This document shows positions 1-44,331 of a DNA stretch of 44,331 nt, piece after piece. The notes below the pieces were generated by a model. It was given only the letters and a program-made list of their open reading frames with translations. It had not been told where the DNA came from and did not search any database. Numbering within the stretch: position 1 is the first letter of the stretch; each line of letters opens with the position of its first letter. Source of the stretch: a virus; IMG/VR virus record IMGVR_UViG_3300011440_000014, positions 1 through 44,331 of that record; one strand, given 5' to 3'. The translations under genes were made by a program, and so were the position numbers.

Positions 1-123
1 ATGAGGGGGCGGGATTGCCGCTCAGGGCGGTAGCCCGAGTATGCGTAGTTAACGCCGCGTGAAACCCGTTGGAACCGGGCTACAGTGTTGTTATGCCCTA
101 CGGGCAACTGAACCAACTTCATC
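1..123. repeat. Left copy of 123-bp terminal direct repeat
   Basis: Bases 1-123 are identical to 44209-44331. On the minus strand it holds the first 40 or so codons of the 60-aa gene annotated at 44148-44330. The ribosome-binding site of that gene (GGAGAAGAGC) lies at about 126-135, just outside the repeat and only at this end. This fits an assembly overlap of a circular or circularly permuted genome, or a short true terminal repeat; the sequence alone cannot separate these. Confidence 0.95.
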
Positions 124-163
124 TGCTCTTCTCCTATTTGTTAGCCGTTTCGTTCCGGCCTAG

Positions 164-176
164 GGTCTATTATATA
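164..176 (-). promoter_or_regulatory. Promoter -10 element for the right-end leftward genes
   Basis: Minus-strand TATAATAG with the TATAAT at 174 down to 169, the same element found before most leftward operons here. It reads off the left end into the circularised 60-aa gene (start at 122, equal to 44330) and on to the exported-protein genes at 44078-42422. No -35 hexamer is visible at 16-18 bp. Confidence 0.55.
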
Positions 177-194
177 GTGTTTTACGCTGCCGGG

Positions 195-515
195 CTATCT
201 TTCTCCTGTTTCCCTATGAGTCGTTTCTGTAGAGTAGCTTTCCGGCCCTATTGCGGCGATCGGTGGGACCACCTTGCGGATGAGGGAGTCAATCCGGTCC
301 AGCTGTTCTGTGTTGAGGCCCCCCTCATGGGCCAACCACATACACGTATAGTCGAGGACCTTGATCAGGTCCTCGACCGTCTGTCCCTTGTACGGAGCCC
401 TCTCTGCGTACTTGGTAATGTTAGCGGCATACCAGTTCAGTTTCAGCCGGATAGCCCGCTGGTGGTGCTGCTCCCCTGGGAAGACCTTGTAATGGGCGCC
501 TTGTAGTTCAGCCAT
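195..515 (-). CDS. DUF3310-like phage protein (106 aa)
   Basis: Last gene of the leftward operon that starts at 2364. The first half (HYK near residue 8, then NITKYAERAPYKG and EDLIKVLDY, about residues 32-57) has the layout of DUF3310, a small protein common in phages: an N-terminal HYK, then a helix with an N-x-x-KY-x-x-RA motif and an ExLxK helix. The function of DUF3310 is unknown; it usually sits near nucleotide-metabolism genes, as here. The start at 515 overlaps the preceding gene by 8 bases, so translation is probably coupled. The 45-residue tail is charged and probably flexible. Confidence 0.7.
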   Translation of the reverse strand: MAELQGAHYKVFPGEQHHQRAIRLKLNWYAANITKYAERAPYKGQTVEDLIKVLDYTCMWLAHEGGLNTEQLDRIDSLIRKVVPPIAAIGPESYSTETTHRETGER

Positions 516-672
516 GATTCTTCTCCAGTGTTTGGTGGCAACGTTCGATGACTTCCTTGGGGAGTACCGCCCCCACCATTTCGGTGACGGAGCAGGCCCC
601 CTTAGTGTAGTCCACCTGGTCCAGCAGAAGCCGCAGGGCCTCGGTTGGTGTTAGGGTGCGTTGTTCAGCCAT
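508..672 (-). CDS. Small hypothetical protein (54 aa)
   Basis: Short gene overlapping its neighbours by 8 bases on both sides (start at 672 inside the HD-domain gene, end at 508 inside the DUF3310-like gene), which supports it as a real coupled cistron. It begins MAEQRTLTPTEALRLLL; an ATG further upstream in the same frame would overlap the HD gene by about 80 bases and is less likely. No recognised domain. It looks helical and acidic-basic mixed, with one Cys and no membrane segment. Confidence 0.6.
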   Translation of the reverse strand: MAEQRTLTPTEALRLLLDQVDYTKGACSVTEMVGAVLPKEVIERCHQTLEKNHG

Positions 673-1138
673 GGTATTCCTTGAAGAGTTGTACGGCCTT
701 CTCGTTGGGGTGCCCGATACGGTTGAGAGCGTCCCGTGCTGTAGCAACCACCTTCTGCATGGTCTGGTTACCCAGCCATGTCTCGCGGCGGGCGAACAGG
801 AAGCACTCGAACATATCGGCCCACTCCAGGATATGCTGTTCCTCCCGGTTGAGGCCCTGGCAAAGGTTGTGCTCGAAGTTGAACGCTTCCTCTACATCCT
901 TCGCTGCCTCCTTGAGGTTGTAGTTGTCCCTCTTGGCGGTGTAGGGGATGTCCCCCGTTCGGCACTCCCCCAGGTCGTGGGTCAGAGCCGCCATGAGCAG
1001 CTGGTACCCCTGGGGGTAGATGTGGTTCACGATCATAGCTACACCCCACTGGTGCTCGGCTAGGTTCTGCTCCTTGATCGTGACCTGGGTATGGTACCTC
1101 TTAATGGTACCAGCTTCGTACTTAGTCCTGAAGTCCAT
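665..1138 (-). CDS. HD-domain 5'-nucleotidase (YfbR-like)
   Basis: 157 aa, the size of one HD domain. It shows the metal-binding series H29 (AEHQWGVA), H54-D55 (ALTHDLGE), GDIP at 62-65 and D108 (EWAD), as in YfbR-type 5'-deoxynucleotidases and related phosphohydrolases, which remove phosphate from deoxynucleoside monophosphates in the cytoplasm. It overlaps the TS-family gene by 17 bases. In phages that replace thymine, a nucleotidase commonly lowers competing dTMP or supplies the right nucleoside pool; that role here is inference from context. Other HD hydrolases, such as a dNTP triphosphohydrolase or MazG-like partner, are less likely given the size. Confidence 0.8.
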   Translation of the reverse strand: MDFRTKYEAGTIKRYHTQVTIKEQNLAEHQWGVAMIVNHIYPQGYQLLMAALTHDLGECRTGDIPYTAKRDNYNLKEAAKDVEEAFNFEHNLCQGLNREEQHILEWADMFECFLFARRETWLGNQTMQKVVATARDALNRIGHPNEKAVQLFKEYHG

Positions 1139-2114
1139 ATGCGTCTTCCCATTTGCGGCGGTTAAGCCATTGTTTACAGGCCGTCCTCACCTCCAAGTCC
1201 GCGATGTCGTTACACGCCTCTAGGGCCTGTATCTTTCGCTTGTTCTTGTAGAACCTGTACGCCGTCAGCATAGGCCTGAGGACGAGCAGGATGAAGGGGT
1301 TAGTGAACTGGTCCTGGTCGGGGGAGCCGATCCACTGGGTCAGTTCGTACAGGTCGTAGGGGTTGCCGAACCGCACGATGGGGATGTGGCTGTTGATCAG
1401 CTCATCGCTGTAGTAGGGGCAGTCCTCAATCTCTTCCAGGAGGTCAAAGTGCCTCTCGTAGATATGGAAGTTGTTGCTGAACTGTACGTAGTGCCCTACT
1501 TCTACCCCGAGGGTATCAGCTACGAACTCCTGGAGCATCGACATGTGAACCACGTTGGCCCCGTAGGCCCCCCAGATCATGTCGTTGCTCCGGTTGGTCA
1601 CGGTCATGTTCAACTGGCCGTTGACTATCTCGAAATACACCCCGGTATTACAGGGGATGTCCTTCATACCGCCCACGATCCAGTCCTGGTCCACCTCGGG
1701 GTCGAACATCTGGAGCACGGCCCGCCTGGAATGGGGGTCGGACCTCAGATGGTTGACTATCCAAAGTAGTTGGTCGTGTCCAAAGTGGTTCCTCCAGCGG
1801 TGGCCGTAGGCGCCATGGAGGGTAATACCATCGTCGGAGAATTGGGTGATGTTCGTATTGAACGCCATGATCCACCCGACATCGTTGCGCCCCGCGAGCA
1901 TCCACACGCCCTCGAAGATGTGGAAGAAGGGGTTGGCGTCCCGCTTCGGGTCCAGGAGCATCCTCTCCTTGGGGTGGGTGTAGGTGGTTGCCACCGGCCC
2001 TAGGATACGTCTGACCCTGCCATTTCTTGAATGCTGCTCGACCCCCATCACCTTCATCTTCCAGAGGGCTTCGGGGTAAACAGTGTTTACGTTACGACCC
2101 AGAATGTCTAGCAT
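1122..2114 (-). CDS. Thymidylate synthase / dUMP (or dCMP) hydroxymethylase family enzyme
   Basis: 330 aa with the TS fold landmarks: E68 in FEGVWMLAG, R129-R130 (SRRAV), catalytic C155 in DIPCN, and the nucleotide-binding stretch NRSNDMIWGAYGAN at 174-187. The NRSND-IWG-YGAN form differs from cellular TS (QRSxD-LG-PFN). It is the form I associate with phage enzymes that methylate or hydroxymethylate dUMP or dCMP using methylene-tetrahydrofolate. An Asn (N187) near the base-selecting position favours a uracil substrate, but a one-residue shift makes the alignment uncertain. With the DNA kinase and transferase-like genes upstream, making 5-hydroxymethyl-dUMP is the attractive role. Plain dTMP synthesis cannot be excluded. 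It overlaps both neighbours by 17 and 23 bases. Confidence 0.85.
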   Translation of the reverse strand: MLDILGRNVNTVYPEALWKMKVMGVEQHSRNGRVRRILGPVATTYTHPKERMLLDPKRDANPFFHIFEGVWMLAGRNDVGWIMAFNTNITQFSDDGITLHGAYGHRWRNHFGHDQLLWIVNHLRSDPHSRRAVLQMFDPEVDQDWIVGGMKDIPCNTGVYFEIVNGQLNMTVTNRSNDMIWGAYGANVVHMSMLQEFVADTLGVEVGHYVQFSNNFHIYERHFDLLEEIEDCPYYSDELINSHIPIVRFGNPYDLYELTQWIGSPDQDQFTNPFILLVLRPMLTAYRFYKNKRKIQALEACNDIADLEVRTACKQWLNRRKWEDAYGLQD

Positions 2115-2364
2115 TGAATGCCTTTAAGTGCTCGTTGAGTTCCGCCTTCACTTTGCGTGCTGTCCCCCCGCGCCACTGGTGAAGAGCATTCAGTGCGCGG
2201 GCTACTACCATGTCCCCCCATTCCAGGCCATATCTGTCCTCGCATGTACGCATGGTCAGCATGGCCTCGACGTAGGGCATCGATTGGATACGGTAAAAGG
2301 CCGAGCTGGGGTTATCATGCCAATCTATCAGAATCTCGGCCGCAAGTTGGTTTAGGGGTTTCAT
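2092..2364 (-). CDS. Hypothetical protein (90 aa), first gene of the TS operon
   Basis: First cistron after the promoter at 2386-2391. The start at 2364 has an AGGAAGGACA Shine-Dalgarno sequence, and the 3' end overlaps the TS-family gene by 23 bases. The protein is soluble, helical and charged, with Trp/Tyr-rich stretches (LIDWHDN, YGLEWGDM). I do not recognise a family. The position suggests a partner or regulator of nucleotide metabolism, but nothing in the sequence proves it. Confidence 0.7.
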   Translation of the reverse strand: MKPLNQLAAEILIDWHDNPSSAFYRIQSMPYVEAMLTMRTCEDRYGLEWGDMVVARALNALHQWRGGTARKVKAELNEHLKAFNARHSGS

Positions 2365-2378
2365 TGTCCTTCCTAGGT

Positions 2379-2393
2379 AAACCCTATTATAAC
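2379..2393 (-). promoter_or_regulatory. Promoter -10 element upstream of the TS operon
   Basis: Minus-strand TATAAT at 2391-2386 followed by AGGG, matching the recurrent TATAATAG promoter. Transcription would begin about 15 bases before the Shine-Dalgarno/ATG at 2364, giving a very short leader. The element overlaps the stop codon of the upstream 190-aa gene. Confidence 0.6.
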
Positions 2394-2966
2394 CTAGTCA
2401 GGGCGGTAATTAGATGCCATCCAGCCTCTCCAGTGGACGACTCCTGAGGGCAGGAGGGGATGGAATGTACCTATGGGAGGCCGTGTGTTATTCTGCCTGT
2501 CCCACTCCAGATTCTCCACCACAATCTTGTCCTCGGCGGCGGTCTCCATGTACGCCTCTATGGCAGCGTGGGCTAGCCGCAGGTTCTCTGTAGTTGCGAA
2601 GAACTCCAATGTCTGGGTGGTCTCGTGCTTCAGGCTCGACTTCACGTACATGCCCGGGTAGTTCTCGAACATGTCGTAGGGGTAGGAGCAGAGCCACTTG
2701 GCCCCGTAGTCTGGGAAGTAGCCGCTGTTATGCTCCATCCACAGCCTGTAGTATTCCAGGTAAGCCCCCTGCTTCTCGGTGGGGGCGTTGAACGCCACCT
2801 CCTGGAGGCTACTGGCGGTGGTGTATGTGATTCGCGCTGTCGCGGTATCGACCCAAGAGTTGAGGCCTCTATGGATGGGGGCTATATGATTCAGGTCCAT
2901 ATAGGTCATCATAAAGACCTCCTTGGAGCAATCCATCTTAGCGATGATCTTGCGTATGTGCTTCAT
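2394..2966 (-). CDS. Hypothetical protein of the hypermodification operon (190 aa)
   Basis: Last gene of the 6217-2394 operon, joined to the transferase-like gene by a 4-base ATGA overlap. No recognised domain. It is rich in aromatic residues (a stretch around 85-105 with GYFPDYGAKW and MFENYPGMYV) and has three Cys and many His, as in a small-molecule enzyme or thymine-island protein, but no catalytic motif can be named. Strict coupling to the gene for the 278-aa putative transferase suggests it works with that protein. Confidence 0.65.
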   Translation of the reverse strand: MKHIRKIIAKMDCSKEVFMMTYMDLNHIAPIHRGLNSWVDTATARITYTTASSLQEVAFNAPTEKQGAYLEYYRLWMEHNSGYFPDYGAKWLCSYPYDMFENYPGMYVKSSLKHETTQTLEFFATTENLRLAHAAIEAYMETAAEDKIVVENLEWDRQNNTRPPIGTFHPLLPSGVVHWRGWMASNYRPD

Positions 2967-3799
2967 ACCTGGTACTTGTTCTTCAGCCGTTCATCGAAGT
3001 GCTTAGCCCTGATGTACTTGCTCAGTTCACAGAGGCAGTTCTGGGTGTTCTGGGCGCAGAGGGTAAGGCCCACCTTCGTGTGAATGAGGTCCCGGATCAC
3101 GTTGACCTCCGCTATGAAGTTGGGGACCGGGATGGTCATCGTGCGGGGTCGCTCGTGGATGAAGTTGAGACCCATCTGCGAGCCGGGGCCAGGAGCACAC
3201 CACGAGTACCAGTCATTCGCCTGGGAGAGGTGGTCCGTATGCTTCAGGTCGGCTATGACCTGGGCCACAAGGAAGGTCCCCATACCTGGGGTAGCAAGCG
3301 TCCCCGCCGCGAAGCTGAGCATGGCGGGCCTGGCCCCAATGAACCTACGGCACATGTACGCAGCCCCGTCCAGGACGCGGGCAATGATCACCTGCTTGGT
3401 CTCCCCGCCAGCGGAGTAGCCGCCCGTCACCATGTAGGCCCCGGTCCAGGACTTGAGCCCCTTCTCCTTGCGCTTGTCGAAGGTCTCAATGAAGTGCTGG
3501 CGGTACTCCGGTGTCCACCCCTTATGCGGGTAGCCCAGTTCCTCCAGAGTCTCCGGCCAGTTGACCAGGCGGGCGATACACATGGCTATGGGCAGGTTCT
3601 CGTCCGACAGGCCGTGGGGCATGAAGTTGTTATGGATCCAGCGCGTGACCTTGTCATGCTCGCGGCGGACGTTACACCACCTGTTCCCTGCCATGATCGG
3701 GTCCTCAGAGTAAGGCGGGTCCCACTGGTCGTTCTCCTTGCGCCGCCGTATGGCCTCGCGCTCATTGATCCAGTAGTATAGATCGTTGAGATACTTCAC
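2963..3799 (-). CDS. Putative thymine-hypermodification helical protein (aGPT-PPlase/HMUDK-helical type)
   Basis: 278 aa with a GTG start that shares a GTGA overlap with the upstream 38-aa gene. Two stretches fit the family first predicted as alpha-glutamyl/putrescinyl-thymine pyrophosphorylases, later tied to 5-hmdU DNA kinases: the N-terminal NRWCNVRREHDKVTRW (39-54), and a second half with GMGTFLVAQVIADLKHT followed by a GPGSQMGLN loop. These proteins act on 5-hydroxymethyl-dU in DNA, replacing an activating phosphate group with an amine or amino acid or assisting the kinase. The assignment is from remembered motifs, not a search. The separate kinase gene at 4464-5000 in the same operon supports it. 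The final base made cannot be deduced. Confidence 0.6.
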   Translation of the reverse strand: MKYLNDLYYWINEREAIRRRKENDQWDPPYSEDPIMAGNRWCNVRREHDKVTRWIHNNFMPHGLSDENLPIAMCIARLVNWPETLEELGYPHKGWTPEYRQHFIETFDKRKEKGLKSWTGAYMVTGGYSAGGETKQVIIARVLDGAAYMCRRFIGARPAMLSFAAGTLATPGMGTFLVAQVIADLKHTDHLSQANDWYSWCAPGPGSQMGLNFIHERPRTMTIPVPNFIAEVNVIRDLIHTKVGLTLCAQNTQNCLCELSKYIRAKHFDERLKNKYQV

Positions 3800-3912
3800 G
3801 GCTTGTCCTTCAGCTTGATACCCTTCACGAATAGCCAGGCCACGCCGATGATCGTGAGGCAGGGGATGCCTACCACGATAACCAGGGCGATCAGGACTTC
3901 AGTGTTGCTCAT
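3796..3912 (-). CDS. Single-pass membrane microprotein (38 aa)
   Basis: Reading from ATG 3912, the protein is MSNTEV, one hydrophobic helix of about 23 residues (ending near VAWLFVKG), then a Lys-rich tail. The start forms an ATGA overlap with the 67-aa gene and the stop forms a GTGA overlap with the 278-aa gene, so it sits exactly in the coupled operon. That makes chance unlikely despite the size. Predicted N-out/C-in inner-membrane protein of unknown role; a membrane anchor or superinfection factor are possibilities without direct support. Confidence 0.65.
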   Translation of the reverse strand: MSNTEVLIALVIVVGIPCLTIIGVAWLFVKGIKLKDKP

Positions 3913-4112
3913 AGCTCGTACTCCCATTTGAGGGCGTCTTCCAGGGAAGTCGCGGTTACACAGCCTACGCCAGGGATGTCCTTGGTATAGTAGGTGAAGT
4001 TGTTCTGCTTGCGCCACCGGACGTACCATCCAGCGGCTACAAGCTCGTCAAGCAATACTTGCTCGTAGCGCAGTTTCGCCTCGCGTACCTTATTGTACCC
4101 GAGGCTGGACAT
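3909..4112 (-). CDS. Hypothetical protein (67 aa)
   Basis: The start at 4112 was chosen because GGAGGT lies 7 bases upstream and the preceding gene ends at 4114. An in-frame ATG at 4145 lacks this. The sequence MSSLGYNKVREAKLRYEQ then gives an alpha-beta pattern with a short beta hairpin (YVRWRKQNNFTYYTK) ending in SLEDALKWEYEL. It might be a small nucleic-acid-binding or regulatory fold; no family is recognised. Coupled downstream through ATGA to the membrane microprotein. Confidence 0.6.
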   Translation of the reverse strand: MSSLGYNKVREAKLRYEQVLLDELVAAGWYVRWRKQNNFTYYTKDIPGVGCVTATSLEDALKWEYEL

Positions 4113-4113
4113 C

Positions 4114-4467
4114 TTAGTGACCTCCAAGAATCTTCTCCAGGTCATTGACGTCCACCATCATCATGGTCATGCCCCTGCCGTGGCCCCCGGCCTTGTTCAG
4201 CATCTCGGTGAGGTAGTTGTTCGCGTAGTCATTGAAGGCGGCGAACTCCAGAGGGAACACGATCTGGCCATTCCTCTCATAGTAGTAGTCGGCGCGGATG
4301 GCCATTGAGCCCTCCGGCAGGGGCTTCTGCTCTATCTGATTCCACTGGCACCCCGAGGCGTTGAAGATCAGCGTATCATGGAGCTGATGGAGGTCGCCGT
4401 GGATCCACTTGTTTTGTTCAGTGTCGAGGAAGTCAGCGCCGGTGATGAGGCAACGAAGCGGGTTCAT
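4114..4467 (-). CDS. Hypothetical protein (117 aa)
   Basis: ATGA overlap with the kinase gene at 4464-4467. Features: an N-terminal CLITGADFLD, a middle WIHGDLHQLHDTLIFNASGCQWNQIE with several His, and a Gly/Met-rich stretch GGHGRGMTMMMVD near residue 93. No known domain is identified. Its place between the DNA kinase and the transferase-like gene makes a role in base modification plausible. Confidence 0.6.
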   Translation of the reverse strand: MNPLRCLITGADFLDTEQNKWIHGDLHQLHDTLIFNASGCQWNQIEQKPLPEGSMAIRADYYYERNGQIVFPLEFAAFNDYANNYLTEMLNKAGGHGRGMTMMMVDVNDLEKILGGH

Positions 4468-5000
4468 AGTAACTCCAGTAGTTGGGGGGCCATGGGTTGG
4501 TCGTGTTTAAGGACTACGACACGGTGAGTCCCGCCTTCCAACTTGCGTCGGATGGCGTCAATCGTCTTATGCTTGTCCCGGGTCAGGTCGGGGTTGAACT
4601 TGTTATTCCGCCCTGACGACGCCCTACGGGCGATTACCCTTTCCAGACAGAGGTCGATAGGGGTGTCCAAGAAGGCGTAGATGTACTTGTCTCCGTAAGG
4701 TACGGAGTGCTGTCCCATACGACCGTAGTAGGTGCTCTGAAGGAGCCCCTCGAACACGATGTTCCCTAGCACGTAGTACTTCTCGATGAGCTTGATAACG
4801 GTATCAGCGCTGTCGATAGTGTCCACCCCTCCGCAGGCCTGCTCGTAGGAACCCAGCGTGAATAGGTCGGGGCCGAGTCGCATGGCCTCCACCTTGCCGT
4901 TCATGCCGATGATAGGCATGGGCTTGTCTTTCATGAGGGAGCGGACGGCAGTGCTCTTACCGGAGCCGGAACAGCCGTGAATCTTAATGATCTTATTCAT
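4464..5000 (-). CDS. P-loop nucleotide kinase, probable 5-hydroxymethyl-dU DNA kinase
   Basis: 178 aa P-loop kinase. Walker A GCSGSGKST at 9-17, a GSYEQACGGVDTIDS segment at 50-64, a hydrophobic VFEGLL strand at 82-87, and a LID-like RVIARRASSGRNNK at 121-134. The CGG-D-T segment after a GxY is what I recall of the phage P-loop kinases shown to phosphorylate 5-hmdU within DNA, rather than dTMP or dNMP kinases, which carry DR-Y motifs. The reaction would be ATP plus 5-hmdU-DNA giving 5-phosphomethyl-dU-DNA, the activated intermediate for hypermodification. It overlaps the SAM-fold gene by 8 bases. A free-nucleotide (hmdUMP) kinase is the main alternative. Confidence 0.75.
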   Translation of the reverse strand: MNKIIKIHGCSGSGKSTAVRSLMKDKPMPIIGMNGKVEAMRLGPDLFTLGSYEQACGGVDTIDSADTVIKLIEKYYVLGNIVFEGLLQSTYYGRMGQHSVPYGDKYIYAFLDTPIDLCLERVIARRASSGRNNKFNPDLTRDKHKTIDAIRRKLEGGTHRVVVLKHDQPMAPQLLELL

Positions 5001-5580
5001 AAATCTCCATGAGGTAGTAACACGAACCGAGGCCGATGGCGGACTCGATGACTTTGAATCCGTAGGTGCGCTCCATGTAGGAGCCGAACACCTCGCGGTA
5101 GTTCAGCTTATCCACCTTGACTCCGAACAGGTCCCGGTACAACTTAACCTGGTTGGGAAGATGGCACCAATAGGCCCCGTACTCCTGCATGAGGATGTAC
5201 TTCGCCGCCGAGTCCTCAATGGACTCGAACAGGTTATGCCAGTTCTTCTCCTTGACCATCGCGTTCAGGGTGCCCTTATGGGGGTCGATGATCACCAGGT
5301 CCTCAAAGAAGGTCTGGTCGAATGCGTTATCCCAGACTACCTCGGCCCATGGGCACTTCTTGCGGTACTCCTGTACACAGTCGTGGTCCAACTCGATAGC
5401 GGTCCATCGGGCAGGCTCTAGAATCGGCTGCAGGGCGCTGGCGATAGTCCCGACGCCCCCGAATAGGTCCGTCACTGCGAGGCCCTTGGGCAGCTTCGTA
5501 GCAAGGGCGCAAAAGATGTCCACGTACTTGGCTACGGGCTTATCCGCGTAGTTGAAGGGGTGGCCGTATTCGTAGGTCAT
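4993..5580 (-). CDS. SAM-dependent methyltransferase-fold protein (195 aa)
   Basis: Rossmann-type motif I DLFGGVGTIASAL at 39-51, motif II acidic residue in AIELDHD, and a motif IV-like LVIIDPHKGT near 94-103, where DPPY of amino-methyltransferases is replaced by DPHK. It is therefore a class I SAM-binding fold, but the altered motif IV argues against a normal adenine or cytosine DNA methylase. Overlaps: 8 bases with the kinase, ATGA with the 138-aa gene. A role in base modification is inferred from position only. Confidence 0.65.
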   Translation of the reverse strand: MTYEYGHPFNYADKPVAKYVDIFCALATKLPKGLAVTDLFGGVGTIASALQPILEPARWTAIELDHDCVQEYRKKCPWAEVVWDNAFDQTFFEDLVIIDPHKGTLNAMVKEKNWHNLFESIEDSAAKYILMQEYGAYWCHLPNQVKLYRDLFGVKVDKLNYREVFGSYMERTYGFKVIESAIGLGSCYYLMEIYE

Positions 5581-5993
5581 GAGAACTCTATGCCCTTTGC
5601 GAAATCAGGGTCGGTCCAGCCGGACTCGGGGACAGCGTCTGGCATCCCTTCGTACAACTCGAGCATTGAGACAATATAGGGCTTGAACCCGAACCGCCTC
5701 TCATACTCCGTACAGAGGTCCACCGCGTAGTAGTACAGCCACCCATAGTGCTCGTGGGAGTCCATGGCCCACTTGACCCAGGGGTGGTTAAGGTCCACCG
5801 GGGCAAAGGTTGACTTACCCCCGATAGAGCAGGAGGTGGCGGTGTCCCATTTGAACACCTTGGGTTGGAGAAGATGCCACACCGCCGACAGATGGACAGC
5901 GGCCCGGATAGGGCCGTTGATTATCCAGTCGTCGGATAGACCCTCAACCAATTCCTGGGTTTTCTCCCCAGGGTAGAGAAGGTCGAGGCTCAT
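5577..5993 (-). CDS. Conserved phage hypothetical protein (138 aa)
   Basis: The C-terminal half, HPWVKWAMDSHEHYGWLY then LCTEYERRFGFKP then MPDAVPESGWTDP, follows a pattern I recognise from many phage hypothetical proteins: HP-x-V-x-W, a helix ending in CxEYxxRYGK, then a proline-rich tail ending in an acidic Pro-containing motif. The function of that family is unknown to me; placement next to DNA-modification genes recurs. The stop overlaps the next start by ATGA, and the start shares one base with the preceding stop. Confidence 0.65.
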   Translation of the reverse strand: MSLDLLYPGEKTQELVEGLSDDWIINGPIRAAVHLSAVWHLLQPKVFKWDTATSCSIGGKSTFAPVDLNHPWVKWAMDSHEHYGWLYYYAVDLCTEYERRFGFKPYIVSMLELYEGMPDAVPESGWTDPDFAKGIEFS

Positions 5994-6217
5994 TACCAGA
6001 GCACCACGCGATCAGCCCGCGCAATCGCGTCTTCCCGGTTCATATGAACACCGGGCAGGGTAAAACGGGTAGAGTCCAGGTCATCCCGAAGCTCCAGCCA
6101 GTACATACCGATCAGGGTATTAAAGTACACCTTCACGGTCATCGGACGCTGGAACCGTTCCCCGACTCGGCGCGCATGAACAACCTCGTCATGCTCTTCA
6201 ATCTTAGCGGTAACCAT
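5993..6217 (-). CDS. Hypothetical protein (74 aa), first gene of the hypermodification operon
   Basis: First cistron downstream of the promoter at 6244-6249, with an AGGAGA Shine-Dalgarno sequence 8 bases before ATG 6217. Small soluble alpha-beta protein (EVVHARRVGERF, then TVKVYFNTLIGMYWLELRDD), no recognised domain. A one-base TAATG overlap couples it to the 138-aa gene. Confidence 0.65.
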   Translation of the reverse strand: MVTAKIEEHDEVVHARRVGERFQRPMTVKVYFNTLIGMYWLELRDDLDSTRFTLPGVHMNREDAIARADRVVLW

Positions 6218-6237
6218 CTATCTCTCCTAGTAGTGAA

Positions 6238-6252
6238 GCCTCTATTATAGGC
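6238..6252 (-). promoter_or_regulatory. Promoter -10 element of the hypermodification operon
   Basis: Minus-strand TATAATAGAGGC with the hexamer at 6249-6244. Expected transcript start is about 20 bases before the ATG at 6217. No convincing -35 box; the upstream DNA encodes the end of the helicase gene. Confidence 0.65.
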
Positions 6253-6254
6253 GA

Positions 6255-7622
6255 CTATTCCCTGGGAACGATACGTTTTATTGCGTCGTTCAGACGATTT
6301 TGAGTGCGGTCTTTCCCAGCTAGGGCAGCCACTACATCCTCGTCCTTCGTGTTCTCGGCTACGAGGTGATGTACTGAGACTACGGGGGACAACTGTCCCT
6401 GGCGCCAGATACGGGCGATGGCTTGCTGGTACAACTCTAGGTCCCAGGTTATACCAAACCAGCAGATGTCCTTACATGCCTCTTGTAGGTTCAGGCCGTG
6501 GCCCATGGACCGGGGGTGCCCTATCAGGAGGGGTATCCGCCCGGCATTGAACTCGTTGATAACGTAGGCGACATTCTTGACCTGGCCGATATTCACGGCC
6601 TGGGGGAACGCTTCCATGATCCGAGCGCCGTCATCGATGAACTCGTAGCAGACCAGTAGAGGCCTGCCTTGCATTTCCTCATAGAGTTCCCGCAGGGCCT
6701 CAATCTTCTCATCGTGGAGTCGATGAGCAACGTGTTCCTCGTCGTACAGGAAGCCGTTGGCCACCTGGCGTAGCTTCGTCCCCAGGGCGGCGGTATTGAA
6801 CACCGCCACGGTCTGTTCCTCTAGTTGGAGCAGGAAGGTATGCTCCAATTCCTTGTACTTGGCGTACACCGGAGGGGCCAGCTTGATAGGGATGTAGTTG
6901 TTAATGAGCTCCGGCATGTCGAGGTGGTCCTTGGCCATTAGGCGCAGGAGCTTCCCCGATACACGCTCATAGATGTCCGTAGCCGAGTTGGGGGCCATGA
7001 GCCACGTAAACCCATCGTGGGACTGGTACATGTACCGCTGGCGGAAATGGGTAATGTACTTGCCCAGGGCGACCCCCATGTCGCATACGTACATCTGGCC
7101 GAATAGGTCCGCCAGCCCATTAGGTGCCGGCGTACCCGTTAGGATGATCCGACGCTTGAAGCGGTGGAGTTCCTTCTTCAGGGCCTTAAAGCGCTGAGTC
7201 TGGCTATCCTTGAACTTCGTGCTCTCGTCCACGACTAGCATATCTAGGTCCACCCACTTCCAGGGGTCCAACTCCAGTAGCCGGGTCAGGGACTCCGGGT
7301 TGATCACGTAAACATCGTAGCCCCTACGGAGCATGTCCACTCTGGTCTCCCGATCCATCTCAGTGAGGTCGCAGATCGTCATGTGCTTGAAGTCTTCCCA
7401 CTTATGGGCCTCGACTGGCCAGACGGTCTTTGCGACCCGGAGGGGGGCCACTACCAGGGTATGGTGTATGTGCCCTTCCTCCTTCAGGAACATTGCGGCC
7501 GCTAGGGTAACTGAGGTCTTCCCCAGGCCGGGGTCGAGCAGAAGCCCGCTATGGGGCTTCTCCATGAGCCACCGTAGGGCGACTTCCTGATACGACCTAG
7601 GATTCCAGGGGACCGCGTTCAT
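6255..7622 (-). CDS. SNF2/DEAD-like superfamily 2 helicase
   Basis: 455 aa from ATG 7622, which has GGAG 7 bases upstream; a longer in-frame start would overlap the previous gene by over 110 bases. Motif I DPGLGKT (about 28-34), motif Ia VVAPLRVA, motif II VVDESTKF (DEST box), motif III ILTGTPAPNGLADLFGQ, and motifs V-VI at the C-terminus (IGHPRSMGHGLNLQEA, then QQAIARIWRQGQ) are all present, so both RecA domains look intact. Phage helicases of this type translocate on duplex DNA during replication or recombination. Overlaps the previous gene by 26 bases. Confidence 0.9.
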   Translation of the reverse strand: MNAVPWNPRSYQEVALRWLMEKPHSGLLLDPGLGKTSVTLAAAMFLKEEGHIHHTLVVAPLRVAKTVWPVEAHKWEDFKHMTICDLTEMDRETRVDMLRRGYDVYVINPESLTRLLELDPWKWVDLDMLVVDESTKFKDSQTQRFKALKKELHRFKRRIILTGTPAPNGLADLFGQMYVCDMGVALGKYITHFRQRYMYQSHDGFTWLMAPNSATDIYERVSGKLLRLMAKDHLDMPELINNYIPIKLAPPVYAKYKELEHTFLLQLEEQTVAVFNTAALGTKLRQVANGFLYDEEHVAHRLHDEKIEALRELYEEMQGRPLLVCYEFIDDGARIMEAFPQAVNIGQVKNVAYVINEFNAGRIPLLIGHPRSMGHGLNLQEACKDICWFGITWDLELYQQAIARIWRQGQLSPVVSVHHLVAENTKDEDVVAALAGKDRTQNRLNDAIKRIVPRE

Positions 7623-8391
7623 ATTGACTCCAGTCTTGCTTCGGGGGTAGGTACTGTAGCAGGTCCGGGTACTGGGCCAGCTGCTTATACTTTGAGTCAA
7701 CGTCGTCACCGATGGTATGGGTCTTCGTAATGAAGTAGCCCTTCATCATACAGAGGACCGTCTCAGCCTCTGGGTAGGAGCAGGGGCGGTCGAAGCTGGG
7801 GGGTGCCTTGAACTTCCGCACGTAGTCAGTGACTATCTCCATGGCGTCATGGAAGTGTAGCTCTGGCCAGATGATCTTAGCGCATTTGCGCGGATCGTCG
7901 GGGCAGTGCTTCACCGCGTCCTCTAGGGTAATGTGAATGGGTCGTCCCCAGACACGATCCTGGAGGTCCATGACCTTCCATACGAAGTATGGGCCGAAGC
8001 CGCAACCGTGGAAGTTGGTCTTGAACGTCTTGATCAGGGCATCGTAGTTCGGGGCGTACATCTTGTCCCAGATGTCCATCGGCGTACCGTGCCTGGCTAG
8101 GTTGGTTATGAACTCAAGTCCCTTCACCCCTCTGCTATGCCGGCGCTCGGTGCCTCTGGCGAATATCTGGTAGTTGCCCACCGTGTACTCCCAGAACGTG
8201 CTCTGAGTCGAGCACCGCGCCGCCTTCACTGCTTCCCCTAGGTCATAGAAGCAGAGGTAGTGTATGGCGAACTTGGTTGCCCAGTCGTTCCCGTTCGCCT
8301 TGCGGGCGTTATACAGGAACACGTAGGACGGGTCCAGGTCGTTCGTCTCAATCGTGATTTTTGCGAAATCTCGCCAGTTGGATACTTTCAT
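7597..8391 (-). CDS. Putative amino acid/amine:DNA transferase (ADDT / aGPT-PPlase-like)
   Basis: 264 aa. N-terminal WRDFAKITIETNDLDPSYVFL (6-26), a middle GTERRHSRGVKGLEFI, and GCGFGPYFVWKVMDLQ (129-144), followed by a segment with H and PDDPRKC. The DPxY start and the G-x-G-x-F-x-x-x-K-x-x-DL helix resemble the second branch of the thymine-hypermodification superfamily (putative amino acid:DNA transferases), which would displace the phosphate on activated 5-hmdU. This is motif memory, not a search. The gene lies outside the kinase operon but in the same leftward block and overlaps the VRR-NUC gene by 44 bases. Having two different superfamily members suggests either two steps or kinase-helper plus transferase. 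Confidence 0.55.
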   Translation of the reverse strand: MKVSNWRDFAKITIETNDLDPSYVFLYNARKANGNDWATKFAIHYLCFYDLGEAVKAARCSTQSTFWEYTVGNYQIFARGTERRHSRGVKGLEFITNLARHGTPMDIWDKMYAPNYDALIKTFKTNFHGCGFGPYFVWKVMDLQDRVWGRPIHITLEDAVKHCPDDPRKCAKIIWPELHFHDAMEIVTDYVRKFKAPPSFDRPCSYPEAETVLCMMKGYFITKTHTIGDDVDSKYKQLAQYPDLLQYLPPKQDWSQYERGPLES

Positions 8392-8674
8392 CTATCTCTT
8401 GCTTCCACATGTTAAGGACGTTTGTCCCGTAGTCAACGTTGTCCACTACGAACACGGCGAACCGCGCCTTGCGTAGTATGTCGTGTACATAGGCCTGTAA
8501 TGGCTCCGGTTTCTCACCGGGCCGCTTGAACTCTATGAAGCACATGCGGCCCTCGTAACCGTAACCATAGTCGGGCCACCCTTTCCGCCCGGTTACGTTA
8601 ATTCTAACCGGAACAAGGTCGATGCGGGTTGCGAACAGGGTAACTTTCTCTTGTATATCAGACTCCCGCTTCAC
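8348..8674 (-). CDS. VRR-NUC domain nuclease (108 aa)
   Basis: The start is a GTG at 8674 with AGGGAGG 5 bases upstream, inside the end of the RecB-like gene; upstream in-frame ATG codons lie deep in that gene. The protein VKRESDIQEKV, then GWPDYGYGYEGRMCFIEFKRPGEKP, then a helix and FAVFVVDN is a complete minimal VRR-NUC: an E in the first helix, G-x-PD, and E-x-K. Stand-alone phage VRR-NUC proteins cut branched or Holliday-like DNA in the presence of Mg2+ or Mn2+. Overlaps both neighbours (17 and 44 bases). Confidence 0.85.
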   Translation of the reverse strand: MKRESDIQEKVTLFATRIDLVPVRINVTGRKGWPDYGYGYEGRMCFIEFKRPGEKPEPLQAYVHDILRKARFAVFVVDNVDYGTNVLNMWKQEIDESIQLARFRKNHD

Positions 8675-9314
8675 ACGGGCCTCCCTTCTTCTTGGAGTAG
8701 TCACACCACCGACAGGCTCCGCCAGGATTGGGGCGGTACTCCTTGTCCTCAAATATCTTAATGGCCCTGCCGTTCCAGTGCTGTATGCGGGCGTCCATGA
8801 CCCCGCCCCGGAGGATGGCCCCTTCATTGCCCACGTAGCCAGCGTCGAGGTACAGGGCGCCATACTCGGCCCTGACCGCATCTGGATAGTAGCACAGGCC
8901 CATGAGGGCGTAGAGTTCCAGTTGCTCTCGGTGCTCCGGGTACTCCCGGCCTGACTTATGGTCAATGACATGGAGGACTTTGCCCTCGATGTAGTGTACG
9001 TCTATGATCGCCTTGATCCAGGGGAGGAACACATCCGGCTTCCAGTCCTTGTCTAGCAGCCATGTCTCTTCTGCCTTGGCGCCCTTCTGCCTCAGGTCTT
9101 CCAGGCGCAGGGCTACCTTCTTCAGCTCGTAGGGGACGACAGTGATCTCACCCTTGACGTAGCCCTCGCAGTCAGCGTGTAGCCGCGTCCCCCTCGCCAT
9201 GGCTGGGGATGGCTCGCTCGGCCTCCCGTCCAGGTACGAGTACTTCCACTTTGCTGGGCAGCTCTCGTAGGTGGAGAGGCTGGAGTATGACCATCGTGTA
9301 GGTAATGCGTTCAT
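8658..9314 (-). CDS. RecB/Cas4-like PD-(D/E)XK exonuclease with probable iron-sulfur cluster
   Basis: 218 aa. SYSSLSTYESCPAKW (8-22) supplies the first Cys; GTRLHADCE supplies the early His; AIIDVHY, VIDHKSG (IDxK core) and QLELYAL form the PD-(D/E)XK site; CRWCDYSKKKGGPC at the C-terminus gives three more Cys. One N-terminal and three C-terminal Cys around the nuclease core is the Cas4/AddB 4Fe-4S arrangement. Such phage enzymes resect DNA ends for recombination. It shares an ATGA overlap with the polymerase gene, linking it to replication and repair. Confidence 0.85.
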   Translation of the reverse strand: MNALPTRWSYSSLSTYESCPAKWKYSYLDGRPSEPSPAMARGTRLHADCEGYVKGEITVVPYELKKVALRLEDLRQKGAKAEETWLLDKDWKPDVFLPWIKAIIDVHYIEGKVLHVIDHKSGREYPEHREQLELYALMGLCYYPDAVRAEYGALYLDAGYVGNEGAILRGGVMDARIQHWNGRAIKIFEDKEYRPNPGGACRWCDYSKKKGGPCEAGV

Positions 9315-11161
9315 TTTGTGTAGTGTCCTGAGAGGGGTCCGTCTTTGGAACTGGAATTGGGGTTTGTTTCTTGCCTACCAGTAACTTCTTTGAAGGGTCG
9401 CTTTATGTCGTGCCAGTTATTGCCTACCTCTATCTCAGCTATGAATGGCACGTCGAAGCCAGGTAGCTTCTCCATGGCGTACTTCAGCTTGGCGATATTC
9501 TCAGTACGGTCTTTTGGTGGTGAAGACACGTCGTTTTCGTCGTGTACCGTCAATAGGAATCTACCAGAAGGCGATAATTTATGGTACTCAATGATTGACT
9601 GTTTTGTTTGGTCCGCAGCCGATCCTTGGATGAGGTGATTGGGTAACTTATATGAGAAGTCCCAATTGGTCCCCTCGGGACGGTCCACCGGTATCCATCG
9701 GCCACCCCAAGTCGTCACCCCCTGACGGGATGAGGCATCATCAATAAAAGCCTTCAAACCTGGTATGGTTCGGAGATATACATCGCGTAAACGCTTCGCC
9801 ACACCGTATTCTACACCCAACTGACCCGCTAGGTTATCTACACCCGCCCCGTAGATCAGGGAAAAGCCCGTAATCTTGATCTTCTTGCGGGGGAACTCTA
9901 GCCCGGCCTCAGTCTTAATTAGGTCCCTGGCTATCTCGTGGAAGTCGGCGGTGGGATTGTTCCGGTAAATCTCAGCGGCCCGCCCCTCAGCGAAGTGGGC
10001 CAGGAGCCTCATTTCTTGTCCATTGTAGTCGGCGCAGATAATCTCTTCACCCTCGTCAGGGAGTATGTACCTACGCATGAATACCATCGGCGGATAGCCG
10101 GGTATGTTAATGTTCTCAAACTCCGTAGGGACGTTCATTAGGTTCGGCTCGGAACACGACAGGCGACCTGTTCGTGTCCCATACTCGTCCCCTCTGACCT
10201 GGTTCCACGAGGGATGTAGGTGCCCATCGTGGGCGCTCATCGCGTACCAGGGATTCATGAAGGTCGTAAGCAGCGTCTTCAGTGCGCCCCTATACCGTAG
10301 CGCGGCGAGCAGCTGCGGGTCGCTGATAGCCCCTTCTAGCGATGCCCTAGCGGTTGAATAGCGTCCGGTCGGAGTCTTCTTCAACCGATCCATGTCTATG
10401 ACCGGTGAGCCATAGAGGGACTTAATGAGCTCGGTGGGGGAGTCTACATTGAACCGCTTCCCGATGCGCCACTGGATGTACTCCGTGATCTGGTTGAAGT
10501 ATACAGTGTATAGCTGTATGTCGATCCAGAGCTTCGGGCGGTCAATCCGCACGCCCCGCTTCTCCATGTCCATGAGGATAGGGGCCAACTGTATCTCCCG
10601 CTGGTATGCGTTCTCCCAGCCCCTCTCCTTCATCTCAGGTCGGAGGTACTCATGGAGGGATCGGGTCCTGAAGACGTCACCGATGGCGTAGGGCTCGATG
10701 AGCGAGGCTGGGCACTTGCTAATGTAAGCACCGGCCTTTGATCTGGCCTTGGTCCAGCCCTGGGCGATGACATAGTCCGCTACAGCGTCTTGCTCATCTG
10801 GGGGAATGGACAGGAGCTTCTCAGCTGAGGGCTTCAGTGAGACGGACTTAGCAAGGGGGTTATGTAGATAGATTTGGTACATCGTATCGTCCCACGAGGC
10901 AGGATGGCCGAAGCCCCAATGCTCTCGGGCGACACCGATGTCGAACTTGCCGTGGTGGAACAGGACACCCTTGTCCCATAGTCGGCTGATCTCGTTCTTG
11001 GCCTCATATTCTAGGCAGTTGTTCCCTACGGGATGACCCCACGCCATATAGCGGGGGCTCTTGCCAGGCTCCCAGATGGCAATGCCAACTGGCTTCGGGG
11101 ACTTACCTGTCCCGTCCTGAATGGCTTCTGTCTCGAAGTCCAATGTTACAACGTCAGACAT
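9311..11161 (-). CDS. Family A DNA polymerase with 3'-5' exonuclease
   Basis: 616 aa replicative polymerase. Exonuclease motifs: LDFETEA (8-14), LFHHGKFD (67-74), YAIGDVFRTRS. Polymerase motif A CADYNGQEMRL (a variant of DYSQIELR), motif B RKKIKITGFSLIYGAG and motif C LLTVHDEND are intact. A TGRLSCSEPNLMNVP stretch precedes motif A, as in the family. No 5'-nuclease domain, as in T7-type polymerases. The start at 11161 has AGAGGAACT upstream. A weak terminator-like hairpin sits immediately before the start, so expression may be attenuated from the genes to the right. The enzyme must accept modified thymine if the neighbouring operon works as proposed. Confidence 0.95.
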   Translation of the reverse strand: MSDVVTLDFETEAIQDGTGKSPKPVGIAIWEPGKSPRYMAWGHPVGNNCLEYEAKNEISRLWDKGVLFHHGKFDIGVAREHWGFGHPASWDDTMYQIYLHNPLAKSVSLKPSAEKLLSIPPDEQDAVADYVIAQGWTKARSKAGAYISKCPASLIEPYAIGDVFRTRSLHEYLRPEMKERGWENAYQREIQLAPILMDMEKRGVRIDRPKLWIDIQLYTVYFNQITEYIQWRIGKRFNVDSPTELIKSLYGSPVIDMDRLKKTPTGRYSTARASLEGAISDPQLLAALRYRGALKTLLTTFMNPWYAMSAHDGHLHPSWNQVRGDEYGTRTGRLSCSEPNLMNVPTEFENINIPGYPPMVFMRRYILPDEGEEIICADYNGQEMRLLAHFAEGRAAEIYRNNPTADFHEIARDLIKTEAGLEFPRKKIKITGFSLIYGAGVDNLAGQLGVEYGVAKRLRDVYLRTIPGLKAFIDDASSRQGVTTWGGRWIPVDRPEGTNWDFSYKLPNHLIQGSAADQTKQSIIEYHKLSPSGRFLLTVHDENDVSSPPKDRTENIAKLKYAMEKLPGFDVPFIAEIEVGNNWHDIKRPFKEVTGRQETNPNSSSKDGPLSGHYTK

Positions 11162-11173
11162 AGTTCCTCTATG

Positions 11174-11198
11174 AATAAAAGAGCCCCTTACGGGGGCC
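11174..11198 (-). terminator. Possible intrinsic terminator/attenuator before the polymerase gene
   Basis: On the minus strand: GCCCC, five-base loop, GGGGC, then TCTTTTATT, just upstream of the polymerase ribosome-binding site. The 5-6 bp stem is short, so it may attenuate rather than stop transcription coming from 12161-11370. Confidence 0.5.
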
Positions 11199-11369
11199 AG
11201 TCGGCTAGATCACGCCTACAGAGAGTAGATAGACAGAGACGCTCTAACTGCGGGGGTTGTTACAGACACCCTTCGCTGGTCTGGCCGGGGGCCGGCAGAG
11301 AAATAGGGGACAGTTAGTCGCATGTCCAGGCCTAGCCACTTGAGGTAATGAACTCGGGCGTGTGGCAAA

Positions 11370-12161
11370 TCAGTACTTGGTCGAGCCGCCGCCCGAGCGC
11401 TCAGCCATTTCTTCCTTGGTCGGGTACACCGGGTAGGGATTCTGTTCCATCGTCCAGTTGCGGTTGGCGAGGGTCTCCAGGATGGCCTCGTCCTTGATCT
11501 GTTCCAGGGGCTTCCAGTACACTTGGAACAGGGTGCGATCGTGGGGCTTCACGCTGAGCTCGACCACGAACTGGAACGGGGCCATCCCTGCCGAGGCCGC
11601 GTCATTGATAAACTTCTGGAAGTTCTTCACTGACGTCGCCGGGAGGTCGCATTGGAGGAAGTCCGTGCGCGAAGCCTTGTCGATGTTTTGAGCAACGTCC
11701 GCCGGCAGGAGCCAGATGCGCCGCGAGTTCGTACAGGCCTTGCCCTTGGAGCCGCCACCGGCTGAGCCCCATTCGTTCTTCTCGCAGTTGGAGCAGTAGT
11801 CGCTTTGCTGCTCTTCGGCCTGATCGTGGGCCATGAGGCTTTCCTCGTCGCGGGCGAATGCGTAGCACTTGGGGGGAACGATCTTGGCGGAGTTGTACTC
11901 GGAGTCGAACCACTTGTTATGGAACAGGTAGTCGACAACCACGCAGTCGATCTTGTCGTCGCGCATGAGCGAGTCGCCTATCGCAAGGCGACCGCCCTTG
12001 AATGATATGAAGCCCCCGGAGGGCTTCTCTGATTCAGCGACCTTCACGGCCACCGCTTTAATGCGGTCCTTCCAGGAGCCGGGCATAGCCACGGCTGTAG
12101 AACGGGGAACAGCCACGGCGGTGCCGGGCTCGACGGGTGCGGGGGTTTTCTTGTCGGCCAT
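11370..12161 (-). CDS. Putative single-stranded DNA-binding protein with zinc-binding Cys (263 aa)
   Basis: Start MADKKTPAPVEP at 12161 with AGGACC upstream; a longer in-frame ORF to 12308 runs into the next gene and lacks a good site. The N-terminal 30 residues are Pro/Ala-rich. The core begins GGFISFKGGRLAIGDS, then VVVDYLFHNKWFDSEY, PPKCYAFARDEESL, a Cys set CSNCEKNEWGSAGGGSKGKAC (near 135-155) and TDFLQCDLPATSVKNFQKFI. This matches a phage protein I have seen beside DNA polymerase and recombination nucleases, often thought to bind ssDNA with an OB-like fold. The role is inferred; the conserved WGSA plus Cys is the observed part. Confidence 0.6.
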   Translation of the reverse strand: MADKKTPAPVEPGTAVAVPRSTAVAMPGSWKDRIKAVAVKVAESEKPSGGFISFKGGRLAIGDSLMRDDKIDCVVVDYLFHNKWFDSEYNSAKIVPPKCYAFARDEESLMAHDQAEEQQSDYCSNCEKNEWGSAGGGSKGKACTNSRRIWLLPADVAQNIDKASRTDFLQCDLPATSVKNFQKFINDAASAGMAPFQFVVELSVKPHDRTLFQVYWKPLEQIKDEAILETLANRNWTMEQNPYPVYPTKEEMAERSGGGSTKY

Positions 12162-12238
12162 GATAGGTCCTATGTGTATGTCGGGATGATACCGCCCTTG
12201 ACGGGCGATGGCGTTTCTTGCTAGCGTTCCGAAGTTCA

Positions 12239-12613
12239 TTAGACGTTGAATTTCAGGGAATGCTTGTGGACCTTCTCGATGCCGACGATGACCTCGCCCT
12301 CGTCCCATCGAGCCTTTACTGCCGAGGCGGTCAGCCTCTTCTGGAACAAGTCGGTCGCCTTGTTCGCAATTATGTAGTCGAGCACGGCGGGCCAGCCGCC
12401 GACAGCCACCATCGGCTCGATAGTAACGATGAGTCGCACCTCGTCATCGCCCTCGCGCCGCACGGTTTGTTTCAGGTGGTCCATCTCATTGATCAGCTGA
12501 CCAGTGAGGGTCTTTTCCTCTTGCTCTAGCAGGTCTGCCTCCCGCTGAAGGGACAGGCGGCGCTTACGCACCGAGAGGATGTTCGCCAGGGATATGTCGG
12601 ATAATGTAGTCAT
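12239..12613 (-). CDS. Conserved phage protein with N-terminal coiled coil (124 aa)
   Basis: Residues 10-50 form a charged heptad-like helix (VRKRRLSLQREADLLEQEEKTL at its core). The C-terminal part includes WPAVLDYIIANKATDLFQKRLTASAVKARWDEG and ends with GIEKVHKHSLKFNV. This layout (coiled coil plus a Y-I-x-x-N-x-A-x-x-L-x-Q-x-RL helix and G-x-E end) is shared by unnamed proteins in the replication region of many podophages. Function unknown; a DNA- or polymerase-associated accessory is possible. It has its own promoter (12662-12667) and a strong hairpin in the leader. Confidence 0.65.
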   Translation of the reverse strand: MTTLSDISLANILSVRKRRLSLQREADLLEQEEKTLTGQLINEMDHLKQTVRREGDDEVRLIVTIEPMVAVGGWPAVLDYIIANKATDLFQKRLTASAVKARWDEGEVIVGIEKVHKHSLKFNV

Positions 12614-12630
12614 GTAGGATATGCTTTCTA

Positions 12631-12660
12631 GAGGCCCCCGCCGGGGTGGCGGGGAACCTC
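12631..12660 (-). other. Strong stem-loop in the 5' leader of the 124-aa gene
   Basis: Nested stem: GAGG pairs with CCTC outside, and CCCCGCC pairs with GGCGGGG around a four-base ACCC loop. It starts about 2 bases after the -10 element, so it would sit at the very 5' end of the mRNA. No T tract follows on the minus strand, so it is unlikely to be a simple terminator. Confidence 0.7.
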
Positions 12661-12670
12661 TATTATACGC
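12660..12670 (-). promoter_or_regulatory. Promoter -10 element for the 124-aa gene
   Basis: Minus-strand GCG-TATAAT-AGAGG with the hexamer at 12667-12662, overlapping the end of the 198-aa gene. Same form as the other leftward promoters; no -35 seen. Confidence 0.65.
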
Positions 12671-12675
12671 CGGAA

Positions 12676-13272
12676 TCAGCGCTGCGACCGCTTCGATTTC
12701 TTGCCACTCATCGTCTCGGCAGCGGGCTCCTGCAGCGTTTCGGCGGGGTCGGAGTAGCTACCCCCTTCCGGCGCGGCTTCGACGCCTGCAGGGGCCGATG
12801 CAGGCCCTGCATCCGCTGTTTGCGCCTCGGGGTTAGCCGCCGCCTTCGCGGCCTTAGCTTTTGCGGCCGCGTCCGACTGCGCCTTACGGTCCAGCTTCAG
12901 AGGCTGGAACTTGTAGCCCTCTGGGTAGGTGAACTCGTACAGCGTGTCGGGCTGGTGATGGCCAGGGACGTAGAAGCTGGCGCCGTTGTACATGAAGTAC
13001 GTGTAACGGATTTCACCGAAGGTCGTTTGGGCAGCTTCGCACTGCTCGCCGTTGACCGTCAGGTGGTACCGCGCCGCCTTCAGGGGCATCGGGTACTTGA
13101 TTGCCTTGTGCGCGTCGGTCGCCCCGACAGGGCGGAAGAGCAGTTGGGCGGGGCCAGGCCGCTTCGGCTTGTCCGTATCGGTTGGCTTGTCCGTGGGCGG
13201 GTAGTCCTGCATCTCTGAGATGTTCAGAGTGGCGACGGCGGGGGGCAGGCTTGAGCCTTCAACATTTTCCAT
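12676..13272 (-). CDS. Hypothetical protein with disordered Ala/Pro-rich tail (198 aa)
   Basis: The start MENVEGSS at 13272 has CGGAGTT upstream and follows the promoter at 13321-13326. Residues 35-130 form a compact domain: LLFRPVGATDAHKAIKY, LKAARYHLTVNGEQCE, FGEIRYTYFMYNGASFYVPGHH. The last 65 residues are Ala/Pro/Glu-rich and end KKSKRSQR, a likely flexible basic tail. No family recognised. In this replication-side cluster it could bind DNA or act early in host takeover, but nothing decides that. Confidence 0.6.
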   Translation of the reverse strand: MENVEGSSLPPAVATLNISEMQDYPPTDKPTDTDKPKRPGPAQLLFRPVGATDAHKAIKYPMPLKAARYHLTVNGEQCEAAQTTFGEIRYTYFMYNGASFYVPGHHQPDTLYEFTYPEGYKFQPLKLDRKAQSDAAAKAKAAKAAANPEAQTADAGPASAPAGVEAAPEGGSYSDPAETLQEPAAETMSGKKSKRSQR

Positions 13273-13295
13273 GATAACTCCGGTTAGGTTGGGAA

Positions 13296-13313
13296 ACGCC
13301 CGGGTGAGGGCGT
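13296..13313 (-). other. Stem-loop in the 5' leader of the 198-aa gene
   Basis: ACGCCC pairs with GGGCGT around a six-base loop, starting about 10 bases downstream of the -10 element at 13321-13326. Same promoter-then-hairpin layout as at 12631 and 14532. Confidence 0.6.
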
Positions 13314-13318
13314 GGTTC

Positions 13319-13329
13319 CTATTATACGC
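13319..13329 (-). promoter_or_regulatory. Promoter -10 element for the 198-aa gene
   Basis: Minus-strand GCG-TATAAT-AGGAACC, hexamer 13326-13321, located between the stop of the 36-aa membrane protein and the start of the 198-aa gene. Confidence 0.65.
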
Positions 13330-13342
13330 CTGGTCAGGCAAA

Positions 13343-13453
13343 TTAGGTTTGGTCCACAGCGGATTTCGTCTGCGGAATCGTAACGAACAGTACGAGCCCG
13401 ATCATCACGAACAGGTACGTACAGGCGATGGCGGAGAGTAGCTCAAGCGTCAT
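13343..13453 (-). CDS. Membrane microprotein (36 aa)
   Basis: MTLELLSAIACTYLFVMIGL begins a protein with one hydrophobic helix of about 22 residues and a short polar tail ending AVDQT. Its ATG lies inside the end of the 42-aa gene (11-base overlap), with GAGAAG 1-6 bases upstream. Too short to rely on composition alone, but tandem coupling of two membrane peptides without gaps supports it. Possible roles, none shown: small holin/pinholin, superinfection exclusion or inhibitor of a membrane enzyme. Confidence 0.5.
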   Translation of the reverse strand: MTLELLSAIACTYLFVMIGLVLFVTIPQTKSAVDQT

Positions 13454-13571
13454 ACTTCTCGCAGAGGTAGTAGTAGATTGCGATGACTAGGCAGGATATG
13501 CCCCCATAGAGGGCTCCAGGCCCCCCACCTATTAGGTAACCCAGGAGGGTACCAAAGATGACGAGGCCCAT
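13443..13571 (-). CDS. Membrane microprotein (42 aa)
   Basis: Starts MGLVIFGTLLGYLIGGGPGA three bases after the stop of the 140-aa gene, then a second hydrophobic stretch (YGGISCLVIAIYYYLC) and ends EKYDA. Two short helices separated by a Gly/Pro turn make a hairpin membrane protein. Coupled to the 36-aa gene. A two-helix hairpin of this size is compatible with a holin or antiholin, but there is no endolysin next to it, so this is speculation. Confidence 0.5.
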   Translation of the reverse strand: MGLVIFGTLLGYLIGGGPGALYGGISCLVIAIYYYLCEKYDA

Positions 13572-13573
13572 GA

Positions 13574-13996
13574 TTAGATTGCCTTCTTGCCCGAGCGATT
13601 CGGGAAGGTCGTATTGATCCAACCCTCGAGCAATGCGATCCGTTCCTCCAGGGCAGTGACTCGCTGACCTTGGGCCAGAAGAGCCGCCGTCAGGCCCGCG
13701 TTATCTGACGTCGTTGGGACCCGCGCCCGGTTGTTCTCGATCTTGAACTGATCGCGACGCATCTTGATCGTATGATCCTTGATAACGCCCAGGGGGACGC
13801 CCAGCTTGCCGGCCGCGTAGTCAGCGAATTCCTTGTCGGTCTTGCCGCTAGGCGTGTACTCGGTCAGGAGCAAGTTGATCAGGCCGTGGTCTTGGACCAT
13901 CGTCAAGAATGTCTTCTTGCCGGTGTTCTCATGGCGCCGCCCTTTCGGGCTGTCGGTAATGGGGGTGTTCACGATGGCGAGTTCCGGTTGGTTCAT
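13574..13996 (-). CDS. Hypothetical protein with possible DNA-binding middle and C-terminal coiled coil (140 aa)
   Basis: N-terminal SPKGRRHENTGKKTFLTMVQDHG, a helical middle TDKEFADYAAGKLGVPLGVIKDHTIKMRRDQF (about 53-84) that looks like a helix-turn-helix segment, then a heptad helix LLAQGQRVTALEERIALLEG. An HTH plus a dimerising coiled coil would suit a transcription regulator. Together with its place in the operon starting at the divergent promoter pair (14564/14642), it is a candidate for the protein that binds the palindrome at 14592-14619. That link is a guess. Confidence 0.55.
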   Translation of the reverse strand: MNQPELAIVNTPITDSPKGRRHENTGKKTFLTMVQDHGLINLLLTEYTPSGKTDKEFADYAAGKLGVPLGVIKDHTIKMRRDQFKIENNRARVPTTSDNAGLTAALLAQGQRVTALEERIALLEGWINTTFPNRSGKKAI

Positions 13997-14011
13997 CTTT
14001 GTCTCCTGGGG

Positions 14012-14515
14012 TTATTCAGCTGCGGGAATGATTACGGCGGCGTCTTCGCAACGAAGCTCGTAGATGGGGCGAGCTTCCTTGTCCGGCTCGGTGTAACCGG
14101 TGACGACCCGCTTACAGGTTTCGCTATCCTGCTTAAAGTTCGCAGTGATCGTCACCGTCAGCCGACCGTAGAAGTCAGGGTCAGAGGACCAGAAGGTGAA
14201 GCGGTAGTTGCGAGCGTAGCTCTGCGCGTCGTCTTCAGTCGTGGACTCGGCGGGCTCGTGATGGAGCATCGAGTTCAGGAGGGCAGCGAGGCCCTCGTCT
14301 TTCAGGCCCGACAGCTCTTTAAGAGTCAGGTAGACAGAGTTGTAGGTCCCGTCGAAGTAATGGGACATCCCGGCCTTATGCTTCTCGGCCAGGTAGTCGA
14401 GGGAGTCCAGGATTTTCCTCATCGGGGGCGAAGACATCCAACGCTTGCCTTCGCGCAGTTTGCGGGCCTTATAGTCCGCAGTTTCAATCATCTCTTGTAC
14501 TAGCTTCTTACGCAT
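14012..14515 (-). CDS. Hypothetical protein (167 aa)
   Basis: First gene of the leftward operon from the divergent promoter region, ATG at 14515 with CAAGGAAAG upstream. N-terminal charged helix (KKLVQEMIETADYKARKLREGKRW region), then helices around LDYLAEKHKAGMSHYFDGTYNSV, and a beta-rich C-terminal part (YRFTFWSSDPDFYGRLTVTITANF). No known family. Early transcription and position opposite the primase-helicase suggest a replication or takeover role, unproven. Confidence 0.6.
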   Translation of the reverse strand: MRKKLVQEMIETADYKARKLREGKRWMSSPPMRKILDSLDYLAEKHKAGMSHYFDGTYNSVYLTLKELSGLKDEGLAALLNSMLHHEPAESTTEDDAQSYARNYRFTFWSSDPDFYGRLTVTITANFKQDSETCKRVVTGYTEPDKEARPIYELRCEDAAVIIPAAE

Positions 14516-14531
14516 GGGTTCTACTTTCCTT

Positions 14532-14560
14532 GCTACTCTAGGGGCCGCCTAGTCGGTAGC
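14532..14560 (-). other. Nested stem-loop in the 5' leader of the 167-aa gene
   Basis: GCTAC (14532-14536) pairs with GTAGC (14556-14560), and inside it CTAGG (14538-14542) pairs with CCTAG (14548-14552). It begins 4 bases downstream of the -10 element at 14564-14569, so the mRNA would start with this structure. Confidence 0.65.
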
Positions 14561-14561
14561 T

Positions 14562-14572
14562 CTATTATAGGC
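14562..14572 (-). promoter_or_regulatory. Leftward promoter of the divergent pair
   Basis: Minus-strand GCC-TATAAT-AGAGC, hexamer 14569-14564. No -35 hexamer; the palindrome at 14592-14619 occupies about -36 to -63, where an activator or repressor could act. Confidence 0.7.
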
Positions 14573-14591
14573 GGGCCACTTACTGTTTAAG

Positions 14592-14619
14592 TGCCTATCT
14601 TCTGTACAGAAACGAGGCA
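14592..14619. promoter_or_regulatory. Operator-like palindrome between divergent promoters
   Basis: A perfect 12-bp palindrome, TTCTGTACAGAA (14600-14611), is flanked at 3 bases on each side by the inverted pair TGCCT and AGGCA. Twenty-two of 28 positions are symmetric. The centre, 14605.5, is exactly midway between the centres of the two TATAAT boxes (14566.5 and 14644.5). The layout suggests one dimeric regulator controlling both the leftward early operon and the primase-helicase gene. Confidence 0.65.
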
Positions 14620-14639
14620 AACCCTGTCCCCCTAGAGCG

Positions 14640-14650
14640 CCTATAATAGG
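14640..14650 (+). promoter_or_regulatory. Rightward promoter of the divergent pair (primase-helicase)
   Basis: GCC-TATAAT-AGGAGG, hexamer 14642-14647, about 35 bases upstream of ATG 14683. No -35 hexamer is visible. Confidence 0.7.
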
Positions 14651-14682
14651 AGGTTCCCCCCTTCGATAGACAGGAATAGGCC

Positions 14683-16848
14683 ATGCCTAGCTTTCCAACC
14701 AATATAAACCCATTGTCTACATTATTGGAGCGGCGCCATCTTACAGCCGCAGAGGGGGCCTTAATGGGGTTGGTTATTACCAACGTCAAGGACTCATCCG
14801 GGGACCTGGGGTATGTACCAGGAGGGCAGATAAAACATCTAGAAAAGCTGCCGTACCATGATCTGGATGGGGCACCGATCATAGACCCCAAGCTGAATAT
14901 CCCATTCGTTCGATACCGCATCGAACGCCCTGAGGGATACATTCCCCCAGTTAGCAGAGACCTAGGCTCAGACGGCAAGCCCGTCAAGCCAGCCAAGTAT
15001 CTCTCCCCCAAGGCCTCAAGTCTGTTCGTGTACGTTCCCCGAGTCGATGGGTTCAATTGGACTAACATCGCGGCGAACGTCACTGTTCCAGTGATTATAA
15101 CAGAGGGGGAATTCAAGTCATACTCCGTATGTAAGACAGGAAATCCCTGCCTCGGCCTCATGGGCGTCCAGTGCTTCGGTAAAACCCCAGACCCCTTCCC
15201 TGCCCCGTTTGACCAATTTGAGCATCTCAAGCGTGAGTATTACATCGTTTTCGATGCCGATAAAGAGGCTGACTACGAGAATACGCTCAAGAAAGAGGTT
15301 GCCCAAGCTGCGCTTCGGCTCGGGACCAAGCTGACTCTGGCCGGTGGGGAGGTCTTCCTGCTCCATATAGCGCGCACTGAGACGTTCCGTAAGGGCAGGG
15401 AGAAGGACCCAGACGCCAAGATGGGCATCGATGACTTCCTCGATGCCGGCGGCACGATGGAAGAGATCATGTCCACCGCTACGGCCGCAGTGTCGTGCCA
15501 GGACATGGCCGAGCTTCGGGCCAAGTATGCGTACTATACAGGGCAGAGTCCCCATATAATCAACGTTCTCAATGGGAATATTTACAAGGTTAGCGTCTTC
15601 GTCAATGAGTTGGAGGCTCCCCGAATTAGGCTGGTTCCTACCAAGTCTGGCTTCAAGAAAGTCAGCGTAGCGGAGGAATTCAAGGAAGCAAGGGATCGGC
15701 CCGAGGTTGATCGTAAGGTGTTCTGGCCTAATGAGCCCTCCGGTTATGACGCAGAGGGGCGAACGTACAACGAATGGACTGGTTTTAGTGCCGTGCCCTG
15801 GTCTGGAAACAGGGAAGAATACAATGAGATGGTTGCCGTATGGCAGAAGTTCATCGGAGGATTGTTCCCCAATTATGGGGACTACTTCCAGAAGTGGCTT
15901 GCTCATATGGTTCAATGTCCAGGGGAGAAGACTAACATTGCGGTAATCCTCGCCTCTGTACACAATGGGGTCGGTAAGTCCCTGCTAGGGGAGATCATCC
16001 GGGGCATCGTAGGCCCAACGCACTCTATTGCGTTGGAGCTTGATCGCTCGATGGCCAAGTTCAATGCCCAGTTAGGTAAGAAGCTGTTCCTCCAAATGGA
16101 TGAAGCAGATGGGCGATTCTCAGGACACGAGAGTAAACTCAAGGATTTAGTTTCAGCCGACACGATGGTCATCGAACCCAAGGGCTTCGATGCGTATACA
16201 GTGGACAATTTCCTCCGTATTTTCTTGACGAGCAATTCGTCAGCGCCGATCCGGCTAGATGCGGAGAACAGGCGATTCTTCGTATGCGGCCCCACGATGA
16301 CGTCGGTGTACGCGAAGACAGAGTGGCAACCTTGGGTAGATAGCATAGCCAAGCGCATGAAGTCTAGTCGTTGGCTACAAATGCTACACTGGTACCTGTC
16401 TAAGGTTGACCTTACAGGCTGGGATCCAACTGCTCGAGTTATTGTAACCCCGCAGATGGAAGAGATGGTAGAGGCATCGAGGTCGAAGGCAACCACCGTT
16501 ATGGATGGTCTATGGGAGGTATTCCAGGGGGACGAAGACGGTGTTTGGCTCATTACCAGCGAAACTCGGGGCAAGGACAATAAGCTCTTTGCTGATCTCA
16601 TCGAGAAGGTTCGCATTGAGGGCGGCTCCACTCTGCTCTATGACGGCTTCTACAAGGGCGTTCGGTTCAAGGGGACGATCCTGGACCGGGAGGGGAAGCT
16701 GCCCCGAAAGCAGAACACCCAACAGAAGTGGGTGTTAGAGGCCGGGTCTGGCTTCAGTAGCGAGGCGGCATGGAAGGCGGGGGTCAAGGCGACAGTAGCT
16801 TACACCGCCTGGAAGGACAACGCCCTTCCAGGATCAGCGAAGTACTAG
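14683..16848 (+). CDS. Primase-helicase: Toprim-like (DUF3854) plus D5-type SF3 helicase
   Basis: 721 aa. The N-terminal part has a Toprim-like site: VIITEGEFKS (about 136-145), then YYIVFDADKEADYEN (about 186-200) and GIDDFLDAGG (near 247), as in DUF3854 primase-helicases. The C-terminal half is an SF3/D5 AAA+ helicase: Walker A HNGVGKS (about 427-433), Walker B KLFLQMDEADG (about 467-477), and IFLTSNSSAPIRLDAENRRFFV with sensor Asn and arginine finger. Such proteins open the origin and prime synthesis on phage DNA. It lies 0.7 kb from the origin-like region. Ribosome-binding site CAGGAA upstream of 14683. Its stop overlaps the convergent gene's stop at CTAG. Confidence 0.9.
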   Translation: MPSFPTNINPLSTLLERRHLTAAEGALMGLVITNVKDSSGDLGYVPGGQIKHLEKLPYHDLDGAPIIDPKLNIPFVRYRIERPEGYIPPVSRDLGSDGKPVKPAKYLSPKASSLFVYVPRVDGFNWTNIAANVTVPVIITEGEFKSYSVCKTGNPCLGLMGVQCFGKTPDPFPAPFDQFEHLKREYYIVFDADKEADYENTLKKEVAQAALRLGTKLTLAGGEVFLLHIARTETFRKGREKDPDAKMGIDDFLDAGGTMEEIMSTATAAVSCQDMAELRAKYAYYTGQSPHIINVLNGNIYKVSVFVNELEAPRIRLVPTKSGFKKVSVAEEFKEARDRPEVDRKVFWPNEPSGYDAEGRTYNEWTGFSAVPWSGNREEYNEMVAVWQKFIGGLFPNYGDYFQKWLAHMVQCPGEKTNIAVILASVHNGVGKSLLGEIIRGIVGPTHSIALELDRSMAKFNAQLGKKLFLQMDEADGRFSGHESKLKDLVSADTMVIEPKGFDAYTVDNFLRIFLTSNSSAPIRLDAENRRFFVCGPTMTSVYAKTEWQPWVDSIAKRMKSSRWLQMLHWYLSKVDLTGWDPTARVIVTPQMEEMVEASRSKATTVMDGLWEVFQGDEDGVWLITSETRGKDNKLFADLIEKVRIEGGSTLLYDGFYKGVRFKGTILDREGKLPRKQNTQQKWVLEAGSGFSSEAAWKAGVKATVAYTAWKDNALPGSAKY

Positions 16849-17159
16849 AAGCTGCGATCGTTCAGCCCGGCCCAATCGACCAGGAAGTCGATTGCGGACT
16901 GCTTATCGCGGGCGACGATGATATTGTTCATGTCGATGAACCCGGCGTAAACCTCGGCAACGCCGGCAGGCTCGTTCTTGCGATAGATGCGAAGCTCGCA
17001 GGGCTTCCGATCCTTGGAGTAAACGTATCGCTCCCAGCCGCGTCCGACCGGCAGGCCCTCGTCGTCGCTGAAGAGGATTTCGCCCCAGGTCGCAGGGTCC
17101 TTAGCGCCGGTGTCGTCTGTAATCTCGTCGGGGTAGCTGTTAGGGTCAAGGTCGGTCAT
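16845..17159 (-). CDS. Hypothetical protein (104 aa)
   Basis: Starts MTDLDPNSYPDEITDD at 17159, after the promoter-leader at 17160-17206; an earlier in-frame ATG would run through the promoter. Acidic N-terminus, middle WGEILFSDDEGLPVGRGWERYVYSKDRKPCELRIYRKNEPAG, C-terminus ARDKQSAIDFLVDWAGL. Looks like a small alpha-beta domain. Unknown family. It is convergent with the primase gene, and the two stop codons share the four bases CTAG. Confidence 0.65.
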   Translation of the reverse strand: MTDLDPNSYPDEITDDTGAKDPATWGEILFSDDEGLPVGRGWERYVYSKDRKPCELRIYRKNEPAGVAEVYAGFIDMNNIIVARDKQSAIDFLVDWAGLNDRSF

Positions 17160-17207
17160 GGAAGGGGTCTTTCTCTGTAAGGGGTTAGGGGAGCCCCTAG
17201 TATAGCG
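17160..17207 (-). promoter_or_regulatory. Promoter and leader, copy 1
   Basis: Minus-strand CGC-TATACT-AGGGG (hexamer 17204-17199), then CCCCTAACCCCTTACAG, AGAAAGA and the ATG at 17159. Nearly the same unit occurs before the 71-aa gene (17458-17506), so the promoter-leader was duplicated. Confidence 0.65.
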
Positions 17208-17241
17208 CGTCAGTCGCTGCCTAGGGGCTAGGGCAGGCGAT

Positions 17242-17457
17242 TTATAGCTTGACGCTAGGGGAGAAGGGGGCCGAATCGGGGAGGGCAGACCAGCCAATTA
17301 CCGGGTCTTCTATCATGATCTCGTTCGTTGACTCCATCCAGCCAACGCCCTCTATCCAGGTAGCAACGATAGGGAACGCTGTCTTGTGCTCCTTGGACCA
17401 ATACCAGGCCAGGACGGGGGTAGAGTTCAGCGGGTAGGTCGGGGAATATTGGGCCAT
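17242..17457 (-). CDS. Hypothetical protein (71 aa)
   Basis: Start MAQYSPTYPLNSTPVLAW at 17457, with AGAAAGATAG in the leader and the promoter at 17498-17503. Trp-rich beta-type protein (WYWSKEHKTAF, WIEGVGWME, IGWSALPD), soluble. No family recognised. With its neighbour it forms a leftward pair, each with its own copy of the same leader, so they are probably co-regulated although not in one operon. Confidence 0.6.
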   Translation of the reverse strand: MAQYSPTYPLNSTPVLAWYWSKEHKTAFPIVATWIEGVGWMESTNEIMIEDPVIGWSALPDSAPFSPSVKL

Positions 17458-17507
17458 GAGGGGTCTATCTTTCTGTAAAGGGGTTAGGGGAACCTCTATT
17501 ATAGCGG
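17458..17507 (-). promoter_or_regulatory. Promoter and leader, copy 2
   Basis: Minus-strand CGC-TATAAT-AGAGG (hexamer 17503-17498), then CCCCTAACCCCTTTACAG, AAAGATAGA and the ATG at 17457. Closely matches copy 1 at 17160-17207 over some 45 bases, with a few substitutions and small indels. Confidence 0.7.
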
Positions 17508-17563
17508 GTCACTCTCTGGTAAGCGTTGACTAAGTAATGGTTTGTGTCCCTACGGGGAAGTCT

Positions 17564-17585
17564 GGTAGGATAGGGGGTAGGATAG
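17564..17585. repeat. Iteron-like direct repeats
   Basis: Two copies of GGTAGGATAG separated by two G. The 7-mer TAGGATA recurs inverted at 17621-17627 and 17629-17635, and AGGATAG again at 17718-17724, giving five related sites in about 160 bp. Confidence 0.75.
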
Positions 17586-17623
17586 TGTAAGTCTTTGATT
17601 TATAAGGGGATTTTGGCTGTTAT

Positions 17624-17728
17624 CCTACTATCCTACTGTCCCTACTATAAAAGTTATATATACGACTCGTGGGCATTACTCTCTCCTAAAAGCGATTTTT
17701 GGCACCGTAGGGACAGAAGGATAGTAGG
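17624..17728. repeat. 22-bp inverted repeat flanking AT-rich DNA
   Basis: 17624-17645 (CCTACTATCC, TACTGTCCCTAC) is the reverse complement of 17707-17728 (GTAGGGACAG, AAGGATAGTAGG) with one mismatch. The 61 bp between start TATAAAAGTTATATATACGA-like and are AT-rich. It could extrude as a cruciform or bind an initiator. Confidence 0.8.
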
Positions 17729-17948
17729 GGAGAAACTGCGTCTCTCAGCACACCACAGGAATTGTTTGGCATCTTTGGCACGCCTGGCAAATTCAGGTAA
17801 AACGCACTACAGCAACGCTGTGTGTGCTGCCCCCTCTGGCGCCTGTAGACGGTGTCTGCTACAGCCGCAGCACAGGCCCATAGCGCAGCGCTATCGCAGC
17901 AGCGCAGCCATAGGCACAGGCTATCAGCATGCGTGCTGTGCGGGCTTG

Positions 17949-17957
17949 TGTGGATAA
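17949..17957 (-). promoter_or_regulatory. Consensus DnaA box
   Basis: Minus strand reads TTATCCACA, an exact match to the bacterial DnaA R-box. It is followed within 20 bp by AT-rich CCCCTATTATATCCTG. It suggests host DnaA participates in initiation. Confidence 0.65.
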
Positions 17958-17973
17958 AATCCGGCATATCCCC

Positions 17974-17984
17974 CTATTATATCC
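17974..17984 (-). promoter_or_regulatory. Orphan leftward promoter-like element in the origin region
   Basis: Minus-strand TATAAT (17981-17976) followed by AGGGGG, the same element as the gene promoters, but with no credible gene directly after it. It would transcribe across the DnaA box and the repeats; a priming or regulatory RNA is possible. Confidence 0.4.
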
Positions 17985-18190
17985 TGTTTTTCCTGCCCCG
18001 TCTAATTGTATTTTCCTATCGCAGCGTTGCTGCTCATAGCTGCGGGCTATGCTGCGCTGCCTCGCGCCCACCGCCTCCCCCGCCCTCCCACCCCTATTCT
18101 ACCCTATTTTCGGGTGTAAGTCTAATAGATTTCAGCTATAGGACCGATAGAAAATTTCTATGCTCGAGACGGTTTTTCCACTCGAATCCC

Positions 18191-18201
18191 CCTATAATAG
18201 A
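18191..18201 (+). promoter_or_regulatory. Promoter -10 element of the island gene
   Basis: CCC-TATAAT-AGAGCC, hexamer 18193-18198, about 90 bases upstream of ATG 18287. No -35 box. A 13-base dyad, TAGAAAATTTCTA (18148-18160), is centred about 41 bp upstream of the -10, a spacing similar to that of the palindrome at 14605. Confidence 0.65.
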
Positions 18202-18202
18202 G

Positions 18203-18235
18203 CCTAGGACGAAACGATAAGCGAATCGTCCTAGG
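18203..18235 (+). other. Leader stem-loop of the island gene
   Basis: CCTAGGACGA and TCGTCCTAGG form a perfect 10-bp stem around a 13-base loop, beginning about five bases after the -10 hexamer. It would be the 5' end of the transcript. Confidence 0.75.
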
Positions 18236-18286
18236 GGATTTTCCCCGAGCCCGCCTAGGGGGTTTACCCTAGTAAAGAGAGTAAAA

Positions 18287-18769
18287 ATGCGTAAAGTTTT
18301 CGTTAACGGTAATCTTTCCCTCGTCCGCGTTCTTTCCCCGTTCGCCTATAAAGACCCGATTAAAACCCTCGATAAATCGAACGAGGCCCGCGTTACCCTC
18401 GACGGCGTTAGGGTCTTTCGCTCGGCCGTTACCTCGGGCCGCGACGTTAAAAACGCGAACGGCGGACTAAAGTTTCATCTTTACTTCTATAGTTCTAAAG
18501 ACGCCGCCGAGGCCCGCGATACGTCGCGCCGCGAGTTCTTTCCTATTACCGCCGAGGAGTTTCGGGCCTATAAAGACGATCCGGCTTATACTATCGAACT
18601 AGTTACCGCGACCGGGCTCGAAAAAGCGGAAACGGAAGTACTACCCGACGGCGTAAACGAGGCCGTTCGTTCCGAGGAAGCGATTTTCGTTACCGTTTCG
18701 GAAACGGAAGTACTACCCGCCGACGAGCCCGCGAACGAAGGTACTACCCGTAAGTCGCGTCGGAAATAA
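18287..18769 (+). CDS. Orphan protein encoded without CA or TG dinucleotides (160 aa)
   Basis: No family recognised. Residues 1-105 look like a folded alpha-beta domain (KVFVNGNLSLVRVLSPF, LKFHLYFYSSKDAAEARD, RREFFPITAEEFRAYKDDPAY). The rest is acidic, with two EVLP repeats (ETEVLPDG and ETEVLPAD) encoded by an exact 21-base repeat 72 bases apart, and ends TTRKSRRK. The protein has no Gln, Cys, Trp or internal Met and one His, just the residues whose codons need CA or TG. Codons ending CA or TG (GCA, CTG, GTG, TTG, ACA, CCA, TCA) are never used, and Lys is AAA rather than the AAG favoured elsewhere. AAGAGAG precedes the ATG. It stands alone between the origin-like region and tandem terminators. 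Confidence 0.8.
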   Translation: MRKVFVNGNLSLVRVLSPFAYKDPIKTLDKSNEARVTLDGVRVFRSAVTSGRDVKNANGGLKFHLYFYSSKDAAEARDTSRREFFPITAEEFRAYKDDPAYTIELVTATGLEKAETEVLPDGVNEAVRSEEAIFVTVSETEVLPADEPANEGTTRKSRRK

Positions 18770-18775
18770 AAGTAC

Positions 18776-18797
18776 TACTACTCCCTAGGGAGTAGTA
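18776..18797. repeat. 22-bp perfect palindrome after the island gene
   Basis: TACTACTCCCT followed by its exact reverse complement AGGGAGTAGTA. It lies between the stop codon (18769) and the terminator; it could be a second RNA hairpin or a protein-binding site. Confidence 0.85.
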
Positions 18798-18803
18798 CCT
18801 AAG

Positions 18804-18837
18804 TACCCGATAGGTAATCCCTATCGGGTATTTTTTT
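18804..18837 (+). terminator. Rho-independent terminator 1
   Basis: Perfect 11-bp stem TACCCGATAGG / CCTATCGGGTA with a five-base loop, directly followed by seven T. It ends the island gene transcript. Confidence 0.9.
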
Positions 18838-18845
18838 CGTTAGGT

Positions 18846-18872
18846 GATAGCGAAAAGCTATCGGCCTTTTTT
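18846..18872 (+). terminator. Rho-independent terminator 2
   Basis: GATAGC, loop GAAAA, GCTATC, then GGCC and six T. In tandem with terminator 1, it insulates the terminase and structural genes from upstream transcription. Confidence 0.75.
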
Positions 18873-18895
18873 CTTCATAGGAAAAATTAATCGGC

Positions 18896-18925
18896 GGGGG
18901 GGGCCTAGGGGGGATATGGGGGGTG
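18896..18925 (+). other. G-run cluster upstream of the terminase genes
   Basis: Eight G (18896-18903), six G (18908-18913), six G (18918-18923), then TGG, with 1-4 base spacers. Four G-tracts can be drawn by splitting the first run, so a G-quadruplex is possible. The location just before terminase small subunit also makes it a candidate packaging site. Confidence 0.5.
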
Positions 18926-19004
18926 GACGAGCATATTACTGCGGACAGCATTTCGTGTCACATGATTCCCAGCACCCTGCACAGAAAAATTCCATGCAAC
19001 TGCG

Positions 19005-19038
19005 ACTTTACGCCCAGCGGAATCCGGCCTATAATAGC
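19005..19038 (+). promoter_or_regulatory. Late-type promoter of the terminase/structural block
   Basis: TTTACG (19007-19012), 17-bp spacer, TATAAT (19030-19035) followed by AG. Unlike most promoters here it has a recognisable -35. The expected start falls at about 19042, the A of the ATG. Confidence 0.7.
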
Positions 19039-19041
19039 CCC

Positions 19042-19470
19042 ATGGATGAGCCGAAACGCGACCCCGCACTCTCACATCTCTTGGACCAGATTGAGAATGG
19101 CCCCCCTATGTTACTTCAGGGACTGAATTTGGAAATGTCCCCTGAGCTCACCCGCTTACTGGAGCGCGGGCTCATTGGGGACAGCCTACCGCCTGTCCTC
19201 AAAGACTCAAAGGCAGCTAAAGCCTTCCAGCAGGCCTTTGATATGATCGGTGGAGTGCCCCGCCTGGCCCTCTGGGCCGATCAGAACCCAACAAAGTTCT
19301 ACACCCTCTATAGCAAACTGGTCCCCGCCACTGCGGAAGTCAACACAAAGACCGATATTCGCGTCACAATCAGTTGGGCCTCCCCCGAGCGCCTGTCTTA
19401 CGCCAATGGTCCAGTGGAGGACGTGGTCCCCAATCCTGAATCTGACTCGCCCCAGGCCCCAAATGCTTGA
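19042..19470 (+). CDS. Probable terminase small subunit
   Basis: 142 aa from ATG 19042 (MDEPKRDPALSHLLDQ). The end of the middle region, AFQQAFDMIGGVPRLALWADQNPTKFYTLYSKLVP (about 55-90), is the pattern of podophage proteins encoded right before TerL: GG-x-x-x-L-x-x-WA-x-x-NP-x-x-FY-x-L-x-x-K-x-P. These are generally taken as small terminase subunits, which bind the packaging site and regulate TerL. The tail is Pro/Asp-rich. The start lies only about 7 bases after the -10 box with no Shine-Dalgarno sequence, so the mRNA may be leaderless; an upstream in-frame ATG (18994) has no better site. Overlaps TerL by 8 bases. Confidence 0.65.
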   Translation: MDEPKRDPALSHLLDQIENGPPMLLQGLNLEMSPELTRLLERGLIGDSLPPVLKDSKAAKAFQQAFDMIGGVPRLALWADQNPTKFYTLYSKLVPATAEVNTKTDIRVTISWASPERLSYANGPVEDVVPNPESDSPQAPNA

Positions 19471-20827
19471 GTATGTCCCCCGCCAGCAGTTTCTTGGCTT
19501 CCATAACAGGCGCCATCGCTGGGCGGTGCTGAATACCCATCGGCGAGCAGGGAAGACTGTCGCGCTGACCAATGATTTGATCGTTGGGGCCCTCCAGAAC
19601 CAACTGCGGAAGCCTCAGCTGGCCTATATTGGCCCCACATTCACCCAGGCGAAGCGTATTGCGTGGCAATACCTCAAGGATTATGCCGAACCGTACCTGT
19701 CCAAACCCCCCTCAGAGTCAGAGCTCAAGATCACTCTCCACGGTGAGCGGACGTTATATTGTCTCGGTGCCGACAATCCTGATTCACTCCGCGGAATGTA
19801 CCTTGATGGCGCGGTCATGGACGAGTACGCACTTTTTAGACCCTCTGTTTTCTCCACTATTATCCGGCCAGCCCTATCAGACAGGAACGGGTGGGGAGTC
19901 TTCGCCTCTACACCAAGAGGCAAGAACCTGTTTTATAGCGAGTACAAGAAAGCAATCAAAAACCCCAAGGAGTACTTCCAGCTCACCCTCAAAGCCTCAA
20001 TCAGCGGCCTGATCCACCCCCTTGAGCTGGAGGCCCTCCGCAAGGACATGGACCCGGAGGAATATGCGCAGGAGTATGAGTGTTCGTTCGATGCTGCTCT
20101 GAAAGGAGCCATCTATGCTGAAGAAATCAACGCAGTCTTCGCTGAGTTCAGGGTCAAACCCGGATTATATGATCCCAATCTCCCAACTCATGTGGTATTT
20201 GACCTGGGCTTCACAGATGCGACCGTCGCCATATATTGGCAAGAGGGCCCAGACGGCACAATCCGAATCGTCAACGTCGAAGTCACCAACGGAAAAGACA
20301 TCTTCCACCACATCGACCGCATTATACAGTTCAAAGGTCAAGCTGACCTAGGCAGCGTGTGGTTACCACACGATGCCAAAGCCAAGAACCTCCAAACGGG
20401 CAAGTCCATAATTGAGCAGTTCCTTGACAACGACATTCGGCCCCAGATCGTCCCCAATCACAAGGTTCGGGATCGGATCGCCGCCACACGGAACATTTTC
20501 CCCCGTGTACACTTTGACGAGGAAATCAGTGAGGACCTCCTGGAGGCCCTCAAGGGCTACCGGCGTGAATGGGACGACAATCTGCTCATGTTCAAGGACA
20601 TCCCGATGCACGACTGGTGCTCGGACTATGCGGATGCCTTCGGGTACATGGGTGTTGTTGCCGCCCCCAAATTCGGCAACTTGGGGACTGCTGATATGTC
20701 CCCCGACGCCATCAAGACACAGCAAGCCCGTGCTAAGAAGCACAACGCCCCTGGTGAGTACACCATGGCCAATCTCTTTCAGGACTATGAGGACCGTCAG
20801 AAGGGTCTTCGCAGGAGAATTCAATAA
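19463..20827 (+). CDS. Terminase large subunit
   Basis: 454 aa. ATPase: Walker A THRRAGKT (25-32), Walker B YLDGAVMDEYA (D120-E121), motif III FASTPRGKN. RNase H-like nuclease: first Asp in VVFDLGFTDATVA (D247), second in WLPHDAKAKN, third in HDWCSDYADAFGYM. It drives DNA into the prohead and cuts it. Start MLEYVPRQQF at 19463 is inside the small-subunit gene; the in-frame ORF extends further upstream but only as a shadow. The stop TAA shares its last A with the portal ATG. Confidence 0.95.
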   Translation: MLEYVPRQQFLGFHNRRHRWAVLNTHRRAGKTVALTNDLIVGALQNQLRKPQLAYIGPTFTQAKRIAWQYLKDYAEPYLSKPPSESELKITLHGERTLYCLGADNPDSLRGMYLDGAVMDEYALFRPSVFSTIIRPALSDRNGWGVFASTPRGKNLFYSEYKKAIKNPKEYFQLTLKASISGLIHPLELEALRKDMDPEEYAQEYECSFDAALKGAIYAEEINAVFAEFRVKPGLYDPNLPTHVVFDLGFTDATVAIYWQEGPDGTIRIVNVEVTNGKDIFHHIDRIIQFKGQADLGSVWLPHDAKAKNLQTGKSIIEQFLDNDIRPQIVPNHKVRDRIAATRNIFPRVHFDEEISEDLLEALKGYRREWDDNLLMFKDIPMHDWCSDYADAFGYMGVVAAPKFGNLGTADMSPDAIKTQQARAKKHNAPGEYTMANLFQDYEDRQKGLRRRIQ

Positions 20828-23076
20828 TGGCCGACAACTCCGCATCCATTGAGTCCCTGAAGGACAAGAAACTCACACCTTATGAGAGGTGGGAGGAAGA
20901 AATCAAGCAGGCCGAGCTTGAACTCAAGGAATTTCACAACCGTGGCAGAAAGGTCAACCGCCGGTTCCTGGACGAGCGTGATATGCTCGACTCGAACAAC
21001 AAGTGGTTCAATATCTACTATGCGAACACAAATATCATGGAGTCTGCGCTTTACGCGCAACTCCCGAAGCCTGCGGTCACACGGCGTTTCAAGGATTACG
21101 AGGATGACACGGCTCGGGTTGCGGGGCTCATCATCGAGCGTTCAATCACCCAAGACCTTGACGACCCTCGCGACACCTTTGACTCTACCATGCGATGTGC
21201 TGTCCAAGACAGGCTTATCCCTGGTCTCGCTGCCGCTTGGCTTCGACTGGAGACTGACACTACTGAAATACCCTATGATGGTGAAGGGGAAGCGCCCAAA
21301 GACTACGAGCCGATGAAGAAGATCACGGACCAGCGGGTATGCGTGGACTACGTGTACTGGCAAGACTTCATATGGTCCCCCTGCCGGGTCTGGGAAGAGC
21401 GCCGGTGGGTGGGTAAGAAGGTCTACATGGACCGTGACGCGCTCGTCAAACGCTTCGGTGAGAAGGTCGGGAAGGCTGTCCCCCTGGACTTCAAAGTGGA
21501 TGCCCTCCCCGCCCATGGCTCGACCCCGGGCACCACCCCGAAGCACGAGGCCATCAAGAAGGCCTGCGTGTACGAGATATGGGACAGGAACAAGAAGGAA
21601 GTGGTGTGGCTTTCCAAAGGCTACAAACACATCCTGGACACCAAGCCAGACCCGCTGAAGCTGGTCGGCTTTGAGCCCTGCCCCCGGCCCATGCTGGCCA
21701 ACATCACCACCTCCAATACTGTTCCCCGTCCTGACTACTACATGATCCAGGACCAGTACTCGGAGTTGGACACTGTTAACAATCGAGTCTCCATGCTGAT
21801 CCAGGCCTGTAAGGTCGTCGGAGTGTATGACCAGTCCGCCACCGGCATTTCACGGATGCTGACGGAGGGCTTCGACAATCAACTCATCCCGGTCGACAAC
21901 TGGGCGATGTTTGCCGAGAAGGGGGGCATCAAGGGTAACATAGACTGGCTCCCCCTCGACGTAGTGGTGGACGCCCTCACGCAACTCATCGCCAACCGCG
22001 ATCTGATAAAGGCGCAGATATATGAGCTCACAGGGATCAGCGACATTGTTCGAGGCGCTACCAAGGCCTCAGAAACACTCGGGGCGCAGGAGATCAAGTC
22101 CAAGTTCGCCTCCATCTCAATCAAAAAGCGTCAAGATGAGGTCGCCCGCTTCGCAGCCGACCTCCTTCGCATCAAAGCCGAAATCCAGGTCAAGCATTTT
22201 GACCCGGAGATTCTGGTTGAAAAGAGCAATATCGTCGCCACCGGGGTAGCCAACTTCAAGTACATCGGCCCGGCCATGAAGATGCTCCAGAAGGATGAGG
22301 GCTTCGAGTGGCGCATCCAGATCACGGCTGACTCTATTGCCCAGGCGGACTACGCCATGGAGAAGGCTGACCGGCTGGAGTTTCTGACTGCTGTGAGTGG
22401 CTACCTAGAGAAGGCGGCCATGATGTTCCAATCCGTCCCAGGATCAGCGGAACTGCTCGTGGGAATGCTGAAGTGGGCTGTCTCTGGCTTCCGCAATGCC
22501 TCGTCCATCGAGGGTATGCTCGACAAGGAACTGGATCACCTGTCCAAGACCCCGCCGCCACCCCCGCCGCCTGACCCGAACGCCCAGAAGATGGAGCTGG
22601 AGAAGGCCAAGATTGAGGGCAAGATGGAGTTGGACAAGAACAAGGCTGACATCGACATCAAGAAGGGTCAGCAGGAACTGGCTCTCAAGGAACGCCTCGG
22701 TGAGATGGAAATGCGTCTCAAGGAAATGGAACTCAAGTTCAAGGAGCAGGAGCTTGGCCTGAAGGCCCAAGAGCACGAGATGAATATGCAGTTCTCCGTG
22801 GCCGAGTCCGAGCGCAAGATGCAGACTGACGCCCAGGAGGCCCAGATGGACCTCGCCGCCCGGTCGCAGGAGCATGAGATGGACATCGAGCAGTCTCGGG
22901 AAGACCACGCCATGCAGCACGAGCAGGCTGAGGAAGATCATAAGATGCAGAGCAAGCAAGCTCAGGAAAGCCATAAGATGACGATGCAACAGACGAAAGA
23001 GGCTGGCGCCATCAAGACTCAGCAGATGAAGAAAGAGGCGGCAGCTAAGCCGAAACCCAATGGAGCCAAGAAATGA
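20827..23076 (+). CDS. Portal protein with long coiled-coil C-terminal extension
   Basis: 749 aa. Residues 1-575 are the podophage portal core: MESALYAQLPKPAVTRRFKD, then DYVYWQDFIWSPCRVWEERRW, MIQDQYSELDTVNNR and TLGAQEIKSKFASI. It would form the dodecameric channel at the packaging vertex. A Pro-run (KTPPPPPPPD) near 576-586 leads into about 160 residues of Lys/Glu/Gln/Met-rich heptad-like helix (repeated KEME, EQAEEDHKMQ, QESHKM units) and a basic end. The extension resembles the barrel/stem of some portals that reaches into the capsid, but is long. Confidence 0.9.
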   Translation: MADNSASIESLKDKKLTPYERWEEEIKQAELELKEFHNRGRKVNRRFLDERDMLDSNNKWFNIYYANTNIMESALYAQLPKPAVTRRFKDYEDDTARVAGLIIERSITQDLDDPRDTFDSTMRCAVQDRLIPGLAAAWLRLETDTTEIPYDGEGEAPKDYEPMKKITDQRVCVDYVYWQDFIWSPCRVWEERRWVGKKVYMDRDALVKRFGEKVGKAVPLDFKVDALPAHGSTPGTTPKHEAIKKACVYEIWDRNKKEVVWLSKGYKHILDTKPDPLKLVGFEPCPRPMLANITTSNTVPRPDYYMIQDQYSELDTVNNRVSMLIQACKVVGVYDQSATGISRMLTEGFDNQLIPVDNWAMFAEKGGIKGNIDWLPLDVVVDALTQLIANRDLIKAQIYELTGISDIVRGATKASETLGAQEIKSKFASISIKKRQDEVARFAADLLRIKAEIQVKHFDPEILVEKSNIVATGVANFKYIGPAMKMLQKDEGFEWRIQITADSIAQADYAMEKADRLEFLTAVSGYLEKAAMMFQSVPGSAELLVGMLKWAVSGFRNASSIEGMLDKELDHLSKTPPPPPPPDPNAQKMELEKAKIEGKMELDKNKADIDIKKGQQELALKERLGEMEMRLKEMELKFKEQELGLKAQEHEMNMQFSVAESERKMQTDAQEAQMDLAARSQEHEMDIEQSREDHAMQHEQAEEDHKMQSKQAQESHKMTMQQTKEAGAIKTQQMKKEAAAKPKPNGAKK

Positions 23077-23393
23077 CCAGAGAATGCTGGGTGTACCCCA
23101 ATGAAGGCCCCCCGTACCGTAAAGGTGAGAGACCACCAGGCCTCTCTAAGGGTGGCGTCACAATTCTTCCAGACCTGCCGGACTTCGTGTCCCCCATTGA
23201 TGGAAAACTATACTCTGGTCGCGCTGGATTGCGAGACCATTGCGCGCGGCATAATGTTGTACCCACTGCGGACCTCAAGGGACTCCCTCCCATGCCTGCC
23301 GCCGGGGACCTGCGATCAACCGAGCAGAAGCGAGCCGATGCGGACCACCGTAAGCGGCATATCATCAACCAAGTCAGCAAATACGATAGGTGA
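23073..23393 (+). CDS. Conserved phage protein between portal and scaffold (106 aa)
   Basis: ATGA overlap with portal. Contains DFVSPIDGKLYSGRAGLRDHCARHNVVPTADLKGLPPM (about 37-75), a motif I recognise from unnamed phage proteins at this position (S-P-I-D-G, then R-x-x-x-R-x-H-x-x-x-H). The C-terminus is basic and helical. Possibly a head-assembly accessory; function not known. Confidence 0.7.
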   Translation: MTRECWVYPNEGPPYRKGERPPGLSKGGVTILPDLPDFVSPIDGKLYSGRAGLRDHCARHNVVPTADLKGLPPMPAAGDLRSTEQKRADADHRKRHIINQVSKYDR

Positions 23394-23396
23394 CCC

Positions 23397-24467
23397 ATGG
23401 GCGACGAAACTGAAGTTGTAGACCGCAGAACGGCTATTGAAGCCGCGTTTGTACACCAAGAGGCGGCGGAAGCTGCCGAAACCCCGGAGGCCGCTGCACC
23501 GGCTCCGCCAGCCGCCCCGGTAGAGGCCCCCGCGCCCGAGGCGAAAGGCGCTGAGCAGCAACCGGAGGCCCCTGCGCAGAAGCCCGCAAAGGAAGCTACC
23601 GCCGCGCCGCTACCCGAACAGCCTTCCTTTCCTGTGGACAAGGCTCCCCAGTCGTGGCGTGCGCCTGCCCGGGCCAAATGGGATAAGATGGACCCGGAAG
23701 TACGGCAGGAGGTGATGAAGCGGGAACGCGAGACCACCAAGGTGCTCGGGGAGACTGCCCAGGTTCGGCAGTTCGCCAATCAGTTCCAGCAGATCGTTGC
23801 CCCTTACCAGGCTAGGATTGCGTCCATGGGCATTGACACCCTAGGCGCTGTCCACGAGCTTCTAAAGGGTGACTACTTGCTGGCTACTGCGCCGAAGACC
23901 CAGAAGGCTCAGCTGATGGCGAAGCTGATCAACGACTATGGCGTGGATATCATGGAGCTAGACGCCGCGCTGGCCGGAAAAGGCCCTGCTGACCCCGTGG
24001 ACTCGCAGGTAGAGAAGCTGCTCCAGGAACGGCTGGCCCCCTTCCAGCAGTACATCGCGAATCAGCAACGCACCGCTCAGGAGTACGAGCAGAGGTCCCA
24101 GGCTGAGGTCAATCAGACCATCGAACAGATGGAGGGTGATCCCAAATACCCCCATTTCGCCACTGTTCGGCTCGATATGGCCGATGCTATCGACCTGGCA
24201 GCGAAAAGAGGGCTTTACTTAACTCTTGATCAGGCCTATAATAGGGCTATTGCGATGAACCCAGAGGTAAGCGGCCAGGTAGCCGCCCAACAGCAAGCAG
24301 ATGCCCGGAAGACCGCAGCCCAGCAAGCCAATGCTAAGGCTCAGCGCGCTCTCGGGGCCTCAGTTTCTGTCGGTGGCGCGCCTAGTGGAGTACCGAGTGG
24401 GGCCTCAGGAGCAACTGATCGTCGTTCAGTAATCGAAGCAGCGTTCGAGCAGATCGGAGGAAGATAG
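23397..24467 (+). CDS. Capsid scaffolding protein
   Basis: 356 aa located between portal and major capsid. Acidic Ala/Pro/Glu-rich N-terminal region (10-75), then helical and coiled segments (QESWRAPARAKWDKM-like motif near 83-95; QVEKLLQERLAPFQQYI; RTAQEYEQRSQAEVNQTIEQ) and a Gln/Ala-rich helix before the end. A short motif occurs at both termini: DRRTAIEAAF at 8-17 and DRRSVIEAAF near 343-352. Composition, helicity and location are those of a scaffold; the C-terminal helix likely binds capsid. Contains an internal late-type promoter at 24214-24244. Confidence 0.8.
   Translation: MGDETEVVDRRTAIEAAFVHQEAAEAAETPEAAAPAPPAAPVEAPAPEAKGAEQQPEAPAQKPAKEATAAPLPEQPSFPVDKAPQSWRAPARAKWDKMDPEVRQEVMKRERETTKVLGETAQVRQFANQFQQIVAPYQARIASMGIDTLGAVHELLKGDYLLATAPKTQKAQLMAKLINDYGVDIMELDAALAGKGPADPVDSQVEKLLQERLAPFQQYIANQQRTAQEYEQRSQAEVNQTIEQMEGDPKYPHFATVRLDMADAIDLAAKRGLYLTLDQAYNRAIAMNPEVSGQVAAQQQADARKTAAQQANAKAQRALGASVSVGGAPSGVPSGASGATDRRSVIEAAFEQIGGR
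24212..24245 (+). promoter_or_regulatory. Internal late-type promoter for capsid genes
   Basis: TTTACT (24214-24219), 17-bp spacer, TATAAT (24237-24242) followed by AGGG, inside the scaffold coding region and 375 bp before the capsid start. Same architecture as the promoter at 19007-19035. Confidence 0.6.
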
Positions 24468-24608
24468 ATGTTAACCAATTTCATCCGTCGCATCCTCGGA
24501 GCCGCACATTTCCCGCTGCGGGAGATTCCGCTGAACCAGATCGAACCTCAGGTCTATCAACCACCAGTGGTGCCGAAGCCAAAACCGGTGCCGCCAGCAA
24601 CTTCATAG
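24468..24608 (+). CDS. Small protein before the capsid gene (46 aa)
   Basis: ATG 24468 directly abuts the scaffold stop, with a strong CGGAGGAAG site 5 bases upstream. Reads MLTNFIRRILGAAHFPLRE, then a Pro/Val/Gln-rich tail ending VPKPKPVPPATS. Amphipathic N-terminal helix and proline-rich extended tail; no family. Tight spacing on both sides (10 bases to the capsid start) argues for a real cistron, perhaps a minor head protein. Confidence 0.6.
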   Translation: MLTNFIRRILGAAHFPLREIPLNQIEPQVYQPPVVPKPKPVPPATS

Positions 24609-24617
24609 GAGCCAATC

Positions 24618-25628
24618 ATGGCATTCCCCAATAATGCGATTACCGACATCATCGCTACGACCATTCAGAGCCGCACCGGCCAGATCGCGGACAACGTGAC
24701 GTCCAACAACGCCCTGCTGACCAAGCTGAAGAAGCGTGGCAACATCAAGACGTTCTCGGGCGGCAACGTCATCATGCAAGAGCTGAGCTTCGCGTCCAAC
24801 GGCAACGCCGGCTGGTACAGCGGGTATGAGACCCTGCCCATCGCGGCGCAGGACGTTCTGAGTGCAGCTCAGTTCGACATCAAGCAGGCTGCTTGCCCAG
24901 TGACGATCAGCGGTCTGGAGCAACTCCAGAACGCGGGCAAGGAGCAGATCATTGACCTTCTGGACGCTCGGATGGAAGTTGCCGAGTCGTCCATGGCCAA
25001 TCTGCTGTCGTCTGGACTGTACTCAGATGGTACTGCTGCCGGCGGCAAGCAGGTCGATGGCCTGAAAAAGCTGGTGGCCGCGGTTCCCACGAACATCGTT
25101 GGCGGCATCGACCGCGCCACGTGGCTGTTCTGGAAGAATCAAGTCGTCAGCGCTTCCGGCGCCACGGCTGCGACCATCCAGGGCAAGTTCAATGAGATGT
25201 GGGCCAAGCTGGTTCGCGGCTCGGATCGCCCCGACCTGATCCTGGTGGACAACCTCACTTGGTCTCTGTACATGGCTTCCCTCCAGGCCATCCAGCGCTT
25301 CTCCGACACCGAGACAGCCAAGCTGGGCTTCGTCAGCGTCAAGTACATGGACGCCGATGTGGTCCTCGACGGCGGCATGCAGATCAACTGGTCCTCCACC
25401 GGCGCTGCCGGAACGACCCCTGAATCTGTCCCGATCGGTGCCGGCAATGCGTACTTCCTCAACACGAAGTACATCCACTATCGTCCGCACTCCAGCCGGA
25501 ACATGGTCCCCCTGTCCCCAGGTCAACGCTACAGCGTGAACCAGGACGCGGCTGTCCAAATCCTGGCCTGGGCGGGGAACATGACGGCCTCTGGCCTCCA
25601 GTTCCAAGGCCGGATGACCTCCACCTAA
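24618..25628 (+). CDS. Major capsid protein (HK97-fold type)
   Basis: 336 aa, strong AGGAG site upstream. The sequence begins MAFPNNAITDIIATTIQSRT with TSNNALLTKLKKRGN; a central VTISGLEQLQNAGKEQIIDLLDARMEVAESSMAN helix (spine-type), a P-domain region LILVDNLTWSLYMASLQAIQRF, and MNFDG-like VVLDGGMQI. The end, HSSRNMVPLSPGQRYSVNQDAAVQILAWAGNMT, is usual for podophage coat proteins. Position after the scaffold fits. No protease gene is evident, so cleavage is unlikely. Confidence 0.9.
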   Translation: MAFPNNAITDIIATTIQSRTGQIADNVTSNNALLTKLKKRGNIKTFSGGNVIMQELSFASNGNAGWYSGYETLPIAAQDVLSAAQFDIKQAACPVTISGLEQLQNAGKEQIIDLLDARMEVAESSMANLLSSGLYSDGTAAGGKQVDGLKKLVAAVPTNIVGGIDRATWLFWKNQVVSASGATAATIQGKFNEMWAKLVRGSDRPDLILVDNLTWSLYMASLQAIQRFSDTETAKLGFVSVKYMDADVVLDGGMQINWSSTGAAGTTPESVPIGAGNAYFLNTKYIHYRPHSSRNMVPLSPGQRYSVNQDAAVQILAWAGNMTASGLQFQGRMTST

Positions 25629-25637
25629 GGAGCCATC

Positions 25638-25871
25638 ATGGACGAAGCTGTTGTCACTAAACTGCTTCAGGACGCGAAGGCTCTGTATGACGTGGGTAAG
25701 TTCTCCACGCTGTATCAGGACGAGTTCTTCGCGGCCATGATGGAGCAGATTCCGCCGCCGGCACCCCCGCCGTCGCCCGCGCCACCGCCTGCCTCGGATA
25801 ACCTGTTCGAGGAAAGCGACGGTATCCAATCAACCGCTACGGTGACTCCGGTCACTCGAAAGGGGAAATGA
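25638..25871 (+). CDS. Small protein following the capsid gene (77 aa)
   Basis: AAGGAG precedes ATG 25638. Helical N-terminus (VTKLLQDAKALYDVGKF), Pro-rich linker (PPPAPPPSPAPPPASD), and a polar end TVTPVTRKGK. ATGA overlap with the next gene. Unknown family; a head-associated linker protein is plausible from its place. Confidence 0.6.
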   Translation: MDEAVVTKLLQDAKALYDVGKFSTLYQDEFFAAMMEQIPPPAPPPSPAPPPASDNLFEESDGIQSTATVTPVTRKGK

Positions 25872-26326
25872 TGACCACCGACAACGCTGCGGCGCAAATC
25901 GGCTCGCTGACGCCAGCTACCAAGAAGATTCCATCTATCGGAGCGTATGTCCAAGACAAGGACGCGCCCACCGCTGACGGCTCTTATTGGGGCATTGGCC
26001 CAGGGGTCTGGAGCTACAACTGGCTGGGCGAAGCTGCGGGGTTCACCGCCCCTAGCAATGCTGGCCCAACGGGCATCGTGAACGTGAATTCACCGCCCGA
26101 TACGCCGGACCAGATCGGCAAGAAGGCCATCTGGTCCACCATCACGGCTAACCTCACGGTGCCTACGGATGGCCGGGTCGGCGTGACTGCGGGCGGCATC
26201 GCTACCGCTGCTCTGGGAACTGGCGCCTACGAGGTCATGATCCCTGCCGGTACGGTGCTCGTTTACCAAGCTGGGCCGCCCCTGGTCCAGCCGTACTTCT
26301 GGGCGTTTGAATACGTCGCACCGTAA
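25868..26326 (+). CDS. Putative head-decoration or head-fibre protein (152 aa)
   Basis: Begins MMTTDNAAAQIGSLTP; a second ATG follows directly and is an equal choice. Compact beta-rich, Gly/Pro/Ala-rich protein: IGAYVQDKDAPTADGSYWGIGPGVWSYNW, LTVPTDGRVGVTAGGIATA. The location right after the capsid gene suggests a head surface protein. No family identified. Confidence 0.55.
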   Translation: MMTTDNAAAQIGSLTPATKKIPSIGAYVQDKDAPTADGSYWGIGPGVWSYNWLGEAAGFTAPSNAGPTGIVNVNSPPDTPDQIGKKAIWSTITANLTVPTDGRVGVTAGGIATAALGTGAYEVMIPAGTVLVYQAGPPLVQPYFWAFEYVAP

Positions 26327-26715
26327 TGCTGAACCATCAACTCATCCTGACGGACTCCGAGGGTCGCCTGCGTTGTACGCTGTTGCCCCCCGATCCGCTG
26401 AACTTCAACGGCGGCACGCCCGTTCAGGATGGGTTGCTCTGTATAGAGTACATTGACGGTGAGGTTTACGTCAATGGATTAAGCTACACCCTACAGGGGG
26501 TGATTACCGCCGATCAGGAGGCCAGCCCCTCTACCAACGGCAATCCCTTCGTTAGCGATAGTGGAAGACTGAGGTCATCCGTAGGGGGCATACCAAGCGT
26601 GTGGCTCTACGGATTGCCTTTCGATGAGAACGGGAATATGTGTATCGTCCTGGACGAGCCACCCCCTGTCGACACCCGCGCCTTCAGCAGCGCATTCAGT
26701 AACGCTTTCGATTGA
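26326..26715 (+). CDS. Hypothetical virion protein (129 aa)
   Basis: TAATG one-base overlap with the previous gene. Sequence MLNHQLILTDSEGRLRC, then CIEYIDGEVYVNGLSYTLQG, a Ser/Gly-rich stretch, and ends DTRAFSSAFSNAFD, which resembles the FSSAFGNGFD-like C-terminus of some phage appendage proteins. Beta-rich and soluble. Probably structural by position. Confidence 0.55.
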   Translation: MLNHQLILTDSEGRLRCTLLPPDPLNFNGGTPVQDGLLCIEYIDGEVYVNGLSYTLQGVITADQEASPSTNGNPFVSDSGRLRSSVGGIPSVWLYGLPFDENGNMCIVLDEPPPVDTRAFSSAFSNAFD

Positions 26716-26723
26716 GGACTATT

Positions 26724-27293
26724 ATGCCCCGTAGAACCATCATAGCCCTCCGCGAGCAAGTCGGTCTCACTCTCCCGGACAACACTACGGGGCTTATCAG
26801 CGCGGCGGTGGTCCGAGATATGTTCAAGGACACCATCGACACGTTTGCCCCCGGTTACGGCATCGTGTCCTCTGAGTCCCTCAACATGGCTGCTCTAGGA
26901 GTAACACCCCGTGCGATACCCTTCACCACCATCTTGGCTGCGACGGATGACTATACTGTTGTACTTGCAGCTGGCTCGATTACGCGACTGGCTGCTGGGC
27001 TTCCTTCGACGGTGAACCGTGTCTCCTTCTACGCTGACGTCGCCGCCCCTGCCGGGGATGAGATGGTCTTCTCCTTGTTCCGCGACGGGGTGGACATCCC
27101 CGGCGGTATCACGGTCAGCGGCCAAGGCATCGGCAACCGAGTCCAGGCCGCTTTTAGCGTGGGTAACAGCGGCGAGGATACGCTGGACCACGTGTACGAT
27201 ATTCGGGTCTCCAAGATCACTGGAGGCGCTGATGACGTCGAACTGGATAACATCCGGTTCATTGTTGAGTACGTGCCGACCATCGGCATTTAA
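26724..27293 (+). CDS. Hypothetical virion protein (189 aa)
   Basis: ATG 26724 (MPRRTIIALREQVGLTLPDN) with GAGGA 5 bases upstream; a TTG four codons earlier is less likely. N-terminal helix with TTGLISAAVVRDMFKDTID (a usual lead-in of phage head/neck-associated proteins), then a jelly-roll-like beta region (NRVSFYADVAAPAGDEMVFSLFRDG, NRVQAAFSVGNSGEDTLDHVYDIRV). It may be a decoration or fibre-like trimer. Confidence 0.55.
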   Translation: MPRRTIIALREQVGLTLPDNTTGLISAAVVRDMFKDTIDTFAPGYGIVSSESLNMAALGVTPRAIPFTTILAATDDYTVVLAAGSITRLAAGLPSTVNRVSFYADVAAPAGDEMVFSLFRDGVDIPGGITVSGQGIGNRVQAAFSVGNSGEDTLDHVYDIRVSKITGGADDVELDNIRFIVEYVPTIGI

Positions 27294-27306
27294 CCCAGGA
27301 ACAGAA

Positions 27307-27903
27307 ATGTCCACCGATACCATCGATTTCGCAATGAATTTTGAAGATGCTCAGCAACAGGAGGCTGACCGCAAGTTGTTCGTCGTGTTCTACCGGGACG
27401 TACAGAAGAACGAACTCAAGTCCATCGAGGCGGGTCGCCCCATCTTCGATGAGATCGACCTCGTCAAGATCGTCACGCCAGGCTCTCGTGACTCGTTTGT
27501 CGGCATCGCTGACTACGAGTACCAGCAGCGCTTCCCGACGCATTGGGCCCGGTACAAGCAGGGCAAGTCGCAGGAGATCAGCGGCACGCCTCTGAACCAG
27601 CTTCCCTGGCTCGGCATCGCCCAGATAGCGGAGTTCAACGCGGTGGGGTGCCATACGGTGGAGCAACTCGTCGGCATGGCCGACCAGGTCAGCCAGAAGT
27701 TCATGGGCCACCACGCCATCAAGCAGCGGGCGGCTCAGTACCTGAATCTGGCCAAGGAGAACGCGCCTCTGATGAAGATGGAGGCCGAGCTCAAGAAGCG
27801 TGACGACGAGATCAGTCAGCTTCAGGAAACGGTTAACGCCCTGGTGGCCCGCGATAAGGCGAACCAGGCTGCTCAAAAGGTGGCGGCACCTGGCAAGGGG
27901 TAA
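27307..27903 (+). CDS. Structural protein with helix-hairpin-helix-like centre and C-terminal coiled coil (198 aa)
   Basis: ATG 27307 with AGGAACAG upstream. N-terminal beta region with FVVFYRDVQKNELKSIEAGRPIFDEIDLVKI (about 23-53), then PLNQLPWLGIAQIAEFNAVGCHTVEQLVGMADQ (about 97-130; helix-hairpin-helix-like spacing), and a C-terminal heptad helix MEAELKKRDDEISQLQETV. I know this pattern from unnamed podophage head-tail region proteins. Role unknown. Confidence 0.6.
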   Translation: MSTDTIDFAMNFEDAQQQEADRKLFVVFYRDVQKNELKSIEAGRPIFDEIDLVKIVTPGSRDSFVGIADYEYQQRFPTHWARYKQGKSQEISGTPLNQLPWLGIAQIAEFNAVGCHTVEQLVGMADQVSQKFMGHHAIKQRAAQYLNLAKENAPLMKMEAELKKRDDEISQLQETVNALVARDKANQAAQKVAAPGKG

Positions 27904-27906
27904 GAT

Positions 27907-28626
27907 ATGGCTGAATACTGGGCCGCTGTAGATATTCTGAAACAAGTCGCCGGAGAACTTGGGTTGCCCCGGCCTGCCACGATTGTGGGCATCGAAGACA
28001 TACAGTCGGTCCAGTTACTGTCCCTGATGAACGCAGCAGGCAACGAGCTGGTGGTGTGGTATCCGTGGGCCCAATTCTCCAAGGAGTGGGTCTGGAGTAC
28101 CGTCCCCGGTCAGGAAGACTATCCCCTGCCTGCCGACTGGTCCTACTTCCACGACCAGACGCAGTGGGACCGAACCAATCGCTGGCCCTTGCTGGGCCCG
28201 AAGTCGCCCCAGGAATGGGCATGGCTGAAGGGCTCCCTCGTGGCCGCACTCCCTCGCCAGCGCTTCCGCGTGGCCGATGGGAAGTTCAAGCTGTGGCCGG
28301 TGCCCGGCTCCCCCAATCAGAACATGGCGATGGAGTATGTCGTCAAGAACTGGGTCCGTACAAATACGGAGCAGGTCAAGGACATGGTGAACCAGGACTC
28401 GGACGTTATCATGTTCAATCCCTGGCTCATGATCAAGCTCATCAAGCTGAAGTTCTACGAGCTCAAGGGATTCCCCACAGGGGGTGTCCAGGGCGACTTC
28501 ATGCGCGTCTTCACTTCGCTCACCGGCAAGGATACCGGGGCCAAGATTCTCTCCCTGAGCCCTCGCTACACCAGTGAGTACCTCGGCCCCTGGTCGGTTC
28601 CTGACGGGAATTGGGACGTCAAATGA
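27907..28626 (+). CDS. Head-tail connector / tail tubular A-like protein
   Basis: 239 aa. Starts with helices (AVDILKQVAGELGLPRP, then LMNAAGNELVVWYPWAQFSKEW) followed by VPGQEDYPLPADWSYFHDQTQWDR, a long insertion, and a C-terminal helical part with DSDVIMFNPWLMIKLIKLKFYELKG. The YPLP-DW-x-x-x-x-D-x-x-x-x-D-R motif is typical of podophage adaptor proteins (tail tubular A / gp4-like) that sit beneath the portal. ATGA overlap with the next gene. Confidence 0.75.
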   Translation: MAEYWAAVDILKQVAGELGLPRPATIVGIEDIQSVQLLSLMNAAGNELVVWYPWAQFSKEWVWSTVPGQEDYPLPADWSYFHDQTQWDRTNRWPLLGPKSPQEWAWLKGSLVAALPRQRFRVADGKFKLWPVPGSPNQNMAMEYVVKNWVRTNTEQVKDMVNQDSDVIMFNPWLMIKLIKLKFYELKGFPTGGVQGDFMRVFTSLTGKDTGAKILSLSPRYTSEYLGPWSVPDGNWDVK

Positions 28627-30215
28627 TCCCCTTCATGCCCGTCGCCTTAGAGGCTATCAACAAGCCAGAGAGCGTTGCTGCACCCGTAGGGGGCATCAAC
28701 GCCAAGGACTCGCTTGTTGCTATGCCTGAGACCGACGCGGTGCTGATGCAGAATTGGTGGCCCCAACCCTACGGCTGTACCGTGCGGAAGGGTTTCAGGG
28801 AGTGGGCTATTGATATGCCCTCCAGCGTAGACACCATAGCCCCTTGGGCTGACCGTACCGGGACTCAGAAACTGTTCGCATGGTCCGGCGGTAACGTGTA
28901 CGACATAACCTCGCCAGGCTCTGCTGTTATCACGCCCATTAGTGGGCTCACCAACTCGGTCTGGGACTACACTAACCTCGTGAACGCAGCGGGTAGTCAC
29001 CTCATAGCCCTGAACGGCATTGACGACGGCATTATCTACAATGTAACGGGTGCGCGTATAACTCTGGGCGACGGCATTGTAGCCAATACTTGGAAGAATA
29101 TCAGTCCCAAGGACGCCGTATGTCCCTGCGTACACCAACACCGTCTTTGGGTGGTGGAGAAGAACACTGCTAACGGCTGGTTCCTCCCCCCGGATGCTGT
29201 CCAAGGTGCGTTCATTAAGTACGATTTTGGTCCGTTGTTTTCGCGTGGTGGTTTCCTACAGTTCTTAACGACCTGGACACTTGATGATGGCTCGGGAGCA
29301 ACGGACCACCTCATAGCCTGTTCCTCTCGGGGAGAGGTGGTGGTGTACGAGGGTATTGACCCTGAGGATGACATGAACTGGAAGCTCACTGGTGTGTACT
29401 ACATCGGTGCTCCAGTGTCGGGTCGCCGCGCCTTCTGTAAGGCGGGCGGGGACCAGTTCATCCTTACCCAGCAGGGCCTAGTCTCTATGACTGCTGTCCT
29501 GACATCCACCAAGGTATCGGAGGCACCAGGTAAGGTCAAAACGGACAAGATTCAGTTTCTCTTGTCTGAGTTGGTGTCCACCTTCTCAGTGGCCTACGGA
29601 TGGGACTTGAAGTACTACCCGAAGGACAACATGCTTATCCTCAACGTGCCCTCGGTCACGGTGGGCGGTAACATACAACTGGCGGCTAACCAGATCACCA
29701 ATGCCTGGACTGAGTTTGTAGGCATGGACGCATCCTGCTGGGGATTCTTCGGCTCCACACCTATGTTCGGGAACTTTGAGGGCAAGGTGTACCAGGCCTG
29801 GGTGGGTAATTCAGATGCGGTTAGGCTCGACGGGGGTGGTGGACAGGGCATCGTAAGTCGGGTCCAGCAGGCCTACTCCTACATGGGTGCCCGCGCCGTA
29901 CAGAAGCAGGTGGGCATGTATAGGCCTGTGTTCGTAGTGACGGACCCGGCCTCGTTCCACTCCACTATACGGTACGACTTCAAGCCAGAGTTGCTTACCA
30001 TACCCGGCCCGCTTCCGGTCAGTGGTAATTCCCTGTGGGGCATCGGTACTTGGAATGAATCCCTATGGGGCGGCGGGGATACGGTTCAGAAGCAGTGGAT
30101 ACAGGCGAATGGCATGGGTGTAGCCGCCTCGCTGCTAATGGTTATGAAGACTGAAGGAGAAGTACTGTGGGTGGCCACTGACTACTCTATCACTGGTGGA
30201 TGGGGTCTATTTTGA
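28623..30215 (+). CDS. Tail protein, probable nozzle (tail tubular B-like)
   Basis: 530 aa, ATG 28623 sharing ATGA with the adaptor gene. N-terminus includes PVGGINAKDSLVAMPETDAVLMQNWWPQPYGCTVRKGFREW, the signature start of podophage tail-tube/nozzle proteins (GG-x-N-x-x-D-x-x-x-x-M-P-x-x-DA-x-x-x-x-N-W). It is beta-rich throughout with propeller-like repeats (WADRTGTQKLFAWSGGNVYD; VAYGWDLKYYPKDNMLILN; WTEFVGMDASCWGFF). With the adaptor it would form the DNA exit channel. Confidence 0.75.
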   Translation: MIPFMPVALEAINKPESVAAPVGGINAKDSLVAMPETDAVLMQNWWPQPYGCTVRKGFREWAIDMPSSVDTIAPWADRTGTQKLFAWSGGNVYDITSPGSAVITPISGLTNSVWDYTNLVNAAGSHLIALNGIDDGIIYNVTGARITLGDGIVANTWKNISPKDAVCPCVHQHRLWVVEKNTANGWFLPPDAVQGAFIKYDFGPLFSRGGFLQFLTTWTLDDGSGATDHLIACSSRGEVVVYEGIDPEDDMNWKLTGVYYIGAPVSGRRAFCKAGGDQFILTQQGLVSMTAVLTSTKVSEAPGKVKTDKIQFLLSELVSTFSVAYGWDLKYYPKDNMLILNVPSVTVGGNIQLAANQITNAWTEFVGMDASCWGFFGSTPMFGNFEGKVYQAWVGNSDAVRLDGGGGQGIVSRVQQAYSYMGARAVQKQVGMYRPVFVVTDPASFHSTIRYDFKPELLTIPGPLPVSGNSLWGIGTWNESLWGGGDTVQKQWIQANGMGVAASLLMVMKTEGEVLWVATDYSITGGWGLF

Positions 30216-30652
30216 TCATCACCGAAGGCCAACTCATTCTGTCCAAATGGCTGGAAGCCAAGATTGGATACGTGGGTACGCCTCATTTCCGGTGTATAGG
30301 CAACTTCCTGAACGACAAGCTGATGGGGGTGGTCGGCTACGATCACTTCAACGGTGCGAGTATGATGATGCATTCTGCCGGGGAGGGCAACTGGCTCACC
30401 AAGGAAATGCTCTATGCTGTATTCCACTATCCTTTTGAGGTGTGTAAAGTTCGTATGCTTATTGGTCTGGTGCCTTCAGCAAATGATCAGGCTCTACGGT
30501 TCAATAGTCATATTGGTTTTAAGGTCGATTCAATTCTTGATGGTGCCCACCCCGATGGCGCGCTGGTCATTATGACTATGCAGCGTGGGGAGTGCCGCTA
30601 CCTCCATAGGAGAAGCCATGGGCAAAAAGTCGAAGCCGCCACCAGCGCCTGA
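30200..30652 (+). CDS. GNAT-family acetyltransferase-like protein (150 aa)
   Basis: GNAT pattern: KWLEAKIG, GYDHFNGASMMMHSAGEGNWLTKEMLYAVFHYPFEV (beta-4/5 region), VRMLIGLVPSANDQALRFNSHIGFKVDSILDGAHPDGALVIMTM, RGECRYL end. The N-x-x-A-x-RFN-x-x-IGF segment is the usual CoA-side helix. These phage GNATs are commonly found among tail genes; the substrate is unknown. Start either ATG 30200 or TTG 30212, which would give the usual 4-base TTGA overlap. The 3' end overlaps the next gene by 35 bases. Confidence 0.75.
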   Translation: MGSILIITEGQLILSKWLEAKIGYVGTPHFRCIGNFLNDKLMGVVGYDHFNGASMMMHSAGEGNWLTKEMLYAVFHYPFEVCKVRMLIGLVPSANDQALRFNSHIGFKVDSILDGAHPDGALVIMTMQRGECRYLHRRSHGQKVEAATSA

Positions 30653-31610
30653 TTACACTCCGCTGGCGGAGAAGACTGCCACCTCTGCTAACGAGGCGGC
30701 TACAGCCACCACGATGCAAAACCGCCCTAACCAGGTGGACATCCATGGTAATACCTCCACCTGGACCACTGACGCGGAAGGTCGCCCGGTACAGACCCAG
30801 ACCCTAGGGGCGGCTGGTCAGCAACAGCTTGACGCGGGCAACGCCCTTGTCTCGGGGGCTCAGGGTCGGGCTACTGACGCTCTGGGTCAGCCGCTGACCA
30901 CCGAGGGTCTGCGGGAGGTGGGCGATTACGATACGTCTCAGCTTCAGGGCGTGGACGCCGAGGGGCTGAGGGCGGGGGCTGGTCAGTTCCAGATGGACCC
31001 GACTGGGAATTCAAAGGAAATCCAGGACGCTACCTATGGTCTTCTTTCGTCCCAAAGGGACCTTGCGCGCAACTCCGAAATACAGCGACTCAAGTCGCAA
31101 GGACTCACCGAAGACTCCCCTGCGTTCCAGAGGGCTATGCTACGTCAGGGACAAGCCGATACGGATGCGCAGCTCAAGTCGCTTCTAGCCGGCACCACGG
31201 AATACGGCAACCAGTTCCAGCGTGGGCTGGCCCAGAACCAGTCCAATTTCGGTCAGCGTAGTGACGCCGAGAAGTTCGCTATGGGTCTCCGCGGTCAGCA
31301 GTTCGGGGAGCAGGGCTCGATGATAAAGGCCGATGCGGATGCTAGGGCTGCGGGCCTGAACGAGCGCGTCGGGCTGAGGAATCAGTCCATAGACGAACTG
31401 ACGGCCCTCAGTAGCGTGCCCCAGGGTAATGGCCCTGCCTTCGGCCAGTTCGCCGGGGCCACCGATCAGCAGGGGGTGGACTACCTAGGTGCTGCCGATA
31501 AGCAGTACCAGGCCAACGTTGGCGCCACCAACGCGAAGAACCAGGGCAAGTCGAACACGATGTCAGGTATAGCCTCTTTGGCCGGCACGGCCGCAATGGT
31601 GTTCCTATGA
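30618..31610 (+). CDS. Internal virion / DNA ejection protein, small (330 aa)
   Basis: ATG 30618 with AGGAGAAG upstream. MGKKSKPPPAPDYTPLAEKTA start, then long polar helical Gln/Ala/Gly-rich region (NRPNQVDIHGNTSTWTTD; SSQRDLARNSEIQRLKSQGLTEDSPAFQRAMLRQGQADTD; YGNQFQRGLAQNQSNFGQR) and a hydrophobic C-terminus (IASLAGTAAMVFL). This is the layout of podophage ejection or internal core proteins, which leave the capsid with DNA. ATGA overlap to the PP-loop gene. Confidence 0.7.
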   Translation: MGKKSKPPPAPDYTPLAEKTATSANEAATATTMQNRPNQVDIHGNTSTWTTDAEGRPVQTQTLGAAGQQQLDAGNALVSGAQGRATDALGQPLTTEGLREVGDYDTSQLQGVDAEGLRAGAGQFQMDPTGNSKEIQDATYGLLSSQRDLARNSEIQRLKSQGLTEDSPAFQRAMLRQGQADTDAQLKSLLAGTTEYGNQFQRGLAQNQSNFGQRSDAEKFAMGLRGQQFGEQGSMIKADADARAAGLNERVGLRNQSIDELTALSSVPQGNGPAFGQFAGATDQQGVDYLGAADKQYQANVGATNAKNQGKSNTMSGIASLAGTAAMVFL

Positions 31611-32278
31611 AAGTACTTCAATTCTCCGGTGGTATCGACTCCCTGGCCTGCCTGGAGTTGCTGAAGAACGAGCGCGGCCTTCACGTGGTCACGGTCAGCA
31701 CTGACGGGTCCTACCCTGAGCGGGACGCCTATCTCAAGATGGTGGCCGATAGGCACCCCCATATCCCGTTCATGACCATCATGAGCGACCGCGATCTGAA
31801 GGAGTACGGGCACCCTGTTGACGTGGTGCCCATGCGCTACACCGGCCTGGGCAATATGATCGAGGATACCCCGGTCAAATACCAGTCCGCCTTCGAGTGC
31901 TGCGCCAGGGGCTTCTGGTACCCCATGATGGATACGATGATTCGGATGGGCGCCACCGAGGTGTTCCGGGGCCAGCGTCGGGACGACCTGCTCAAGTCCC
32001 CCATAAAGGATGGGCACGTGGAGGGTCCGATCACTTATCGGTTCCCCATCTACGATTGGACGAGGGGTCAGGTGGCCCACTACGTCAAGGTCAATTGCCC
32101 CGATCTAGTCCCTGCGTATTACAGCACAGAGCTGACCTCGCGGGATTGCTGGGACTGTACAGCTTACCTACGGGACAATGCGGCGCGTATCCGCAACTTG
32201 CCCCACGAGCAGCGTATCAAGGTGTCCGACATTCTAGCCGAATGGCGGCGTGACGTCAACGAAGAAACGAGGTGGTAG
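31607..32278 (+). CDS. PP-loop ATPase, PAPS-reductase-like (223 aa)
   Basis: N-terminal PP-loop FSGGIDSLACL (6-16), DG and HPHIPF strand patterns, RGQRRDD (121-127), and CysCys at 98-99, then CWDCTAYLRDN (C181, C184). These fit the adenine nucleotide alpha-hydrolase / PAPS-reductase superfamily, whose members activate a substrate with ATP or reduce sulfate esters. Podophages often carry such genes among ejection proteins; roles suggested include sulfur-containing nucleic acid modification (as in DndC) but also assimilation. Here it is ATGA-coupled to the ejection gene. The exact reaction is unknown. Confidence 0.75.
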   Translation: MKVLQFSGGIDSLACLELLKNERGLHVVTVSTDGSYPERDAYLKMVADRHPHIPFMTIMSDRDLKEYGHPVDVVPMRYTGLGNMIEDTPVKYQSAFECCARGFWYPMMDTMIRMGATEVFRGQRRDDLLKSPIKDGHVEGPITYRFPIYDWTRGQVAHYVKVNCPDLVPAYYSTELTSRDCWDCTAYLRDNAARIRNLPHEQRIKVSDILAEWRRDVNEETRW

Positions 32279-32279
32279 C

Positions 32280-32528
32280 ATGTTTCCTCAGACTGGTAAT
32301 ATGGATATGGGCGACCCCCATGCTAACCCCATGGCCACACCCAACGCTATGGACCCCTCTTCGCAAGCGAGGGCTAAGATGATGTCTGGTATCCTGCGCC
32401 AGGGGGCTCAGCAGACTCCACAGGGTCAAATGGTAGGGGGCCACTTCGTCCCGCCATCCCTGGGTCAGCAACTTGCTCCAGCGGCTAGCGCGGCTGGCTA
32501 CGGATACCTCCAAGGTCAAGGGGGGTAA
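32280..32528 (+). CDS. Small virion-associated protein sharing a motif with the next protein (82 aa)
   Basis: GAGGTGGTAGC precedes ATG 32280. Met/Pro/Gly/Gln-rich. The C-terminal half, PQGQMVGGHFVPPSLGQQL and AAGYGYLQGQ, repeats almost the motif in the following 447-aa protein (PQGQMVSGHYVAPSW...GYMEGKAQ), so a local duplication is likely. Unknown function; likely another ejection-complex piece. Confidence 0.65.
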   Translation: MFPQTGNMDMGDPHANPMATPNAMDPSSQARAKMMSGILRQGAQQTPQGQMVGGHFVPPSLGQQLAPAASAAGYGYLQGQGG

Positions 32529-32529
32529 T

Positions 32530-33873
32530 ATGCCCATTTTCGATCCTCAACCAGAGCTAGCAGTTGTACCGCCTTCGGACTACGGGCAGGTCAGTGCTAA
32601 GCGCCAGCGCCTGCTAGCAGACGCCTTGCGTAAGAAGGCTGAGGTAGCTGGACCCCAGGGTCAAATGGTGAGCGGCCACTACGTCGCCCCTTCATGGTCT
32701 CAACACCTGGGAACCATCGCCAGCGGCGCGGCCTCGGGCTACATGGAGGGCAAGGCTCAGGAAGCTGAGGACGCCTCCACCAGGCAGATCGCTGAAGCTC
32801 GCAAGGGTGTCATGTCCAATCTGCCCCAGGCCGTCGAGGCCCAGTATGGGCAGAAGATTTCTGGCCTGGGTGGCCGGGAGAAGATGGAGACATATGAGAC
32901 CTCCCCGGCCAAGCCACTACAGCGCGCTGAAGTGTTCAAGAAGTACGCTGAGATGATGGAGATACCGGGCATGGAGAAGACCGCCACGGCCTACCTGAAC
33001 AGCGCCCAGTCTGAAATCCAGCGTGAGGACCTCCAGGTGGAGGCCCAGCGGAAGCAGAAGGATGACATCGAGCGTCGGCGCGAGGAAGCTGAGCGCCATA
33101 GCAACGACTTGGCCCGGCAGGACCTGGCTCGCTCCCAGGACAAGGAACGGGACATCGAGTACAAGAAGGAACGTGATAGGGCGGATGCCCAACTCCGTAG
33201 GGAACTGGCTGCGAACCGATCTGGTGAGAAGAAGGGCACGGAGAACAGTGCCCAGGCTAAAGAGCGCCAGGGCGTAGGTCGTGAGGTGGATAGCTCCATT
33301 GTCCGCGAGGATACGCTGAAGGAAATGGCGGAGATACTGCCCGGGGCCACCGGGTCAGCAGTGGGCACTGGCGTGGATGCGGTACTAGGCACTGTAGGCA
33401 TCGGACTACCAGGTGCTAAGGCGTCAGCTAGACTCAAGGCCCTGGAGGGCACCATGCTCGGGAACGTGCCCAAGTTCTCCGGCTCCACGTCTAATCAGGA
33501 CGTGAAGGACTACAAGCAGGCAGTAGGCGAGATAGCCAACTCTACCCTGCCGGTGAGCGTCCGTATGGAGGCCCTGGAGACAGTTAGGTTCCTGGCACGC
33601 AAGGGTTTTGAGCAGGCTCAGCGGAAGGCCGCTGACTACAATACCTATGCCGACGCCGAGGGGCGCCAGCCTGTGATTGTACCAGACTACGAGCTCACTC
33701 CGCTCACGCCTAGGGCGGCTCCTGCTAGTCGATCTGCCGCTGGTAAGGTGACCCCTGGTGCCGTAGCGGGCGCGGGTCAGCCCGCAGCCCCTGTCGCCCC
33801 CGCTGAGCGCGCAGTGTTAGGTGTCCCCAAGGACCGCAAGTCCGCACTGGATGCTAAGTATGGCCCGAAATAG
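32530..33873 (+). CDS. Internal virion protein with coiled coils (447 aa)
   Basis: ATG 32530 with AAGGGGGG upstream. PQGQMVSGHYVAPSWSQHL motif near 42-60, then coiled coil rich in RQKDDIERRREEAERHSNDL and ERDIEYKKERDRADAQLRRE (about 175-240), a Gly-rich middle (LPGATGSAVGTGVDAVLGTVG) and a Pro/Ala-rich end. Probable ejection protein or inner-core scaffold. The end overlaps the next gene by 14 bases. Confidence 0.65.
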   Translation: MPIFDPQPELAVVPPSDYGQVSAKRQRLLADALRKKAEVAGPQGQMVSGHYVAPSWSQHLGTIASGAASGYMEGKAQEAEDASTRQIAEARKGVMSNLPQAVEAQYGQKISGLGGREKMETYETSPAKPLQRAEVFKKYAEMMEIPGMEKTATAYLNSAQSEIQREDLQVEAQRKQKDDIERRREEAERHSNDLARQDLARSQDKERDIEYKKERDRADAQLRRELAANRSGEKKGTENSAQAKERQGVGREVDSSIVREDTLKEMAEILPGATGSAVGTGVDAVLGTVGIGLPGAKASARLKALEGTMLGNVPKFSGSTSNQDVKDYKQAVGEIANSTLPVSVRMEALETVRFLARKGFEQAQRKAADYNTYADAEGRQPVIVPDYELTPLTPRAAPASRSAAGKVTPGAVAGAGQPAAPVAPAERAVLGVPKDRKSALDAKYGPK

Positions 33874-35626
33874 AGAAGAACTCTATGAGATGCTGGACAA
33901 GGCCGACAAGGCAGGGGATACTGCGGGCGCTCGGGATATATACAAGTGGATCCAGGAGACTCCTGCGGAGCCGCCGCCCCCAAGAGCTGGTGCTGTAGCT
34001 CCCCCCGCCGCCTTGCCCCAACCTGCCCAGGCCTATAGGCTACAAGGCTCGGACCCCACTCAGGCTCCTAGCTGGTACGAGGAACTGGGCGGGGGACTGA
34101 AGCACTCCCTGGACAAGTCGGCCCTGGGCTTGGAGAAGTCGGTCAAGTGGGCCGCCAACAAGGTCACAGGTAAGAACTGGGAAGTTGACCCCGAGAACGT
34201 ACAGAACGTGGAGCGGGGCAAGGACTTCGTGAAGAACACCGGTGCCCTCTCTACTGTAGGTGAGGTCGGGGGCGATCTGCTACAGGGCGCGGCCGCAGGA
34301 GGGCTAGGCAACGTTGTTAAAGCAGGCAAGTACCTTCCTGCTGCTGTAGACATTGCTAGCCAAGCTGGTTGGGGAGCCCTTACCGCCGCAGATAACAAGG
34401 GTGAGGCAGCAGCCTGGGGCGGCGGCGGCGCGGCGGCTGGTCGTGCCCTCCCCCATGCTGTAAACTGGGCTAGAAAGGGCGCCAACGCAGTTGGTGACTT
34501 CGCGATGCCAGGTAGGTCCGCTGCGGGTAGGCTCACTAAGCATATGGGGAGTCAGGCTGATGAGGTTACGGACCTGGCCAGGAAGGGCCTGGCGTCGGGC
34601 GACAGTATGCTTCCCCAGACCACCGCAGGCCTTACGGGTAACGTCAAGGTAGCTGGCCTGGAGGCCGGCATTCCTGGCCGTGGTCTGGTGGACCTGAGCG
34701 ACCTGCGCGCTAAGCAAGCTGCGGCTAAGTCTAGCGCCCTCACCAAGATAACGGCGGGCGGGGATAAGCTGGACGACCTGACCAGGGAAGCCGACACCGT
34801 AGCAAGTGAAGGCGTGGAGAGACTGCGCAAGATGCCCCTCGGCAAGGAGAGGAAGGCAGGTGTGGTGGCTGGCCTTGAGTCGCTCAAGACCACTGACGAG
34901 GTCATCGGGAACACCCACGTACAGGGGGCCATTAACCGCGCTCAGAACGCCATTAACGATCCCAATTCCTCCACCCTCATTCTCACTGAGCTGCGGAAGA
35001 ACCTGCCCAAGGGACCGGAGTTTGACTCCGTCAGGAATGTCCTCATGGAAGCAGCTAACGAGCGTAGCAAGTTCATCGCCTCTGCCGCCGAGGAAGGGGC
35101 GGGGGCCATCAGGGATAAGGCGACGGCTGCTCAGGCCTCCAAGTCCCTGCGCGGGGAGTACCTAGACCAGGGGCGTAAGCTCAAGGACATCAACGAGCTG
35201 TCCCTCAACAAGTCGCTCACCGCTAAGGGCCTGGATAGTGACGTGGTGGAGCAGGGGGCGAAGCTCTCAGATGAGGTACGCAGGGCTAACCTCTACAAGA
35301 ACGCCGAGGGTGCCCATACGGATATCAAGAAGAACCTGCTACAGGTGGCTACGGATAACCCACTGGGGGCTGCTGTCGCCGCGTTCCTATCTGCGGGCAA
35401 GACAGCCCCCTTACACGCGGCCCTCAAGGTTAGGGATCATCTGACTAGGAAGGCGGTGGACCAGGCCGTGGCTGACCCGAAGAAGTGGGTGGAGATAATG
35501 GGTGCTAAGCAGGCTAGGGGCGCGGCTCTTGAGGCCTGGGAGAAGGCCCTGTACAAGACACTGAGGCCCGCTACTGTAGCAGGTGCGGTTGCTGGTAAAG
35601 AGATTGGAGAAGAAAATGCCCCGTGA
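33860..35626 (+). CDS. Large internal virion / DNA ejection protein (588 aa)
   Basis: ATG 33860 (MARNREELYEMLDKADKAGD). Pro-rich linker near 34-60, then alternating helices and small-residue hydrophobic segments: VGGDLLQGAAAGGLGNVV, LPAAVDIASQAGWGALTAAD and AAAWGGGGAAAGRALPHAV (about 135-205). Later a helical bundle region and a C-terminal hydrophobic AVAAFLSAG. The hydrophobic Gly/Ala helices suggest membrane insertion during DNA ejection. No lytic transglycosylase motif was recognised. Overlaps the fibre gene by 11 bases. Confidence 0.65.
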   Translation: MARNREELYEMLDKADKAGDTAGARDIYKWIQETPAEPPPPRAGAVAPPAALPQPAQAYRLQGSDPTQAPSWYEELGGGLKHSLDKSALGLEKSVKWAANKVTGKNWEVDPENVQNVERGKDFVKNTGALSTVGEVGGDLLQGAAAGGLGNVVKAGKYLPAAVDIASQAGWGALTAADNKGEAAAWGGGGAAAGRALPHAVNWARKGANAVGDFAMPGRSAAGRLTKHMGSQADEVTDLARKGLASGDSMLPQTTAGLTGNVKVAGLEAGIPGRGLVDLSDLRAKQAAAKSSALTKITAGGDKLDDLTREADTVASEGVERLRKMPLGKERKAGVVAGLESLKTTDEVIGNTHVQGAINRAQNAINDPNSSTLILTELRKNLPKGPEFDSVRNVLMEAANERSKFIASAAEEGAGAIRDKATAAQASKSLRGEYLDQGRKLKDINELSLNKSLTAKGLDSDVVEQGAKLSDEVRRANLYKNAEGAHTDIKKNLLQVATDNPLGAAVAAFLSAGKTAPLHAALKVRDHLTRKAVDQAVADPKKWVEIMGAKQARGAALEAWEKALYKTLRPATVAGAVAGKEIGEENAP

Positions 35627-36641
35627 TCTATCCGGTAACTATACCCTGCCCGAAGGCAACCCCGTAGCGGGGGGCACGGTCATTGACGTGGAGTGGGCCA
35701 ATCCTACGATGGAGGATATAGCCCAGCAGCTTAACAACGTCTTCACCAGGGATGGCCTCCTGGGTCCACTGGCTCCCTGGAAGTTGGTGGATGGTACGGT
35801 TGTGGCCCCCGCCATGACCTTCAACTCCGAGTTGGGTATGGGGTTGTACCGCCAAGAGCAGAACATTATGGGGTTGGCCATTAACGGCGCTGCGGTAGCG
35901 AAGTGGTCAACTACCGGTATGGATGTGATTGGGGGTATAGCTAGGAACGGCACTGCTATTGCCGAAGTACCCACTGGTACCATTCTCGACTTCGCCGGTG
36001 TAACGCCACCCTCTGGCTATCTGGTGTGTAACGGTCAGACGGTATCGCGTACCACCTACGCAGCGTTGTTCGCAGTGCTAGGCGGAACTTGGGGCGGGGG
36101 CGATGGCTCCACCACCTTCCACCTACCCGACTTGCGCCGTCGAGTCGCCGTTGGTTCTGGGGGCACCGCTGTATCGGGGCCGGGGGCTACGATAGGCAAC
36201 ATAGGCGGTGAGGAAGCTACCGTGTTGGACAACGGCACTCTCCCCTCCCATAGTCACGGCATCGTAGATCAGATTCACGCGCACTTGGTGGCTGTCTCTG
36301 GTAATACCGGGACCGTCAGTAACGACCACCAGCACTATGTTTCGGTCGGGGGCGGCGGTCACGAACACGTCTATGACATGAAGTACATCACTGGCGGTAG
36401 CGCCTCCGGTGGTGACTTGAAGAACTTGGGCATTACGCAGTTTGCTACCACGGGCGGCGGTGCCCACAGTCACGAAGGGTGGTCCGGCGGTATATCGGCC
36501 AACCACACGCACTCCTGGTCGGGTACTTTCGCATCCGATAACCGCTACACGGGCATCAACGGCACACAGGCTTCCGGTGGGAGCGCTGCCCATAACACCA
36601 TGCAGCCGTCCGCTGTCGTTAACAAGATCATCAAGTTCTAA
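35616..36641 (+). CDS. Tail fibre with phage tail-collar domain
   Basis: 341 aa, GGAGAAG upstream of ATG 35616. N-terminal MPRDLSGNYTLPEGNPVAGGTVI and the helix-rich lead-in WANPTMEDIAQQLNNVFTRDG typical of fibre anchors. The collar domain follows: PTGTILDFAGVTPPSGYLVCNGQTVSRTTYAALFAVLG-like (about 122-158), then STTFHLPDLRRRVAVGSGG. The C-terminus is His/Gly/Ser-rich (SHSHG, HQHY, GGHEHV, HSHEG, HTHSW), a metal-binding style fibre knob, ending with PSAVVNKIIKF. Likely host recognition. Confidence 0.85.
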   Translation: MPRDLSGNYTLPEGNPVAGGTVIDVEWANPTMEDIAQQLNNVFTRDGLLGPLAPWKLVDGTVVAPAMTFNSELGMGLYRQEQNIMGLAINGAAVAKWSTTGMDVIGGIARNGTAIAEVPTGTILDFAGVTPPSGYLVCNGQTVSRTTYAALFAVLGGTWGGGDGSTTFHLPDLRRRVAVGSGGTAVSGPGATIGNIGGEEATVLDNGTLPSHSHGIVDQIHAHLVAVSGNTGTVSNDHQHYVSVGGGGHEHVYDMKYITGGSASGGDLKNLGITQFATTGGGAHSHEGWSGGISANHTHSWSGTFASDNRYTGINGTQASGGSAAHNTMQPSAVVNKIIKF

Positions 36642-36642
36642 C

Positions 36643-36825
36643 ATGACCCTAAACTTTGACGACAAAGAAATGGACTACCTGTTCAAGGTATTGGCCCAGC
36701 GTCCGTGGGGAGAGGTGGCCCCTCTCATGAACAGTATCTCTAAACAAGTACAGGAGCAACAAAATGCCAGATCAAGGAATGCCGATGGGCCTGTCGGGCC
36801 TCCTACAGAGGGCGCAGCAGGGTGA
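36643..36825 (+). CDS. Small protein after the fibre gene (60 aa)
   Basis: Begins MTLNFDDKEMDYLFKVLAQRPWGEV two bases after the fibre stop, followed by helix APLMNSISKQVQEQQ and a Gly/Pro/Ala end. No good Shine-Dalgarno sequence; translational re-initiation is possible. Its last 62 bases overlap the next gene in another frame. The DYLFKVLAQRPW start resembles small phage tail-region proteins of unknown role. Confidence 0.5.
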   Translation: MTLNFDDKEMDYLFKVLAQRPWGEVAPLMNSISKQVQEQQNARSRNADGPVGPPTEGAAG

Positions 36826-37066
36826 CCCGAGTGCGCTGGAAATGCTCCAGCAACTTGGGATAGGACCTGATGGTCAGCCTATGCCGCCGCCTGGTGGCCC
36901 CCCTGGTATGCCTCCTGGAGGTGGTGGCCCTCCTGGTATGGGCGGCGGTCCTCCACCAGGGGGTGTGGCGCCCCCCGGTGGAGGTGGAATGCCACCACCC
37001 GGAGGTGGGGGTATGCCCCCGCCAGCAATGATGTCTCAAGCTCTACGTGGAGGTATGCCTCAATGA
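36764..37066 (+). CDS. Pro/Gly-rich protein (100 aa)
   Basis: CAGGAG upstream of ATG 36764. Helical LSGLLQRAQQGDPSALEMLQQLG followed by a Pro/Gly/Met repeat region (PPGG-type repeats) that is certainly unstructured, ending LRGGMPQ. Shares 62 bases with the previous gene. The protein may be a flexible virion linker; similar PGG-rich small proteins occur near tail genes, function unknown. Confidence 0.5.
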   Translation: MPDQGMPMGLSGLLQRAQQGDPSALEMLQQLGIGPDGQPMPPPGGPPGMPPGGGGPPGMGGGPPPGGVAPPGGGGMPPPGGGGMPPPAMMSQALRGGMPQ

Positions 37067-37257
37067 AGTACATTCTCGCTCTCTTGGCCCTGGCTGCTTC
37101 GGCGGCTATGGCCCAACCTGGACCCCCTCGGCCTGACCAGGGTCCCCGCGATTGGCGCGGCCCCGGCTGGGATCGCCCGATGTCCTGTGAGGAATGGCGC
37201 CGCGATGCCCGCCGGCACCCCTGCGTCCGCATCCCCCCTCGGTGTAGGTATCGGTAA
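37063..37257 (+). CDS. Exported small protein (64 aa)
   Basis: ATGA overlap with the preceding gene. MKYILALLALAASAAMAQ is a clear Sec signal peptide with an AMA cleavage motif near 16-18; the mature part is PGPPRPDQGPRDWRGPGWD, then CEEW and HPCVR (two Cys, likely one disulfide). Predicted periplasmic. It could take part in host envelope damage or superinfection control; no family recognised. Confidence 0.6.
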   Translation: MKYILALLALAASAAMAQPGPPRPDQGPRDWRGPGWDRPMSCEEWRRDARRHPCVRIPPRCRYR

Positions 37258-37427
37258 TGCCCAAGGCCCTTCACGATAAGCTGGCCAAGCAGGCAGCTAA
37301 GCACGGTCTGAAGGGCGACCGGAAGGACGCATACGTGTACGGCACGATGCGTCAGACCGGGTGGGAGCCTGAAAGGGAGAAGAAAAGCAAGGCTAAGAGG
37401 CTTTCCAAAGCGTTACGGGGGAAATAG
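37257..37427 (+). CDS. Small basic protein (56 aa)
   Basis: TAATG overlap with the exported protein. Begins MPKALHDKLAKQAAKHGLKG, then DAYVYGTMRQTGW, and a Lys/Arg-rich end KKSKAKRLSKALRGK. The pattern K-x-L-x-x-K-L-x-x-x-A-x-K-x-G-L-x-G-x-x-x-x-AYVYGT-x is familiar from many short phage proteins. The basic tail suggests nucleic acid or acidic-protein binding. Confidence 0.65.
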   Translation: MPKALHDKLAKQAAKHGLKGDRKDAYVYGTMRQTGWEPEREKKSKAKRLSKALRGK

Positions 37428-37483
37428 GCCCCGTTACAGCAAAACCAAGCCCTAATGCAGGCCCGTGCAGCGATTATTTTCGA

Positions 37484-37517
37484 GGGGGTAAGGGGGTAGG
37501 TAGGGGTAAAATCGGGG
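37484..37517 (+). other. G-quadruplex-type motif in the spike leader
   Basis: G-tracts of 5, 5, 4 and 4 (37484-37488, 37492-37496, 37503-37506, 37514-37517) with loops of 3, 6 and 7 bases, the standard G4 pattern on the coding strand, 18 bases upstream of the spike start (37535). It may form in the leader RNA or DNA. Confidence 0.6.
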
Positions 37518-37534
37518 CGGTCCTAGGAGTTTAT

Positions 37535-38770
37535 ATGTCAGAAGCAACAGCACTAGAAGACCATGCGGACGAGGTGATTCTCCCGATCATAGCACTTGCT
37601 TCGGGCTACAACGGTGCTGTCATTAGTATCACCGAAGACCTTAACCTGTACGTCCGCTCAGGCGGCAGCGATGCTAACGATGGGTACGTGAATACAGATG
37701 CCCATGCCTTCTCTACCGGCACCCGAGCCTATGAGGAAGCCAAGAGATACATCCCCAGCGATGGGGCTCAAATCATTATCCATCTGGGGTCGGGCACGCT
37801 CGCCCCCATCCAGGCTGTCGGGTACATACCTGGACCGCCAGTCATCTTCAGGGGTAATGGCGCCAGTCTTACCTCGGTGGTCAAGGGGGTATTGGGTGTC
37901 CCCGTTGACGCAGCCTTCTATGCCGACGCCGGGGCCAGCGTACAGGTGGAGAGCTTCAAGGTGGGTGGCGATGGCCAGGGTAACGGAGTTATGTCCTCCC
38001 ATGGGGCTACCGTTACCATTGGTACAGGCATGGACCTGGGCTCTGTAGCCAACTCCCAACTGTTTTCCACCTCTGGTGGGATCGTATACAACTACTCCCC
38101 CTACACCATTAGCGGCGGGGCGAAGAATCACATGTCGGTATGGGGCAGCGGGTCGGTCATCGAGGGCGGCATCAGCGAAGTCACCATACCTAACGCCATA
38201 ACCTTCACCGGGGCCTTCGCAGATGCGGGCAACGAGGGGGTCATATACAACTACGATACGGACTACACCGGCCGTGAGCTGGTTACGGGCAAGAGGTTCT
38301 ATGCCTATCAGTTCGGCTATATCAACACTGAGAACAGCGGCCTCAACTACTTCCCCGGCACCATCGCTGGTACGTGGGATACGGGCGGTGCCTACGACAC
38401 CCAGGGTGGGGCCAATGCTGGTCCCCCCGGCGTTGCCGGCCCCATGGGCCCCAAGTCTATGTCCCTTCAGTTGCCCATCACTGGCGACGAGGTGACAATG
38501 TTCTACGCCAGGGCGGCGCTTACCATTACCCAGATCAATGCGGTGGTGAGGGGGACTACCCCAGGCGTGACGTGGCAGGTGCTGTACGCTGCCTCCCGTA
38601 ACTCCGCAGGTACGTCGGTGATCACGGCTCCTACCAACACCACCTCCCTGGCGAACAATACGATCACCACGTTTAACAACCCCAACGTCCCGGCGAATAA
38701 CTGGGTGTGGATGAAGGTCACGGCCACTTCAGGGGTTGCGTTAGAACTCGGCCTGAGCCTTCAATTTTAA
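37535..38770 (+). CDS. Tail spike / fibre protein, beta-helix type (411 aa)
   Basis: CCTAGGAG precedes ATG 37535. After an anchor helix, LYVRSGGSDANDGYVNTDAHAFSTGTRAYEEAKRYIP (about 38-74) is the usual start of phage pectate-lyase-like spikes, then a beta-helix (VIFRGNGASLTSVV; VQVESFKVGGDGQGNGVMSSHGATVTIGTG). The C-terminal part has Gly-x-Y collagen-like GPPGVAGPMGPK (about 296-307) and a beta-sandwich tip (FYARAALTITQINAVVRG). Likely recognises host surface glycans; enzymatic residues cannot be assigned. Confidence 0.8.
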   Translation: MSEATALEDHADEVILPIIALASGYNGAVISITEDLNLYVRSGGSDANDGYVNTDAHAFSTGTRAYEEAKRYIPSDGAQIIIHLGSGTLAPIQAVGYIPGPPVIFRGNGASLTSVVKGVLGVPVDAAFYADAGASVQVESFKVGGDGQGNGVMSSHGATVTIGTGMDLGSVANSQLFSTSGGIVYNYSPYTISGGAKNHMSVWGSGSVIEGGISEVTIPNAITFTGAFADAGNEGVIYNYDTDYTGRELVTGKRFYAYQFGYINTENSGLNYFPGTIAGTWDTGGAYDTQGGANAGPPGVAGPMGPKSMSLQLPITGDEVTMFYARAALTITQINAVVRGTTPGVTWQVLYAASRNSAGTSVITAPTNTTSLANNTITTFNNPNVPANNWVWMKVTATSGVALELGLSLQF

Positions 38771-38779
38771 GGAACTACC

Positions 38780-39202
38780 ATGACACTCAAGTACAGCATC
38801 GCGGTCAACACCGGTCGGCTGAACGCCATCGAGGCGAACGCCACCGCCTCTCCTACCCTGAGAATCTTCTCAGGTACTGAACCAGCTATCGGAACCGTGA
38901 TTAGCGGCCCTGTTCTTCTGGCGGCTATCGCGCTGCCTGCGGACTGGTTGGGTGCCCCCTCTGGCGTGGCTCCCAACCTGAAGGTGGACAAGGTGGGTAC
39001 GTGGTCAGTTACCGCCGTTGGTGCGGGGACTGCGTCATTCTTCCGTATAGGCCCCACTGCCGGCGGCGACACGCAGGCGGGTCACGTACAGGGCTCTTGC
39101 GGCCAAGGTACGGGGGACATGTCCTTCGACAACGCTACCATCGCCATCGGCCAGACCGTTACGGTTAACACCTTCTCGGTCACCGCCGGCAATCAAGCCT
39201 GA
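38780..39202 (+). CDS. Small beta-rich tail-associated protein (140 aa)
   Basis: GGAACTACC precedes ATG 38780. The sequence MTLKYSIAVNTGRLNAIEANATASPTLRIFSGTEPA begins like many phage proteins found beside tail fibres (R-x-x-x-x-I-x-x-x-x-G-x-x-x-x-L-x-I-x-x-G). It contains LLAAIALPADWL and VTAVGAGTASFFRIG and a Gly/Thr-rich end. Possibly a tail tip accessory. Confidence 0.6.
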   Translation: MTLKYSIAVNTGRLNAIEANATASPTLRIFSGTEPAIGTVISGPVLLAAIALPADWLGAPSGVAPNLKVDKVGTWSVTAVGAGTASFFRIGPTAGGDTQAGHVQGSCGQGTGDMSFDNATIAIGQTVTVNTFSVTAGNQA

Positions 39203-39211
39203 TAGGGCCGT

Positions 39212-42172
39212 GTGGCCACCAATCTCTACTGCGTTGCGGACCAATGCTTTGTCACGCCTTCGGCGGGGACGAAGGCATCCAGCCTGCCGAAGGCGGTTAA
39301 CAGGGTTGCTAGCGGAAGCGAGGTTGAGGGCAATTTAACCACCTGGTATGGTGGCTCGGGCAACGTAGTTAACCGCACGGTTAACGCCAGCGGAGTAGCT
39401 GAGAACCAATCCTACTACTTCGGCAGGTTCAGCAGCCTACCACTAGCTGCTCAGACTTTCCCCGCCCAGAACTGGAACTGGGCGGTGATCGTCGGGGAGG
39501 GTGCCTCCCAGGCCAATACGTTCATCTGGCCCGTCATGTACGTATGGCGGCCCAGTAACAATACGGTAGTAGGCTACATCTTTAATGCTTCGGCCCCTGC
39601 CGGCTCGGAGATAGCCGCCACCCCTGCTACGGCCACACGTAACTTCGCGGGCGCGTCAGTTACCTGCGAAGAAGGTGATCTGCTTGTAGTCGAGGCCTGG
39701 ATGAGTGGTACGCCTAGCGCGTCGGCTCACCTACAGACCTGGAGACTAACGGACAAGGCTTCGTTCATAGCCTCGCCCTACACGATCCTATTCAAGCCGC
39801 AGACAGACTTGTGGGTCACCTCGGCTACAGCTACGGTCACCCCCACGGCGGGGACCAAGGCTAGTAACCTGCCGTTGGCCCAGACTGCTAGCGCGGCTGC
39901 GGGTGAGTTAGTGTTGGAGATGACTACTCCACCTAACGACACTAACCAGCTACCTCGCACCGTCAGTACACTAGCCAATACGAATCCCCAGTCTGGGTTC
40001 TATGGTCGGTTCTCAACAGGTCCGTTGGCTGCTCAGACCATCCCCGTACAGGCCTGGGGGTGGGAGCTATCCGTAGGTGAGACGAACGCTAGCGCCAACA
40101 TATTCTGGTGGCCCGTACTGTACGTGTGGAGGCCCAGTAACAATACCGTAGTTGGTTACATCTTCAATGCTACGGGGCCGGTGGGGGAAGAGTGGTACAT
40201 AAACGCTGACCCTAAGCATAACCAAATATTCACTGGGGCTTCGGTTACAGCCCAGGATGGCGACATCTTGGTGGTGGAGGTGTGGGGCGCAGGATCGCAG
40301 GGGGCAGCCACCTCCTACGGTCCCACGATGTGGATCAACTCGTTCAATTCAAAGCTCCGTTCCCCATACGTCATCCAGAAGTATGTCCCCGGCGCGGCCA
40401 TAGGTACGGCCAACCTCACGGAGGGGTCAGATACAGTCTCGTCCACGGCTACGGTGTTCACCCCGCCGCGCACCGCTACGTCCACCATGACGGAGGCGGC
40501 GGATACAGTCTCGGCTACCGCAGTGGTGGTCCCGTTCCCGGTCAGGACTGCTACCCTGGCCGTGACCGAGGCAGGGGACTCCATCGAGGCCCAGACTGAT
40601 GTAGTTAGCATCCCCAAGATCAGCACGCTGATTGAGGATTTCGAGGCCCCAGTAAATCCGGCTAAGTGGGACGCTACAAACGTACTCAACGGCACTACTG
40701 TCTTTAACAATGGGTATGGCGAGTTCACGGTCACGTCAACGGTTAATGGCACCCATGCCTCCCTCATTTCTGTAGAGAATTTCTCACTCAAAGACAGCGC
40801 GGTCTATTACAAGATTGTTCGACCCCCCAGGTGGACTGCTGACGTAGGGGGTGGTGAGTTCTCGCTTGCTGTCGAGTCGCCAGGTGATAACCGTATTGAC
40901 TGGACCATCTACTCTAATGGCGACGTTGCGGCCATTAAGTTCACTAATGGGGCTTGGGGACAGCTTGCTCTGATAGACACTGGCTATTACAGTAAGCAAG
41001 ATACCTACAGGTGGTTGCGTACTCGGGAAACCGCTGGAACAACTTACTGGGAGTCGGCCCCCACCACCGCATCTAATCCACCCATAGAGGCGGATTGGGT
41101 TGTAAGGTTCTCTGTTGCTACGAACACGCTGCCCGTTAATGCGGGTATCAATAACGTCAAGGCTATTTACCGGCTCTGGGTAAGCAATGCCGCGATAGGG
41201 GCTATGATCCAGTCGGCGCGGATCGACGGGTTCAACACCGCTGCTAGTGTTGTCGGCACTTCCATCGGTACGCTGGCCGTAACAGAGGCGGCGGACACCA
41301 TCTCATCCACGGCTGTAGTGGTCCCCTTCGTGGACAGGGTTGCTAACGCGGCTCTGACGGAGGCCAATGATAGCCTGTCCTCTACGGCTGTAGTTGTTCC
41401 CTTCCCGGTCAGGACTGCTACCCTGGCCGTGACCGAAGCAGCGGATACCGTAGCTGCTGACGTCGATGCGATAGCTGGTGCTACCCTGACCGTGACGGAG
41501 GCCAACGACACCGTTGTCTCCACGGCCACCGTAAGCAGGGCTGCTAGTGCCTCCATGACGGAGGCCAATGACTCAGTATCCAGTACGGCTACTGCGTTCT
41601 TCCCGATCATTACGGCCAACGCCGTGATGACGGAGGCCCCCGATACCCTGTCTGCTACAGCTGCCCAGACCTTCCCAGGGGCCAATGCCTTCGCGGTACT
41701 GACGGAGGCCAACGACACCGTATCCTCCACCGCCACGTTGGGGTTTGCCCCCCGGAACGCCAGCGCTGTACTGACGGAGGCCAACGACAGTCTGTCCTCT
41801 ACGGTCAAGTCTATCGCGGGGGCCACGGCCAACCTGGTAGAGTCCCCCGACACCGTAGCTGCCACCTCGGTCAACCCACGGATAGGTACTGCTAACCTTA
41901 TCGAGGCAGGGGATACCGCCGCTGGAACCGTTCGGGCGATAGCGGGGGCCACGGCCCTTCTAACGGAGGCTGCGGATACCCTTTCCGCCTCTGCGCAGGT
42001 ATTCAGCCCGGCTATCGCTACCCTCGCCGTCACAGAGGCCGACGATACCCTGAGCGCCACTGTTACCGTAGTTGCTACCCCCGCCATAGCCAACGCCATC
42101 ATGACGGAGGCCCCAGACACCGTGTTAGGCTACACGGTCAAGCCCCGGAAACGGGCAATTCTCATCACCTAA
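39212..42172 (+). CDS. Giant repetitive tail protein with duplicated N-terminus and embedded domain (986 aa)
   Basis: GTG start at 39212. Residues 2-196 and 198-395 are tandem copies of one domain (both have AGTKAS-LP, FYGRFS-like and VWRPSNNTVVGYIFNA). From about 398 there are 16 units of 21-27 aa around TEA-x-D(T/S)-x-S-(S/A)TA: three before and thirteen after a 215-aa non-repeat domain (about 470-685; begins TLIEDFEAPVNPAKW, beta-sandwich-like, probably lectin type). An exact 35-base direct repeat lies in units 2/3 (40535-40569) and 5/6 (41402-41436). Late virion protein, possibly a host-binding or surface-coating protein. Confidence 0.75.
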   Translation: MATNLYCVADQCFVTPSAGTKASSLPKAVNRVASGSEVEGNLTTWYGGSGNVVNRTVNASGVAENQSYYFGRFSSLPLAAQTFPAQNWNWAVIVGEGASQANTFIWPVMYVWRPSNNTVVGYIFNASAPAGSEIAATPATATRNFAGASVTCEEGDLLVVEAWMSGTPSASAHLQTWRLTDKASFIASPYTILFKPQTDLWVTSATATVTPTAGTKASNLPLAQTASAAAGELVLEMTTPPNDTNQLPRTVSTLANTNPQSGFYGRFSTGPLAAQTIPVQAWGWELSVGETNASANIFWWPVLYVWRPSNNTVVGYIFNATGPVGEEWYINADPKHNQIFTGASVTAQDGDILVVEVWGAGSQGAATSYGPTMWINSFNSKLRSPYVIQKYVPGAAIGTANLTEGSDTVSSTATVFTPPRTATSTMTEAADTVSATAVVVPFPVRTATLAVTEAGDSIEAQTDVVSIPKISTLIEDFEAPVNPAKWDATNVLNGTTVFNNGYGEFTVTSTVNGTHASLISVENFSLKDSAVYYKIVRPPRWTADVGGGEFSLAVESPGDNRIDWTIYSNGDVAAIKFTNGAWGQLALIDTGYYSKQDTYRWLRTRETAGTTYWESAPTTASNPPIEADWVVRFSVATNTLPVNAGINNVKAIYRLWVSNAAIGAMIQSARIDGFNTAASVVGTSIGTLAVTEAADTISSTAVVVPFVDRVANAALTEANDSLSSTAVVVPFPVRTATLAVTEAADTVAADVDAIAGATLTVTEANDTVVSTATVSRAASASMTEANDSVSSTATAFFPIITANAVMTEAPDTLSATAAQTFPGANAFAVLTEANDTVSSTATLGFAPRNASAVLTEANDSLSSTVKSIAGATANLVESPDTVAATSVNPRIGTANLIEAGDTAAGTVRAIAGATALLTEAADTLSASAQVFSPAIATLAVTEADDTLSATVTVVATPAIANAIMTEAPDTVLGYTVKPRKRAILIT

Positions 42173-42182
42173 GGAGGTGTGT

Positions 42183-42425
42183 ATGAAGTACTTTGTACTT
42201 GCGATGATGGTTTTCTTGGCCGGATGCTCAACCAGAGTCGGCCTGCCCGGGGACAGCGATCTACAGATCACCATCCCGGCCGTGACGATAGAAACCCGGC
42301 CTGAATATCAGAACCGGGTCCATCTGCGTCGGCATTGGGTAGAGAGGGGCACCCGCTACTGTGAATACAGTAGCGGGTATGTCTCACGGCGGCACTATCG
42401 CTACGAGTGCCCCTACACGTACTAG
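42183..42425 (+). CDS. Small lipoprotein (80 aa)
   Basis: ATG 42183 after a strong AAGGAGGT; an in-frame GTG two codons upstream lies inside the spacing and is unlikely. MKYFVLAMMVFLAGC carries a signal peptide with lipobox LAGC (12-15), so the mature protein is a Cys-anchored lipoprotein. Tail includes two more Cys in CEYSSGYVSRRHYRYEC. It may be an outer-membrane lipoprotein acting in superinfection exclusion or an o-spanin-like role, but no i-spanin partner is seen. Its stop overlaps the opposing gene's stop at CTAG. Confidence 0.65.
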   Translation: MKYFVLAMMVFLAGCSTRVGLPGDSDLQITIPAVTIETRPEYQNRVHLRRHWVERGTRYCEYSSGYVSRRHYRYECPYTY

Positions 42426-42733
42426 CACTTATGCGTCGGCTTAGGCCGATGCTTGGGCTTCGCCTTCGGCTTCAGTGGAACTGAGGCAGGGGGCGGGTTT
42501 TGGCACACCGGCATCATGATCGGTGGGGCCTGAACCGGGGCCGCTTGCGCCACCGGTGTAGGAGCAGGAACATGGGGCTTGATGTGCGCATGAAGCTCCG
42601 CGTTACACTTGCTGAAGGAACCTGCGGACTTATGCCCGCCGTTCCACGAGTAGCACGTAGGCTCATCCTGGAAGCCACCGCCCGCGTAGGAGCAGGTAGC
42701 AACCAGGAGGCCCGCAAGGGCCAGGTATTTCAT
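42422..42733 (-). CDS. Exported Pro-rich protein (103 aa)
   Basis: Start MKYLALAGLLVATCSYAGG at 42733, ATGA-coupled to the sponge-like gene. The N-terminal 18-20 residues look like a signal peptide ending near AYAG. Mature part: two Cys (TCYSWNGG, KCNAELHAHIKPH), then a Pro/Val/Ala-rich region and basic KPKAKPKHRPKPTHKC end. It probably resides in the periplasm or cell envelope. Confidence 0.6.
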   Translation of the reverse strand: MKYLALAGLLVATCSYAGGGFQDEPTCYSWNGGHKSAGSFSKCNAELHAHIKPHVPAPTPVAQAAPVQAPPIMMPVCQNPPPASVPLKPKAKPKHRPKPTHKC

Positions 42734-42966
42734 TTGGTGTTCCAGGTTACGGCCTTGACCGCCCACATCTGAGCGGTCTGAGCCTCGGTGATTGCGATCG
42801 AGAGCATGCGCTTCTCTTCCTGGTCGGTGCTTTCGGTACGCAGGTCATTGAGGTTGTCGATGACGTCCGCAAACTGACCCTTGATAGCGTTGACCGTGGG
42901 GTTGCTCCCAGGATTGAAGGTAAGGCCCACGGCCCTACCCCCAAACGTCAGATCATCTTTGGTCAT
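42730..42966 (-). CDS. Candidate Acb2/Tad1-type cyclic-nucleotide sponge (78 aa)
   Basis: Layout: beta start (TFGGRAVGLTFNPGSNPTV), helix NAIKGQFADVIDNLNDLR, and a terminal helix KRMLSIAITEAQTAQMWAVKAVTW (53-76). The A-x-T-x-x-x-x-A-x-MWA-x-x-A pattern ending the hairpin is that of the Acb2 (T4 Vs.4)/Tad1 helical-hairpin family, small proteins that oligomerise and bind cyclic nucleotides, defeating CBASS (and Thoeris) immunity. Assignment rests on remembered motif and length (family about 75-100 aa). ATGA overlaps at both ends. It is located among exported-protein genes rather than in an early anti-defence cluster. Confidence 0.5.
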   Translation of the reverse strand: MTKDDLTFGGRAVGLTFNPGSNPTVNAIKGQFADVIDNLNDLRTESTDQEEKRMLSIAITEAQTAQMWAVKAVTWNTK

Positions 42967-43616
42967 TTCGGAGCCTTCACTTCCTTGGAGATGATCGCTT
43001 GGTTCATGGCGCCGAGGCCCCGAACTGCGTCCATCATCAGGATCATCAGCTCACCCTTCTCTTGAGGATGGGCCGCCCCGTCAAGGGATTGCATGGCCAT
43101 GCCGATGACTCGGACGTTTTCACGGACGACGCAGGAGGGCTCGACACTGGCCCCGTTAAGGCCCACTCCCCAGCCTGGACCAGCGAGTCCCAGTCCACCG
43201 CTGACGCCCGTACAGGGGCCGCTTGCGGGACCGGACATTGCGATACCCGGTACGTTCTTGACGGTCTGCGACCCGGAGTGATGGTAGTTGACGTTGGAGG
43301 TGGACGTTCCGCTTTGGACATTTTCGATCTTCCCCGTGTAATTGGAGGTGGAGTTCGCGTTGACCGTTTGCGAAGTGGGACCGGACTGATCGATCACCAC
43401 CACGTTGCCGAGGGCTCCCGACTGGGTTGAGGCGGTCGCCCCCGACTGCGAGCCGGATTGCGACTGAGCCGTGGCTTCGTTGGTATTTCCAACTGCTACG
43501 GCCCCTGCCCCCGAGTTTGATGTAGAACCTGACTGGGAGCCAGATTGCGAAGTCGATTCCTGTGCCGAGGCCCCGAAGGCGGCGAACAGCGCCAGGGCGA
43601 TAAGGGTATGTTTCAT
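42963..43616 (-). CDS. Exported Ser/Gln/Gly-rich protein (217 aa)
   Basis: MKHTLIALALFAAFGASAQE is a signal peptide with ASA cleavage; the start chosen is 43616, because the longer ORF passes the terminator. Mature region: SQSGSQSGSTSNSGAGAVAVGNTNEATAQSQSGSQSGA repeats with alternating polar residues, then TSNYTGKIENVQSGT, then a C-terminal domain ASGPCTGVSGGLGLAGPGWGVGLNGASVEPSC with two Cys. The latter matches a domain I have seen in exported phage proteins (G-P-C-x-G-x-S-G-G-x-G). Could coat or interact with the cell envelope. Confidence 0.6.
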   Translation of the reverse strand: MKHTLIALALFAAFGASAQESTSQSGSQSGSTSNSGAGAVAVGNTNEATAQSQSGSQSGATASTQSGALGNVVVIDQSGPTSQTVNANSTSNYTGKIENVQSGTSTSNVNYHHSGSQTVKNVPGIAMSGPASGPCTGVSGGLGLAGPGWGVGLNGASVEPSCVVRENVRVIGMAMQSLDGAAHPQEKGELMILMMDAVRGLGAMNQAIISKEVKAPK

Positions 43617-43633
43617 TGGTTCCTCTGTGATTG

Positions 43634-43673
43634 AAAAAGAAAAGCCCCGCCAGGCTTGTAGCACGGCGGGGCT
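43634..43673 (-). terminator. Rho-independent terminator after the 127-aa gene
   Basis: On the minus strand AGCCCCGCC pairs with GGCGGGGCT (9 bp, 13-base loop), followed by TTTTCTTTTTC. It lies between the stop of the 127-aa gene (43695) and the start of the 217-aa gene (43616), so the latter may depend on read-through or its own promoter; no TATAATAG element is seen between them. Confidence 0.85.
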
Positions 43674-43694
43674 AGGTGCCTTCAGGCCCCCGGA

Positions 43695-44078
43695 TTAGGG
43701 GTTGACGAAGACGAAGCCCTTCAGGAGGCCGAAGCTGCCCGAGGCGCTGGAGGTCGAGCCGCCGAAGGAAGCACCGCTTTGCTGAGCCAGGCCCAACGAA
43801 CCGCCCGTTTGGCTGGAGGTGGCCGTGTCCTCGTGGAGCGACAGGGTATTGCCGCCTTCCGAGTTCACCGTGGTGATGTTCTGCGCACCGCCGGTGCTCG
43901 AAGCGGTTTGGGTGCCGCCCGAGATACCGATGAAGGCCGAGCTTTGCTGACCACCCGACACCGCGCCGCCGCTGGTTGCGCTCGTACCGTTGGCGCCGGC
44001 AACGCCGACTCCGATGTCCAGGGCGAACGAAGATGCGGACAGAGCTGCGAGGGCCATTGCGATGAGAGTCTTCTTCAT
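43695..44078 (-). CDS. Exported Gly/Ser-rich protein (127 aa)
   Basis: MKKTLIAMALAALSASSFALD is a signal peptide with SFA cleavage near 17-19. The mature part is Gly/Ser/Thr/Gln-rich in short repeats (TSATSGGAVSGGQQSSAFIGISGGTQ, SSQTGGSLGLAQQSGASFGGSTSSASGSFG), ending LLKGFVFVNP. Like its neighbour, it is low-complexity and exported, suggesting an amyloid- or curlin-like or a bacterial surface-coating protein; no family is certain. Confidence 0.6.
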   Translation of the reverse strand: MKKTLIAMALAALSASSFALDIGVGVAGANGTSATSGGAVSGGQQSSAFIGISGGTQTASSTGGAQNITTVNSEGGNTLSLHEDTATSSQTGGSLGLAQQSGASFGGSTSSASGSFGLLKGFVFVNP

Positions 44079-44147
44079 GATGAGGTTTCCTAAATTACAC
44101 GTGTATCCCGGAAACTGCCGGGCCAGGTTTCGATCCTTCTCAGGGGA

Positions 44148-44330
44148 TCAAATCTTGATTGCGATGGCGAAGAGCGCCACCGTGATACAGAGCACGATGA
44201 AGCCCCCCATGAGGGGGCGGGATTGCCGCTCAGGGCGGTAGCCCGAGTATGCGTAGTTAACGCCGCGTGAAACCCGTTGGAACCGGGCTACAGTGTTGTT
44301 ATGCCCTACGGGCAACTGAACCAACTTCAT
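44148..44330 (-). CDS. Single-pass membrane protein across the genome junction (60 aa)
   Basis: Start at 44330, whose ribosome-binding site GGAGAAGAGC is visible only after circularisation at about 126-135 of the left end. N-terminal 38 residues are basic and polar (MKLVQLPVGHNNTVARFQRV); the C-terminus LMGGFIVLCITVALFAIAIKI is one membrane helix. C-tail-anchored topology; possible holin, spanin partner or exclusion protein, none supported by motif. It is the first gene of the leftward right-end group and is transcribed from the promoter at 169-174. Confidence 0.65.
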   Translation of the reverse strand: MKLVQLPVGHNNTVARFQRVSRGVNYAYSGYRPERQSRPLMGGFIVLCITVALFAIAIKI

Positions 44331-44331
44331 C
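44209..44331. repeat. Right copy of 123-bp terminal direct repeat
   Basis: Identical to bases 1-123. Removing one copy gives a 44,208-bp circle in which the 60-aa gene and its promoter (169-174) are continuous. Confidence 0.95.

Follow-up and report, generated by a model that had tools for sequence, protein, structure and literature searches.

The A3 promoter of phage phi29 has a poor -35 and relies on p4, a dimer that binds an inverted repeat immediately upstream (PMC3100819). In the early/late region of phi29, the promoters of the two sides, A2b/A2c and A3, share p4 binding; there are four p4 sites, of the form CTTTTT-N15-AAAATG, which act together with p6, and one side is switched off while the other is switched on (PMC3100819). 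Bacterial bidirectional promoters, as described by the Grainger laboratory, contain pseudo-symmetrical elements, and a single promoter region there serves transcription in either direction (PMC12825309). The operators of divergent operons in general also resemble the locus presented here, in that one palindromic site lies between two outward promoters. A further point of reference is given by the T4-type late promoters, which are linked to gp55, read TATAAATA and have no -35.

The DNA that we analyzed (the window) comprises all 44,331 nt of the virus record IMGVR_UViG_3300011440_000014. It was compared with three close relatives: G001 (also L003, IMGVR_UViG_3300011423_000013), G002 (also L002), and L006 (IMGVR_UViG_3300048895_000366), a diverged contig found by searching for the pattern of paired boxes. 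Between the genes at 14012-14515(-) and 14683-16848(+), an inverted 11-mer, GCCTATAATAG, holds each of two outward TATAAT boxes. The features of the region are as follows.

14562-14569, minus strand: -10-type box TATAATAG of the putative leftward promoter (p167 / replication operon), with TATAAT running from 14569 to 14564
14642-14649, plus strand: -10-type box TATAATAG of the putative rightward promoter (primase-helicase), with TATAAT running from 14642 to 14647
14592-14619, no strand: putative operator, a 28-bp dyad TGCCT-atc-TTCTGTACAGAA-acg-AGGCA with 11/14 pairs
14600-14611, no strand: perfect 12-bp palindromic core TTCTGTACAGAA, 12/12 in G001 and 11/12 in L006
14650-14672, plus strand: putative initial transcribed region of the rightward promoter, GAGGTTCCCCCCTTCGATAGACA, 23/23 identical in L006
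14533-14562, minus strand: putative leftward 5' leader with stem-loop CTAGG-CGGCC-CCTAG (-12 kcal/mol, z -1.9)
14012-14515, minus strand: p167, first gene of the leftward operon, 167 aa, alpha/beta fold model
13574-13996, minus strand: p140, second leftward gene, 140 aa, with an HTH-like domain and a coiled coil (AF2 model), candidate regulator
14683-16848, plus strand: primase-helicase (phrog_1156 DNA primase; Pfam DUF3854 and DUF5906)

An earlier note on this DNA had described outward-facing boxes of identical type with a perfect 12-bp core and outer inverted 5-mers centered on their midpoint, and this geometry is indeed present. The arms are TGCCT (14592-14596) and AGGCA (14615-14619), and the dyad is centered at 14605.5, exactly midway between the two TATAAT boxes, which are 73 bp apart and leave an interval of 72 bp between them (14570-14641). 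When this interval was shuffled with dinucleotides kept, a perfect 12-mer palindrome arose at the midpoint with a frequency of 2.3e-4 and anywhere in the interval with 0.011, while the values for a dyad with at least 11/14 pairs were 6.7e-5 and 0.0024, respectively. Palindromes of 12 bp are not rare by themselves in the window (6 observed vs. 11.9 expected); therefore, the position of the dyad and its outer arms carry the weight. The core occurs once in the window, and no second place in the window resembles the full 28-mer.

With -12 assigned to the first T of TATAAT (standard promoter numbering), the dyad would cover about -35 to -62 of both start sites, abutting both -35 positions, with its center at about -48.5, and its span would correspond to the space that two polymerases standing back to back leave free. 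The best -35 candidates 16-18 bp upstream are CTTAAA (3/6) on the leftward side and CAAACC (2/6) on the rightward side and there is no TG, i.e., neither box has the -35 hexamer or the TGn extended -10 of a standard sigma-70 promoter.

The locus resembles that of phi29 in being a phage divergent region with poor -35 promoters and a dimer-type inverted repeat upstream, which here would putatively serve both sides. However, the window has a single 28-bp dyad with short spacing, placed exactly midway between two promoters that lack a -35, and by inspection the p4 site CTTTTT-N15-AAAATG is absent from 14570-14641. We consider A3/p4 of phi29 the nearest known mode of action, by analogy and not by membership. 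Bidirectional promoters are similar in that divergent transcription would arise from symmetrical DNA and one regulator may act both ways, whereas the window has two separate boxes with the dyad between them, and the 72 bp separating the boxes leaves no shared or overlapping promoter elements. Compared to generic divergent-operon operators, the window differs in its exact centering and in the lack of a -35 on both sides.

No Rfam families were found across 12500-19500, and 13500-15500 had no match to similar DNA in annotated phages. Between 14 and 16 kb the AT skew changes sign, from negative to positive, which fits the switch of coding direction there. Several other candidate elements were rejected. 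An inverted repeat close to position 14586, CACTTA/TAAGTG, is not intact in L006, and a LexA-type site would have half-sites, CTGT/ACAG, that abut, at odds with the usual LexA spacing. The 28-bp dyad had one match in bacterial genomes, a terminator-like hairpin in a Bacteroidia MAG, which agrees with the chance-level expectation.

G001 and G002 are 99% identical to the window at this region and so are little informative; the operator is 28/28 identical in G001. In L006, protein identity to the window is 74% for p167 and 68% for the primase, and 55% and 50% of the respective third codon positions are identical. Even so, L006 differs from the window at just one of the 28 dyad positions, T14601 in the core being A, which breaks one pair, and the boxes are unchanged (16/16). 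The two spacers between boxes and dyad retain 19/22 and 16/22 bases (35/44 together), i.e., the dyad is conserved above its surroundings and above the third positions. The box distance of 73 bp is identical in the window, G001, G002 and L006. Since the dyad, the boxes and their spacing are kept in L006 despite third positions at 50-55%, the whole region is under selection, which is strongest on the boxes, the dyad and the rightward start. Conservation of the spacing in related phages had been suggested as a check and loss of the palindrome in close relatives as counter-evidence; among the three close relatives, the former is observed and the latter is not. In IMG/VR, the dyad pattern is found only in these three close relatives.

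More distant phages were gathered by DNA polymerase searches (46-75% identity). Most relatives carrying both genes have p167 on the left divergent to the primase on the right, at polymerase identities down to 62%. This does not include L052 and L053, in which boxes 72 bp apart, with no dyad, precede p198 rather than p167. The distant relatives have TATACT or TATAGT boxes with other sequences between them and do not carry the window palindrome, which at up to 2 mismatches is absent from L039-L058 save for four isolated 12-mers away from divergent regions. As the divergent order occurs in distant relatives without the dyad, the putative operator is lineage-specific and the divergent architecture older. 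The p167 leader stem-loop is more widely kept than the dyad and has compensatory changes in 3/5 pairs across relatives. The p167-primase intergenic regions of L039, L042, L043, L057 and L058 were also surveyed, and several have a GC-rich inverted repeat (CGCG...CGCG) directly upstream of the rightward TATACT-type box. Several distant relatives have CATACGAAAC or a variant in common between p167 and primase, clearly unlike the window operator. L050 (reverse complement, 14756-14789) has a mirror pair, CCTAGTATA-N16-TATACTAGG, whose outward -10 boxes lie just 17 bp from each other, with no window-like central dyad.

The two boxes belong to a larger class, as 12 of the 16 TATAAT in the window read TATAATAG, where 0.51 would be expected. 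The sites are located at the following positions.

Minus strand: 167-174, 2384-2391, 6242-6249, 12660-12667, 13319-13326, 14562-14569, 17496-17503, 17974-17981
Plus strand: 14642-14649, 18193-18200, 19030-19037, 24237-24244

The class is common to the window, G001, G002 and L006, and G001 (44,506 bp) likewise carries 12 sites, 4 forward and 8 reverse. In both the window and G001 the sites mostly precede genes; the 24237 site, present in G001 too, is inside a coding region. The -35 match at the 12 sites averages 2.42/6 vs. 2.34/6 for background. A -35-like hexamer (4/6), either CTTTAC or TAGACG with a 17-bp spacer, accompanies 3/12 sites and is missing at 9/12; CTTTAC with this spacer is found at the late-region sites 19030 and 24237, and the hexamer at 19030 is kept in all four genomes. 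TGn is absent before the box at nearly all sites, and a G is common three bases before it. Because most sites lack a -35, its absence at 14569 and 14642 follows the general pattern of this phage. The earlier statement that neither promoter has a -35 was therefore correct, but the absence is not special to this pair.

The T4 late promoters offer a parallel for this class, being likewise phage-wide 8-bp -10 elements without a -35. They differ in that the window has TATAATAG instead of TATAAATA, that the window class includes replication genes and that some members have a -35-like hexamer. Scanning part of the genes against Pfam and PHROGs gave no match to a gp55-like sigma, and relatives of gp55 can diverge beyond the reach of such scans. 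Literature searches on TATAATAG turned up only unrelated papers. A shared operator at other promoters of the class was considered and rejected: weak dyads lie 38-41 nt upstream of 13319-, 18193+ and 19030+, with differing sequences and within expectation for a search of about 120 positions.

Stem-loops directly follow the boxes at 12630-12660(-), 13290-13319(-), 14533-14562(-) and 18200-18240(+), with z-scores from -1.9 to -5.6, and would lie at the 5' ends of the transcripts. At 19030-19044(+) and 17965-17981(-), an ATG is found within 4-5 bases after TATAATAG; both arrangements are kept in G001 and that of the 19030 site also in L006, and the transcripts from 19030(+) and 17981(-) may be leaderless. 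A one-mismatch member of the class, TATACTAG at 17204(-), has leader sequence in common with 17503(-).

The p140 protein had been proposed as a possible regulator. Its AF2 model (pLDDT 71) has three helices at residues 33-83 and a long helix at 96-130, an appearance that fits DNA binding, and p140 may well bind DNA according to this model. Family searches gave no match, and the fold search gave a best Z of 6.7, with the GcrA DNA-binding domain at 6.5 and the FapR HTH at 6.2, which are background-level values. The gene is found in all four palindrome-bearing genomes. The window has KDHTIKMRRDQF at the putative reading helix and G001 has KGHNVKNRRDAM, with identical operators in both, and L050, L052 and L053 have a p140 with nearly the same helix, KDHTIK(M/A)RRDQ, and no such palindrome. 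No p140 was detected in L039-L049, L054, L057 and L058. As helix and operator do not change together, p140 is not established as the regulator of the dyad and is retained as a candidate only. The regulator could alternatively be a host protein. The other nearby gene product, p167, was discarded as a regulator, with an alpha/beta model, no HTH and no fold match above background. In G001, the N-terminal HTH-like domain of p140 (L003 8930-9328(-)) is far more diverged than its coiled coil or the neighbor genes, as if exchanged by recombination. Elsewhere in the window, 42730-42966(-) encodes a protein with an Acb2/Tad1 hairpin domain (Pfam PF24729, E 1e-12), likely an anti-CBASS sponge.

The divergent region is a genuine cis-regulatory region that is conserved, belongs to a general type already known and is unusual in its symmetry. 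Our preferred explanation, with a probability of about 0.4, is that a dimeric protein at the lineage-specific dyad recruits RNA polymerase to both promoters of the replication genes. Polymerase would start both ways from two -10-only promoters of the TATAATAG class, giving a leftward transcript with p167, p140, a putative ssDNA-binding protein, DNA polymerase, nucleases and a helicase, and a rightward transcript with the primase-helicase. A DNA-binding dimer, or a pair of dimers, would occupy the 28-bp dyad and touch the polymerase on either side, thereby substituting for the missing -35 and coupling both operons. The dyad lies upstream of both promoters, which makes action at the RNA level unlikely. 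A dyad center at -48.5 is not a canonical class I or class II activator position. Distant relatives managing without the dyad also speak against an activator, and as the dyad is absent from the other TATAATAG promoters it is not a general answer to the missing -35. The previous suggestion of a single dimeric regulator for both operons is upheld as far as a divergent promoter with a conserved operator-like element is concerned (27/28 bases, 73 bp), while the argument from the missing -35 is weakened. A more specific proposal is that host polymerase alone cannot use the -10-only class and that one phage protein at the center positions two polymerases back to back and sets off both replication operons together, a single dimer taking the place of both -35 contacts; we regard this as rather improbable.

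The dyad might instead be a repressor operator, e.g., for an early phage autorepressor, that covers the upstream halves of both promoters while the polymerase needs no help. Repressors commonly have a central operator between divergent promoters, the conservation of the dyad fits this equally well, and both -10 boxes are perfect TATAAT, so they could function unaided, which counts against the need for an activator. On the other hand, the dyad stops at about -35 and leaves the -10 boxes and start sites free, and promoters without a -35 or TGn should have low basal activity by the usual sigma-70 rules, leaving little to repress. We find a repressor doubtful, albeit conceivable. Alternatively, a polymerase whose specificity subunit is supplied or altered by the phage might read the TATAATAG class, as for T4 late promoters, with the dyad as a separate element or an accessory one. 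A fixed stretch of eight bases, lacking a -35 and TGn at nearly all sites, would suit such a polymerase, as would a class common to G001, G002 and L006 where related phages use TATACT boxes. However, Pfam/PHROGs scans of part of the genes recognized no sigma-like or RNA polymerase gene, the -35-like hexamers at three sites, one of them kept in all four genomes, do not fit, and TATAAT is the ordinary sigma-70 -10. We consider an altered polymerase unlikely.

That the palindrome belongs to a replication origin or an initiator site is very unlikely, even though it is intergenic and adjoins the primase-helicase gene. The cumulative GC skew has no turn at 14.6 kb and peaks at 17-18 kb, the dyad is single with no iterons, and its exact centering between two boxes would be left unexplained. 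The better origin candidate is 17504-18286, 0.8 kb of mostly noncoding, inverted-repeat-rich DNA at the cumulative GC-skew peak, which also has a second divergent box pair (17981-, 18193+). Mere chance symmetry, conserved only because the genomes are close, is hardly credible. The 99% identity of G001 and G002 and the frequency of 12-bp palindromes in the window would agree with chance, but L006 is distant enough to be informative and keeps nearly the whole dyad and the exact spacing, and the midpoint probability is about 7e-5.

Collectively, the locus illustrates, in compact and testable form, how phage replication genes may be controlled together in an uncultured lineage without recognized regulators, and its short symmetrical site defines the exact bait DNA for the putative binding protein. 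The TATAATAG class is the more interesting part, as it poses the question of how the polymerase finds promoters without a -35 or an extended -10.

Follow-up and report, generated by a model that had tools for sequence, protein, structure and literature searches.

A transcription unit almost devoid of CA and TG in a phage with a predicted thymidine-hypermodification pathway, and related islands in other phages

Gene content and anatomy of the locus

The window analyzed here is the 44,331-nucleotide stretch of IMG/VR virus record IMGVR_UViG_3300011440_000014. It contains a set of genes for predicted DNA-modification enzymes and, between the primase/helicase gene and terS, a short unit from which the dinucleotides CA and TG are almost entirely missing. 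The relevant features are as follows:

1122-2114, minus strand: thymidylate synthase homologue, predicted 5-hmdUMP synthase (PF00303, 87.6 bits; phrog_5131, E 3e-108)
2963-3799, minus strand: HMUDK_hel (PF18723), 5-hmdU DNA kinase helical domain family (104.6 bits, cut-off 25)
4464-5000, minus strand: HMUDK_HMUD1 (PF18748), P-loop 5-hmdU DNA kinase by domain match (37.8 bits, cut-off 27)
7597-8391, minus strand: ADDT (PF18724), amino acid:DNA transferase by domain match (29.7 bits, cut-off 26.2)
17800-18070, no strand assigned: left flank rich in CAGC/GCTG (59 per kb, the genome as a whole having 12 per kb)
18181-18844, plus strand: CA/TG-free island comprising -10 element, leader, coding sequence and terminator (by count; kept in relatives L001-L004)
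18191-18200, plus strand: CCTATAATAG, -10-type promoter element (by recurrence of the motif in the window)
18203-18286, plus strand: 5' leader with short hairpins, CA/TG-free (sequence varies among relatives, avoidance kept)
18287-18769, plus strand: ORF of 160 aa with a conserved core, an acidic region and a basic C-terminal tail
18801-18838, plus strand: intrinsic terminator, CA/TG-free (stem 18801-18833 and T-run; the island ends 6 bp beyond)

From these domain matches the window appears to encode a thymidine-hypermodification pathway like that of the phages M6/PaMx11; its enzyme families are common to the 5-hmdU kinase/ADDT pathways of M6/PaMx11, ViI and phi W-14, and its HMUDK_HMUD1 protein is related to the kinases of PaMx11, Ab18 and Pam3. 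The hypermodified T of M6, ViI and phi W-14 has been inferred to lie in TG or TC contexts (PMC6449724), and the M6 kinase is reported to act on TG (unpublished, cited in PMC6449724). By analogy, the modification would be expected at TG, in either strand, in the present phage.

Between the CA at 18179 and the TG at 18845, direct counting finds one TG (18288, in the start ATG) and one CA (18476, in the sole His codon), whereas all 664-bp windows of the contig average about 83 CA plus TG (SD 12), corresponding to an observed/expected ratio (O/E) of 0.02-0.03. The three longest CA/TG-free gaps of the contig (369, 188 and 109 bp) all lie inside the island, the next longest being 68 bp. The remaining large ORFs of the window show O/E values of 0.87-1.45 for CA and TG and none is affected. 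CG (1.84) and TA (1.56) are both high within it, which is partly expected once CA and TG are forbidden. Synonymous recoding with the codon usage of the genome placed 44 +/- 4.8 CA/TG in the coding sequence (minimum 25 in 20,000 trials) against the 2 observed, and permutation of the gene's own synonymous codons alone, which addresses the codon-junction effect, still gave 25.6 +/- 3.5 (minimum 13). An earlier, sequence-only reading of this DNA had described a 665-bp island with a single TG and a single CA where several tens would be expected, common CG and TA, and a CAGC/GCTG-rich left flank, and had proposed the genome scan and the codon shuffle as checks; all of these descriptions hold, and neither shuffle ever approached the observed count.

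The boundaries of the island coincide with the transcription unit, in keeping with the earlier claim that the avoidance runs through promoter, leader, codons, codon junctions and terminator. The -10 element TATAATAG (18193-18200) lies within CCTATAATAG, of which the window contains 11 copies with at most one mismatch, against 1.5 expected. Several of these precede gene modules on both strands, among them those at 6242(-), 14562(-), 14640(+), 18191(+), 19028(+) and 24235(+), and CCTATAATAG is probably the shared promoter element of the phage. The promoters of the window seem somewhat TG/CA-poor, for part of which the fixed -10 motif accounts.

The 160-aa protein lacks Gln, Cys, Trp and internal Met and has one His, again as first described. 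It had no match in Pfam, PHROGs or the PDB, by sequence or by fold (the pLDDT of the model was only 64, which weakens the fold comparison). Neither the window nor the island loci gave Rfam or tRNA matches, and searches for the island in the phage collection, by DNA and by protein, and for its relatives in bacterial genome contigs were likewise negative. Imperfect direct repeats, GGAAACGGAAGTACTAC, extend over 18627-18778 from the 3' end of the gene into the palindrome preceding the terminator. Farther upstream, at 17540-17730, the inverted repeats CCTACTATCCTACTGTCCCTAC and GTAGGGACAGAAGGATAGTAGG surround an AT-rich stretch in an origin-like arrangement.

Conservation of the avoidance in relatives of the gene

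Four close relatives from IMG/VR, L001-L004, encode proteins 93-98% and 77-78% identical to that of the window, in units where TG is confined to the start codon and CA to that same His codon. Their DNA diverges from the window by up to 22%, and at none of the 175 variable alignment columns (60 of them non-coding) has a CA or TG been created, against the 30-44% of random single changes that would create one; this points to selection rather than to a captured sequence of biased composition. Alignment of homologous loci, also suggested in the sequence-only reading, thus shows the rule to be kept through protein drift in L001-L004. It also shows that not all copies of the gene follow the rule. L005, L041 and L043 carry the gene without consistent avoidance (in L005 sense TG is at 0.44-0.51, yet CA is above 1), the situation that the sequence-only reading had named as refuting its proposal, and in G005, which has the same pathway and no island, the gene is unprotected. 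The more distant L014 has lost only sense CA (0.03-0.04, with TG at about 0.9-1.0); the loss begins near the predicted start of transcription and continues beyond the terminator. A distant relationship to the window protein is probable for the island protein of another genome, G065 (E 4e-4, probability 36%).

The window and L001 (G001), with the kinase at 4464 and 22975 and the island gene at 18287 and 36698, respectively, look like circular permutations of one map of about 44.4 kb, and both contigs may be near-complete genomes.

Two classes of islands

Relatives were scanned for dinucleotide-free runs around terL, and the 29 strongest runs all concerned TG, CA, TC or GA. The islands of these relatives are without TG/CA or without TC/GA, never another dinucleotide, and where both strands are affected the two missing words are always reverse complements. 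In the examined relatives, as in the window, the islands are terS-adjacent. In the TG/CA class, L039/G017 has a one-ORF unit and L044/G022 a CA-free unit of three ORFs and 1451 bp; in G022 the depletion is complete across the first three ORFs and fades through the next few hundred bases, a pattern compatible with a first-transcribed unit. The TC/GA class comprises G029, G031, G033, G034, L060, L062, L064, L187, L199 and L201, and its strict members encode proteins nearly without Asp or Glu. Neither this class nor the strand asymmetry described below was foreseen in the sequence-only reading.

The island genes belong to several families, namely that of the window, that of L039/L044, a TC-type family (G031/G033/G034 and others) and the G029 protein, which matched none of the other island families. 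Fold comparison of two island protein families gave no significant match, the structure models being weak; weak winged-helix-like matches (E above 1) were seen for the TC-type family only. In a tree of HMUDK_hel the TG/CA islands fall in two separate clades.

The island is not obligatory, and most pathway-bearing phages are without one. The pathway is present and no island was found in G005, G009-G012, G014, G016 and others, including G010, G012 and G016, sisters of G017 in which no credible homologue of the G017 island gene was detected. Among M6/PaMx11-type phages, no motif-free island was found in PaMx11, Ab18 (first 50 kb), Pam3 or the relative P26218, and none is described for such phages in the literature searched. 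In G009, which has the kinase pathway and no TG/CA island, a 300-bp stretch at 31081 is poor in AC/GT (7 against 33 expected). The runs of G070 (GG, GA, CT) and that at the end of contig G092 were disregarded, several unrelated dinucleotides being missing together; a run at the end of contig G096 was left out of the interpretation.

Just outside the left edge of the islands of L062, L201, L058, L060 and L064, TC/GA is enriched (O/E 1.36-1.85), giving a sharp border. Upstream of the island genes of G034 (reverse complement 28975-29230) and G031 (reverse complement 5856-6110) there are iteron-like repeats with an AT-rich core, themselves TC/GA-poor, which may be exempt replication origins.

The avoided word and the modification enzymes

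All island genomes that reach 19 kb carry HMUDK_hel. Members of the glycosyltransferase family TAGT were found in 6 of 33 genomes, and these are exactly the six with TC/GA islands, a coincidence of 1 in C(33,6), or about 9e-7, if kinship is ignored. In 4 of the 6 TAGT genomes tblastn detected neither the P-loop kinase nor ADDT; L199, a 17.6-kb fragment, yielded no modification gene. The TG/CA-island genomes carry the P-loop kinase, G022 being a 15-kb fragment without the cluster. A further set of 26 genomes, picked only for HMUDK_hel or TAGT, together with the already-known G063, yielded five clear new islands, none of them crossed. Those of the P-loop-kinase genomes G065, G073 and G071 (2006, 680 and 531 bp) are all of the TG/CA type, sense CA being absent from the whole 2006 bp of G065 against an expected 103, and those of the TAGT genomes G080 and G086 (1393 and about 450 bp) are both of the TC/GA type. 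Hence TG/CA islands occur in P-loop-kinase genomes and TC/GA islands in TAGT genomes, with no exception.

The two avoided words are also the TG and TC contexts inferred for M6, ViI and phi W-14 (PMC6449724). We accordingly hold with considerable confidence that the islands avoid the modification motif of the phage itself. The sequence-only reading had suggested avoidance of some agent or process that targets TG/CA steps in DNA, naming thymine hypermodification first; this gains support from the pathway genes of the window, the literature contexts, the TC/GA avoidance in relatives with other enzymes, and the new genomes, which gave the predicted motif. As to other modifications, 7-deazaguanine as the cause of the GA/TC islands was rejected, since TGT/DpdA (PF01702) was absent from the 20 genomes searched, island genomes included, and present in 14 of 14 controls.

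Strand asymmetry

The asymmetric TG-type islands (G006, G017, G022, G065, G071 and G073) avoid sense CA, that is, TG on the template strand, more strictly in all six cases. TC is avoided on both strands in G029, G034, G063, G086, L060, L062 and L064, on the template only in G031, L187 and L199, and on the non-template only, with template TC kept, in G033 and G080. T7 RNA polymerase is inhibited by bulky or charged 5-modified U in the template and tolerates it better in the non-template strand, and bulky groups are reported to block bacterial RNA polymerases (PMC11550810). This strand effect would fit the TG class and leaves G033 and G080 unexplained; because of these two a universal template-only rule was not adopted.

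A probable hypermodification-exempt transcription unit

The avoidance itself has been observed, as have its conservation, the limitation to two words and the agreement of word with enzymes, and on these grounds we regard the island as probably a transcription unit exempt from hypermodification. As predicted from its genes, the phage would replace T by 5-hmdU, which the 5-hmdU DNA kinase would phosphorylate in the TG context assumed from M6, an amino-acid-derived group then being added to the phosphorylated base. If, as the analogy suggests, these uncultured phages are modified at TG and TC, selection would have purged TG from both strands of the unit save where the protein needs one (start codon, His), leaving a gene with almost no hypermodified T, and relatives with the TAGT glycosyltransferase would have undergone the equivalent purge for TC. 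The most likely reason for the exemption would be interference with RNA polymerase by bulky or charged substituents of T, mainly those in the template strand; the unit would have to be readable from the fully modified DNA entering the cell, and its product would act early. The case for transcription as the reason is about evenly balanced, and the template TC kept in G033 and G080 would not be expected if modified template T simply blocked the polymerase.

Ordinary TG/CA frequencies are seen in the remaining early genes of the window, and the explanation therefore needs a further assumption, either that the product is an unlocking factor or that the gene has to be expressed very early. The simplest story would be that the island product is made first and aids transcription of the rest. 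Tentatively, then, the purged gene or operon might serve as a 'bootstrap', read by the unaided host RNA polymerase, whose product makes the masked remainder readable; that this product unlocks transcription, as a factor letting the host polymerase work on the modified genome, is a guess and somewhat more doubtful still.

A need for very high expression, with modified T slowing elongation in proportion to the expression of a gene, might also purge a single unit. The island proteins are small and basic-tailed, of a kind that can be abundant, and the template bias of the TG type would suit such a need; against this, the major head protein gene (24618-25628), normally highly expressed, has CA at 1.25 and TG at 1.31, and we consider the explanation unlikely. 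The position beside terS in the window and the examined relatives, and the origin-like repeats with the TC/GA-poor AT-rich stretch upstream in G034 and G031, would agree with an unmodified stretch kept for replication origins or packaging, where binding proteins need unmodified DNA. The avoidance, however, extends over 0.5-2 kb and takes in entire coding genes, codon junctions and terminators; several phages show it on one strand only, and the units affected hold promoters and, in the window, a terminator, making this quite improbable.

A rule at the RNA level, by which transcripts without CA/UG (or UC/GA) would survive a dinucleotide-specific endoribonuclease during infection, could account for island limits that track the transcription unit and for one-strand islands that miss a single sense dinucleotide (CA, GA or UC). 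However, the reverse-complementary word pairs of the two-strand islands point to double-stranded DNA and the motif tracks the DNA-modification enzymes; we know of no RNase with these alternative specificities, and hold such a rule to be very unlikely. Mutation bias (e.g. deamination at CA) or recent acquisition from a genome of biased composition, the latter entertained in the sequence-only reading, can practically be dismissed: TA is indeed raised in TG/CA islands, but so is CG, the TG of the start codon and the CA of the His codon have survived, TC/GA islands show no consistent rise in the products TT/AA or CC/GG, and the rule survives 22% DNA divergence in the relatives and recurs in several gene families.

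Comparison with known systems and implications

Restriction-site avoidance in phages reflects selection against short words recognized by a DNA-acting enzyme, usually genome-wide and directed at a host enzyme. The islands resemble it in that short words are selected against, and differ in that one unit only is affected and the word is matched to the phage's own modification pathway. In T4 (Alc) and in the hmU-DNA phage SPO1, transcription control favors modified DNA. There, as in our proposal, RNA polymerase behavior depends on phage DNA modification, whereas the island gene seems to escape modification. mRNAs without the cleavage word are resistant to MazF-type enzymes, which act on RNA; here too one gene is purged of a short word and expressed when others are not, but the complementary word pairs and the DNA-modification genes point to DNA in the case of the islands. 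A search of open-access full text, with subscription journals outside its scope, found no description of modification-motif-free genes, in agreement with the sequence-only reading, which knew of no such phage locus. Each of the enzymes has been described before; the exempt unit, to the best of our knowledge, represents a new kind of feature.

Should this explanation be true, dinucleotide purging would provide a sequence-only readout of DNA-modification context in uncultured phages, and the purged unit would point to the gene that the phage must express from modified DNA. DNA modification would also reshape the proteome, Gln, Cys, Trp and Met being exiled by TG/CA islands, and Asp and Glu almost completely by strict TC/GA ones. 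The way in which a hypermodified phage genome is transcribed while no phage factor has yet been made would thereby become a directly testable question.
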